Assembly: GCA_033439255.1 (NCBI GenBank) | Contig: CM065878.1 | Location: forward strand, 2,790,001 to 2,854,000 | Length of the DNA: 64,000 nt | Source of the DNA: Hericium rajendrae | Lineage: Eukaryota; Basidiomycota; Agaricomycetes; Russulales; Hericiaceae | Direction: 5' to 3' | Shown: piece by piece, positions 1 to 64,000 of the stretch | How positions within the stretch are numbered: the stretch's first letter is position 1 | Layout of the letters: each line of letters starts with the position of its first letter | Notes under the pieces: model-generated | Seen by the model: only the letters and a program-made list of their open reading frames with translations | What the model was told of the DNA's origin: nothing | Database searches by the model: none | Made by a program: the position numbers and the translations under genes

Positions 1-3000
1 GGAAGACGCAACTCAGGAGGATCTCGAGATGCCCGTTTTGAAGGACGGCAAGGAGAGGGGCGAGCTGCGTTTCGACGTGTCATACTATCCTGTGCTGAAG
101 CCTGAGATGAATGAATTTGGTGTGGAAGAGCTTCCGGAAAGCAGTAAGCACATGCTTTTCACTTCTGATCTGGTCTGGGTAGACGCTGACCACTTTGCAC
201 TCTCTTCACAGCTGTGGGCATCGTCCGTCTAGTCGTCCACCAATGCAAAGACCTCGATTCGTCCAAGGTGCATACGACCGACCTGAATCCCGTTGCGAAG
301 GTCTACCTTGGCGATTCGAAGACTCCTGTACACGAGACTTCCAAAGTCAAACACACGCTTCAGCCCGTGTGGGAGTCCGCGACCGAGTTCTTGTGCACGG
401 ACCGCCTCTCGTCGGTCATCACCGTGAAAGTCATCGACGACCGCGATTTCCTTAAGGACCCCGTGATCGGCTACATGCGCGTGCGCCTCGAGGACCTGCT
501 CGAGGCGCGCAAGGAGGCGGGCCGTGACTGGTGGCCGCTCAGCGCGTGCAAGACCGGGCGGATACGCCTTAGTGCCGAGTGGAAGCCGTTGAATATGGCG
601 GGTAGCGTCCATGGGGCGGAGCAGTATGTGCCGCCGATTGGTGTCGTGCGGTTGTGGTTGAAGAAGGCAACGGATGTGAAGAACGTGGAGGCTGCTTTGG
701 GTGGGAAAGTACGTGTAATCGGTGTTTTGTGCAGGCTGACGACTGAAATCTCGTTTGCAGAGCGATCCATACGTGCGTGTCTTAGTGAACAACACAATTC
801 AGGCTAGGACGGAGGTGGTGAACAATAGTAAGTTCGCATACAGACGTGGTAGTCCAGGTTCATTGACTTCCTTTGCCTAGATCTAAACCCCGAGTGGGAC
901 CAAATTATCTATAATCCAGTTCACTCGCTGCGGGAAACCATGCTGCTCGAGGTTATGGACTATCAGCATCTCACGAAGGATCGCACCCTGGGGACCGTTG
1001 AACTGAAAGTGTCCGACCTCGCAGTAGAAGCCAAAGAACCTAAAGACCCACGTTTCCACTACCAATCGACTGGCAAGAAAGATGCTGCAGACCCAATTCG
1101 CCTGGACCGCGGCAAGACATTCAAGGGCAACTTGCACTACGTCGCGGAGTTCGTGCCTGCCATCGCGCTGAAGGGCGTCGAGTTCGAGACCAAGCCCGCA
1201 GAGCTGGAGGCAATTGTGGAGGAGGTCGCGGAAGAGGGAGAGGGCGACGACGTGCCGGACGATGGCTTGTCGGTATCGAGCTCTAAAATCGACGCACAGG
1301 TTGTACCGAAGGGTATCACCGCGTCTGCACCGACATCTGAGAATGGGGACACGAATGCAAACGGAAATGCAAACGCAAACGGAAATGTGAAGGCGCACAA
1401 GAAGTCGAATTCGGCGGACACAACGCGCTCGAAGACGGAGTCAGTGCGCAGCGGGGAGACGGCGGAGACGAACCGGTCGAATAAGACAGGCGAGACGGGA
1501 CACACTGCGGAGACGGGCAAGACGGACATGTCGAAGCGGAATGAAGCAAAGCAAGAAGAGGAGGAGGGCGTTGAGATGAGCAAAGAGGAGCTGCTCCAGC
1601 AACGTGCGTTCCATCGGCTTGTTTGTTTGCTTCTATATCAGGATGCTCACATTTTCATGCTTATTCTTAGAGTCGGGCGTCATTGTGTTCCATGTCAGGT
1701 CGGGCGAGCTCACGAAGAAGGCGAGGCTCGAGGTTCTGCTCGACGATGCCTATTGGCCTGCGTTCAGCACGGCCAGAGCAACGGGCCACAAGGCGCATTG
1801 GGCACACGTCGGTGAAGGCTTCCTCAAAGAGCTCGACTTCGGCCGTGTGTGGCTAAGACTCAATGCGGCGGACGAAGGCGATAAGGATGACATTCTCGGC
1901 GAGTGGAAGGGCGACGCAAAGGCGTTCTTGAATAAGACTTTAGTGCGTTGCTTTTCGATCGACAGGTTTGGGCCGTCGCTGATTTTAGGGTTGTAGGATG
2001 CACCTCAGACATATACTCTTGTCGATCAGGACGAAGCAGTCGTCGGGAAAGTCGAGGTTGAGTCGCGTTATGTTCCCGTACCAGTCCAACTTGAGCCACG
2101 AGAGAGTATCAACAGTATGTATCTGCTTTACCCTGATCAAGCACACATCGATTCTGACGGTTCATAGATCAAGGTATCCTTCGGGTTGTTCTCCTTGACG
2201 GCCAAGAGATTCGCGCCGTAGACAGAGGAGGTGAGTCGCTTCCGTTTCAAAATTAATCTCCTGCTGATAACGAGAGCCAGGCAAATCAGATCCTTTCGCT
2301 GTGTTCACTCTCAATGGGCAGCGGGTGTACAAATCGCAGACAAAAAAGAAAACCCTTAGTCCAGAGTGGCGCGAGGACTTCTTCGTCAACGTTGTACGTG
2401 TGCATTGTCATATGAGAGTCGTCTTGGAATCTCATTGTCTGTCTAGCCATCTCGTGTTAAAGCAGACTTCCATGTTGAGGTTTTCGACTGGAACCAGATT
2501 GAGCAAGCTAAGTCACTGGGCTCCGCCCGGATCAACTTGGAAGACCTGGAGCCCTTCAACGGGGTTGAGCGTGTTCTACCTCTTCACTCAGATAAGCATG
2601 GACAGAAGGGTTCCATTCGTGTCAGTCTCCTCTTCCAGCCCGAGATCATCGCAAGGTCACGCAAGAATACGTCGACCTTCTCGACGGCTGGACGTGCTAT
2701 GACACAAATAGGTGCTCTTCCTATCGGAGCTGGCAAGGGCGTCTTCCATGGAGTCACTGGTATCTTCAAACGAGATAAGGACGAAGACTTCAAGGATGGT
2801 GTGATTTCACAACCTGCCATGGACGGCCGTGGTCCGGTACCGGATATTCCTGGCTCTCAAATGTCTCAACCAGTTGGTATGTCAGATCGGATGGTCGCCG
2901 GTGACCAACTGTCCGTAGCACCGACTACGCCACCGCCGAGTCATGGCGAGTTCGAGAACGGGACGTTGAAGGTGACGGTGTTGGATGCCAAAGACCTGGG

Positions 3001-3538
3001 TGAGACAGACAGTGTCAAGCCGTATGCCGTGGTCCGAGTCGGCGACAAGGAGATGAAGACGAAACATGCTGGCAAGACGCTTACACCCGAGTGGTCAGTT
3101 TCATTACTTTCGTCGGGAGATTTACAAGACGCTCATAACGAAGAATCAATAATATAGGAACGAGACGTTCACTTTCTCTGCCAATCCGGCAATATCGAAG
3201 CTGTACGCCTGGATATGGGACCACAAAACGCTCGGCAAGGACAAGATGCTTGGAGAGGCAGAAGTCGACGTAAGTTACTTTGCATGCCCGATGATGATAG
3301 CTTGTTGATGGACATGTTACAGATCTGGCGACACGTCCGGCCGACTGGCCAGTCTTCCGCTGACGTTTTCGTGGAATTGCGAGATGGACAGGGGCTTCTC
3401 CGATTAAGGCTGGAGTACGACGCTGATGTCGTGCCTGCTGGTCGCCGCTCGACCACATCTGTAACAGAACGTAGTCTTGGGTCGCCATCTCGATTTAGTC
3501 TACGGGCCCGGAGACCTGGTTCGGACAAGGACGCTTAG
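1..3538 (+). CDS. Tricalbin-like multi-C2 membrane-tethering protein (5' partial)
   Basis: Open frames from the left edge to the TAG at 3536-3538 join across short introns into the C-terminal part of a protein with about five C2 segments. They start near 214 (VGIVRLVVHQCKDL), 640 (IGVVRLWLKKATDV, then SDPYVRVLVNN), 1670 (weaker), 2175 (GILRVVLLDGQEI, then KSDPFAVFTLNGQ) and 2955 (GTLKVTVLDAKDL). An acidic Glu/Thr-rich linker with Asn-Gly repeats lies at about 1190-1600. This order fits fungal tricalbins (extended-synaptotagmin family), which tether the ER to the plasma membrane and bind phospholipids, some C2 domains needing calcium. The hairpin and the lipid-carrying SMP domain expected at the N-terminus would lie left of the window, so they are not seen. 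The last C2 keeps the Tyr-Ala-Val-Val-Arg strand but has few Asp residues in its loops, so calcium binding there is doubtful. It converges on MTQ2. Confidence 0.85.
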
Positions 3539-3925
3539 GACGCTTGCCTGTCTTAACTTCATGACGGACGCCTGATCTACCTCGTACCGGCCTCTGAACT
3601 TCCGCAATCTCTATCTTATTCACCTATGAATGTCCTACTTACTGAGCCCCTATTTTCTGTGGAAGATACGGTAGTTACGCTCGATGACCTCGGCGCTGTA
3701 ATGGACGATGCCTCGGCATCATCCCTACTGCATTTTCATCCCTTCTACCTCTTGCATTTTCCCCTTCACACACACTTATATTGCCCTCCGAATGCATCAT
3801 CTTTGTAAAATCGGCACCACGTCACGTATTTAGCTACATTTCGCTTTGAGAGTCGCTCGTTCCTTGTATCGCAATAATCCCATGTCTTTTTCGAGTCGAA
3901 CAACGGTCGACATAAGGGACATGTC
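3539..3925. other. Convergent 3' intergenic region
   Basis: The 387 bp between the stops of the tricalbin-like gene and MTQ2 hold no supported gene. It should contain the two 3' UTRs and poly(A) signals. I see no repeat or RNA gene in it. Confidence 0.6.
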
Positions 3926-4913
3926 CTATCGCGAAAACCTAACTACAAAAAGGTGCTCCCGTCCTGCTCTGCGCTGAATTACAATCTACGGTAAGGAGTT
4001 AACTAAGGCTTCCTTCAGAGATAGAATGAAATGCTCGTTTACCTCGCTGCGAAGTCCGAATTCATCCAACATACGACGCTGGATGTTAGGAACGTCGTTC
4101 TGCTTGACTGCTACGAGATAAAAACGTCCGTGCGGAGAGAGCAGGGTCTTATTACGATGGTCGTTATTTCTACATTTCTGAACATTAGGGAAGTGGTAAA
4201 GAACTCACGTCGACCTGTGCGAGGAGCCGATCCGTCACTCGCATACCGTCTAAGCCTCCCGCCCATGCTCCAGCAATGTCTGCCCCAGTCTGTGCCTCTT
4301 CCGCCTCTTCTCCATATGTAGGGACATATGGCGGATTGAAGAGGAGGACATCTACAGAATGTGCTAGGCGTTTGAGGAGCGGTGCGGACAGATTAGCGAC
4401 GATAGGATCGAGAGGGGTCTGCTGGACCGGGGAGATGAGCCATTCCGTGGTTTCGGAGGCTGAACATACGTCACCTTATTTTTCTGGCCTGTGAGGAAGG
4501 TCGAGCGAACAGCGCAAGGGTTTATGTCCGTGCACAGATGCACTGTAAATGTAGTATCAGTGCTTGTATGGCGCAGGAAAGAATGCTGTAACTCGCAGGC
4601 CTTCGTGGGGCCGAGGACCGTGCATAAAAAACTCGACACACAACCTGAGCCCGATCTGCAAAGTGATCTCGGTTTTTACAATCTGTAGAGAATATGCGAG
4701 AGACATACCCTATCTCAAGACATATCCGAGGTCTGAGCTCGCGCAGTGTAGAGGCATCCTCCTCAAGTGCGTCTAGAAGCAAAAATGTGTCCTCTGTATG
4801 TTGCTTGCATTTCGCTATTACTGAGAATTCAAAAGTTTGAGCACACCTGCCGGTTCATAAACATGCTCGAAGTCATCTTTTGTGAGATGTGAAAGATCGG
4901 GCGTTGGAATCAT
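3926..4913 (-). CDS. MTQ2: eRF1 glutamine N5-methyltransferase catalytic subunit
   Basis: The gene encodes a HemK/N6AMT1-type SAM-dependent methyltransferase. The family methylates the GGQ glutamine of release factor eRF1 (and other substrates), acting with the zinc-finger partner Trm112 in the cytosol. The reading runs from MIPTPDLSHLTKDDFEHVYEPA (ATG at 4913-4911), through LLLDALEEDASTLRELRP, CLEIG (SAM-binding motif I), LCTDINPCAVRSTFLTGQ (motif II region), the catalytic NPPY near 4315, and LLSPHGRFYLVAVKQNDVP, to a final exon ending REHLFVVRFSR before TAG at 3928-3926. About four short introns are needed, the last with acceptor CCGTAG near 3986. The length of about 240 residues is normal for the family. 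An in-frame upstream Met at 5021 exists, but the region before 4913 does not look conserved, so I chose 4913. Confidence 0.88.
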
Positions 4914-5039
4914 CGGAGAAGGCACGGCGCGTCGCGTCGGGGAACACGCGTGCTGACTAAATCCTGATGTGTAAAGTACATCACACGCCGGGGGACTCAA
5001 GAAGCTTCGACGACTAACCAACAGAGGGATGGAAAAGCC

Positions 5040-5044
5040 AAAAA
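5040..5044 (-). terminator. Pol III terminator of tRNA-Ser
   Basis: A run of five T on the minus strand lies 23 bp after the tRNA 3' end. This is the usual minimal RNA polymerase III stop signal in fungi. Confidence 0.6.
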
Positions 5045-5067
5045 CTGAAGACGATAAACCATTTTAC

Positions 5068-5149
5068 CGACGCCAGCAGGATTTGAACCTGCGCTCCCAA
5101 AGGGAAACAGATTTCTAATCTGTCGCCGTAACCACTTGGCTATAGCGCC
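5068..5149 (-). tRNA. tRNA-Ser(AGA): tRNA-Ser (anticodon AGA), intronless
   Basis: The minus strand reads GGCGCTATAGCCAAGTGG at the 5' end and GGTTCAAATCC (B box/T arm) near the 3' end. The anticodon stem ACAGA/TCTGT closes a seven-base loop TTAGAAA, giving anticodon AGA at 5116-5114, which decodes UCU and, after A34-to-inosine editing, UCC and UCA. A long variable arm rich in CCC/GGG follows, as expected for class II serine tRNAs, and the discriminator base is G, the serine identity base. The acceptor stem has seven pairs including two G-U wobbles. There is no intron. An AT-rich stretch (TATTTTTAAAAT) lies just upstream and may help TFIIIB binding. The gene sits alone between MTQ2 and the Con-6 gene, on the same strand as both. 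Confidence 0.96.
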
Positions 5150-5481
5150 TTTATGTAAGCTCGGCATTTTAAAAATATGATTTGGAGAATTAAAGTATTG
5201 CGACGAAGTTGTAATGAGAGAGATCGACTCATCAACTCTCTTCTTCAAGGTCTGCCTGTGGGAGACTACGAAGTTGAAGATAGAAGCTACAACTGCAACT
5301 ATACAATCCGTCTCGGACGCTGAGACTTTTTGCAGAAGATTATTTATCAATTAAGTATGAGCCTACTAATACATTCTGTCGCTAATAACTGCTATACATG
5401 CTTTTTTCTTGCAAGAGACTCCTGATTGTGAGTCGTGACCAACATGTCTCGGCTACGCTGGACGTGATGGCGCCGACATGA
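5150..5481. other. Intergenic spacer upstream of tRNA-Ser
   Basis: The 332 bp between the tRNA 5' end and the stop of the Con-6 gene hold the AT-rich tRNA upstream element and the Con-6 3' UTR. I see no other gene. Confidence 0.5.
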
Positions 5482-5897
5482 TCACAGCGCGTCGTTGTCG
5501 TCAAGGACCTCCTTCGCATGCTCCTTTGCCTCACCGCTGACCCTTGGATCTAAAGATTGCAAACTAAGATCGAGCAAAACGGACGAGAATGAAGAGAGGA
5601 CACGAACTCTTCAGCGTAGCCTTGTAACCACCGAGAACACGACCTCCCGGCTTACCCTCGTCGGTGGAGCCGCCGCGCTCACCCCCCTCCTCACCCCCGC
5701 GCTGCTGCGTCTGCTGCACGTCACCTCTCTCGATCTCATCGAGGACCTGGCGGGAGTGCTCCTTTGCCTCCTCAGAGACCCTAGGGTTGTGGATGGCAGC
5801 CTGAGGCGATGCATTAAGTGCGCACAACTACACAAGTAAAACAAGAAAATCATACCTTGTGGCCACGAGCAAGGTTTCCGGTGTCTTGAGCGGACAT
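5482..5897 (-). CDS. Con-6 family small protein (conidiation-specific protein 6-like)
   Basis: Three exons give a protein of about 100 residues. Exon 1 reads MSAQDTGNLARGHK (ATG 5897-5895). Exon 2 begins AAIHNPRVSEEAKEHSRQVL, and exon 3 reads NPRVSGEAKEHAKEVLDD to TGA at 5484-5482. The paired motif NPRVS-x-EAKEHA/S-x-x-VL is the hallmark of the Con-6 family (first described as Neurospora con-6), small hydrophilic proteins abundant in spores and induced by light, development or stress. Their biochemical role is unknown. Here the two repeats are separated by a Gly/Glu/Gln-rich linker (QQRGGEEGGERGG), longer than in the minimal family members I know. Both introns have clear sites: GTATGATT near the end of exon 1, and GTTCGTGT with acceptor CTTTAG that restores the second NPRVS frame. 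Confidence 0.88.
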
Positions 5898-8753
5898 GAT
5901 GATAAGATGCGAGGTTTAAATTCGAGAACGATATTACGATGTTGGCTATCGAGAGAAGACTGCTGGATGCAGCCTTATAGCAAAGCACCCATGTCTTATA
6001 TACCTCTGCTGTTCGCTGGATCGAGGACATGACCTCAACATGACGCTCGGCTTGGCAACATGAAGTCAAGAGCGGAACAAAAAATTAGAGCAGGTCATCG
6101 TGGAGAATTGTGTACATACATGATACAGTAGTGGGTCTTGCTAGGCGCGGGTGACCGGAGCAAGACTGTCTTCCATCGGACCTGATTATTCATGTAAGAC
6201 CAAAGACTAGACCCAGATTGAGATAAACGGGAAATTCTACGTCAGAGATGAGACTTGCTGGAGTTTTCGTGAAGGGTGTGGTGCGAATTGAATAATTCAT
6301 GGAGCGCTGAGTATGCATGCAACTGCATGATTTGATGTGATGCAACCGATCCCGTGCAAAGGGACAAAAAGTTGTTCTCATGTTATTCGTTCATGATCGG
6401 AATTGCGTAGTAGAGGCTGGCAGTTGAGATCGCAGAAGCGTCGGAAAAACATGTAGAATGCGCAAGTCGAGACATCGAGCAACTTGCGCCAACTGGAAGT
6501 TCCCTTTCTCTCGAAAGGGTTGTGTGGGGCACTTTTTGAACGCCGTCACGTGCGAAGCAGATTTTTTCCCACAGGCCGAAATCAAACATATTAGCATGCA
6601 GCCAGTCCAAGTTCGCTCAGATGTCGCTCACGGTCCTGGTCCGCAGGCATTTTCAGTGGGACGTGACTTGTGAAAGCCACAATGAGGACTGAATGTTGAT
6701 GCAGTGACAATGATCATAAATTATGACACCCACACATCTCGGGCATCTATCGCCTCATGCGGAAGATATTGGTGCTCAGGAATTTTCGAAAGCTCATGAT
6801 TATTTATTTCCATTTTCTAGAATATCCTACGGTAGTACATGGTAAGATACGTGCGCTACAATCCTTAAAACCAGTCAGAGATCAAGCCTGGGACAGTGCT
6901 GATCTTCTTCCGGTACCAGGGCCCGAAGGGCGCGCCTGGCATGCCGGAGGTGAGCTAATACCGCTAACACGTATCAGAGATTCTGCACTGACGGGAATGG
7001 ATGCTGTAGATGCTGGGTAAGTTGTCGTACCAACACTCAATCGAAGTGTTGACTGAAAATCTGCAGGCCCCACTGGTGCGCTGATGGTCTGCATGCGTGC
7101 ATGCATTGGGCAGGTGTGCTGTGGGTCATGGGCGGACTTGGGTACCACAAGCGGGCGGCCAGGCATGTTGCGTGCACGTGCATGCTCCAGGAAGTACACG
7201 CAGGGGCGGAGTGGATGTCCGTACATGGGGGCAATGTGGAATGCAGACGCGCGGGTAGCAGACACGCTGTGGACGGACTCGCAGGCGGGCGCGGATGCGA
7301 AAATACTGCGGGAGGATGGGCAGGTACGCGCACGCGGCAGGCAGTTATACAGCGCGGATGCTGCATGCTGCTGACATTGGCGGTGAGCATGTATACTGCG
7401 GGGCGGGCGTGCTGCGGGCGCAGGAGTGGGCGCGGGCGCAGGAGTTGGGCGCGGGTGATGTAGCAGGGTGCGCGGGAGGGCGAGAGGCTGCGGGAGGGCG
7501 AGAGGCTACGGGTGATGCATTGATGCGGCAGGTCGGCGAGCGTTTGGGTGTTGACAGGAGGCACGGGCTGCGAGAGATATCGAAGGCATGGCGAAGTGGG
7601 AGGATGACAACGCTCCCTATCATCCCTGACTGTGGTGTACACTGGCCGACGATACACGAAGGGGGGCCATTGGCGAACATCGTGTTGGTCTCCTGCATGC
7701 GCTCTCACCGCTATCCCATTCACAACGCTCTCGTGTCGTGCTACCTTCTCGTCGTTATCGCGTTCACAAAGATCTCTGGAATAGGTGGCACTCACCTTGG
7801 CCGCCTGTCACGTCAACACATCCCTGCCGTGTCCACAGCCCAGATTAGTAGGTGACTGAGGCGAAAATCAGCATCGAGGCATGGGATGAAGAGATACGAG
7901 CACTCAATGAGTTGGTTGTGGATCGGATGAGGTGGTGTTGAATGGGTTGTAAATGGGGGACAGAAAATGCGAGACGGACAACATGCGCATTACTTACATT
8001 TAGAACCATGAGAACACTTCTTTACACATTGATATCTTGAGGTCTCTTGACGAGCGCTTAACGAGCCATCGGCAGCATATCTAAATCGAGACTAAGTAGC
8101 TCAAAATCATACGGACTGACCGCATCGTATTGTATAAGAAAGGGCCCGAACTCGCGGCAACTTTTCAAGGGAGCTCAAGATCAAGCGTTTGGGCTTTCTT
8201 TGTGCTCTTGGGTGCTTCTATTCAGTTTGCTGGGGCCGAGCACAAGATGACCGTAACAAAATGGCACGAGGGGAGAGTATCCATAAGATAAAGAACATAG
8301 TATCAGTGAAGCGGACCACACGTAATGATCAAATGGATTCAAGGGTTTCATGAGCGAGAGAAAGGGAATCGGTGCTTGCGCCGCTACGATCTCGTCACGA
8401 AGTTAGCGCAGCTGCGGAGATGAAAATGTGATCTTATCTTATCACCTGAAAGTAGTGTCCGAGCAGATCTCACACAGAAGATAGTCGTTCTGTGTTAAGA
8501 ACCTGAAAGAAGCCCTTGGGAACGATCCTCAATTCGAACGTCCGACTGACGCTTCAAGTCAAGTCCTGTTGCGAGGAAATTACTGTAGTGCGTAGAGTGC
8601 CACGTACTGCAGATCATCACACTATGTCCATGGCGACAGACTAGCTGCACAGGTCATTCACCACAGAAGTTTCGGTTTGGTCTACGATTTAGTGTACTCC
8701 GATAATACCGTAGCACCCCCTGCATGATATCAAGAATACCTCAGCTAATTGAG
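5898..8753. other. Gene-poor region with a GC-rich patch
   Basis: No open frame in these 2.86 kb matches a family or chains through good splice sites. From about 6890 to 7560 the DNA is clearly GC-rich with many TGCA/GCATGC words, which creates long low-complexity open frames on both strands (Pro/Ser/His-rich on the minus strand) that I judge spurious. The flanks, including the Con-6 promoter at 5898-6100 and the kinesin 3' side at 8000-8750, look like ordinary intergenic DNA. A lncRNA or decayed element cannot be excluded. Confidence 0.5.
7472..7507. repeat. 18-bp perfect tandem duplication
   Basis: GCGGGAGGGCGAGAGGCT occurs at 7472-7489 and again directly at 7490-7507, inside the GC-rich patch. 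Two copies only, so probably slippage. No function is apparent. Confidence 0.85.
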
Positions 8754-11700
8754 TTATTTGCTGGCTCTGGTCATCCGCCTGATGCTCTTTCCGCTGTCTG
8801 ACTGAGCGATCCTGCCCACTGCTTGCTCAATCTGATCCTCCGTGACCACAGGTTTGTTTCCGAGTTGTCTGTCGATGCGCTCTTCAGAATTTTGAGTGAA
8901 ATCCAAGCTACGGAATCAACCTACCGTTTCTTCTTCTTCTTCTTCTCCGATCTGCCCACGCCAGTTGACTTTGCTGGGACAATGATGGCGGAGTCATCCG
9001 CATCAAACTCGTCCCACTCCTCCGGTGTAGTATCCAAGCCTTTGGCCCGAGACGACTTCTTAGTCCCAGAGCTGCGAGTAGATCGCCGACTTTGGTTAGC
9101 AGTGGTCGACGAACTGACATCGGCATCTTCGGATAGGCCCAGCTTCTCGAGATCCTCAGCGAGCTCGGACATCTTCCTCCCCGACGAGCGCGACGTTCGC
9201 TTCCTCATGTTCTGGGTTTTAGCGTCGGTAGCGAAGACGGGTGAGGGTGGCGTCGTGAAGAATTCACTCTCGTCTTTGGCCAGGTAGGATCTTGAAGATG
9301 TTGAACTAGAAGATACGAGGGATGCCTTGGTCTTCGACTGAGCTTTTGAGGTCTTGGAGACTTCTTGCTCTGGTTGCCAGTCGTCATCGGACTCGGTTTG
9401 GGTATCTTCGGAGAAGACCTCAGTTTCAGTTTCTTCCTCTTCCTCCCCCTCTTGGCCTTCCTCGGTGCTGTCTTCACTACCCTCGTCATCACCCTCCTCA
9501 ACATCCTCACTCGCTCGGCTTTCGGTTTCTGTGCCCTCGTCATCAGAAGGAAGATAGGAGTGTTCGGCGCCGGAGCTAGCAGGCATTGGTATGACTTGTG
9601 AAATTCTTCCATGTTGAGGCTTGCTCTTTACATGTCCACCCTTGTGAGCAAGAGGAGAAGCCGTGTTGGAGCGACTGATATCAGCAGAGCTTGGAGGATA
9701 GATGCTTTCATCTTCTGAACCTTCCCCCATCTGTGTGTTAAGATTAATGCGAGTGCACGTCATAACCAGCGACACTCACGATGCCCATTTCGACGTCTTC
9801 CTCTTCTTCCATGTCCTGAATGACGCGCCTCGCTTTGCCCGGAGTCTTTCCGAACAGACCTGACTGGTGGAGCATATCGATCTTTGCGTCCATCTTCATC
9901 TCGTTTTGTTCGACCTTCAGTAAATGAGATGAATGCCTGAAGATGAAATGTCTGGTACGTACTTCGTTCATGAGCCTGCGCGCGAACATTCTTTCCATGT
10001 TCTCGATACGATGTTCCATTTCTTGCATGACTTCCTCCCGTGTGTCGGCCTCAATGATCGCACAGCGCATCTCAGCGTCGAACAACTATAGCGAGGACCC
10101 AAAATTTAGCCAACTTATTAGGTCCATGGCGGCTATGAGCGCACCTGCAAACGCATGTTTTCGAGTTCGTCGAACAAAGCTTCCACCAGAGCATTGGGCG
10201 GCTCATCATCATCATCATCATCGCTTGAATCGTGTGGATCCTCATCCACTGTGTCGACAGTCAGTACATCTTAATATGTGTAGAAAGATTTGCGGACCTT
10301 CGAGAACTTCCACTTGTGTTTGGCTGACCTTTCTGCCGCCCTGGCCACCGGTCGAAAGGGTGACCTTCCGCGTGTGATGTCCGAAAGCGCCGCCCGTTCG
10401 TTGGGAAACAGGGATGCCCGACGCGGCGACTTGCGAGAGCTTGGTTGGAATTGGTGGAATGCGTTGTGTTGGTGCAGGTGTCTGTATATCCTTTGCAAGC
10501 GCAGCAAACTTCATGACGTGGCTGTTTTCGTCAAAGCCAGTATCATACGGGTTAACATTGACAATCATGACCTGGACAGGATTTTGTTAATCTAAGGAAT
10601 CTTTGATTAAAAGAGAACTCCAGCTCACTGCACGACCATCGCCAACGAAATAATCCATTAAAATCTCAGTCAGTTTACTATGCCTGAAGGGCACGACGGC
10701 GAGCGTCTTCTTCACGTCTCTGGTATCCGAACGCTCGTTCTTGGGTCCTGCAAGGCTTTGTGCGATACGGCGTTGGTTGGAACGCATGACCTCCATACAT
10801 TGTCCGAGGACCATGAGGGATTTGTTGATGTTACCTGCCTCCTTCAAGCGATCACCAGTGGTTTGCGTGTGCTTTGTGCGCTCCGAACCAGCAAGGTCAA
10901 TGAGCGTCAGCCGTGCAGTGTGATAAGCCGAAGGTTCCTGTATTCGAGATGTATCCAGGTCAGTAACAAGGCAGAAACATGTTTAAGGACGCACGTCTCT
11001 CTCGCCACGATGCTTCCGGAGTATCTTAACCGTGACCATCCCATGGCTCCTGCTGCTTTGACTGTTGGCCAAGGTCCCAAAGACGCGACGTTGCAGTTGT
11101 CCAAGCTTCACCAGCTTCTTCGCCTCTGCGGCACTGTTTACTCTCACCTGCTGGAGTCCGGAGATGTACTTGCCCGAGATACCATCTGGGGAATCAGACG
11201 GAGGAGAAGGCCGGATAGGCAAAGCCTTCCGGCTGAGAAGCAGGCTTTGAGCAGATGTAGTATTTCCCGGTTCGGAGACGTCCGCAAGAAGATCATAGAT
11301 CCTTTCGTTGTAGACTTCAGCGTACGAGATCCAAACGGAATACTCATGATTCCGATCAATACTGAGCGCTGTAGGATCAATGTCGATATCGGATGCGGTG
11401 GATGCCTCGAGGTGCTCGGCCAAAACCTCCGCGAACACGGGCTCATCCGAAGGAAGTGACAACTTCTCGAGCAATGGTCCTCGTGTAGGAGGGCCGTCAG
11501 CGAGCTCTACACCGTATAGTCGAACAGGTCTATACTGTATGCAGACTCAGCAATCAATTCCTATGCGCATGATAATTGACTTACATGAGAGTTGCTTTGC
11601 AAGCCATCAATGCTGTTGAAGATCACGTCTAGGGAGCGTGGAAGGATACCAGCAGAACCCTCAGCCGTTCCGCCCTGCATCGTATGGGTTTTCCCTGAGT

Positions 11701-12348
11701 TGGTAACACCATACGCAAACAGTAGGCCGTTCTCTCCATCCAGCAAACCACGGACGAGAGGCAAGGTTGTCTTGGTGAAGAATTCCGACTGCTGGGTTGA
11801 TGCAGGAAACACATGGGAGAATGTGTAGGTAGAAAAAGGAGTTGCCACTGATTGGCGAATACGAGGATGCGTGATTCCGGTGACTGAAGATTCATGGCGG
11901 GGGTCGGACATGAATACGGAGGTGTCAGACAGCGTCTGTAAGTAAGGAGCGGTGGTCGGTCCATCTGCGTTGATGTGAGGCCGCAGCCTCAGAAATGCCT
12001 TTGAAAGAGGTCAGAGTTGCAAATAAGTCTACATGTTAGTCAAAATACCTTGATGGGCTCCCTATCGTTGTCTACAGGTATGGTTACTGCTTTCACTTTC
12101 GTCGTTGGTAATCTCGTGGCGGGCTTCCTGGTGATCGGAACCTTTGCATCAGCCGTATTGTCTCGGTCAACCAGAGGTTTTCGCGCAGTCGACGACTGTG
12201 TTGTACCAGTAGACTTAGCAGGTGCCGCCTTTGTCGTTGTTCGCGTTGTTCGCGCGGAGGTCGTCGGAGCACTAGCCTGCGCTGTCGCCCTGGTTGTTCG
12301 AGTTGTTGCACGAGTAGCAGGAGCATTGGCTTTAGCTCTGGTAGTCAT
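8754..12348 (-). CDS. Kinesin-6 family motor protein
   Basis: This is a plus-end microtubule motor of the kinesin-6 (MKLP/KIF20/KIF23, fission yeast Klp9) type, which works at the anaphase spindle midzone. The N-terminus (ATG 12348) is a basic Thr/Arg/Ala-rich tail of about 100 residues. The motor follows: AFLRLRPH, the P-loop in YGVTNSGKTHTMQGG (the VTNSGKT form is typical of kinesin-6), ISYAEVYNERIYDLL, switch I NSQSSRSH, switch II LIDLAGSER and GNINKSLMVLGQC. A long insertion between the P-loop and the YNERIYDLL strand is also a kinesin-6 trait. After the motor come an acidic patch, a coiled coil (MRLQLFDAEMRCAIIEAD onward) and a long Ser/Glu-rich tail ending in a lysine run. An in-frame TAG follows the lysine run at 8923-8921, but a 56-bp intron (donor GTAGGT) bypasses it and adds QLGNKPVVTEDQIEQAVGRI and a basic end to TAA at 8756-8754. 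An upstream in-frame Met lies at 12435. Confidence 0.92.
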
Positions 12349-12591
12349 GTTGGTTCTGAGAATCTGTTCAAGATCGTATGAAAGGCGGGAAGGAGAAGGG
12401 AACGACGAGGAACTAGGGCAAAAGAGGCCCGACACGCGACACGCGCCCCGCGCCCACGTGCCAACAGGTTGATCGCGTTAATCACGTGCCAGGTTCACGT
12501 CGCGCCCACGTGCTAAGGCTGTTTGGTGGTCAGCGCGCATCCTCTTGTCTTTCCCTCTCGCGATCGCAAGGACAAATCCCTCGAAGATCGA
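12349..12591. promoter_or_regulatory. Divergent promoter of kinesin-6 and SPC7 with three CACGTG boxes
   Basis: The 243 bp between the two divergent start codons contain CACGTG at 12455-12460, 12483-12488 and 12507-12512. Two of them share the longer context CGCCCACGTGC. GACACGCGACACGCG at 12431-12445 holds ACGCG cores like MBF/MCB cell-cycle boxes. CACGTG is the known core for bHLH factors such as Cbf1. The factor acting here is not known. Confidence 0.6.
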
Positions 12592-15500
12592 ATGGCGCCT
12601 TCTCCTTCATCAAGACGAAAATCTATCGCGGTCCCGCAACATACCAAATCGTTCAGACCTTCTCATAAACGGCGACCGCACAGCATTACGCCAGGAGATT
12701 CTGTGCTGAAGCAGCTTAGTCCTGCGGCCAGGAGACGGCGTTCGCTGGTACGAATATCCCTTCTCCTCAAACACAGGTCACCCCTTATGTTTCTATAGGC
12801 ACCACGCAAGAGTATCTTGAAAGCGACTTTTCCCGATGACACAATTCCAGACGACGCCACACAGTCCATGGAGCTGACGCGCGACCTGCGCGCCGAGTCA
12901 CGGAAGAGTCTTGGAAGGCGCGTCAGCTTCGCACCCAATGCATCTGTCAGACTCTTCCAGGTTGCAGAGCAGAACACCAACAGCACGCAGTCCCCAAACT
13001 CATCTCCTGTTTCCGAGGCGTCTCCTCACGTCCCTTTGCAGACTGATGAAAATGCGTATCCAGGGGCCGGGCCTTCCCGCCGTCGAAGCTCTGTGCGCAG
13101 ATCCGTTGCATTCAGCGAGAACGGTGAAGCTTCAATGGAAATAGACTCGGATTTCGACGATACAGGGGTGCTTCCTCCGGGGTTCTTGCTGGATGGCTCT
13201 GACCTCCAGGATGAAGAATTTGACGAAGGCGCAGGGGAATTTGATGATGGAGACGACATGGATATGACCGAAGCTATGCCCTCAAATCCTCAACGACGGA
13301 AATCTAGGGCTTCACTTGGCTTGGGCGCAAAGAGGCGTTCATCTGTCATCCCTCGATCAGTGCTCGCTGAAATGCACAATGTGCACGTTCCGGAAGAGGA
13401 GCCGGAACCCGTTGACGGTGATGTATCTATTGATGAGCACACACAGTCCACCGACATGACGCAATCTTCAACAGGAGAAACCTCGGGAGAGCATACTCAG
13501 CCTATGGAGTTTACCGTACCTCTCAACAAGTCGTTGCGCAAACCAGAACCTCCGAGCAAAGAATGGCTTGCTTTACGCGCTATGACACATTCTGGGGATA
13601 CACCGTATGAGCCGCTACCCTCCGATCAGGATGAAGAAGATTACCATGACCTCGGACTCTATCCTCCAGACGCGGAATCTGTTAGCATGGCTACTTCTGA
13701 AGACATGGACCTGACTACAGCGCAGACCCGGCTCCTGGCCATGCGGCAGTCGATGGGCGGTGAACCCGATCAACACGACGACAGCTTTACGAGCTCAGAA
13801 GGCGGATCCATGGACATGTCAGACCCGGGTTTGGGAAATCAGACTCTTAACCTCACCAACGTCTGGAGGCAAAGTATGGGAGGGACGGACTTCACCTCAT
13901 CTTCAATGGACCCCACGAGCCTTCGAAGAGATTCTGGAGGAGATGAGGATTCCATGGAGCAAGATGACCATCACAGCTTACTACCAACTCCTGAGTCTAA
14001 TGAGGAGTTTCTCGAGCTTTCTCTCCCTCCTTCGCGATCTCCAGAGACAGACGATCCAAGTGGCCATCGGACGGGGGAACGACTTGCACCATCGTCTGTC
14101 TTTCAGCCACCTCCAACTGTATTTAGTGCGCCTCCACCGAAGAGTGTTTCTGTCGCAACTCAAGGAACGTCCCCATCTGCTCCTGGACCCGTCTTTGCCA
14201 AACCTGGCTCAGTCTTCTCTGCACAGACGGGAAGCGTGCCTGCTAAACCACCACCATCGCCTCGCAAAGCCGGTACCGCCGCTTTCGCACCCCCTGTTGC
14301 TCGGCCACAGCCCGTAAAACGTCCAGTTTTAAGTGAAGTCGCGGGAGACCTTGGAAGCCCCGCAAAGCGGCAAAGCGTGGCAGCACGTGCCTCAATGGCT
14401 GCAGCAGGTCGACTATCTCCTCGTAAGAACGCTGCGCCGGCTGTTACGTCCAATGTGCCTGCTGGACGCCGTCCAAGTGTCAGCGGCACGCTACGTCGTC
14501 CATCTGCGTACTTTACTCAACGCAAGAGCCTTGGACCCTCCATTCTTCCAGACACAACACTCACGCAATCGGGATCACCGAGAAAGAATGTGCCTGGTGC
14601 TGCAGGGCGCGCCAGTGTCGGCAGCATGGCTGAACTCAGTGGCATACTTGAACGTCCTTTCTCTCCGATTTCTGCGCACCAACAAGAACAGAAGGACAGC
14701 CGCGAGCGCGAGGATATCGGAGATGTGGAACCGCATCTAGCCAGCTCGCCCAGGGCGCAGTCACCGGCCCGTCGCGTCATCAAAGTCCCTTCTAGTCCCG
14801 CACCAGCCGTTGCTCAAGATGATGAACAAGAACAAGCTATGGACGAGGACGTGCTGGACGATCCCATGGGTGTGGCAGGGCCGACAGAGCAATGGCGGGC
14901 AGGCCTGCAGCAACAAGAAAGTTTTTCAGAGGATGACGGCGTACGAACCTTTCGACTGAGTTACTTCTTGACACTGACTTATGCATGTATCTTTCGCAGC
15001 CTCCAATAAGCATAGAACAGTTCTTCGCACTGACGGGTGTTCGCTTCATGGACGAGCTCACTGCCCCTCGGCGTTCGACAATTCATCCATCACAATTGCA
15101 ACCCCTTCGCCGACGCTCTTCCCTCTCGCAGGAAGACATCCCTCTTGCTGACTATATCGTCGCCATGACAGTAGATGCGCCTCAGTTAGAGCAGTATTCT
15201 CGTGTTGCGAAGGATCTCCAATCATGGATCGAGAATAGCAAGAAGATATACCGCCAGGCTGAAGAGGAAGCAGCAATAGCTACGCCGACGTTGTTCAGGG
15301 AATATTCGGCCGCCGACGAGGATGTCAAAGAGGAGCTACTGGTCCGTATATGACTTAATCTTGCGATGGTCCCTTTACCAAACTTCACGCGCTGTACGTT
15401 TATAGCACCAATTGAAGCTCATCAAAGCCAACAACCACGGGAATGCACGGTCACAATGGTATGATTGGCGACTGCAGTGGGTGCAAGGGCTGCATGGAAT

Positions 15501-16813
15501 CGCCGAGAAAGGGTTCTCTGACCTCGAGAATGTACGTGCATCCTCTCAATCGTGTACATAGTGAATGACCAACACTGCTTTCTTCTAGGATGCGCGTACG
15601 CTTGAGGCAACCATCGCTCAAGCCCAAGGCATCCTTCCTTCGCTGCGCTCGGAACATGCTCGAGTCATGGCGGAACTAGAGCAAGAACAGGCGATTGCTG
15701 CTGAGATCGAGAATTGCGACCAGGATTACCTCTCTGAGCTCAAGGCTACTCTTGCCGAACAAGAGTAAGTCGGATCTGTCCCTGTGCGAATTGTCTTAAC
15801 CATCCTATTATGTATAGAGCGACACTGGACGCATACAGGGCAGACGTGTCTGAGACCAACGCAAAGCTCGAGCGTCTGCAAGAGAAGCTGGATGAAATTG
15901 ACGCACAAAAGAAGGAAGCCAACTCGGTAATTCAGGAATCTCAGCGACACATCCACATTCAGAAGAGCAGTACGCGTGCCGAGGTGTTCAGATTGAGAGG
16001 TATGTCCGCATAACATGAATATCATCAGTGTCGTCGAACTCACACTTTGGCTCAGATGACCTTGAAGCTTTGGAGGAGCTGCATCTGTGGAGGCCGACGA
16101 AAATCCAACCAGACCTATTCGAACTTGTTTACGCATCGCGTTACTGCGTAACTGTTCCATGCATCAAATTCCGGCCCATTGTCCAGGAGATCAGTATTGC
16201 ACGCACGAAGGAGACGCCGCTCAAATTCAAGGATCAATTTCCTCGATTCAGCGATATTTCCATCAAGGTCGCGGAGCAGCAGTTAGCAGCCGCTGCATCT
16301 GAATTGAGCACTATCGAGGTATGGTAATCGCATAATCGCCTCAACAACGCTGACCTCGGCTTTATCAGATTGTCGAAAGGCTTGGCGACATCTGGTCCGC
16401 GTGTGCTCAGCTGCGTACACAGTTCACATTGCTAATCATTCGGTATCCTCTCGCTATCGACCCGATGCCAGCAGCCAAGGACGGCACTATCCCTGGCTTC
16501 AAAGCAACCGCCACTGTCCTACTGCCGAGCATCAAGTCTAAGATCTATATTTCCTTTATATTTTCTACCGATACCCTGATCAGATGGCCCATGTCAATAC
16601 CCTCCATGACGCACGAGGTCAAGGTGGCCTACGGTCCTGCTGAGTATATCCGTTTCCTCTGATACGTGTTATCGCAGTGGACTGATCCGTCTTGCCAGTG
16701 TCGAAAGCATTCGTACTGCACTCAGCAAGCGTCTTGCGCAGGCCACGCCCGACGACAATCATGAATGCTTATTAGATGCGTGCGCAGAAGCTACCTGCGA
16801 CTACGAGCAGTGA
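12592..16813 (+). CDS. SPC7: Outer kinetochore scaffold Spc7/KNL1
   Basis: This is the KMN-network scaffold that links microtubules and the spindle checkpoint to kinetochores. Just after the start (ATG 12592) come both protein phosphatase 1 docking motifs, SILK (PRKSILKATF near 12800) and RVSF (GRRVSFAPNASVRLF near 12922). MELT-type motifs, which recruit Bub3-Bub1 once phosphorylated by Mps1, include MELTRDL, MDMTEAM, MEFTVPL and MDLTTAQ between about 12868 and 13730. A Ser/Pro-rich basic stretch follows. The C-terminal Spc7 domain starts at PISIEQFFALTGVRFMDEL (about 15003), then a long coiled coil (GILPSLRSEHARVMAELEQ onward), then a RWD-like end to TGA at 16811-16813. About nine exons give roughly 1,260 residues, a normal size for the family. 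An upstream in-frame Met at 12523 is possible but lies close to the CACGTG cluster. Its neighbours are both likely mitotic. Confidence 0.92.
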
Positions 16814-17083
16814 TTTTTGATCGTTATTAGGATACCTCACCTCTTGTAATATACTTACCCTTTCTTGGATCACGCGTGTTGTACTAGGAAGGAGATAAAT
16901 CAAATCAATGATACAAACTACAATATGTTACAGACACATGAAAAGGACATAGATGCATAGCGAATAAAGAAAAAGATATGTGCAGATCCAAGTCGTAAGC
17001 ATAACAGTCCAGCGTAATAGTCGTAACTGCAAATTGATGGTCAGACTCATTGCGAGGTGCACGGATCTAGAGAGGACACTTAC

Positions 17084-19219
17084 TCATGCAGCGCACATCA
17101 ACTGCCGTTGGCTCTGATCCAGGCCCGCTAGGAGGGTGTTCAACATCTCCCGGTTAGACCGCACGAGCTCCAGCTCGCCTTCCGCGACGTCGCGGACCGA
17201 CTCCCAGTCCGACGCCGCACTCCGCGCAGCGCATGCCGCCTCCCACTTCTGACACTCCACGCGGACGGCAGAGTTCTTCAGCTCCATGGTCCCATTGATC
17301 GCCATCTGGACCGCTTCTTGCACCGCGGCATCGCGCAGTACTGTCGCTTGGCAGAGCTGGTTCTCCAGCGCAGCTATACGCTCGGCCTGCTCCTCAGTCA
17401 TGCGGTCGCGCATCTCCAGGCTGCCGCGCAGCTGCTCCTCGAGGTAGCTGACCTGTCGCGCGAGATCGTCCGCTTCACGGGCGCGTGCGTTCGTGGTCGC
17501 GCCCAGCTGCTGCTCGAGCGCTTGGATCTGGCCAAGGCGCTCTTTCGCGATGTGCTCCATCGACACGAGTTGCAGACGCAACATGGTCACCGTCGACGCA
17601 TCCCCCAAAATCCGCTCCGGCGTGAGGTGGCCGTACTTCATAGGAGAGGGCGTGACGTCGGGAAGGAGAACCTGTGAAATGGAGCCATAGCCGGCTGGAG
17701 ACGGCAGGGCGCTCAGGGAAGGGCTGTCTGGGATATCGAGTTCGATAATGCTTGTGGCCGGTGACGCTGCGCCGGAGAATGGAGCGGGTACGTCAACGAT
17801 CATGCTATCGGCCTCTCCCTCGCCGAGTGATTGTTCTCCAGCTGCGACAAGCTGGTCCCAAGAAAGCAACGAACCGCGACCGTTACCCATCCGTTTCGCT
17901 TTTGATGAGGACTGATCGTCCAACGGCGGCATGGGCGAGAGGTAAGACATGTTGGCGCGGGTGGGTAGACCCGGCTGGCGGGATGGTGTCTCTGGAAATT
18001 GGGCGTGCTGCTGACGGGTCTGACGGAAGCGGGGGACCGCAGGAGTGGGCGCAGTGGGCGAGATTACAGAACCGAGGAGGAAGTCGACATCGCGATCGTC
18101 CAGACTGTCCATGCTACTATCCGTCATGGACGTCGACGTAGGAGTAGTGGGCGAGACTCTAATGCCAGGAGAGTCCTTCTTGGCAGGAGAGGCCTTCTTG
18201 ACGGGAGAGACCTTCGTGCCATTGGTCGCAGACACCTTCTTCATGCGCTTCCCGAGAGGGGATTCCACCTCGGGTCTGCTGGCTGCGGGATTACGCAGGG
18301 GGCTACCGTTCTTGCTAGGGGAGCCAATTCGGCTCTTGCTATCTCTGTGGGGAGTAGGAGTCTGAGGCGTGCGGAGAGAGCTGGATGAGGAAGAGGAAGA
18401 CGGTGGGCGAGGGATAGAAGAACGTCCAGGCGATGCGACCTTTGAAGACTTTGGCGTGTCTCTGGTCGGAGACGGAGTCTTCCGAGATGGCGCTTTCAAT
18501 TTGGTTGGCGTTGACGGAGAGACGTTGATGGTCAAATTCGTCTTCAGCACCCTGTTAGGTAGTGGGCTAATAGGCCGACCTGTCTTCTCTGCTGGCGAGG
18601 ACACCTGCAGCTGAGGCGTCTTCTTCCCAGAAGCGGCGTTCTGCACCTCGTCTGAGCTGCTGCTGAGGCGGCGACGCGTCGCAGGCCGAGCTGGTGATGG
18701 GGGTTTGGTGATAGGCTCAGCAAGCATAGACTTGGGCCTGTACTTAGGCAACGCAGAGCCCGTCGCGGGGTTGCGAGGACGAAGAGTCGAACGTCTGTTG
18801 GCGGTACCATTATCAGATGGACTTAACGCAGCCGCACCCTTCATAACCACGCCATCCTCTGAGATAGTCCCCACTTTTCCGCTAGATAATGTAGACGAGC
18901 GGCGGGACGCGCGTGTGATGGGTCCGGTATTTCTGGCTGAGGTGGCGTCCTTCGGCGTCGCGGGTGATTTCTCGCTAGCGAGAGACGAACGAGGGCGTCC
19001 AGCACCACTCTGTGTCGTCCCAACGGCGCTGAGTCTCCGGCTGTTATTCTCCTTGGACTTCCTCGATGCTTTGTCTCCTCCCGAGTCTCTGCTGTCCTTG
19101 TTCATAACGTCTGCGATCGCCTTGCCAACGGAAGAGAGATTCAAAGAATAGCGAGAGGAGGTCCTGGCAGAGGTTCTGGTGGGACGGGAGGCGCCAGCTG
19201 GGGGAAGGTCGGCGGGCAT
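17084..19219 (-). CDS. S/T-P-rich basic protein with C-terminal coiled coil (function unknown)
   Basis: A single open frame of 711 codons runs from ATG 19219 to TGA 17084 without a needed intron, unusual for this window. The first 450 residues are basic and Ser/Pro/Thr/Lys-rich with many Ser-Pro and Thr-Pro pairs (for example KTPSPTRDTPKSSKVASPGR and VSPVKKASPAKKDSPG), the look of a CDK substrate and microtubule- or DNA-binding disordered region. A short conserved-looking start SRYSLNLSSVGKAIADVMNK comes first. The last 190 residues (from about LTPERILGDASTVTMLRLQL) form a continuous heptad-rich coiled coil. I recognise no family. It is convergent with SPC7 and separated from it by only 270 bp. 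A role with the spindle or chromosomes is an inference from composition and neighbourhood only. Confidence 0.75.
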   Translation of the reverse strand: MPADLPPAGASRPTRTSARTSSRYSLNLSSVGKAIADVMNKDSRDSGGDKASRKSKENNSRRLSAVGTTQSGAGRPRSSLASEKSPATPKDATSARNTGPITRASRRSSTLSSGKVGTISEDGVVMKGAAALSPSDNGTANRRSTLRPRNPATGSALPKYRPKSMLAEPITKPPSPARPATRRRLSSSSDEVQNAASGKKTPQLQVSSPAEKTGRPISPLPNRVLKTNLTINVSPSTPTKLKAPSRKTPSPTRDTPKSSKVASPGRSSIPRPPSSSSSSSSLRTPQTPTPHRDSKSRIGSPSKNGSPLRNPAASRPEVESPLGKRMKKVSATNGTKVSPVKKASPAKKDSPGIRVSPTTPTSTSMTDSSMDSLDDRDVDFLLGSVISPTAPTPAVPRFRQTRQQHAQFPETPSRQPGLPTRANMSYLSPMPPLDDQSSSKAKRMGNGRGSLLSWDQLVAAGEQSLGEGEADSMIVDVPAPFSGAASPATSIIELDIPDSPSLSALPSPAGYGSISQVLLPDVTPSPMKYGHLTPERILGDASTVTMLRLQLVSMEHIAKERLGQIQALEQQLGATTNARAREADDLARQVSYLEEQLRGSLEMRDRMTEEQAERIAALENQLCQATVLRDAAVQEAVQMAINGTMELKNSAVRVECQKWEAACAARSAASDWESVRDVAEGELELVRSNREMLNTLLAGLDQSQRQLMCAA

Positions 19220-19429
19220 GATGTGCAGGTTATGTATCCGAGCTGGCTGGAGGCGGACGTAAAATGAACATCAAGTTGAACTGCGTCGCGCGACATGCCA
19301 CATGCAGCCGTAGGTCCCTATTTGGTTTTGTTTTCGACGCGTGGATGAGATCGTGACCTCCTCGGACTCCTCCTCGTTCGTGACCTCTGCATCGTCAGGA
19401 CAAAAACATAAAATATTACAGGCATCTGT

Positions 19430-21270
19430 CTACCACATAAATCGACCCACTCCCGCCCTTTCCTTGTACAGAAAGACGTACATCGTTACTGCATTGATAG
19501 CAGCATACCACGCGCCCTCCAACAAAAGTCCCCACGTAGGGACATCCACCACTTGTGCTCGCAGCAGGATGTAGGGTATGAGGAAGTAACGAGGCTCCAA
19601 TAGGGGTGTCGGAAGTAGTATCGGGAGAATGCACACCGGCAGGAGCAGAGTCTGCAGTATCGTCTGCTCGCGACCTGCCAAACGGAGCCAAGGATCTCAA
19701 CATTTAAAATCTCGACTGATCAGGTGGTTAGGATTCTTACCGACACGCAAGAACCACGCCCAGGCGCATGCAATGTACCCGAGCACGAACAGATACGGCA
19801 CGACAGGATGCAGCATGAATACGCGTCGCCAAATGTAGAAAGTGTAGTGGCGATTGTCGGACAGCAAGAACGGATGATGGATCCTGTGCAGACGGTTGCT
19901 TAATTTCCATGGAGATATGAAGGCGGAATGAACACATACGTGAAGAGATGGATCGTTAAACCCACGGCTACAGACAGCAGCGCGGTAAATAACGCGCGTC
20001 TGATCGACAGCTGCACCTCAGATCCCATCGAACATGCAAGTGCAACGAGTACGTACCTTCTGGTGGAAAACATCCTGACCCAAACGTCATGCAGCAAGGC
20101 TCGTATACCACCGTCTCCACTGATCAGGACGGGCCAGCCCAGCATGGTCGCGAAAGCGACGAAGTAGTAAAGCTGCGGTATATGAAACGAGGGTATGTGG
20201 TTCGACTTGTCACCTATCACAGTCTCAAAGCATGTCCTGCACGTCCAAGGGCGACGTTGATCCGTACCTAGCACGATGCCGTCGTTCCATATCACGAATG
20301 CTCCGAACATTGCAAGCACGAGCGCATATGGAATGAAAGCATGGATAATGTCAGGCAGCACCCTGATCACACTCAGCACCGATCGGGGCAGGTCAGCTAA
20401 TTGAGGCCCGAAATATCAGCCGTCGCAACCTCGAAAAATTCTGGAAGGTACGGGCCTGGGGTCGCAGCGAGGGCTGGAGGGTCATGGAGCTTAGCTGGCG
20501 GCGGACCGTTAGGCAAGGCGCGTCGGAAGCGCAGGTACATCATCTGGCTCGATGCGTACGCGTACAAGACCCATATGATGTTCGTCTGGCGGAATGTGCA
20601 GCTGACCAAACCTAGCTAACATGCTGCCGTTGGTCAAAGACCCCGTGCACGTTAGGACAGACCTGTTCACGCACCAGAGCTGCTAGCCAGTGTCTGCCTT
20701 GCGTAGCTGCTACAATTGTCAGCACCACGAAAAGCAGGCTTGGCACTTCGGTATAGTAAAGAAAGCCAAAGAACCAGGCAATTGGAAAGGCAGCAACGAC
20801 GACCGCATCAAGGGTAGGCGTGAGCATGGATGGTGGCGGTCGAATGCGTTGATGATAGCAGAACAGCCGTGTCAAGGCGAAGGGCAGAAGTAACAATGCG
20901 AGCAAAGGGGTCAATCGCAGGGTGGGGAGTTTGCATTTGAACATGAAAATGTTCTTGAGAATGATGGTCAAGACATACCTACCTCGCAAATTTAGACGTG
21001 GAGATCAGATCGAAGCTCAGAACTCACAATCCTGGAGGTGTGGTGATTTTGGGATCCCAGTACGTCCAATTTCCCTGACAATATTCCTGAACCTGCGGAA
21101 TATGGAAAGGTTCATCCTGCAGGAGTGCACATGGGTCAGGAAGCGAGACGCATGCGATTTTCACTCGTGCGCACCATGTACGGTTCCGTTACTTGCATGT
21201 TCAACTCCTTCAGCGTCACAATAGACACCGCGCTGAAGATCACAAAAGCCGTCGCCCCTAGAGACGACAT
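19430..21270 (-). CDS. ALG10: Dolichyl-phosphoglucose alpha-1,2-glucosyltransferase
   Basis: ALG10/DIE2 adds the terminal alpha-1,2 glucose to the lipid-linked N-glycan precursor in the ER lumen, the signal read by oligosaccharyltransferase. The family signature is clear: EPYM joined by an intron to [20 protein letters not shown], then [10 protein letters not shown]. Later exons read [88 protein letters not shown] with [17 protein letters not shown], and [12 protein letters not shown], ending [11 protein letters not shown] (TAG 19432-19430). It is polytopic with around a dozen hydrophobic segments and about 480 residues. I start at ATG 21270 ([17 protein letters not shown]), which splices cleanly to the signature. 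The frame change near 20,380-20,430 needs an intron whose exact sites I could not fix (GTACCTTC to GATCAG fits). Confidence 0.92.
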
Positions 21271-21832
21271 GGCGGATATCTGACCGAATTAACCACTGTG
21301 GCCAATGAGTGCGGCTGGTGAAAGTGATGATGGTCAATACAGCACACCGCAAAAGGCAATACATACAGCAAGTACTGCAGCGCATCGGCAGCCTCGGCTT
21401 CGGGGAACTCGGTCATAAGTACAGCTTGCCTGCGACCGTCACTCCGAGTCGGATACTTTGTAGGTCTTGATTCAACAAAAGGCTGCTATGTATTTGTCTC
21501 AAAATATGGCGAGACCAAGCTCTCTCATTATCAGGTGCGCGAATATCTTGGCGACGTCAATATCATCCGACGCTTTCCCGTTCGTCGACCCTATGGGATT
21601 TCTCTCACAATATGGCAAAAGCCGGCCAAAAGAGAGACTTGTATGTAGTTTGAACGTCTTTGCCGTTTGTTAGATGTTAAATTCATCATTAGGCGCTACA
21701 CTGACTGAATACAGACTGAGATAGGCAAATAGCTGGACGTCCCACTCGCTCTCAGTGACTCGACCAGCGCGATTTGGCGCTTACGTTCCTTCAAAAGCGC
21801 AACACAGGTTGTTACCTAGGACCGATACCGCC
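21271..21832. promoter_or_regulatory. Divergent upstream region of ALG10 and the GNAT gene
   Basis: These 562 bp separate two divergent starts. A good donor-like GTATGT at about 21,366 (minus strand) suggests a possible 5' UTR intron of ALG10. No gene or repeat is seen. Confidence 0.4.
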
Positions 21833-22648
21833 ATGCACTTCCAGTTTCACCCACTGCAGATCAACGAACAGACAGGCGAGCCTTACATCCGCCTACCAGA
21901 GCCGCACGCAAACATCGTCCTCACACCTCCCCGGCCGAGTGACGCGCCATTTACTGTTCAGATCCTTAACGACGTCCGCGTGTACCGCTTTCTCAGCGGT
22001 CCACCATACCCTTATCGTCTGGAGCATGCTGAGAGCTGGCTCAAGTCTATAAAAGCGGAGACGGATGCGGTGTGGAAGGACCTGCAGGATGCCGCGCGGG
22101 ACGATCCCGACGGGCGAGGCCCGTTAAAGATTGTCAACGGGAGCCCAGTGCGGCGCATCAGAGAGCAGAGAGAAGATGGCACGGAGGTCTATCTTGGAGA
22201 TGCGGAGTTCCGCAGACATGATTTTGGGGATGTAGTCCATCCTGAGGAGCGAGCAAGGTTGAAGGCCGAGAACGACGCAAAGGAGGCAGGCGATCCTAGC
22301 ATTATCTGGACGATAGGCGGTATGGTCTAACTTGAGCTTTCATATCTACGGCAAGGAGCTCACTTACGGTGCGCAGATTACCTATCGCCTGAGGTCCACG
22401 GGAGGGGGATCATGACAGCCGTTATCGGAGTTCTCATATCCCAGTGGGGCGCACCGAGGATGGGCATTCGTCACCTGCTTCCCGCCTGCATTGACGGGAA
22501 CATCGGAAGCATCAAAGTTTTTGAGAAGAACGGTTTCGTGCTACGGAAATCGGTCCCAGAAGCGATAGCTGTTCAAGCGAAAGGAGATATACCCGCCACA
22601 AAGTACACCGCACATTTCTTGGAGTGGAAATACGAAGAGCAGCCATGA
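21833..22648 (+). CDS. GNAT-family N-acetyltransferase
   Basis: Two exons encode about 250 residues. Exon 1 starts MHFQFHPLQINEQTGEPYIR and carries LTPPRPSDAPFTVQILNDVRVY, the beta1-alpha1 part of a RimJ/RimL-type acetyltransferase (NDxxV with a substrate wall). The intron (GTATGGTC to GTGCGCAG) joins IIWTIG to DYLSPEVHGRGIMTAVIGVL, where HGRGIM stands for the acetyl-CoA pyrophosphate loop (Q/RxxGxG/A). The C-terminal IDGNIGSIKVFEKNGFVLRK is the conserved N-x-x-S-x-x-V-x-E-K-x-G-F motif of the fold. A charged insertion of about 80 residues (EQREDGTEVYLGDAEF region) sits between the halves and is longer than in bacterial RimJ. Such fungal proteins act on unknown small molecules or protein N-termini. 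Stop TGA is at 22646-22648. An upstream in-frame Met occurs at 21755. Confidence 0.85.
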
Positions 22649-22870
22649 TCAGGGTTTGCGTATAGTTGGAGGCACATCGCAGTTATCAATGTAGCCTACA
22701 GGATCCAAGCGGCCCGATCTTAGTGCAGCTTAGTTTCGAAGTCACGATTTCATTCCTTCATTCCTTCCATCTACGTTTCTCTACATATATACCTTAACTT
22801 ACAGGCATACAACTGTTTCCACTGTACTCCGTGTCTACTGTTGGCGTGTAGATGACAGGCGTTTTCCACA

Positions 22871-24263
22871 TCAATCATCTAGCTGCAGGCCCTCAAGAGC
22901 CGGGATTGGGCGTTCGGCTTGAGGAGTAATTCTAGCGCCATGGCGACGTTCCTTGGACTCCGCGTAGTCGACAATAGCGGACTTAGGAAAGAAATAAGAA
23001 TAAGACAAAGACGTTTGAGACGGATCGAGAACTCACATGAGCAGTGATCCGGTTGTCCCACAAGGCAACAGTGTTAGGAGCCCACTTGAGCCGCGCTTGG
23101 TTGTCGGCACTCTTGTCGATGTGGTCATAGAGGAACCTCAAGATGTTGTCTGCGTGTCGACCGTCCGTCAGTAATGCTCAAATGACAGCCATGCGAAATA
23201 CTGCTTACCCGACTCCTCGCGCTTCAGGCCTACGATCCGGCGAGTGAACTGCCTGTTCACGAAGAGCGCCTCCTCGCCCGTGACAGGGTGTCGTCTCACA
23301 ACAGGGTGAACAGATTCAACAGGCTCGCGCCGAACAATACCGCCCCGCTTTCCGGAGCGCGAGTACTCTGCTTGCTCAACGCCAGAGTGAACCGCCTTCA
23401 GCGTGCGGAGGAATGCGACGAACTGCGGAGACAGTTTCTTCAGGGTGGAGATCTGCGATGTAAAAAGCGTGTCGCCGCCAGTGGTAGGCTGTGAAAACAG
23501 GAAAAACGTCGTCAAGCCCGGGGGCTGGAGCTCGTACGAGACATCCGAATGCCAGACAGTCGTTGACAGGCTTCCTTCCAGCTCATAGTTGAAGGTGGTA
23601 TTTGCATCCCTGATCGATGACGGGTCAGTCTGATAAGATTGACATAGATATCAACTGCGAGTCGCACTTATATACAAGATGGAGCTCGGGGACCCCTTGC
23701 GGGTGACCTGAGGTAGGGTGGATGTGAAGCCTACAAATTAAAATAATTGTCATGCGTTCACAAAGAAGTAGACCGTGCTTACCGGCCGAAGTGCCTGCCC
23801 CATGCCCGGTAGAAATCTGGACCACTCTCCAGGAATTCCTCTTGGTCCCTGAAGACCATCAGGCCCCGCCGTGCGACCTGAAGTGCGGGTATATCGGTTA
23901 GTGAAGACAATAGGCATGCATCTCAAAATAGAAGAGTACCTCAAGCGCCAACTGATCTCTGCCATCACTATCCAATTGGGCCAGGCTCACTCCACGAACT
24001 TCGGTACCAAGTTGAGGGGTCAGTTCAGTGACGCTCGTCGCATTGTCAAGGAACGAGCGTGGGTTCGGGTGGGAGAGTGCGCGCGAAGCGGGATCAACGT
24101 GCTCGAAGGGAGTGAGCGGCGGGTATGTTTCGGGAGAAAAATATGGCAAAAGATGGGCATAATGGTAAGGTTCTTCAGCTTGCTCTTGGCCATCGGTCGG
24201 GGAAGAGCGAAGCGATAGAGTTGGGAGATTCTGTGTTATTGTCTCAACAGTTGCAGTCGCCAT
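22871..24263 (-). CDS. TauD/TfdA-type Fe(II)/2-oxoglutarate dioxygenase
   Basis: This cytosolic oxygenase couples 2-oxoglutarate decarboxylation to hydroxylation of a substrate. Fungal members (for example yeast Jlp1) release sulfite from sulfonates such as taurine, while others use phenoxyacids or unknown substrates. The frame starts MATATVETITQNLPTLSLRS (ATG 24263). It shows TELTPQLGTEVRGVSLAQLD, RRGLMVFRDQEEF and FGRLHIHP, then the iron site WHSDVSYE (first His and Asp), GGDTLFTSQI, HPVVRRHPVTGEEALFVNRQ, and the distal His in WDNRITAHSAIVDY followed by the Arg of RRHGARI that binds 2-oxoglutarate. The end is GLQLDD with TGA at 22873-22871. About six short introns give roughly 370 residues, normal length. 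All catalytic residues are present. It is divergent from an OPT transporter, which suggests the two may be co-regulated for nutrient scavenging. Confidence 0.9.
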
Positions 24264-25256
24264 GGTGGTCAGAATTCGATGCGAAGTGAATTGCTGACCG
24301 TAGTTCAGATATCATTGCTTTTATCCGCTGTGTTCTCCAAACGAGATTTCGCAATTGAGCAGATCAAAAACGCAATCGCATGCAATGGCAGCGTCAGCGA
24401 TGTGGTCATCTGAAATGTCCGTGAACAAACATTCTCCCAACGCGGTCCGTTGTGCCTCGCCCATGGCGAAAGAAGGCGACAGGCCGGACGGCAGTCTACG
24501 GCAGCCCTAGCCTCGAATCCAGGCCGTCGGTTCAGCTGAGCTCGATGCTTTCCGTCGGAGTCGTTAGCAGCCGGGCAAGCCGATGCGGACCTCAAAAGCG
24601 CCGGCTGTATCCGAGCCTACGGCAGCCCGTGCCGCGAGATAAGATAACGAGGTGTCCAACAGTGGTAACGTAGATGAAATAGGCAGGAGAGGCGCTCGTT
24701 AAGACACGTCAGGGCGGTGGTTCTCCTGGCTTATTGTCTTTGCTCGCTCTCATGACCCTCTGCAACACAATTAGCTCCTGTGCGCAACGCGTTGTCTCGG
24801 TCATGCCTTGAGGACAAAATGTCAATCAGTGGCTGTTTGCGCAATCATTCCGCCAGGAATAGTCCAGATGCGAGCAAAGTTCTGAGAAAAGTGCCTTTCC
24901 CGAGTCAGTTCTCGGGGACGTTGACTTTGCCCATCAGATTCAATCCATTTTGATGCTAACCGCCTTCCGCAATGTCCTCGGCGCGTAGTGCTTCTCGAGG
25001 CTCTTTTGTGAGTGACACTCCGTTCTAATTGTCTTGCCATGCTTCTGTCATGTCTCGAAGAATTATCCCACCCAGTGCGACGCAGTCCTCAGAGGCCCTG
25101 GGTCATGTCTGTGCTACGAGGTCGCATCATTCAAATACAAAAGGGCGTCTGGAGGAAGACGCTGTATCCTAAACGCCCCCGCCCTTCCAGCTCCAGTCGG
25201 TTTAGGCTGATCATCCGTCTCTTTGCTATCTTCTCTTCCGCTGAGAGACTCTCGTC
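24264..25256. promoter_or_regulatory. Divergent promoter of the dioxygenase and OPT transporter
   Basis: The 993 bp between the two start codons hold no gene. CTACGGCAGCCC occurs twice (24496-24507 and 24617-24628), and ACGGCAG three times (24488, 24498, 24619). CGG-containing words of this kind are typical binding sites for Zn2Cys6 regulators, which is only a guess here. Confidence 0.5.
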
Positions 25257-28095
25257 ATGGCGGACAAATACGCCGCTCCTTCTCTGTCTGATGATGGGGA
25301 ATTGAGGCATCGCAGATCTCTACCTGATGTCCCGCAAGACGTCGATGACGATGAGCTCATGGCCCATTTCAATGACCCTAACTATGACTTCGACGCGGCG
25401 AGCTCCACCGCTAACGTCTCGAACGATAATGTCGAGCTCGGCAAGAAGCCTGCAGGTCGCTGGTCCAGCTCATCCATGTCCGCCGGGACGGATGCGGAGA
25501 CGGACACAGCTAGCCAGTGGGACTCTTCGCGCGTGGGGGAGTCGAAGCCCAACTTGGTTTCGGAGGTCGCTACTTATGACGAGTGAGTCCCAGTCCATTC
25601 TGTTCGTATTGAAGCTTATTCCGTGTCAGTGAATCACCATACCCGGAAGTGCGAGCAGCGGTGTCAAATACTGACGACTCTTCAATGCCCGTCAATACTT
25701 TTCGAATGTAGATCCTTTTCATCCTTTACATTGCGATTAACAACTCATCGGGCGTGTTTAGGTGGGTTATCGGACTTGTGCTCTCAGCAGTCATCCCTGC
25801 ATTCAACACCGTGTTTTGGCTTCGATGTACGTTATGGGTTCCTTTTGCTTACCATCGATCAGGTCTTGACCTGCTTCACAGATCCAAGTGTTATCATCAA
25901 CTCCCTCTTCATTCAGTTGGTTACCCTACCCCTCGGAAAGCTATTCGAGAAGATCCTCCCGACGTGGCGCATCACCGTGTTCGGCTATGGCATGTCGCTC
26001 AACCCCGGACCGTTCAACATCAAGGAGCACGCTCTTATCGCCGTAATGGCGAACGTCGTCGTGTATGGCGCGCCCGTCACAGACGTCATCGCAACCCAGG
26101 AGATGTTCTACAACACTCCGTGGGCTATCGGACGTCAGTTCGTCCTTGGTCTAGCCATTCAGCTCATGGGTTTCTCCTTCGCTGGCATGGTTCGACAGTT
26201 CCTTGTTTGGCCATCAAGCATGATTTGGCCCGGTGTCCTCGTTCGTTGCGCAATGCTTAATACGATGCACAAGAATTACGGCAAGAAGGAGACGAAGCAC
26301 ATTTCTCGCGAGAAATTCCTTTTCCTCGCCTGTCTCTGCAGTTTCATCTGGTATTGGGTGCCCGGCTTCTTGTTCACCGGCCTTAGTGTCTTTAACTGGG
26401 TCTGCTGGATCGCGCCGAACAACATCGTGGTGAACAGTCTGTTCGGCTACGTCAACGGCCTTGGCATGGGCTTCTTTACCTTCGATTGGGCCATGATTTC
26501 GTACATCGGCAGCCCACTTGTTGTCCCTGTGCGTGTGATTCTCATTATTTCGTGTGCAGAAGTCTGACCTTTTTCGCCTCACAGTGGTGGGCTCAAGTCA
26601 ACGCATGGGTATCGTTCGTATTCTGGATCTGGTTGATTATTCCGATCCTTTGGGGTATGCTCTCATCATCATTCAACGTAGCGATGATCTGACCTCGTCT
26701 TTCACAGCGAAGAATGTATTCTACTCCAAATTTATGCCAATCTCCACGCCTCAGTCTTTCGACAATACCGGGATGCCTTACAACATCACCAACGTGATTA
26801 CGGACGGCATTTTCGACCAGAAGAAGTATGAGCAATACTCTCCAATGTATCTATCTATCACGTTCGCCATTACGTATGGCACCGTCTTCGCGTCCTACAC
26901 GGCCGTTGTGGTTCACACATTCTGTGAGTGAAACTGCACTTCTTGCTGTCCACGCCCATATTCATCGCCCTTCAGTATGGTATCGTAACGACATCGCTCG
27001 TCAGTTTAGGCGCTCTCTGGGCGATGAACGCGACGTGCATGCCCGCTTGATGAAGGTCTACCCGGAGGTGCCTCGTTACTGGTTCATCGCGCTCGGCATC
27101 ATCTCCTTCGTCCTAGGTGTTGTGGGCAATGAGATCTGTGACACGAAGCTTCCTGTTTGGGGCTATATCATCGGTCTCCTCATCGCGATAATCTTCATCG
27201 TCCCCCTCGGCATGGTCCAGGCTATCACCAATCAACTCTTCACCCTGAACGTCCTGGCAGAGGTGGTGTCCGGATACATGCTTCCCGGACGTCCCCTGGC
27301 CACCATGGTGTTCAAGCAATTCACACACACTACATCACAGCAAACCCTTTACTTCGTCAGCGATCTCAAGATGGGCCATTACATGAAGGTCCCGCCACGC
27401 ATGATGTTTTTGGGCCAGGTCATAGCGTCCATCGTAGCCGTCTTTTCCTCTATCGCAGCCCAACAATGGGCATTCGACAGCATCCGCGACGTCTGTACAT
27501 CCGGTCAGCTGGACATGTTCACTTGCCCGGGTCTCCATACCTTCGGAACGGCCTCCCTCATTTGGGGAGGTATCGGCCCACAGAGGCTATTTGCCCCTGG
27601 CACGATGTACGTATCATTCTGATTCATTATATTGTGCACATCCTGACCATGTTTGCCAGCTACTATCCCCTCGTGTGGTTCTTCCTCATGGGTGCCCTTC
27701 TCCCCATCCCCCTCTATTTCATCGCGAAACGCTTCCCTCGATCAAACTGGCGCTATGTCCACATCCCGGTTGCGCTCAATGCACTCAGTCAAGTACCTCC
27801 CGCCAATGGCATCAACTTCTCGTCGTGGATCATCGCGGGCGGGATCTTCCAATGGTACATGCGTCGCCGCCACTTCCGCTGGTGGATGCGTTACAACTAC
27901 CTCCTTTCGTCCGGCTTGGACGCGGGAGTTATCTTCGGCCTTATATGCATATTCTTCTTTGTGCAGCTTCCGAAGAACATGATCCAGCTCAACTGGTGGG
28001 GGAACACCGTCTGGCAAAACACGGCCGACGCACAGGGTATTCCATTAGCTACCGTTGCGCCAGGCGGGTTCTTCGGGCCAGCGACATGGTCTTGA
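25257..28095 (+). CDS. Oligopeptide transporter (OPT family)
   Basis: This is a proton-coupled plasma-membrane transporter for small peptides or glutathione. The N-terminal 110 residues are acidic, cytosolic and Ser/Asp-rich (MADKYAAPSLSDDGELRHRR). The polytopic core follows. Family motifs are easy to see: TFRMWVIGLVLSAVIPAFN, SLFIQLVTLPLGKLFEKILP, FGYGMSLNPGPFNIKEHALI (the OPT signature NPGPFN-x-KEH), IGRQFVLGLAIQLMGFSFAG, GLGMGFFTFDWAMISYIGSP, PLATMVFKQFTHTTSQQTLY, KMGHYMKVPPRMMFLGQVIA and INFSSWIIAGGIFQWYMRRR. About a dozen or more membrane spans and roughly 820 residues match the peptide-transporter branch rather than the shorter yellow-stripe-like branch. Seven or so introns are needed. 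The stop TGA is at 28093-28095 after FFGPATWS. Confidence 0.95.
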
Positions 28096-30902
28096 GAGTC
28101 GGTGAAAGGGACGCTGAGATTCTGCAAGCGGATGGTTTTTGCTACATACAGATGTATTATTCTTCATTAGCTAGGGCACTGGAATTGCCCTCTTACATGT
28201 TTTACTCACGATTACACTTTGTATCTGTATTTCACGCCAACAGATTTATCCAATAACATATGTTCAAAAACTTCCTTTTGAGTCCAGCCATTTCAATTGA
28301 CAATCATCATAGCTATGTTCCTGTCTGACAATCAAGATTGCGACAATCAGCATCATGACTGGGGAAGCGCCGACTGCGTCGGCAGAAACCTTGCTTGCAG
28401 AATGAATTGGGTTTTATCAACAAATCTACAGATATGTTGGACCAATGTACAAGGCTTTAAGCCGTAGTATTTCCAATGTTGGCTTACGCGAAAATCCACA
28501 TCTCGAGAGATTTATTCTCTTCTAATAGATATGTAGAGTACCTCAGTCACTTTTAGGACATGCTAGCTTCGGATATGACCCGCACATCGATCCATTGAAG
28601 GACAGTGGCTGAACCTCGAGAGCCATGGCCCCGCGGCGGTCAAATACTTGCAGTCATTAGCAATGCCGTCAATTTCTCTCCTGCACGATATTGTGACCGG
28701 CAGTGGTGAACTGTTTAACCTCGATCGATGCCTGTGTCGGGGCGCTGATAGGAGCGATGGGGCATTGGAAGGCATGTGGATATTGTCGGGTGTGTGCGCG
28801 CGATGCTGGAAATGTGAATGCGTTACTTGGGCCATGCAGACGTTGTTGGCAGGGCGAGCGCGTTGTCCAGACTGTACGCGCGATACTGGGAACCTATGAG
28901 TGCGCTGTCGGGTGTGTCTCTGCGACGTGACAAGCTTGCATGAGGGGCTGGGGAGCGCGCGGAGTTGTCGAAGGCCGAGTCGATGTGCAAGGCGTCGCGG
29001 TCGGGCGCGAAGACAATAGGGGCTGAGAGAAGCATAGAGCCCGCGCGTAGGGATTGTCGAGATCATGCGGCAGCTAAACGGCTTGTCGGGGCGCTGGAGA
29101 CGAGATATGCGTGCTGTTACGCCCGTTGCCACGGGCATAGAATGTCGTCGTCCGTGTTGTCGAGGGTGCAACATGTGCACGCAGACATTGTTGAATGCGT
29201 AAATACGCCACGCCGATGTAGAGTATATTATCTTGATTACAATGGTCTGGAAGTCCCCCCACAGGCGTAGCAACCTGCTTTTTGGTCTGCAGCAGTTGAT
29301 GGCAGCTTTTAGTAACATTAAAACATGACCATGTGTATTGCTGCAAGTTGTCTGCAAGCGGTCGCAAAGAACATGCTCGCAGCGACAGCGGCCTGCTGCT
29401 CACCGAGCCGAAACCTTGTGGTCATATCAAATCGAAGTCGTGCAACTACAATGAGTATCAGAACACTATCATATACAAGTCACATAGGCGTACTTACCAT
29501 TTTGTTTGGTGGACCAAGCGTGATTGGAGTCGTGTTTGTGAACTGATTCGGCCATACTGGAGCATAAGCCTCGGTGTGCTTACTTTGTATATCTAAGTGG
29601 GTCCATCTTCGTGGTATAATCAGTGCTGTCCGCTCACATATGATTTCTGGGCAGTAAAGATGCGCTAATTTTTTTGTACCAGAATTGCGCGCAGTACTGT
29701 GCGACCGAGAAAGCTGGTTTGCGGTGATATTCCCGCTACCCCTGGGTAGTGGGTCTTGGACGACGAATACTGTACCATTTCGATCGTAGGCTCATGTCAC
29801 AGGTCACAGGGACCGTTGAGCTACGCCTAATCACCACTTTGTCACTAGTCACAAGGCCCGATGAGCCTCGTCGATATCTGTGACCAAATTTTGATTATAA
29901 TTAAATTAAAATAGAATTTTTCTCGGTGCAATACAAGACCTTTGTGGAGGGCTAAAATCATCTAGTTGCATGTTCAAGCTATCTGAGCACTTACAGCAAG
30001 GAAATATGGGATGTCTCCAAGCATATGAGCCTGCAAACCCCCGGTAAGGGATATTCCTATTTCGCGGGTCACAGCCCGTCATGAGCCTAAGAGGTCAAAT
30101 GAGTGGGTCTTGAGACGATCGAAATGGTACAGTATGTCATTTCGTTTCCCCTTCAAAATTTAGGTTCAGTGGCTGTGTACCCCTGTCGGCAAACGCCGAC
30201 CACTTCTGACTGTCTGCAGCTCGCACAAAAATAAAACGATTCCCGTGTCCGGCCTGTTCCAAACTACAGTTTGCCTTCACAGAGCGATAGCTTACATGCT
30301 ATACGATATGTACACATAAAACTAGCCCTTACTACGTGCGGACGCAAAAGTTATTGTCGGTCGAAACTTCTGTCGTTCACTTGCGGCGCAAACGCAGCAC
30401 GTCACGCAACGGTAATATCTCCCTCGTCGCCACGCACGAATGCTTGAAATTCCGCATGACAGCCCCCATGATCGTCCTCAAACACCTCACGCTGTCCAAT
30501 CCTACTTTTCGCGTGATCTCACCGCCCAAATCAGCGGTCATGTCGTGTGACGCTCGAGTCACACCGGGTAGCGGGCTTTGCCGCGCAGACGGCCCTACCT
30601 GAGTTATGAAAGAGGATAGACCAAGCTGACACTCTAGCGGCTTCTGCCGTGAAGCAACGGCGCTAATTTGATTGTTTGTAGCTGTTGTCTGCGTTGGTTT
30701 CGGCGCTACGAATTATGAGGGTGCGAGACACCTTGGCAAGCAAGGTAATCCACCACTGGCACGATGACTGGTAAGGCGGTGATCGACCGTCAGCGCTACC
30801 CAGGACAAAAACATCCAGTCGAGGCACTCTGCATCTCGGAGTCAAGCAATAAGTCATCGTAATTTGACAAGAGCGCAACAAATATACACTAGTCCCACAC
30901 TC
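28096..30902. other. Gene-poor region with a degenerate GC-rich block and an inverted repeat
   Basis: No supported gene lies in these 2.8 kb. From about 28,640 to 29,110 the DNA is GC-rich with loosely repeated words (TGTCGGGTGTGT at 28,787 and 28,903; CGCGCGATGCTGG and CGCGCGATACTGG), perhaps an eroded tandem repeat. It yields a 264-codon minus-strand frame with no recognisable content. The inverted repeat near 29.8-30.1 kb is listed separately. The end close to 30,900 is the 3' side of PRP19. Confidence 0.5.
29767..30135. repeat. 369-bp segment bounded by 20-bp perfect inverted repeats (MITE-like)
   Basis: ATACTGTACCATTTCGATCG at 29767-29786 is exactly complementary, in reverse, to 30116-30135. 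Just inside, TAGGCTCATG (29787-29796) and CATGAGCCTA (30080-30089) pair again, the right arm carrying a 26-bp extra insert between the two blocks. GTCACA/TGTGAC words follow on both sides. This looks like a small non-autonomous DNA element or a large snapback structure. I see no open frame inside and no clean target-site duplication. Confidence 0.65.
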
Positions 30903-32535
30903 TTACTCCGGCAGACCCCAAATCCTGACATCCCTGCCGCTAGCGCCCCAGATCTCCTTGCTTTGTGCCCCAAAGGCAAGATCGGACGTTTCGCCGCCTT
31001 CCTCGAACCTCACGAGTTCCTCCCAGCTCTTATGCGCATATACACGCAGACCCTCGCTTCCAGCGACACCCAAAAGCTGCGCGCTGAAGTCGTATGCGAC
31101 CTTGTTGATATTGAAGCTCTCGCCCAGCGAGATGGAGTGGCCAATCTTCTGCTTGCGCAGATCCCAGATGCCCAATGACGACGTCGAGTCGGGTGCCAGG
31201 AGGTGGTAGCCGTTCTCAGAGAAGTCCAAGCTGTTCACGGTGAATGGAGAACCGCCAGACGGGGTCAAGGTCGCGGCGATGTCACCGGAGCGGATATCGA
31301 AGATCTGGATGGTCGACGACGGCGTGCCCACGGCAATGAGCGTCCCGTCCGGGTGCACTGACATTGACGAGAATGCATCGTCCGCCGCAGGTGAGCGGTA
31401 GATCTGACTGAAGTTCGTCAGGTCATGGAGGGAGTAAGTCTTGTCCAATGAACCGAGAACGAGCAAGGTCGAAGTGGGGTGGACCGCCAAACCGGTGACT
31501 TCGCCCTTGTGTGTCTTAATGGTCGACCGAGGGATGTACTCCCCTGATGTAGAGTCGTGCGACCAGATACGGGCGATTTTATCTGCGCCAGCAGAGAGTA
31601 GTAAAGTGGGCTCTCCTCCACGTTCCCTGAAAGCAACATGGTTGACTTTCTTCGTATGGCCCTTGAGCGAAGCCAGGACCTTATCAGTGCTTCTGTCATA
31701 CAACTGAACGATTTTGTCGTTTCCTCCAGTAAGGAATTGGGACGGGTTGGTACTGGAGAGAGCAATGCTGGTGATACCGGCTGGCGAGGCGGAATGAAGG
31801 GAAGGAATGGTGTGTTTCGCGGTAAACGTCTTGACTTGAGCAGGCGTCGCATAGTCTGCGGGAGCCTTTCGCTTTTTACGGACCGCTGATAGTGCTTGAT
31901 GCGTCTCTTCAATCTTGGCGACAATATCTGCGGGGAGAATGCCTTGAGCGGATGGCTCCTCTGCCATTTCGACATCTGCCGCGCCAGCTGCTGCCGGCTC
32001 AACGCCCATAGAAGCCTGCACGTTTGTCAAAGCCCTGTTCGACAGGTTAGCTCATCCGTTGTGACGCGTCAATGTGATAGCAAACTGACTCTCTGGCAGC
32101 GTCACGTTCCCGCATGAGACGCGCAACGACACGAGTTGCAGCATCTTGAGAATACAGAGCATAACTCAACTCCTGACGAGTCGAATTGTACTGTTGCTTG
32201 AGGGTGAAGGTCTCGAGCGTCAAAGCATCCCATTCGTTTTGAAGCGAGGTCAGAAGAGCTGGAATGGAGGAATGGGTGGGTGGCCGGGGCGCTGCAGCGT
32301 TCGGACCTTTAACAAACCGGGTTCGTCAATGAACATGCAAAGGTGTCAGATAGACGATACACGCACTGGCTTTCACGGGAATAAGATCGCTCTCCTCCAG
32401 TTTCTCCCCTGTGATTGGGTCCGTTCCATTCTCAGTGATGTACTTGAGAATAAGGCGTTTTTCATAGATATGGCCCGACTTTGAAGACACGACCGGGTCC
32501 TGGGGAGGCTCGCCTGAAATTGCGCAGAAGAACAT
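30903..32535 (-). CDS. PRP19: Pre-mRNA-processing factor 19, U-box E3 ligase of the spliceosomal NTC
   Basis: Prp19 is the tetrameric E3 ubiquitin ligase core of the NineTeen complex and is needed for spliceosome activation and DNA repair. The U-box is at the extreme N-terminus (MFFCAISGEPPQDPVVSSKS, then GHIYEKRLILKYITENGTDP, TGEKLEESDLIPVKA). A Pro-rich joint and the tetramerising coiled coil follow (SIPALLTSLQNEWDALTLET, LYSQDAATRVVARLMRERDA AREAL). The C-terminal half is a seven-blade WD40 propeller: FLTGGNDKIVQLYDR, SLKGHTKKVNHVAF, LLSAGADKIARIWS, THKGEVTGLAVHP, DDAFSSMSVHPDGTLIA, LLAPDSTSSLGIWDLRKQKI, EIWGASGRDVRIWGLPE. There are three exons: the first intron follows the U-box and the second follows AREAL. 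The length of about 505 residues is standard. It is divergent from SGT2 with only 111 bp between the starts. Confidence 0.96.
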
Positions 32536-32646
32536 ATTGAGGCCGCAGACGCGTCGAGCTGGTCAAGGCGGAGGATGGAAGTGAACAAGCTGGTTGTTGA
32601 TGGTTATTTACGCCACCCTTCGTAAATAATTCCCCGCCGGTTCGTC
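32536..32646. promoter_or_regulatory. Compact bidirectional promoter of PRP19 and SGT2
   Basis: Only 111 bp separate the two start codons. Near the middle sits a perfect palindrome: TTATTTACG at 32604-32612 and CGTAAATAA at 32621-32629, spaced by 8 bp. Its symmetry suits a factor or core element serving both directions. Confidence 0.6.
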
Positions 32647-33907
32647 ATGTCAGAAAAACAGCAACGCCTTGTACTCTCCATTATCGACTTCCTGAATCAG
32701 TCTATTCAAGATGGAACCGTCAAGCAGGACGACAAAGAGGGTCTTGAAATTGCGGGTGCGTTTTTGCATTTTATTTGGCCCAGTATGTCGTTGTTCACCT
32801 GCCTTATTCCAACAGTGCAATGCATTGGCGAAGCTTTCGGCGTAGACCCCTCGAATGAGGAGCAGATCAACCGTCTGAGTGTCAAGCCCGCTACTCTACC
32901 AACTATCTTTGATGTCTTCCTCAAGACAAGAGACAGGCTAGGCTCTGGTCCACAGCCAACTCCCGCTAGCCCTACGCCCGTCGAGCCACCTAAACCTTCT
33001 TCGAAGGACAAGGCGCAGGCCGAGAAGTTCAAGCAGGAGGGAAACGCATTGATGTCTTCCAAGCAGTACGACAGGGCTATCGAAGCCTACGATAAAGCTA
33101 TTGATCTTGATCCCCTCAACCCTATATACTACTCCAACCGAGCCGCGGCGCATTCTAGCAAAGGCGACCACCTTTCTGCCATCGGCGACGCTGAGAAAGC
33201 TATCGAGGTCGACACTAACTTCGTGAAGGCGTATCATCGACTAGGGTTCGTACATCCTTGAGGATCCGTAACTATCGGCTCATTGTCTGTCTGAGTCAGA
33301 CATGCTCAATATTCCATCGGCGACTACACAGCTGCTGCTGCTGCCTTCCGACGGGGCCTCGAGTTAGATCCCACCAATGCAGGCTTGAAGTCGGGTCTTC
33401 AGAATGCAGAAGACCGCATCGACACTGAGCCCGCAGGCGCTCCTTCGACTGGCATACCCACCGCTGTGCCCAGTGCCCCGGGCGGCGGAGGATTAGCAGA
33501 CATGATGAGAGGTCTGGGAGGAATGAGTGGTGCTGGAATGGGTGGTGCTGGTGGTCCGGGCGGTGCTGGTGGAGGCATGCCGGACATCGCTGGGCTTATG
33601 AACAATCCGATGATGATGCAGATGGCGCAGCAGATGATGGCGAATGGCGGGATGGAGCGGTTGATGAGCAATCCCTCTGTCGCTAACATGGTACATTCTT
33701 CCGTCAAACATCGTTGTCGTCTTCGCTGAGCTCATTCATTTGAACAGATGGAGAGAGTGCGCAGTGGCGGAGGTATGCCATCGATGGAGGAGTTGATGGC
33801 CGATCCAACGCTGAGTGGCCTGTAAGTGTATGCCACAAGTCGTTCGTTCAAACGCTGATCTTAACCCTAGTGCTAGTCAATTTGGCGCCGGTGCAGGGCA
33901 ACCGTAG
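32647..33907 (+). CDS. SGT2: Small glutamine-rich TPR co-chaperone Sgt2/SGTA
   Basis: Sgt2 captures tail-anchored membrane proteins in the cytosol and hands them to the GET pathway, binding Get4/5 and Hsp70/Hsp90. The N-terminal dimerisation domain is MSEKQQRLVLSIIDFLNQSI, continuing DGTVKQDDKEGLEIA and then VQCIGEAFGVDPSNEEQ after an intron. Three TPR repeats follow: AEKFKQEGNALMSSKQYDRA, NPIYYSNRAAAHSSKGDHLS, and FVKAYHRLG joined to HAQYSIGDYTAAAAAFRRGL, with the carboxylate-clamp Asn/Lys/Arg residues in place. The C-terminal substrate-binding region is rich in Gly, Met and Gln (MMRGLGGMSGAGMGG; NPMMMQMAQQMM), with the STI1/DP-like NPSVANMMERV and MEELMADPTLSGLASQFG. TAG is at 33905-33907. 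About five introns give roughly 330 residues, as expected. Confidence 0.95.
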
Positions 33908-34143
33908 ACACTGTTCTCTGGTTTCTGACTGCATTATGGGGAAGTAGTTCGGTAGCGATTGCGACATTCAGACTGTGATACATCGATGGTATAGGAACAT
34001 TAGGAATGTACATATGGTATGCTAGAGGTTAAGAAAAATCCTCATAGGAAAGGTTCTACTGTTTCAGACCATGTTCGGAACACGACGAAATCCAAGGGAA
34101 TATCTAGACGATCGGAGATATGATATTCGGCCTGAGAAAATGA

Positions 34144-35806
34144 TTAATTCCGCCGAGTAGTAGAGAGGCTTGTCCTCGATGAGACACGTCTATGTGGGGT
34201 TCGAGGATCAGCAGTACGAACGATCGTCTCGCTCTCTGCAGTGCTAGTAACGCCCTGAGGCGGCTTTGAGGGCAGTTCCTGTTTAACAGATTTGGAAGTA
34301 CCAGATCTGTGTTTCACTGGAGATGATGTTCCCATCGTGGTAGTCTAAAAATATGACAACAATCCTTAGGCAGATATTTCGGACTGAGTAAAAAAATCTT
34401 GACCGGTATGTTTTCTGTTCCATTTCCGACCTTGGAAGGGGAGAACAGAGTTGGCGTCATGCGAACAGAAGGCTTTTGAGGTGAGGGGGGCTCAAGCGAG
34501 GACGGATATGACGGCGACGCCGCGCGGGATTTGCTTTCTTCCATCTGCTTCTTGTAGTAGCTACAAGTCTGCAGCTTAGTGGGGTAACTAGAGATTGAAA
34601 TAGTGATAACAGACCTTTTGGTACGCCGTGCCCACTCTTCGTACTGTGTCGCCTTGAATTCCGCCCTACCAACCTTCTGTTGCTCAACTTCCAGCTGCGA
34701 CTTCACTTCGGCGAGTTCTTTTGAGATTATTTCCAGAGATCTACGATAAATGAGAATTTAGACCGCGTGGTCGGTTATAGGGGCAGTAAAACAGAGCTCA
34801 CCCGGCATGTGCGATGTTCACGGCCTTCAGCTCGTCTGCTGCCGCAGCCTTCATCCCACAGACTCGAATATAAGCATTGCCTGCTTCACATCGCGCGGTC
34901 AATGTAGATATCTGATTATCTTTCTGTTCGCAAGTACTGGACATGCATGTTAACGCGCTACCGAATATGCTGGGTAGAACTGTTTCGCCGACCTCTGGAG
35001 TTGCTCAAGCTTGGACTTGAGGTCGTTGACTTCATTCAAGTGCTGAGCACGAAGGGCATGTAGATGACTGTCGTGCATTTTCAGCAAGATGCATAAGCGT
35101 CAATGTAATTCGTTGGTTAATACTTTGTACCGCTTTCAACGATCTGCAACAGCTTGTTTGACAGGTCATCGATGAACTCGGTCGTGGCCGTATTATCTGT
35201 ATCATCGCCCTCGACCTTTCTCCGCTTCCGCTGTCGAGGAGGGTCACTCCCTTGCGAAGGCTTCTTGACGCGGAGTGTGGGAACATCGTCAGCGACGATA
35301 GGCGCCATGACAGTAGGTACATTCCTAGTGTAAAGATGAGCAGAGACATCCGCAGCAGAAGGTAGAAAACACACGTTTCGAGTCCAGTCTTCCACGTCTC
35401 TAAAGCGCGACGCGCGAGATCAGCGAGATGACGGTACCTGCCCGCCAAAACATCGCGTTCTGAGGATACCTGCTGCATCAACTCGTGCGTCTTCCACTCC
35501 GCGCGTAGAGCGGTTTGCTTCTCGGTCACCAGTCGCTTGTGTCGGTCATACATGGTTTCCAAGTGTGCAACGAGATCCTGCGTGTCCACTGGGTTCTTTT
35601 CGAGGGCGGCCGTAATTCTGCATGCAGGACAATGCTTCGCATACGACCAAACGCGAGAGCACCCTTGGCAAAGATTGTGTTCTAGTCAAAATGCAATCAA
35701 TCACAGACTCTGGGTATGAATAGACAAATTGGACGAAAGACATACTGCAATCTAGGACAAACGCCTCGTCGAGGCTCACGGCAGACCCGCAAATGCATTT
35801 GCACAT
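34144..35806 (-). CDS. RING-finger protein with coiled-coil (probable E3 ligase, unnamed)
   Basis: The start MCKCICGSAVSLDEAFVLDC (ATG 35806) splices at GTATGTCT to KHNLCQGCSRVWSYAKHCPA CRI, forming a compact N-terminal RING-type zinc finger with Cys at the first pair, C-x-H-x2-C-x2-C in the middle and CPAC at the end. A long helical region follows (DLVAHLETMYDRHKRLVTEK; HELMQQVSSERDVLAGRYRH; ALRAQHLNEVNDLKSKLEQL; SLEIISKELAEVKSQLEVEQ) interrupted by a basic, nuclear-signal-like patch (DPPRQRKRRKVEGDD). The tail is Ser/Pro/Thr-rich with SPVKHRSG and ends SLSTTRRN (TAA 34146-34144). About eight introns and 400 residues. The family is not recognised, and an E3 role is inferred from the RING only. 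The open frame extends upstream to Met 35929, so a longer N-terminus is possible. Confidence 0.7.
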
Positions 35807-36268
35807 TTTAAAGGGAAAGAGGGTGACCAAAAAGAACGTGAATAGAGAGGTTTGTGACGGCGGGATGGTAGAAACAACAGGATTCGCTTCGGAATCAACA
35901 AAGCCATCCTCAAAGCCAGACGTCATCACGTGGGGAAAGCCCGCTCATCTCATGGATTCCATGTCAATAACTGTGAACATATGCTAATGTCCTGAGCTTG
36001 TCGCGAGTATATTGAGAGGGCGGAATGGACAGCAGTGTTGCGCTATGCGAATCATCTCTCACTTCGTTACAGCTTACCAGACAAAAGAAGTTATGAAGTC
36101 CAAAGCATGTGTATGAAATGCTGCAAGGTGGCGGATCTGAGCGCATGTGCGACATTCAATGGTAATGACAACAAAGATTATAGGATGCTGTGTCAATATT
36201 ATCACCCTACCTATATGTATCATATTGAAGATTAATTGTTGAGCCGACTTCTGTCCATCTAACGAAAA
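35807..36268. other. Spacer between the RING gene start and the Myb/zinc-finger gene stop
   Basis: These 462 bp should hold the RING-gene promoter and the 3' UTR of the Myb/C2H2 gene, both on the minus strand. The region is AT-rich with no supported gene, apart from the possible N-terminal extension of the RING protein to 35929. Confidence 0.5.
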
Positions 36269-38460
36269 TCAAGGACCCGATCCTTGTTTCTGATATTTCT
36301 CAGTCACCTTGCGTTTCAAGGCAGGCGGCACGATATCAAGTTGAGCCGGAGGTTCAGGGTGATGTCCCTGGCGAAGACGAAAAGGAGTGAGAGATACAAC
36401 CTCGAATCGCGCAATGAGAACACCAACATGTCGGAGATGATACCGAAGGCCGCTCGACTGCTTGTAAACCTGTAAACAGCCTGTATGGGGGCATGAATAT
36501 GTTTTCTTCGGTTTTTCTGATTCCGGTGGTGCGGATTCTCCTTCCGGTGGGCCGGCCACTTCATCGAGGCTATTCAACAATAAGGTCTCAGAAGCAAGAT
36601 TCGTGATAGCGCTGCGGAAATGGTCCTTTGATCTGCAGGACGAATGTCAGCGACCACCTTCATATATGGAACAGCAAACTCACATTTGAAGATGGTATTG
36701 TAGACCATTCATAGTCTATTGCTCCTCTTGAGTACATGTGCGAAAGCAACAAAACTGAAGAACTGACCTTCCAGCCCTTCGTACATCCTGCTAAACCGCA
36801 CCTGAATACTTTGGAGTCATAATCTATGGCGCGAGGATGCATGCTTCTCATATGCTCGGACAGCTCTCCGGAGGTCAGGAAGCGTGATGCGCTAGGGCCA
36901 GCACCCTCCTTCCAACAAGGGGCATAACCACACGCGTACGCAAGGAGACTGAGACTGTAATCAAAGAAGGTTTCGATTTGGAACGTCGCTCACCAATCAC
37001 TGAACACTTACTCAGAACTAACAGGTAAGGTCGACGATAACCTGCGCGCCACACCGGGTTCGGCAATTGGACGAGATATTCTAAGCATTCTGCGTCGAGG
37101 TGAATCCGGAGATCGGTAATGCGCTTCTGAGCGTTGGGGCCCGACATGACACGTCGGTGTCCGGCTGGTGTGGCCGTTGGCAGATGATGCATCGAAAAGC
37201 GCATTGGGCGGAGGGGAAACAGATCGCGATACAGATGCAGCTGGCGAGGGATACGGGGAAGATTCGGGGAGTTGAACGAGGACAGAAACGGCAGGAGAAG
37301 GGGTGAAGCATAATAATTGGTTATCATCAATGGGGTAAGGGGTCTCTGGCTGATAATATAGCTCCGAAGTTGGCTTCGGAGGTGAATGGTAGTTGGTATC
37401 ATCTTGAGCATGTGGACTAGGACATTGAGAGCTCGCTTCCTGACTTGGCTGAAATACGGGTAAAGTAGTCGTGTTAGCCGAATTCGGGATGTCAAAACCC
37501 TGTTCGACTACGGATTGCGCAGGTAAAGGCTGAGATCCACTTCGGTTTAGTATATGTGATGGACCTGTGGGGGATAAGGCGCCATGCAGAGAAGATGAAG
37601 CATAATCAAAAGCAGGAGTCGGAGTCGGAGTCCCAATTGCTGGCGAAACGTTGGTATCAAGACCGAGAGAAGACGCAGAGGACATGAAAGGATCCGGAAG
37701 TTCAGTTATAAACAGCTGCGATTGAGTCGTAAAAGGCGTTGATGGATAAGATGTGTAGCCCCACGACCCTTGGTAAGATGCCTGGGGCGCGTCAGTGTGC
37801 AATGATAGATCAGGAATTATGTCCGTTGAGCAGGGCACAGAGGATATGCCCACCGCCTCGCGAGAGATGGAGGCGCGTTTTCTCTCAAGTAACCGCCATC
37901 TGTTATGATATGTATTAATGTAAGCAGGATGTTCCGAAAGCTGCGTTCAGAGCAAACCTATTGCGGCAACCCAGACCACTGCGACTCATTTCCTGCCCAA
38001 TCTTGCCCCATTTTCCGCCGTATCTCGCATGAATCTCCAGCAGCTGGTGATCTTCCTCCGGTGTCCACTCGTCCTTTTTCAAAGATGGGTCAAGGGCTTC
38101 GCGATAGCGTTTCGAGCAAGCATCGTCTGTCCTTCCTGTAATATGTCGCGCTATCACTGACCATTTCGTCCCGTGGTGGGCATAAAGCGACAGTAGCATT
38201 TCATCTTCTTCTCTGGTCCAAGCAGATTTCTTGATCGATGGAGACAAAGAATGCAGCCAGCGCTGGACCGAACGGATCAGACCTCCAATGCTGAAGCCGG
38301 AATACTTGAAAGCTACCTTTCGACAGGCCTTGTTGGTTCTCCCGGGAACACGCTGTGCGATGGTCTTCCAGTCCGCGGATTCACCGTAGTCCCCTACGGC
38401 TTGCCTCAGGAGGTCGTCTTCCTGCGCCGTCCAGGGTCTGCCAGCATTTCTGTCGGCCAT
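36269..38460 (-). CDS. Three-repeat Myb transcription factor fused to C-terminal C2H2 zinc fingers
   Basis: The N-terminus (ATG 38460) has three Myb/SANT repeats: GRPWTAQEDDLLRQAVGDYG with WKTIAQRVPGRTNKACRKRW, then SAWTREEDEMLLSLYAHHGT with WSVIARHITGRTDDACSKRY, then DEWTPEEDHQLLEIHARYGG with WGKIGQEMSRSGLGCRNRW. A Pro/Ser/Thr-rich middle of about 280 residues looks like an activation domain. A canonical intron (GTAAGT to TTACAG) then leads into zinc fingers: YACGYAPCWKEG with a following HMRSMH, FRCGLAGCTKGWK joined to TMNGLQYHLQ, and YSCPHTGCLQVYKQSSGLRY with HLRHGH. The last two resemble the Sfp1-type finger (C-x4-C ... GLxYHxxHGH). The protein ends EKYQKQGSGP (TGA 36271-36269). It is a nuclear DNA-binding regulator, target unknown. 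The two halves share one chain of good splice sites, so I call one gene, though two genes or an assembly join are possible. Confidence 0.8.
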
Positions 38461-38714
38461 GCAGGGAAGAAGGGGAGATGGAGAAGGGTGTAGGCCACAA
38501 AACTAGGAGAAGAGCGACATTTGTACTTTTCTGACTACGCTTGTCCTGGAGTCACTATAGTGCAATGACGAAAGCCATCTTGTCCCAAAAACAAGCGCTG
38601 CCCAAAACAGTTCCTTGTGTGGTTACGTAACCCAGCTATCTGTACAATATCGGTGTGGCTGCACCTCTGACTTCAACGTCTTCGACGTCCACCCACCCCG
38701 CACGACGTTCTAAC
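38461..38714. promoter_or_regulatory. Divergent promoter of the Myb/C2H2 gene and PRP17
   Basis: These 254 bp separate the two start codons. PRP17 has an open frame upstream of its first ATG (from 38655), but it lacks an ATG, so I treat it as 5' UTR. No clear motif stands out. Confidence 0.45.
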
Positions 38715-40794
38715 ATGTCTCTCCTACACGAATACTCCTCTGATGAAGAGGCATCACCACAAACTAGCCTTGATGTCTTTGGGCTGTCCTCCATCCAGGT
38801 TTCCAAAAAGCCTCGCGTCGATGAACCAGCCAGTGTTAATTCTGTCCAGCCATCTACTGCTGCACCCGATGTTCTGGCAGAGGTGAGTACAGAGTTTACG
38901 AACTTAAATGCGTCCTCACAAGCATTTTTATGACAGGACCCTTTGAAACAATCCTCCCTCATCACGCGTCCGACAGACACGCAAATGCTTGTGAATATCC
39001 CTTTCAGTGACATGACATTGCCTATGCAAGGGCCAGAAAACCCGTTTGGCGAGCGTGGTCGTTTTCTGAATCAAAATGCACTCGCAGGTCACGTCGAAGA
39101 GCAAGCAATGACCGAGCATGCGTTCCGCGCGCAGCACTTGACACACTCGATCCTGGGGTACTCCGCCAACCCGTCTGTCGATCCGAACGCGCCAGCTATC
39201 TTGGGCTCACTTGAGGCTGCTCAGGCCAACGGCTTCGCGACTCTTGACACAATTCGTGCACAGAATGGGAAGAAGAAAGAGCTGAAGAGGAAGCGGAAAG
39301 GGAAGGGCGATCTAGAGGTTGTGGACGGTGATGGGGCTTACGTTGGGCCTTGGGCTTCATGGGAAGGAGAAGAGGCGGAGAGTATGCTGCCGGTAGGACA
39401 GGAATTTGTGGAGGAACCGGAGGAGGAGTCCGAAGAAGAGGAAGTGGTGACGAAGAAGGCGAAACCGAAACGCGGCGCATACGGCCAGGAGACGTCTGTG
39501 TTCCATGGCAAATCTATGACCGACTATCAAGGACGAACATACATGTCGCCACCCATTGGAGAAGCACCTCAACTACAAGCCGAGCCGGGCTCGCAGGAGT
39601 GTTTCATTCCGAAGGTCTGTATCCACACATGGACGGGTCACACACAAGGTGTACAGGCTATCCGCCTGTTCCCGGAGACCGGGCATCTCCTTCTCAGTGC
39701 ATCTATGGATACGAAGATCAAGGTGTGTTTGTTCGCTTTCTTTTTTTTGCACAGGATCTAAACTTTCATCCCAGCTTTGGGACGTATACACGCATGGCAA
39801 CTGTCTCCGGACATTCCATGGACATACGAAAGCTGTGAAGGACGTCACATTCTCCAACGACGGTCGAAGATTCTTGTCAGCTGGGTATGATCGGCAGATG
39901 AAGCTTTGGGACACCGAAACTGGTCAATGTATAGAACGGTTCAGCAACGGCAAAATTCCGTATGTCATACGGTTCCATCCAGACGATGACAAGCAGAACA
40001 TCTTTTTGGCTGGTATGTCAGACAAGAAGATAGTGCAGGTATGTGGTAGTCGTGGAATTGAGAGACTCTATTAACGCGGCTGCTTCAGTATGACATCAAT
40101 ACCGGGGAAATAACTCAGGAATACGATCAACACTTGGGTCCCGTCAACACGATTACCTTCGTGGACGACAACCGACGATTTGTTACCACTTCCGACGACA
40201 AGACAATCCGTGCATGGGACTTCGACATCCCTGTCGTCATCAAATACATCGCCGAACCCCACATGCATTCAATGCCAGCTGTGACGCTCCATCCATCGAG
40301 TAAGTAGTTGCGCCTTGCACGCAATCTAAATTTCGACTTACTATCTCTTTACAGAGAAATACTTTGCAGCGCAGTCTCTCGACAACCAAATACTCGTCTA
40401 CAGCACCGACAATTTCCGGCAGAATCGCAAGAAGCGCTTCTCAGGGCATTCAGTTGCTGGATACGCATGCCAAGTCGGCTTCTCGCCCGATGGCAAGTGG
40501 ATCAGCAGTGGTGATGGAGAAGGGAACGTTGTATTCTGGGATTGGAAAACGGGACGGATCAAGTCTCGTTTACGGGCTCATTCGAAGGTCGTCATCGCGC
40601 ACGAATGGCTTCCTCATGAGACGGTAAGTGTCATGCGCCACCTTTGCACCGGCGGCATGCTGATGACCTTTTCGTGCTTAGTCCAAGGTCGTGACAGCTT
40701 CCTGGGACGGTTTGATCAAGCTTTGGGTGCGTCTTCAATCCATCGCGGGTTTCATTCATGATCATGCTCATACTTGGTGTCATCACAGGACTAG
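38715..40794 (+). CDS. PRP17: Pre-mRNA-splicing factor Prp17/CDC40, WD40 protein
   Basis: Prp17 (human CDC40) is a second-step splicing factor that joins the spliceosome around exon ligation. The N-terminus [14 protein letters not shown] (ATG 38715) leads into the family region [40 protein letters not shown], a charged Lys/Glu stretch ([29 protein letters not shown]), then [20 protein letters not shown]. Seven WD40 blades follow: [120 protein letters not shown] and [14 protein letters not shown], the last codon and TAG coming from a five-base terminal exon piece at 40789-40794 after acceptor CACAG. Seven introns, about 570 residues. With PRP19 this window carries two spliceosome genes 6 kb apart. 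Confidence 0.95.
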
Positions 40795-41584
40795 GACCCG
40801 CAGCTAGGAGATCGTAATGCATTGCCGTTGTTGTACTATGATATCATAAAGGAATCCTCTATCCCTTGGTTTCGCCGCCATCCGAGCATCTACCGCCCAA
40901 GCCTGCAGCTCTATGTACATTTCGAGGTGGCAGTCTTGTTTTCTATTCAGCTGACCACTGACCGTGCCACTTGCCTTTCAAGGATAGACTTGCATCCCCC
41001 CAATGTGCCTCTGACGCACGTTCTTGAACCGACACTCCACACCATTCATTGGCGACTCGGGATGTGTTAGCTATTAAGATCTGCGCCGGCTCACCCGTCT
41101 GCTCCGTGCTTTTTGAGCACCGACTATCACCACATGTGAGGAAACTCGCACTCTTGCTAGGCACAGGTCCTCCACTGGCATTGTCCAGGCTCCACGGACA
41201 TGACATTTTTGTGCGGAACACGGCCACGGAATGCGTAACGCGTCGCATTGATACGTGTTCTTTGCCCTTGAGGCGTACAAGCGCCTTCGCGCATAAGTCA
41301 GCTTCAGGTACCCACTTTTGCTGCTGCATTGGGTTTCGCTTCGCGTCCTATATATGTATGCCGCTCACGGCTGTCAGACAGGTATATAGCGCCCGACCGA
41401 GGGAGCGCCGGGCGGACTTCCCGATAGGCACGTCGATATCCAATGGCACCTCCAGCCAACCAGCCTCCCTGTACAGAGACCTCGGTTAGCATGATTTCTG
41501 GCCGAGACGGATCGAGAAAAGGAAGCGGAAGTAAAGGGGCAGTTACGGTATGTACGATCGAGAAACGCGCAGGGCATGTGGGGC

Positions 41585-42070
41585 TCAGCCCTGTACCGCC
41601 GGCCTTGTCAGCATGCCTCGGGGGATGCGTGCACGATCTGCCATGGCATGCTGCTCCGTGTGTGAAGTCTGAAGGCAAATCACGATGGTGCCGCATTGCT
41701 TCGCAGACGATAGATCCGTGGAGCAGATGCTGCGAGCACCGAGTCGAAGCGCTTCAGGCTGTCCAATCGGTGGCTTCCTCGGTCCATACAGGTATTTCCG
41801 AGAAAGTTCGCGAGTCTGAGGGAACCGAGGGGTGGTGATTGGTGGGCGCTGCCGTTGGGTAGCTGCTGTACCTGAAGGTAGCGCGTGCGTTCGACTTCAT
41901 CCAGAATTACGAGACCTTCCGTGACATATTGAATCCACGCTTTTAGTTCAGGATAGTCTATGGATAGATGGTTTAATCTGTACATCACGTTGAACACACC
42001 TCTGCACCGCTCGCAGGTACCGCGGTGGGTAGATGAAGTCGATAACTTACGACAACTCGAGCTTCGCCAT
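41585..42070 (-). CDS. Candidate spliced hypothetical gene
   Basis: This is a weak candidate. ATG at 42070-42068 begins MAKLELS and stops at a textbook donor GTAAGT. A 49-bp intron ending GTGCAG gives the frame GVFNVMYRLNHLSIDYPELK AWIQYVTEGLVILDEVERTR YLQ. A second 56-bp intron (GTACAG to CCCTCAG) continues as TRELSRKYLYGPRKPPIG and on to TGA at 41587-41585. Intron sizes match the genome norm and the first part reads like a globular protein, but I recognise no family, the last 50 residues look less protein-like, and the opposite strand also has an open frame starting at the same CATG. It could be a decayed gene or chance. Confidence 0.25.
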
Positions 42071-43677
42071 GCCGAAAATTGTTATCCTCTGTTCCGTTGC
42101 TCAAGATGGAAAGGGCAAGGCTTTTAACAAATGGCTGGACAGACAAGGAAACTCTCCACTCCTGCTTACTGGAGGTCTGGATCCGAACACATGACGGTCA
42201 AGAGCGACGCAGGCTCGCTCGCTTGGATGATGCCAACGTTCGTCATGTGTGCCCACCATACCCGAACAACATCATCGTCGCAGGGCTTGCTCTCCTCGCC
42301 GAACAAGATGGCCCATCGTCGTGTCTACGTTCATGATATTGTTCATGACATGTTCTGAACAAGTGTTACATATCTCACAACACACGGATACAAGATCAGA
42401 TATCACATGCTAGAAGATCGCACTTCGTGCTCTAGGCTGGGCACAGCGATGCTGGACCCAACAGGACAACACGTTCTCGACCGCCTGCCGAGTCTAACGT
42501 TGTTGCACAACTCGAGGCCAAGGTTCCTGCCCTGAGGTTAGCATGCTCGCCCTTAATTCTAAAGGCTGTTGCCCTCTGTTGCCCTGAATCCAACGTTATT
42601 CCCCTGTGGCCAAAGTGCGGCCCTGAGGACAACGGCAACACAAGAGCTCTGGACAAGCCCGTACGTTGTGTTCAGGCAGTTTACAATCGCACGTTCCTAG
42701 TCTGCTCACATAACGACGCGTCGGGCGCTTTATTGGCCACTTTCAGAGGCGTAGATCATCGGCGCCCGTGGACCACTTGGAGATGAACACTCATCTAACG
42801 GAGGATGGGCGATCATGATGAACGGGTGTGGAGTTATAATAGAAGAAAACGTTGACGAAAAGGGTGAAGGATACATTGCTCTGCAGAACGAATGTTCGCG
42901 GATCGACATCATTTTGGAAAGGTCCACCGATCGCGGAGTTCAGGGCGGAGTCGGACATCCTTCTGCAGGTGGAAGGATGGCAGAGATCCGAGAAGAAAAA
43001 TCGGCAGCTTGGCCCGTTGCCGGAGTGGTCTTGGAGCGGGCCAGCAGGATGTGCCTGTAAGAGGCCCAGACTTTGCGTGAAACGTTGTGCCCGGACGATC
43101 CGCCCTGGGTCGCGTACTCGGACGAGTGCGCATGTGTGCGTCGCTGTCAAGGCAACTTTGAGAAATCGCAAAAGCAAAGGCGACGGCGGCGATGGCGGCG
43201 TCCACATTCAGGGGGCGGAAGACAGCGAGCACGGAAGTCCATAAGAGAACAACATCCCGATGCATTTGGCAGTCATGGGCGAGAACATAACAAAAAAGGT
43301 ATGCATCGGCCGAAAAGAGACGGGAACGGTAAGTTGGAAAGTTCAACAAGCGCGTGCCGTGGACATCTGTAAATACACTTGCGAATGAGATCATGCGACG
43401 CGTGCCTGATGCTGACGGCGGAGCAAAGATGACGACAAGGCGTCAGAAGAAAGTTTGCGGTGCCAGCTCAGGGTTGGCAGCGGCTGGGAGTTGGTTTGGA
43501 GACAAACAAGCGGGAGAGAAAGATGGTTGATGGACTTGGCTTGTGAGAGGGGCGGCCCTGGGACGGAAGGGGAGAGAGGAGATGGGTGCGATATGAAAAG
43601 ACAGAGCGCAGGTGCCTGAAGTTGCCTGACACGTGTGGCGCCGGACAGACACCGGGCAAAGTGTTCCCATCCTCCAC

Positions 43678-43684
43678 TTATATA
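43678..43684 (+). promoter_or_regulatory. TATA box of the secreted-peptide precursor gene
   Basis: TTATATA lies 53-59 bp before the ATG at 43737, the normal place for a TATA box in a fungal gene with a short leader. The leader between them is pyrimidine-rich (CTCCCCACCCCTCCTCAC), as in strongly expressed fungal genes. Confidence 0.65.
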
Positions 43685-43736
43685 GCCGCTTGTCTCCCCA
43701 CCCCTCCTCACTTTCCACCACATACCCCCAGCAACC

Positions 43737-44115
43737 ATGAAATTCTTCGCATATACCCTCTCAATTGCTCTCTCCCTCCTCACCGTCGCCTCCGCTCTCC
43801 CCGTACGTCTACTACCTTTCTGCTCTCGGTCATCTTCGTCCTTATCACTGACTCTCCCACCAACAGATACCGGAGGCCGCTGAGGTCGCTCGCGAAGTGG
43901 ATCTAGTACGCCCGCTCCTTCCCGCCTCTACTTCGCACCAGTAATCATCTCCTCTCGTGTAGCGTGCAATTGGTGGACAGTCTATGGATTGGAGAAGGGC
44001 AATCGGTGGACAGTCTATGGACTGGAGACGGGCAATCGGTGGACAGTCGATGGACTGGAGACGGGCAACCGGTGGTGGAGGCGGAGGTTCGACCGACTGG
44101 AAGAGGACAGACTAA
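43737..44115 (+). CDS. Secreted repeat-peptide precursor with Kex2 sites (alpha-factor/KEP-like)
   Basis: Three exons encode 85 residues. Exon 1 (43737-43802) is a signal peptide, MKFFAYTLSIALSLLTVASA followed by Leu-Pro. Exon 2 (43867-43905) is an acidic spacer, IPEAAEVAREVDL. Exon 3 (43963-44115) begins with Arg and then holds three perfect copies of AIGGQSMDWRR and a diverged ATGGGGGGSTDWKR, ending Thr-Asp and TAA. Each copy ends in Arg-Arg or Lys-Arg, the recognition site of the Golgi protease Kex2; Kex1 would then trim the basic residues, releasing AIGGQSMDW three times and a Gly-rich relative once. Introns are 64 bp (GTACGT to CAACAG, with CTGAC branch site) and 57 bp (GTACGC to GTGTAG). 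If the second is retained, the protein stops after REVDL plus 13 residues. There is no CaaX end, so it is not a basidiomycete lipopeptide pheromone. No Tyr or Cys occurs in the repeats, and no UstY-type oxidase lies nearby, which argues against a dikaritin RiPP. The role is unknown; signalling or toxicity would be guesses. Confidence 0.8.
43966..44106 (+). repeat. 33-bp coding tandem repeat (three copies plus a 42-bp diverged fourth)
   Basis: Copies lie at 43966-43998, 43999-44031 and 44032-44064, with a longer relative at 44065-44106. Each encodes one peptide unit ending in a dibasic pair. The first three differ at four codons, all synonymous (ATT/ATC, TCT/TCG, GAT/GAC, AGG/CGG). Confidence 0.92.
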
Positions 44116-45512
44116 GCCGCTGTGCTTGCCGTGCTTGGAGGATGTTTGCCGACAACAAGTGAGTCAATGATCCGGTCGAGTGTCAGCGCATCGTGCTCAC
44201 CGGCGTGTTTTCGTCAGACCTGCGAACCCACACTCGTTTCTGTCGGTCTTTCTTGAACGCGTTCGCCAACGCCCCGAGGTGTGATATAAGTCGTCAGGCG
44301 CTGGTACTCTGTCCTTCCAACTCGTGGCTCTCTGTTTGTTTCATCGTTCCAGTATTCGGTTGTGGGCGTCGGCGTCGGCGTTACCTTGTCTCCTCTGGTC
44401 TCTAGTTGTTACTCCATTATTCCTTATTTTGAACTTTGTTCTGTCGTTACCAAGTGGGGATGTACGTTTAGCTGTTCCATTACCTTGTTCTGCGGGCTCG
44501 TCCTCCTGCCGGCCAAAATACAAGTCTGTTGACAGTCTTTGCACTTGCGTCAGGCTGGGCATTCCAAGCATTCGTCACCAGCTCAGAGTCAGCATCGACA
44601 TTGGTCCGATGTGGTGACAAGCTAGAATACTTCGACGACAGTGGAGGGGAGTGTATTCCTACAAGAAGCTATTTGACGGGACTGCATGATGCGAAGCACT
44701 GCCAATTACCGTTATTACTTCCCTTGGGATCAGAGGAATGACCTAAAGGACCAGATTCAATTCGAAGCGCAGCATAGCGTGTCAGCGAAAGATTAAAATT
44801 TACTCACAGCCTTCGATATGGTGTCTGTCATGCTGAAACAAAGTCCTCCATTTGGATATCCAATGAGTTCCGATGGACTGATCGGGCAGCAGACAACCCA
44901 CCTTTCTGCCGACACTTCTGCCGCGCTTCTCGTAAGTACAGAAGGACGCCACCATGAATGCTCCTTTGGAGACACAACATGCCCGCCAAGCGCCTCCAAG
45001 CACACGCCAAACCGACGGCATGTCAAGCTGTGTGACCAACGCTGACATGTTAATGGACTCTTGATCCAGTGTGACGCCGAGAGCATGCTCGAGAAGGACT
45101 CGCACCTAAGATTTGTGACGGAAGGTGCGAACGACACATTGACAAGTACTGTCCTTCACATGTACCAAAGTGAACTAGTTTAACTTTTCGGAATGGAGAT
45201 AAAATCGTGGAGCGATGCAGGAGTGCTCTTGGTATGTCAGGACTTGGCGCGCGATCTCCCAGACATCGGAAAAAAGTCCGGCGATGTGGATGAGAGAGAG
45301 CCCATTGACACTTAGGCAGATGCATGGAGGGAGGAAACAATGGATTGTCAGATGCGCAACTTCTAGGCTACAATGGAGGGAGACTACGGGACAAGGTCTC
45401 CGCCACATGAGTTTAGGGCAGGCCATCACGCGCCGAACCGACGCGACGCGATTGAACATCGTGTTTTCGCATTCTACTTCCACCATCCGTCTGTTCCCTC
45501 CTCCTGCCGATC
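44116..45512. other. Intergenic region and MCM3 promoter
   Basis: These 1.4 kb have no supported gene; the open frames are short and without conserved content. Near the right end ACGCGACGCGA at 45441-45451 holds two ACGCG cores 62-72 bp before the MCM3 start. Such MCB-like boxes drive G1/S expression of replication genes in yeasts. Confidence 0.5.
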
Positions 45513-48275
<2,763 letters not shown>

Positions 48276-48600
48276 GCCGCCACCGTGCCTCAGATACCCG
48301 CCCCATGTGCTACTTCCCCATCTGCTTTCGCTGCTTGTTTTGGTGTTCGATATGTAGACAGTACCCTGTTTGTAATACTAAATTGCCCCGTCGGTGGGAA
48401 GATGTCCTCGCCGCTGTATCAGATCGTTCCAATCGGAATCGCGTGCCTCAGCGGCGGGTGAGCGGATCTCAGTTGTCAAACAACACTCGATTCGATCCAA
48501 TGGAACAGAACAGAACAACACAGGCAGGTGCTACGCCAGGACAGAACACTGAACAGAACACGCCCGCCCACATGCTACGGGCATCGTCAGCAACAATCAA
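48276..48600. other. Convergent 3' region of MCM3 and the RINT1 homologue
   Basis: These 325 bp hold the two 3' UTRs. The word ACAGAAC recurs four or five times between about 48,505 and 48,560 (AACAGAACAGAACAACAC, then GGACAGAACACTGAACAGAA). No gene is seen. Confidence 0.5.
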
Positions 48601-51539
48601 TCACCGGCCGCAGTCCGCCCTGGTCCGCGCGACCCTGCACACCTCCTCCCTCGTCAGCTCCGAGCCGTCCACCAGCTCGCGCATGACCGCCTCCCACTCC
48701 CCGTCCGGCATCGTCCCAAACGCTGCATCCACGAGCCGCGCCCACGTGGCGCCCTGCGCACCCACGACGCGGCCCGCCTCCAGGAGGCGGCGCCACGGGC
48801 CCTTGCCGAAGCCCGTCTCCGCCCACAGTTCGCACTCGGCCTGCAGGCGCGCGCCGTCGGCGGGCGAGAGGCGGTGTGGGCCGCGGTAGAGCACGGCGCG
48901 CTGCAGGATGTGCGTGGCGAGGCGCGAGGCGATGGCGCGGTAGAGCGCGGCGGCGGTGCTGTGTGGTAATGTGCGGCGCAGGAGCGCAAGATGGGAGGAG
49001 AGCGTGGCGAGGGCGCTGAGCAGCGCGGGCGGGAGCGCGATGTCCGAGGCGGGCTCGTCGGGGGTCGGGGAGCCGAGGCTGTTCCGAGAGCGGGTGAGAT
49101 GGGTAAGGAATGACAGAAGAAGTTGACTACCTTACGAGATGCGGCCGAAGGTGGCTTTCGACCTCACCGTAAACCTGCTGGACGATCATCTCCTCCGCCC
49201 GCGCGGCAAGCTTGCCGTACAAAGTCACGAGCTCCTCGAAGATCGTCCCATCTGGCGCCTCTTCTGGGGCGTTGCGAGGATCAGGCAATAGAGGGTTGGA
49301 CTCGGCGCGAGCGCGAAGAGACGCCCTGTGATTGATCTCTGTCCACAGCTCGAGGAAGAACTGCAATGACCATCAGCCCATCTGCCGCCACGACGGTGGA
49401 AGGAGAGCAACACCCACAAGGTCCTCGCCCCATGCCTCCATGGCCGCCGCGATCCATTTCGCGCTGACCAGCGCTTTGCATAAGCGCAGCACGCCTTCCA
49501 CGCCGCTCGTCAACCGGCCCTTGTCTCGGTCCCCCGCGCCGCCGGCCAGTGCGCCGGGCACCGCACGCACGAACGCGCTCGACAGCGACTCGAACGCATC
49601 GAGCGATGCAGAGATGCGCCCGTGGTACGACTCAAGCAACGGCAGCTGCACATGGATAAGGAAGCGGGTGCGCTGGCCGAACTGCGGGAGCGGCGAGTAG
49701 CGGTCGGTGACCTGGTCGACGAGTGCCTTCAGCTGCCGCGCGGAATTTGTCGGGCGCAGCTCGCGATCCGCGGCCAAGCTGGTTTGGACGGGCGCGTCGG
49801 CATCGTTATGATCGGCGTCGGCGATTAGCCATGCATCGGGTGCACTGATGATTCCGTGGTATTGCTCGAGGGCGACTGGACGCAGATTACGATCAGTATG
49901 GGCAAAGACAAGCTGGCTGATAACTTACAGGCCTTCTCGCCCTCCATCCAGCGCTCGAACCACTCTTTGCGGCCAAGGATGACTTCACTGACGCCTTCCC
50001 ACTCGGCGTTCTCCCTGGCACGGCCTGCAATAGTGCCCGCGAGTGAGAAGCCTTCCTCTTTCAAGGAGGCATCGAATGCCAAGGCTTGGTAGATGGTGTG
50101 CGCGAGAAGAGGAGGATGTGGGAGAAGAACTGGTATCGACCGCTTGAGGCGGCGAATCACGAGTGGGAACAGATCGGAAGTGAACTCTCGCTGAGACGTG
50201 GACGTGAGGAATTGTATCAAGCGAGAAGCACCTGCTAGCTTACCCACGCATCGATATCGCGGTATTTTGAAGACAAGAGCAGACTTTGGACGGCTGTTTC
50301 CAAGAAGGGTCTGTGTTCATGACAGACGTTTAGGATATGGGTAAAATACCATTCCGGCTAAATTCAACCTTAGATTAGCTGGAGATACGATGCACAACAG
50401 GTGACGTACTTTGTCTACACGGTTGGTCTGCCGCGAGCCATCGAAATGATACTTGAAGCGCAATGACACAGGTTGAATGAGCGCCTGAATGGCATATAAT
50501 GCATCTTGCTCCTTGTGCTCCACATCTGATGAATGGATTTCCTCTCCTCTGAAACGTGATCATGAGAAACAAGAAACATATGGCTGATGGTGAGAACACA
50601 CATGGCCTGCAGACTAAGTAGATCATTGAACGCCTTCTCGAACGCTTGTCTGTCCTCCGCTTTTGCCGCAGCGTAGTCAACGGGCATTGGCCAGCGAAGA
50701 TTATCCGCGGCAGATAGCAAGACACTGTTGGTCTGATGAGAAGGTCAAGCATGCGTGAGTGTGAGAGTCTGGCATACTTGGACAAGGCAGCCTTCATGTC
50801 CGCCCAAGTTCTCTCCGCAAGCTCGCTCAAGAAAGTGACTATTCGAAGAGAACTTGTCTGGCCGGTGATCTCTGGAACTTTGGAGCATGTCTTCGAAACT
50901 GAGGACACAAATGATTGCAGTGCTCGATAGTGAGAAACATCGACAGGATGGCTAGACTGGATTTGTGTTATCGCTGCTTCTCTGGAGAAAAGGATGTGAT
51001 TGAACTCAGACGTCTGACAGGATGATAAGGCTAACATACCGAAGCTGCAGAGCGTGATGGATGATCTGGACATAGGCTCTAATGCTTTCCAGCTCCTTCA
51101 AGTTTCTATGCATTGTTTCCATGTCCTCCAAAAGGGTCGGCCTCCGGTCGGAGGCCGACATGGAGGACACGAGCTCTTCGATGAGAGATGCAAGCTCATC
51201 AGCCAGGGAATGTCGAAGAAGCGACAGCTCCTGGGCGGTATGGAGGTGCGATGCTGCGGAAGCGCGTGTGTGCGAAATCAAAGTCTGTAACTCGGACTGA
51301 GACGCTGAGAGCTAAGCTATGACAGGGTGCTCAGTGTCCTGGAAACAATGGAGATGTGAAGAGAGCGCACGGAAGATCTGAGCTTGTCGCGGTGTCTTTG
51401 GGCCTCGTCGACGGCGGCGGCAAGGTGCTGGTGCTGTGGGATATGCTATGGTCATTGTTGAGAAGCCGAAGGCGTTTTGTTGAGAAGAAGCGATGTCTGC
51501 GGGGACGAGAAGGGACTGGATGTGTGCGGCGGTGGCCAT
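48601..51539 (-). CDS. RINT1/Tip20 family vesicle-tethering protein
   Basis: This is a subunit of the Dsl1/NRZ complex, which tethers COPI vesicles to the ER. Exons read ISHTRASAASHLHTAQELSL, LKELESIRAYVQIIHHALQL, HYRALQSFVSSVSKTCSKVP, AYAL-type linker, RWPMPVDYAAAKAEDRQAFE, then the TIP-1 core: PEWYFTHIL with HEHRPFLETAVQSLL, LFPLVIRRLKRSIPVLLPHP, FERWMEGEKAF, RFLIHVQLPLLESYHGRISA SLDAFESLSS, FFLELWTEIN and ILQRAVLYRGPHRLSPADGA, ending ARTRADCGR (TGA 48603-48601). About eleven exons and 800 residues, the usual size. I place the start at ATG 51539 (MATAAHIQSLLVPADIASSQ, a plausible family start), but the frame between there and the coiled coil HLAAAVDEAQRHRDKLRSS does not run through cleanly (see findings), so the N-terminus is uncertain. 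Confidence 0.82.
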
Positions 51540-51685
51540 GGTCGGGGAGAGAGGAGGCACGTGGTCTTGTGGAGGAGCGCGACGAAATCACAAGCCAGGA
51601 CGCGATCATGATCGACTTGTTGTGCTCTTGCTGAGACTGTCCCATAAACCTCAGAGTCAGACGCCTTCCATGCTCTCCTCCAAAC

Positions 51686-54674
51686 ATGCTCTTTCCGTCT
51701 CGCTACAAGCCTGATCCTGCCCTCGTCGCTCGCTTTGTCTCAACCTACGCGAAACACCGTCCCATCATACAGCGCGGCATCATTACAGGCTTCATCTTCT
51801 ATGTCCTCGGCACCACCTACCGCGGTCTGTCTGCCAGACCATCCGCACCTTTGCGCTCAAAGAAGGGCAAGGGCAAAGTGGACGGTAAGGATGGTGATAC
51901 TGGCAAACCCGTCAGAGTAGCAGTGCGTAGCGCACACAACCGTTATATTGTCCCCATGATGTATTCACCTTCGTCTTTAGGTCGATGCAGTATTCTACGA
52001 ACGTCTATCAAAAATTCTGCGTATCGTCATACCCAGCTTGCGCTCCAAGGAGGCCATGTTGCTCTTCATGCATTCCAGTCTCCTCATATTCCGCACAGCC
52101 ATCTCGCTCTACGTCGCCGCCCTGGATGGAAAGTAAGATCTCGACATCTCGAATGCCCGCCTCTTTGACATCTCATCACCGTCTCGGCTCGGCAGAATCG
52201 TGGCGTCTCTCGTTCGAGCGCAGACGCTCCCCCTTTTTTCAATATTCTCCGCTGGCTGCTTGTAGCCATCCCAGCGACGTGGACCAACAGCTGGCTCAGC
52301 TTCGTCCAGAACAAGCTCGCCCTCGCCTACCGCACGCGTCTCACCAACGAAGTGCTGGGGCAGTATCTCGGCGATGCCGAAGAAGGCCCCAACGGAAAAG
52401 TATACTACAAACTTTGTGCGTGCACTCGCCCATCAGATCCGGGCCCTTCGCTGATTCGATGCGGCAGCCAATTTGGATGACCGGATAAAGAACCCCGACC
52501 AGTGCGTATCGTCTCTGTGTCCGACAGCGGAGTGTTGGACTGATGGTCGTGGAAATTCGCAGAATGATCACGCATGATATCCAGCGATTCGCTAATCACC
52601 TTGCGGCCATCTACTCCAACCTGGCAAAGCCGGTTCTTGATGTCATTTTGTACAACTATCAGCTGGCGCAGAACGTGGGCGCGGAAGGCCTGGTTCTCCT
52701 CACGGTCCTCGTGCAGCTGTCTGCAGCTCTGCGTGGGTCTTTTTGTCCGTGTCGAGTCATCCACGATTGACATGGTGTGAATTTAGTGCGCACGCTGACG
52801 CCGGCGTTTGGCACATACACGGCGCTCTCAGCATCCCTTTCGGGGTCGCTGCGGCATACCCATTCGCGCGTCGCCGAGTTCGCTGAGGAAATTGCATTCT
52901 TCGGCGGCGAGGAGACTGAGAAGATGCTCGTCGAGCGCGAGTATGCGGGCCTCGTCATGCACGAGAACAAGGTCCTTCAACGACGCTGGTGGCATGGGTG
53001 TGTCGAAGAGGGATTATCAAGTGGATGTGGGGAAGCTTTGGCGTAGGTGTCTTCGCGTCGAATGCGCTTTTACTGCTTATAGGAAACATGGTAGCTTGTG
53101 ATCTGTGCTATACCCGTGTTCTTCAAAATACCTGGAGCTTACAACTTTGACCTTGGAAGCAGAACAGAGGGTACGTTTCGTGCTTGGTTGCAAGCTGTCA
53201 CATTTCAAATTTACCTGCAGGCTTCGTCACCAACCGCAGACTTTGCTGTCTGCTTCAGGTTAGGCCGATCCATGAAGTTTGAAATCATTAGACAAGCTGA
53301 CGACGTCTCCATTCACTAGATGCATTTGGCCGTGTCATGTACTCCTACAAAGACCTCGCGGAGCTTGCAGGCTACACATCGCGTGTATCCATGCTGCTTG
53401 ACACCATGGAAGATGCGCGCAAAGGCAAGTTCGAGAAGGCGCTCGTCAGCAGTGCGAGCACCGAGGAGCATGCGAAGAGTACGTCTCACCTTTCCATCCG
53501 GAGGATGCACCTTCTCATGACTTGCAGTCCTCAAGGGCCGCGGTGAGATCATCGAATCCGAGGAAATCCGATTTGAGGGTGTTCCGATCGTCACACCGAA
53601 TGGCGATATTCTTGTGAAGAGCTTGAGCTTCTATGTCAAACGCGGGGTATGTAGCGGCATTCGTGGCATTCATATTGTCCTCGACTCTTGACTCACCATA
53701 TGCAGGAGCATCTTCTCATCGTCGGACCCAATGGTTAGTGATCCCGCCATCCTCCGTTGCATGAATGTGAGAACTGAGGATTCGTGCGATAGGGTGTGGC
53801 AAGTCGTCACTCTTCCGCATCCTCGGTGGATTGTGGCCTGTATACGGCGGCATTGTCCGCAAGCCGCCCGCGGATCAGTTCATCCTCATTCCGCAGCGGC
53901 CATACCTCCCCATCGGCACGCTGCGAGACCAGGTGATCTACCCACACAACAAGGACGAGATGGCTGCGCGTGCGTGCTCAGCCTCTATAATGGAGGGAAT
54001 ACTGACGATATGCGTGCACTTGCCTAGGCGGCGTGACGGACGACGACCTGCTGGGGATCCTCGCGCTGGTGCAGATGGACAACGTCGTTGAGCGCGAAGG
54101 CGGCTGGGACGCCGCGCGCGAGTGGCGCGACGCGCTAAGCGGGGGCGACAAGCAGAAGATCGCATGGGCGCGGCTGTTTTACCACAAGCCGAAGGTAGGG
54201 TCCTTCGATTTCCCTTGGTTGACGGGTTGGCTAATGGTTGGGTGATTAGTACGCGGTGCTGGATGAGGCGACATCACTTGTGCCGGTCGAGGTGGAGGGC
54301 ATGATGATGGATCATGCAACCGAGCTTGGAATTACGCTGCTCACTGTGTCGCATCGGCCATCGCTGTGGAAGTATCATGCCATGATCTTGCATTTCGACG
54401 GGCAGGGTGGATATGTTTTGTACGTGTGCCCATACCTATATAGTATTGACCCGCTGATTCTGGCATGCAGCACGAAGCTGGACGCGGAGAAACGTCTGGC
54501 GTTGCAGGAGGAGAAGCAGACGCTAGAGGCGAAGTTGCTTGAGGTGTAAGTCCATCTGATCTATTTAAAGAATAAGGAAGTGAATGTTTTCTTGACAGAC
54601 CGAAGATGAAGGCGCGGCTAGAGGAGCTTCTGACCGTACAGGAAGATCTGGCACATCGGAATGTATCACCGTAA
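51686..54674 (+). CDS. Peroxisomal ABC half-transporter (ABCD/PXA family)
   Basis: ABCD proteins import very-long-chain acyl-CoAs into peroxisomes as dimers. The N-terminus ([26 protein letters not shown]) is basic. The membrane domain has the ABCD landmarks [15 protein letters not shown]-like ([13 protein letters not shown]), [50 protein letters not shown] (the DRIxNPDQ motif), [14 protein letters not shown] (EAA-like loop) and [20 protein letters not shown]. In the nucleotide-binding domain, Walker A GPNGCGKSS spans an intron near 53,735-53,790. The Q-loop region reads [20 protein letters not shown], the signature is [15 protein letters not shown], Walker [17 protein letters not shown], and the H-loop [14 protein letters not shown]. 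Most family members have LSGGEKQR and DECTSAV, so this copy is slightly diverged. About fourteen introns and 700 residues. It diverges from the RINT1 homologue (146 bp apart). Stop TAA is at 54672-54674. Confidence 0.94.
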
Positions 54675-54837
54675 TTATTCTATAGGGATGTAATAGCAGA
54701 TGATGTAATGCCAAAAGCGAGTGCTGGGGTGATATATGTCGGGGGTGCGGAAACCACGAGTTTTCCGTCTGCATGTGGCTGGAAGGCTGGTTCAACACAG
54801 GAACTTGACATGGCAAGAATAGCACTCACTGTACGCA

Positions 54838-55302
54838 TCATGATGCTCTGCACACGACCTCTCCATCCAGCCCCAGCCGCAACGCCTCCCGCGCCTCCAA
54901 CCACTCGTGTTCTCTGCTCTTCGTATGCACAATGGCAATCTCGCCCATGCCCAGTGGTTTGATCGTCTGCGCACGGCGCCCCGAGCATATGCGGCGTATC
55001 TCGCCGAGGTCCATGAAGATGGGCTTGCTCGGGAGGCTGATGAGCTCCATGTGCTCGAGCACGGGCCGGTCGTTGCGGTACTTGAGGTCCGCCCAGATAC
55101 GGCGGCGGGGCTCGTCCGCATCGTTGAACGCGGTGGGTTCGGGGGCCTCGATGGTGCCGCGGGTGACGTTCGAGACGAAGCCGGCACGCAGGAGGATGTT
55201 GAGGATGCCGAGGTTCTGGGTGGTGTGCGTGACGGCGACGCGCTGGTGCCGGGCGCGGAAGGCATTCTGGATGCGCGCACAGAGGTCGTGGGGGCGGGGC
55301 AT
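54838..55302 (-). CDS. Mitochondrial small ribosomal subunit protein uS8m
   Basis: A single exon of 154 codons from ATG 55302 encodes a bacterial-type S8. MPRPHDLCARIQNAFRARHQ aligns with the S8 start (DMLTRIRNG), LGILNILLRAGFVSNVTRGT with the IANVLKEEGFI strand, KYRNDRPVLEHMELISLPSK with LKY...V..I.RVS.PG, and the end GMGEIAIVHTKSREHEWLEA REALRLGLDGEVVCRAS with GIAVVSTS...ARQAGLGGEIICYVA. S8 binds the central domain of the small-subunit rRNA early in assembly. The insert APEPTAFNDADEPRRR is typical of fungal mitochondrial forms. An in-frame Met 26 codons upstream (55380) would add a possible targeting leader (MAANAVVVYRQSSEFRP), so the true start may be there. It is convergent with the ABCD gene. 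Confidence 0.88.
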   Translation of the reverse strand: MPRPHDLCARIQNAFRARHQRVAVTHTTQNLGILNILLRAGFVSNVTRGTIEAPEPTAFNDADEPRRRIWADLKYRNDRPVLEHMELISLPSKPIFMDLGEIRRICSGRRAQTIKPLGMGEIAIVHTKSREHEWLEAREALRLGLDGEVVCRAS

Positions 55303-55628
55303 TTTGGAATGAGGGGTGAGCGCGGCGCAGGGACGAAACTCCGAGGACTGACGGTAGACGACGACGGCGTTCGCTGCCAACTGCAGCGCGCGAAATTCAC
55401 AAGATCACGGTGAAGACCGAGGATAGGGTTAGGACTCGGTGCGGGGCTCCCGTGGGGATGCTGACTCAACGGGGTAGATCGGAGCGGGTCTGCCCTACAA
55501 AATTCTTGAATCTCACTCCTCTCAGCGGCCCCCACCATTCCGTGTCGCAAGACCCCCCCCTCCTCCCTAATTTATAGTCCTTGCCTGCCCTCCCTTCCAG
55601 CCCGTCCGCTAATCGTTATTCCTCCAAT
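55303..55628. promoter_or_regulatory. Divergent promoter of uS8m and the PRELI-domain gene
   Basis: These 326 bp lie between two genes for mitochondrial proteins. A run of nine C is found at about 55,551-55,559, and TTTATAG at 55,569 may be the TATA element of the plus-strand gene. Sharing a promoter would let both respond to mitochondrial demand, which is inference. Confidence 0.45.
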
Positions 55629-56311
55629 ATGCACTATTTTCGCAATCGTGCACCTACGAGTGAGTCCGATTCCTTTGGCTGGTTACTATGGAGTTTCGAC
55701 CTCGGTTGCTGACGATGATGTCGTGTGTGCTGCAGTCATTCCTGGGCGCGCGTCGTCATTGGCATGTGGCATAAATATCCTAATCCTCATTGCTCGCATG
55801 TTGTGACGGTCGACGTTGTGGACCGCACTGTCAACCCGGAGACGGGAATCATTCGGACAGAACGAATACTCGGTTGTAAACAGCGGGCGCCGATATGGAT
55901 AGTCAAGGTGAGTTTGACACTCCATCCATTGATTCAGAACACTTCTGACTGCTCGGTATGCAGTTATTTGGTGGATCAGAAGATGCGTTCGTCCGCGAGA
56001 TCTCGTTCGTCGACCCCTCTACACAAACGACGACCATCTCCTCCATCAACCTCTCTTTATCCCAATTCGCGACTTGTAACGAAAACATCAAATATGCGCC
56101 TGCGCCCGGCGGACACACCATCTTCACGCAGACCGCTGAGATACAGACGCGCATGACGATGTGGCGGAGCGCCGCGGACAAGCTCGAGGGCTGGCTCGCG
56201 CAGCGCTTCGAGCAGAACGCGCAACTCGGCAAGGTCGGTTTCACGGACGTGCTCAAGAAGCTGTGGGACGAGGCGAATGAGCGGAAGGAAGGCGTGCCTG
56301 CGTCGTCGTGA
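55629..56311 (+). CDS. PRELI/MSF1-domain mitochondrial lipid-transfer protein (Ups-like)
   Basis: Proteins of this family carry phosphatidic acid or phosphatidylserine across the mitochondrial intermembrane space in complex with Mdm35. Family marks are HSWARVVIGMWHKYPNPHCS HVVTVDVVDRTV (the HxW ... KYPNP ... V.D.. signature), RTERILGCKQRAPIWIVKLF, REISFVDPSTQTTTISSINL, ENIKYAPAPGGHTIFTQTAE and LEGWLAQRFEQNAQLGKVGF TDVLKKLWDEA. The stop TGA is at 56309-56311. It has three exons and about 190 residues, normal length. The start MHYFRNRAPT (ATG 55629) is right for the family, but the obvious donor GTGAGT at 55660 leaves the wrong phase for HSWARV. A weaker donor GTTACT about 22 bases further on restores it. 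Whether it is the Ups1 or Ups2/Ups3 type cannot be told by eye. Confidence 0.88.
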
Positions 56312-56975
56312 GAGAGGGATTGTGTGTCGGTCGGTCTTCTCTCTTCGGTTCTTGGGATTGCCCGGACTTTCCCTGCGCGTGGGCACCCGCAGGCTTAGAG
56401 GTACTTTACACGTCGCCCTAGACAACTAAAAGCGTTCCCTTCGCGACGCCCATACCACGATTTCATGATAACTCGCATTTGTACTTTTTGCATTAGCTAG
56501 CTCGTATAGTTTCGGAATCCCGGAATCCCCCACAATCATGCAAACGTTGTTGGTGTCTTTAGATTGCGTTAACGTGTCGAGTCTCCCCTCTCATTTCAAG
56601 TGTGAAGTCATTCTTTTCTTTGATGATAATTCTCAAATGAGATCGCGCGACTACTTTTGGTTCAGTCAGAGTTGGGCGCGCCGCCGCCATAAACGGTGAC
56701 CGACTACCGTGACGTCACGCATCACAATCTGTCCCTTTCTTTCCGCCGCCGCCGCCTCCCGACACTCCCGACGCACGACGCCACTCTCCCTGCTCTTTTT
56801 CTGAAACTCTAAACATCGAACAGTGAGTGGGACCAGGGACTTGTATCAAGTCGAGCATCTTGCATCCATCTGACTTAGGACACAGGTTCGATCCTCATCT
56901 TAGCCTTAGAAATCGGGAAAAGTCGGTGTTTAGCAGACTCAATTTTAGCGAACAAAGCACGCTCTCGAGGCCGCC
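56312..56975. promoter_or_regulatory. TFC3 promoter and leader with a CRE palindrome and 5' UTR intron
   Basis: These 664 bp hold a perfect CRE palindrome TGACGTCA at 56710-56717, CGCCGCC runs nearby, and a likely 5' UTR intron (GTGAGT at 56823 to CACAG at 56885). The ATG at 56976 sits in GCCGCCATGG, an ideal Kozak context. Confidence 0.55.
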
Positions 56976-59900
56976 ATGGATGAGCTCATAGACCATTGCG
57001 TTCGTGAGCTGTCTTTCGATGGAGATTTGGGTGAGTCGTGCTTCCAGTCTTCCAGGAACGCTGCGCGTCTATCTCGCCAAGCGAGCGCGATGTTCGAACC
57101 CCTCTCGGTGCAGAAGTCTTTCATCCACAGAACTTACTGAATCCGATACATTTCCCAGGCTGCAGTGTGTCTCGGCTACGCGAGTTTGTGGTGCAATATT
57201 TTGCGAGCCACCATGCGATGCGGCAGCAGGTCGTGGATGACAGCTACTTCGCGTTCGTGTGGTCCGTCCTCGTGCAGCAGCCCATGGTGCGCGTGGGCAT
57301 CGTCCCGCCTGGCGTGGCCACCGAAGTGTACATCGCCCCGCAAACCAAAGCCAAGGCTGCGAAGCTTGAAGCAGATCAGCCCGCGGCGGCGACGAGCCTC
57401 GACCTCGTGGAGGGCGCGCAGACGAAGTCGCTTGAGGAGCTGCAGACGCTCTACGGGGATGCCCTCCGGATCGCAGTGGACCCGACGACGTCCTTCGTCG
57501 CTATCACCGGCTCGCATACTCGGGTGAGTGACATCTGCACCAGGCATGTGGGGTCGTTTGCTGACTGACTTCGCCCAGCCCTCAAAGATGAGCGGGATGG
57601 TCTATACCGCCCTGCAGCTCATCTCGCGCGGCCGCGAACGCGGCCTGAGCGTCGTCGACCTCGGGAAGAAGACGGGTTATGACCAGAAGTCGTGCTTCTA
57701 CCTCGTGAAGCAGCTGCTCGAGCTCAACCTCGTCGTCAAGCTGCGCCAGGGCGGCGTCGGCACGAATTTCTGCGTGCACCGGCACTTCTATGAGACCGGC
57801 GCGATATGGACGGAGATCCGCGAGCATGAGGCACGCGAGCAGGCGGAGGCGGAGGTGGTGGAGGAGGGCGCACCGGGAGTGCAGTTTGACCCGATTGACA
57901 AGAATCATTTGATCAGTCTGCCGTTCGTCAAGGCGCGGCTCGTAAAGCTGCTGAAGCAGTGTGCAAATCATATACATCCTGTGAACGGGCTGATCAAGGC
58001 TATGGTGCGTATGGAGGTTCTGCTCTGCGGTTTGTCGAGCCTTATGTCGGATTGTTCCGTAGGGCTTTGCGAATCCCACGAAAGAGGATCGTCGCTTCTT
58101 TCAAGGTCGTTTGAAGGAGCTCACCGAGCAGGGTGTCATCGAGAGGATCCTCGTTCCGAACGTCAATAAACGCAGCGCGAAAGCTGAGATACCTTGTATC
58201 CGCTTGGTTTCTGAACATGGCGTAGAACAGACTCCACCGGTCGAGGGAGCTGGTGCCGTAGCAGGCCCTAGTACCGCCATGGAAGGTGTCAGTGGTAAGT
58301 TCAATCTTAGTGTCTGGATTTTATCGGGAGTTGAAGGAACTACTTTCAGGCAAGGCTCCTGGAGCATTGAAAGTCGGCGTGATGCTACACAGACAGATCA
58401 TTGACCTGCTAGTCGAGGCGGGTACAAAGGGCCTGGTCCTTAACGTACGTTGAACGAAACCATTACAAATACTGGTCCTCTAACTATCTGCCCCCAGGAA
58501 ATATCAAGCGCCTTAGACAACTTCGATAAGCGCACAATTGAGCTGCTGCTCAACCGACTGGAGGCAAACCCGCCCCCGCCCCATCTCAGCGACCTCGGCG
58601 TCGCGCAGCTCATGGAGACCTACGGTCGTGAGCGCCGCTATCGGTACTACACTGTCGCCTCGTACCGCACTATCGTCGAGCGCGAGAAGCTGGACGATTC
58701 CGACAGCAAATATGCGAAAGCGGACTTCTCCAATGTCGGTGGCTTCGCGCCGGTCGAAGCGGATATGTTCTACGAGAACGATGAGGAACTGGTCGCTGCT
58801 GTGGAAGGCATGGCTGGCAATGTCGGACCAGCGAAGAAGATTGGGAGACCGAGGAAGAGTGATGTCAAGGGGAAGGAACCCGCGAAGCCGAGAGGCAGAC
58901 CCAGGAAACGGAAGCTGGAGGATGAAGCTGGTGAAGACGTATCGATTGTTGAGGGTGAGGCAATCGGCGAGGGTCCATCTGCAAAGAAGCGCCGCATGGC
59001 CAAGAAGTCTGCGGCGCCGTCGACGACGGATGTGGCGATGGCTGAAGAAGGTGCGCAGGAAGGTGCTAAAGGTGCCGTAGAGATTGCCGAGCCTGCACCT
59101 CCAAAGAGGAAGCGCGGCCGTCCGCCAAAGAAGAAGCCCGTCCCTGCGAGAGAGCCTCCAGAATCTGAGGAGCCCGCTAATGTCGTCGGCGAGTCTTCTG
59201 CACAGGCAGCTGAAGGCGCAACTACGGCTGAGCAGGGAGCTGCTGTGGGCGAGTCTTCGACAGCGCCTCCTGCAACCCCTGCACCGCGGAAACGAGGACG
59301 ACCACGCAAACACCCGCTTCCCACGACACCTGCACCTCCTGCCGGACACGAGAAGGCTGGCGAATCCAGTAGCGCTCCAGTACCGAGCTCTGCGCCTCCG
59401 AAGCGAGGACGAGGACGGCCGCGCAAGCACCCTCTACCACCTCCAGTGTCGAGTCCTGCACCTGAACAGCGACCCGATCCTCCGACTACAGTTACTGCCG
59501 ATCAAGCAGCGGAACCCGCTCGTGAGGGTGACGCTACTGCTGACATCACAACCACAATCACATCCCCTCTCATCCACCCTAACGTATCTGAGGTCTCGCA
59601 GCCCCAAGACACAGAGGACGAGGAACAGCTTTCAGTAACGACTGATACCCCGAGACGCTCTCAAAGGAAGTCGAAAGCGGTCGTCCGTGAAGAATATGCT
59701 ACTCCGGTCGAGTCGAGGAAAGGGAAGGAGAAGGCTGTTGAGATGCCTCCCCCTTCCTCGCCTTCCCCTCAGCCCGAGCCGATGGACGTCGATCAGGTCG
59801 ATCCTTCCGTGACGAATGAGACTGGTTCATCAAATCAAGTTGCCGAACCCGAAATGTCGACATCCGAGCATCCCCAACTAGAGGCTGCTGCTGGTCCAAG

Positions 59901-62900
59901 TGAGGATATAGCAATGGGCACTGAAGGCGGAGTCGCTGCGGACCAACAACCTACTTCTCAGCAAGCCGATATCCCTATTGACCCTGCCCTTGTTTTAGAG
60001 GATTTTACAACCACTCCACAAATCCAGGTGAGTGTCTATTTTGACTGTTCGCCAATCATTTCTCACTCGATTTCATCAGCAGCCTGATTCAGTTGATGCT
60101 TCGCTCGAGCCTGCTCAAGCGACCGATGAGGCTCAGCATAAACGAACTGCTTCTGAGTCCGCTGATCCGGCTCAACCTTCCAAACGACAAAAACTTGAGG
60201 ATCCGGGCAAGGTCCGGTCGCGCGGCAACGTCTCTCTTCTGCGTCGCGAGAATGAATTTCTTCGTGTTCTGGAGGAGCTGGGTGGCATTACGTATAGTTC
60301 CGCGGCTGAGTTCATAGATGCTCACTTGGCCTTGCTCGAGTCTATGGCTGCCGCGGGTGAAGCTACAAGTGGCCTCCCCGGATTGAAAGTGGACAAGCGC
60401 ACCGTAACGTCCACGCTCGATGACATGGAAGAGCGTGGCAAAATCAAAACATTCCAGACCGCTATTCGTCTGCCGACTGGCCCCCAGAAACAAGTTCGTA
60501 TCATGTACCTGCCTACGATCGCAAAAGAACAGCTGGACTCGTACGTGGCTGAATTAGGCCGGGGTCTTCCTACGCCGCAACAACCTGTCGTCAAGCGGGT
60601 CGAAGAGGAAATAAAGTATGGACGCGAACTCGCGGAACCACACCGTCGAACTCTGCCTCTGGACCTTTTGCAACGGGCAAAGCTTGCAGACTATCAGGGC
60701 AACCCTATACATCCGGAGGCAGTGGATGAACTATTCCAGCGCGAAGATCAGGACATTCGCGACACACTTTTGACCGAAAGGTCCATAGTCTCACAGTTGC
60801 ATGGATTCATTTCTGGGAAGGCTTTGAGGGCCCGCGAACTTCATCTTTACACCCTGCGGAGCTTCGAAGAACAGCCTAATTCTTTCCACATCGTATCGGC
60901 CGAAGAACGTATCGTCAACCTGTCTTTCTATTCAAACGATATCCCACTCGCGGTATTCTGTGCCTTAGTGTCTACGCTCACCCATGACGAGCAATTGATT
61001 CAGCTTTTGTTGAGCAAGGAGGGAAGACGGATGCTAGTCAAAAACTTGCCGTTGGATCTCTATTCAGTCCTTTCCGTCGGGCGGACCAGGACTCGCTCAA
61101 GGCTGCTTGACTTATTCGAGCTTTTACAGGGTATCGGACTTGTCACACCATTACAGCGGACCGAGTCAGCTACGCCCTTCCTTTGCTGCACGCCTAAGAA
61201 CGAACATCCTTCAGCATTTGACGTGTTTACGGAGACATGGTCTCCTCAGTCTTCGATCAACTCGCCTGCATATTGGCGTTTCAATGCTGAAGCTCCAATA
61301 CATCTCTGGTCCATCTCCGAGGACTCGCCCGCCTTCTGGAAGAACATGTCTATTCGTACTTCCGAAGAGGCTACAGCGTATTGGGAGGATCTATGTAAGG
61401 TTTGCTTGGACCGGGAGTTTGCGGCATCGATCACCTGTCCGCCCACCGGAATGCGTCCACAAGGTTCAATCGAAGCCACCGCACGTTCTATTCGTCGCAA
61501 AAGCTCGTGGAAGTCGTCCTACGATCTTAGTCCTATACAGCAGCATTATCTCAACAGGTTTTTCAATCAGTCCACTGGCCAAACACCTCTTCAAGATCAG
61601 GACGGTGGCGCCACAACGCTGGAAAGAATAGCCTGGGTAATCAGCGCACCATCGACCGTGGTCACTGAATCGTTCAGAGAAAGTCATGCGAGATATGTAC
61701 ACAGGATCGAGCAAGCGGAACGCAAGCCTCGACCCAAGAAAGCTGCAAAAGCGGAGAAAGCTGCTAGGAGAGCTGCAGAGGAACAGCAGCTTGTGGAGAA
61801 AGCTGCTAACGCGAGGGCGCAGCGAGAACAGGATTGGCAAAGTTTGGTTCAACGACTTCATCCAGATCCCATGGACGATATGACGGCGGCACGTATTGGA
61901 CGCATCCGCAATTTATTCATGGACTCGGGGACAAGAGCGGATAACAAAAAATGGGAGCGAGAAATCTCGCGGGCTCTGCAGGATGCAAAGACGGCGGAGG
62001 AGACGAGGCTGGTGACATCGCAGAAGAAGGTTGCCACCATTGTCAGGCCCTCGTCCAGACCCGGTGCTTTGTCTAAGGCTGCTCCTCCCTCCAAAGGCAT
62101 AGTCCCTTCGGCTCGAGGCCCTCCTCCACCCGTCGCCGCCACCGCACCGGGCAAGTCAGTAGCTGAACTCATCGCGGATCAAGGTCCTGTACGCCATCAG
62201 AAGAAAGCAAAGAAGCGAAGCAAGAAGGCAAAGGAAGGCAAGTCGTGACAATACCCATCTCTACATTACATTTCTTCTGACGAATGAAAATAGAGCCCGT
62301 TGATGAAGGCTCTCCAATCCCGACTGTGCGTCGACACCGATTTCAATGGAACCGCGAGTACGACGAGCTCGCGAGGGATGCTTGCGTGATCGTCAGAGCT
62401 CGATGCCGTGGTGGACGCAAGGATTGGTCTGCATTGGCGCAGGTATTCCCTGGACTGGTGCCAAATTCAGTTCGGCAGCACTTCAATCAGTTGACCGTGG
62501 GGTCGGAAACGTATCTCAAGCGATTGGAAGATCGATGGTATGAGCTTTGGGTTCAGCATCGAGGGTCAGAGACTTTACCGGATCCAAATCCTGAGAGTCT
62601 GTCCGACTTCGACTTGGCGGCACATGTCGAATTTCTGCGACGTCATATTGATAAGAATGCTCTGTACGTCTGTCTGCATGTTCTCCCTCGGTGATAATGC
62701 TAATGAGACTTCAGACGAGTGGGATTCGTCAGCCCTCAGGAAATGCAGAACAATTTACTCCCCTCAAGCCTAGCCCAAATTGAATCGTCATTTGATATCA
62801 TTGAGAAACTGCCCAATGCACCTACCTGGGATTTCATGTGGAGTCTGAACGTCGACGAAGGTCGAGAGAAGGGCATGCTCCAGCAAGCATTCGTTCGAGG

Positions 62901-64000
62901 AGAGGACGACGTTCCTGTCACTTTCGACAATGCGACAGAATGTGCGTACAGCAGAGGCAGCCTGAAAGTGAGCGATACTTAACATTGCTAGTATTATTTC
63001 TAATTTCCATTCCGCAGATGGTTTTCGGGACTCCAAATGAAAATTACGATGCTTCGGCTGCCTGCAGAGCTTCTGCATGATATCGGAGAACAACCCGTAT
63101 CCGTCGCTCAAGGCAATTTGCTCACCCGTGGAGTCCTATCCAAGCTCGTCAGAGATCTCACGAAGCCAAAACCCGGCAGGACGCTGAAAATCTCGGAGTG
63201 TATGTGGTCCGTTACTTTTCTTCTGCCTGATATTGAAATGGAGTCTAGAAACCAAAATGCACTTGGCGGACTCATCGCAAGCGATACTTTCCAAGATGCG
63301 GCAACGTTGGAGACCCTTTGCGAGGAGCAGGAAGACATATGGAGAGAATGGCCCTGTTGTCCACGGATGGCGACACGGCCGCATTGCTTCAGCAGTCTCG
63401 GATGGCAAAGTGAGCATATCATCGCGGTACGAGATATCATACTCACGGTAATTTCGTCCAGGTGGACTTCACGGTTGACGTATCGCAACCACGCGCTGCC
63501 CGAGCGCTTCTTGACTGGAATAGTAAAAGGCCGGTCAGTAGGCGATATCACTTGTTCGCATGCACTGGTCTGATTCTTGGTCTCTAGACGACGATCATAT
63601 TGAGACGGCGATCTCTGTGAAGTTCCACGATATCACGGCCTTACCGGAGCAGCCAGGTCTAGAGTCATCTCCAGTTCAACGTGAGAGTGCACCGGGAGAT
63701 CATGGGAAGACGACGGATGGCAATCCTGCTTGTTGCAAGGAATCGTCTGAGGGTATCATTGATTGCGAAGCGTGCCTATCCACCGAGCGTGCAAGTCTAA
63801 CAACACGGCTCAACGAGAACGACCAGCGGTTGGGTGACCTTATCCTTGCCCGTCTTCAAGAAGCTGGTTCCGAGGGCCTCACCAAGATGGCTCTAATGGT
63901 GATTACTTTATGCAGTTACCGGGAAGTATTGTTGACATCCAATACAGGAATATCTTCCGGGATACACTTATGACGAGATCTGGACCGTCGTTGGGAAGTT
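56976..64000 (+). CDS. TFC3: TFIIIC B-block-binding subunit (tau138/GTF3C1 homologue), 3' partial
   Basis: This is the largest TFIIIC subunit, which binds the internal B box of tRNA genes and starts Pol III assembly. Exon 1 reads MDELIDHCVRELSFDGDLG and splices at GTGAGT to CSVSRLREFVVQYF. The winged-helix B-block domain is SKMSGMVYTALQLISRGRER GLSVVDLGKKTGYDQKSCFY LVKQLLELNLVV near 57,590-57,780. Further winged-helix segments include FFQGRLKELTEQGVIERILV and LDNFDKRTIELLLNRLEANP. A disordered region at 58,830-59,440 carries five AT-hooks (GRPRK or RGRPPK cores), followed by an acidic Pro/Ser-rich stretch. A second structured half begins near 60,230 (LLRRENEFLRVLEELGGITY). One intron at 62238-62293 is of the GC-AG class (donor GCAAGT), without which the frame stops at 62248. 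Coding continues (RFQWNREYDELARDACVIVR, a Myb/extended-helix segment) and runs off the right edge. Confidence 0.9.

Follow-up and report, generated by a model that had tools for sequence, protein, structure and literature searches.

A predicted KEX2-processed repeat protein with Asp-Trp-ending units in Hericium rajendrae

Introduction

What does a short spliced gene containing a 33-nt tandem repeat encode in Hericium rajendrae (Russulales, Hericiaceae)? The gene lies in a stretch of 64,000 nucleotides on contig C1, hereafter the window. A first-pass annotation of the window, made from the letters alone, had read it as an unrecognised secreted multi-copy precursor of alpha-factor design, cut by Kex2. 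KEX2-processed repeat proteins (KEPs) have been surveyed across fungi, with a mean of 5.30 per Basidiomycota strain (PMC6339444, PMC7329392), and the main text of both surveys contains no occurrence of "Hericium". The gene itself was indeed unrecognised, but basidiomycete KEPs, including those with -AADW units, have been published (PMC6339444, PMC7329392, PMC9769878). Here we describe the gene, its relatives and the processing genes of the genome, and weigh the alternative readings of its product.

Results

Gene structure and predicted precursor

The gene was modelled on the + strand at 43737-44115 of the window as three exons, which join to 258 nt encoding 85 aa and a stop. The features are as follows.

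43679..43684, + strand: candidate TATA box TATATA, 58 nt 5' of the ATG, by consensus only
43737..43802, + strand: exon 1, signal peptide MKFFAYTLSIALSLLTVASA (by inspection) followed by LP
43803..43866, + strand: intron 1, 64 nt, GT..AG, phase 0, junction residues (I/V) as in the H. alpestre protein P0001
43867..43905, + strand: exon 2, acidic pro-segment IPEAAEVAREVDL
43906..43962, + strand: intron 2, 57 nt, GT..AG, phase 0, junction residues as in P0001
43963..44115, + strand: exon 3, Arg, three AIGGQSMDW-RR, ATGGGGGGSTDW-KR, TD and stop
43966..44064, + strand: three perfect 33-nt units (AIGGQSMDWRR), with four variable positions, all silent
44065..44106, + strand: fourth, diverged unit ATGGGGGGSTDW-KR

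The precursor thus reads, in order, MKFFAYTLSIALSLLTVASA, the pro-segment LPIPEAAEVAREVDLR, three AIGGQSMDW-RR, ATGGGGGGSTDW-KR and TD. Its acidic pro-segment is short and closed by one Arg, and a Pfam search of the whole protein gave no match. In-frame stops enter if either intron is retained. Both introns are supported by the annotated protein of Hericium alpestre, itself a gene prediction, which has the same residues at both junctions. This model agrees with the first-pass annotation in the layout (signal peptide, acidic spacer, three perfect units and a fourth with KR), in the two introns of normal size and in the TATA box, placed there 53-59 bp upstream. However, the mass of about 978 Da that it gave for AIGGQSMDW was wrong; the computed monoisotopic mass is 963.41 Da (MH+ 964.42; Met-oxidised 979.41, MH+ 980.41). 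For ATGGGGGGSTDW, the computed MH+ is 1022.417.

Repeat array

TRF reported the 33-nt unit in 3.3 copies (score 185), the top of the five tandem arrays listed in the window. All four dibasic sites of the precursor close a unit, and all four units end in -DW. We scanned the six frames of the window for open stretches in which a 6-mer with a following [KR]R recurs three times or more within 200 residues; the array of this gene was the sole match, and such an array appeared in 0 of 60 windows simulated with a first-order Markov model. The three perfect units differ at four bases, and all four differences are silent, while 22 of 99 single changes could be silent. The chance of silent-only differences is then ca. 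0.0024 if all changes are equally frequent, a rough value that ignores mutation bias.

The part of the unit coding for QSMDW forms an inverted repeat (CAGTC/GACTG, by eye) in exon 3 (43963-44115), and the predicted folding of exon 3 RNA beat 200 shuffles (z -3.69). The fold most likely just reflects the repetition of the unit, and the inverted repeat and the folding may favour copy-number change in the array.

Orthologue in Hericium alpestre

When the window protein was used as the query, one relative was found among 832 candidates, namely EWM64_g3828 of H. alpestre (P0001; 63 aa; E 1.4e-31), an annotated gene prediction. The two proteins have the signal peptide, the spacer and both core types in common. 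However, EWM64_g3828 has one AIGGQSMDW in place of three and is shorter by 22 residues, exactly two units; apart from these units, they differ by a single I/V change in the spacer. The copy number is therefore not conserved between these two Hericium species. The first-pass annotation would have given up its reading if no homologue with a conserved repeat existed: the core sequence is kept in H. alpestre, but AIGGQSMDW is present there only once. It had also held such a gene to be too small for standard gene callers, which is contradicted by the annotation of this orthologue.

We considered whether the single copy could result from a false GT-AG intron removing two units. This needs an AG that is immediately followed by GT within the perfect units, and AGGT occurs in exon 3 of the window gene only in the fourth unit. 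Assuming that the H. alpestre DNA is similar, a real copy change or a collapse in the assembly remains.

Other proteins with -DW units

With a query assembled from Lentinula and Pleurotus peptides in the literature, four proteins (P0002-P0005) were recovered from 1059 candidates, including P0002 and P0004 of Lentinula and P0005 of Pleurotus pulmonarius. The repeats SAADW-KR and SGVAADW-RR occur in the Lentinula and Pleurotus proteins. A profile search with the window protein and P0001-P0005 gave at least 10 matches among the 7995 candidates scored, comprising five seeds and five new proteins: P0006 (E 1e-11), P0007 of Mycena floridula (E 3.5e-3), P0008 (E 0.02), P0009 of Pluteus cervinus (E 0.43) and P0010 (E 9.5). 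The matches to P0008-P0010 were weak. Precursors with -W-[KR]R were thus also found in Mycena, Pluteus, P0006, P0008 and P0010.

Each of the 11 proteins (the window protein and P0001-P0010) has one or more dibasic sites immediately preceded by -DW. Of the 47 dibasic sites in the whole set, 38 come after W and 32 after DW, a count that is partly circular, since the profile that collected P0006-P0010 already contained -DW. Seven of the 11 (the window protein, P0001-P0004, P0006 and P0007), which include two pairs of close relatives, have a pro-segment that begins with AxP and whose last residue, immediately preceding the first core, is a single Arg. This recurrence suggests a monobasic KEX2 cut. 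The Pluteus protein has AxP and the single Arg, but with extra sequence before its first -DW core, and P0005, P0008 and P0010 depart from the pattern. The Pluteus protein and the fourth unit of the window gene have GGGGGGSTDWKR in common, half of which is glycine.

Across a short repetitive sequence, the window protein showed 23-35% identity to the Lentinula and Pleurotus genes. Common descent with these genes is uncertain, because the window protein as a lone query matched only P0001.

We also searched the H. rajendrae genome (46,767,965 bases in 19 contigs) for -DW repeats. The first pattern gave seven matches, three at the window locus and four elsewhere, against seven in the reversed control. 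Three of the four matches elsewhere were in frame and open, and on inspection none of these had the KEP layout: two fell within a single GC-rich minisatellite-like sequence on C3, and the third was in a 49-residue open stretch. This minisatellite-like sequence is present as two GC-rich copies (L006 and L007, at 2.324 and 2.430 Mb), ca. 106 kb apart. A second pattern gave 22 matches against 12 in the reversed control; 15 of the 22 were in frame and open and may include further -DW KEPs. The Pluteus protein matched the genome once and weakly (E 0.196), which looks like chance; this search was insensitive, since it missed the window gene itself.

Processing genes

Peptidase_S8 and P_proprotein exons of KEX2 type lie adjacent and on the same strand at ca. 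766 kb of C12, and three other frames at this locus had no match. There were 36 matches to S10 carboxypeptidases in the genome, among which KEX1 was not singled out. A gene of the DPP IV family, to which STE13 belongs, was found on C4. None of the XA/XP dipeptides cut by STE13 follows a dibasic site in the window precursor, whose units begin with AI or AT.

Gene neighbourhood and mating-type genes

We compared 40 of the 215 window ORFs of at least 100 aa with Pfam. Upstream of the KEP gene, the order was an OPT transporter gene (25.6-27.6 kb), a Prp19-type WD40 gene, SGTA, Myb and a WD40 gene; downstream, it was MCM3 (45.5-48.3 kb), RINT1/TIP1 and a TFIIIC-like gene. The OPT oligopeptide transporter gene (25587-27619), ca. 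16 kb upstream of the KEP gene, is probably unrelated to it. No tailoring enzyme was found among these 40 ORFs.

All 18 STE3 matches were on C2 (4.21-4.25 Mb), and the window is on C1. Of two homeodomain matches, one was on C3; the other, next to an M3 peptidase gene, was at 2.085 Mb on C1, ca. 745 kb from the KEP gene. An M3 peptidase gene is the usual neighbour of the A locus. We reject a basidiomycete mating pheromone, since the precursor ends in KRTD with no CaaX, the STE3 genes are on C2 and the homeodomain genes do not adjoin it. The first-pass annotation had likewise set the product apart from the CaaX pheromones.

Discussion

A -DW KEP and its probable processing

The window precursor is very probably a KEP of the -DW kind. 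This reading, which the first-pass annotation had reached from the layout, is well supported by the architecture, the silent-only divergence of the units, the Hericium orthologue and the -DW KEPs with detected peptides in other Agaricomycetes. As far as these searches go, it appears to be the first -DW KEP in Russulales. The string GGQSMDW was not found in a literature search. Peptides detected by mass spectrometry in fruiting bodies include SGTGEASAADW, MSGVAADW, LSGVAADW and SGVAADW (PMC9769878), and the string VAADW also occurs in a food review (PMC10417677).

From the open spliced structure, the repeats, the orthologue, the Agaricomycete proteins of the same design and the KEX2-type and S10 matches, we infer that the gene is transcribed and that its product is processed, secreted and used in signalling. 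The signal peptide would bring the precursor into the ER; KEX2 would cut after RR and KR and probably also after the single Arg closing the pro-segment. When C. cinerea KEPs were produced in Pichia, some products were apparently cut after a single Arg (PMC9769878). Trimming of the basic residues by KEX1 would then yield three linear AIGGQSMDW peptides and one ATGGGGGGSTDW for secretion. Their likeliest role would be in extracellular signalling, either inside the mycelium or to other organisms. Six C. cinerea KEP knockouts were described as having no apparent phenotype, and synthetic KEP peptides had no antibacterial activity in the assays of that study (PMC9769878). We have good confidence in the reading as a whole, namely a -DW KEP cut by KEX2 and KEX1 into linear secreted peptides that probably serve as an extracellular signal and not as a mating pheromone.

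Alternative readings

AIGGQSMDW could instead act as ligand on a STE2-like receptor of the fungus itself, as in an alpha-factor system, which we consider very improbable. Ascomycete alpha-factor precursors likewise have a signal peptide and repeats cut by KEX2, a cut that is presumed for the window protein. The genome had one STE2 (PF02116) match on C8 (2,247,399-2,247,881), which reached 28.5 bits in the exon search, above the cut-off, and a four-exon candidate model of this gene matched STE2 alone in Pfam (profile 37-254 of 280). However, the spliced model scored 21 bits, below the curated cut-off of 27.2, its exon 1 alone scored 22.6 bits, two other open frames had no match, and the exon-search match passes through one stop. 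A phmmer search of the candidate against solved structures returned no STE2, and STE2-like receptors were restricted to Ascomycota in a survey of 1357 fungi (PMC12842992). The precursor and the candidate are on separate contigs. The candidate (L013:1387-2661, C8 at ca. 2.247 Mb) is hydrophobic, receptor-like and encoded by four exons, and we regard it as a weak candidate for a STE2-like receptor. The precursor also differs from alpha-factor in lacking the STE13 motif, in its core sequence and in its distance from mating-type genes, and a STE2 partner is at most putative. The alpha-factor design proposed in the first-pass annotation is thus right in part: the layout fits, but the STE13 dipeptides are missing and the matches to STE3, homeodomain and M3-peptidase genes lie elsewhere.

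In a variant to which we likewise give little credence, mushrooms would have an alpha-factor-like system outside mating, in which -DW KEP peptides act on a diverged STE2-like receptor. If this were true, a STE2-like receptor class would exist in Basidiomycota, where it is reported to be absent.

A structural or surface-acting product, or a small secreted protein that stays unprocessed, has a similarly small probability. KEPs of the first sort exist, such as Rep1 of U. maydis (as described in PMC9769878). However, the core of the window gene is short (nine residues) and contains Gly, and each of its four dibasic sites closes a unit.

Cyclisation of the cores by UstYa-type oxidases, as in dikaritin RiPPs, is very improbable. 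Dikaritin (ustiloxin-type) precursors resemble the window precursor in their layout of repeats cut by KEX2, a cut that we presume here, and a DUF3328 gene is among the 15 nearest genes for 103 of 1680 Basidiomycota KEPs (6.1%) (PMC7329392). In contrast, the cores of the window gene contain no Tyr, and neither a UstYa-type gene nor any other tailoring enzyme was matched among the 40 window ORFs compared with Pfam. The genome search for UstYa (PF11807) gave no match, although it had no positive control and so does not establish absence.

Although 33-nt tandem repeats may arise without selection and the short inverted repeat of the unit may favour copy changes, a chance open frame across repeated DNA is extremely improbable in view of the signal peptide, the spliced frame, the silent-only differences, the orthologue and the simulations.

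Comparison with known -DW KEPs

Read as a -DW KEP, the gene extends this type to Russulales; peptides of the type are among those of basidiomycete KEPs that mass spectrometry has detected. The gene supplies an exact target mass, together with a pair of orthologues that differ in copy number.

The Lentinula edodes KEP 2599 (SGTGEASAADW, seven copies; P0002 and P0004) resembles the window precursor in its signal peptide, in AxP after it, in a short pro-segment that a single Arg closes, and in repeats of -DW followed by KR without the STE13 motif. It differs in the core sequence, which is 11 residues long (PMC9769878) against nine, and in having more copies; identity is 26% over a short repetitive alignment. 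The Pleurotus KEPs 1091723 and 1439342 (SGVAADW; P0005) also have a signal peptide and -DW-RR repeats. Their peptides were found in fruiting bodies. However, XA/XP dipeptides of STE13 precede their cores, whereas the window gene has none. Since these Asp-Trp-ending KEPs of Lentinula and Pleurotus are the nearest known proteins, the window gene is best regarded as an addition from Russulales to a known kind and not as a new design.
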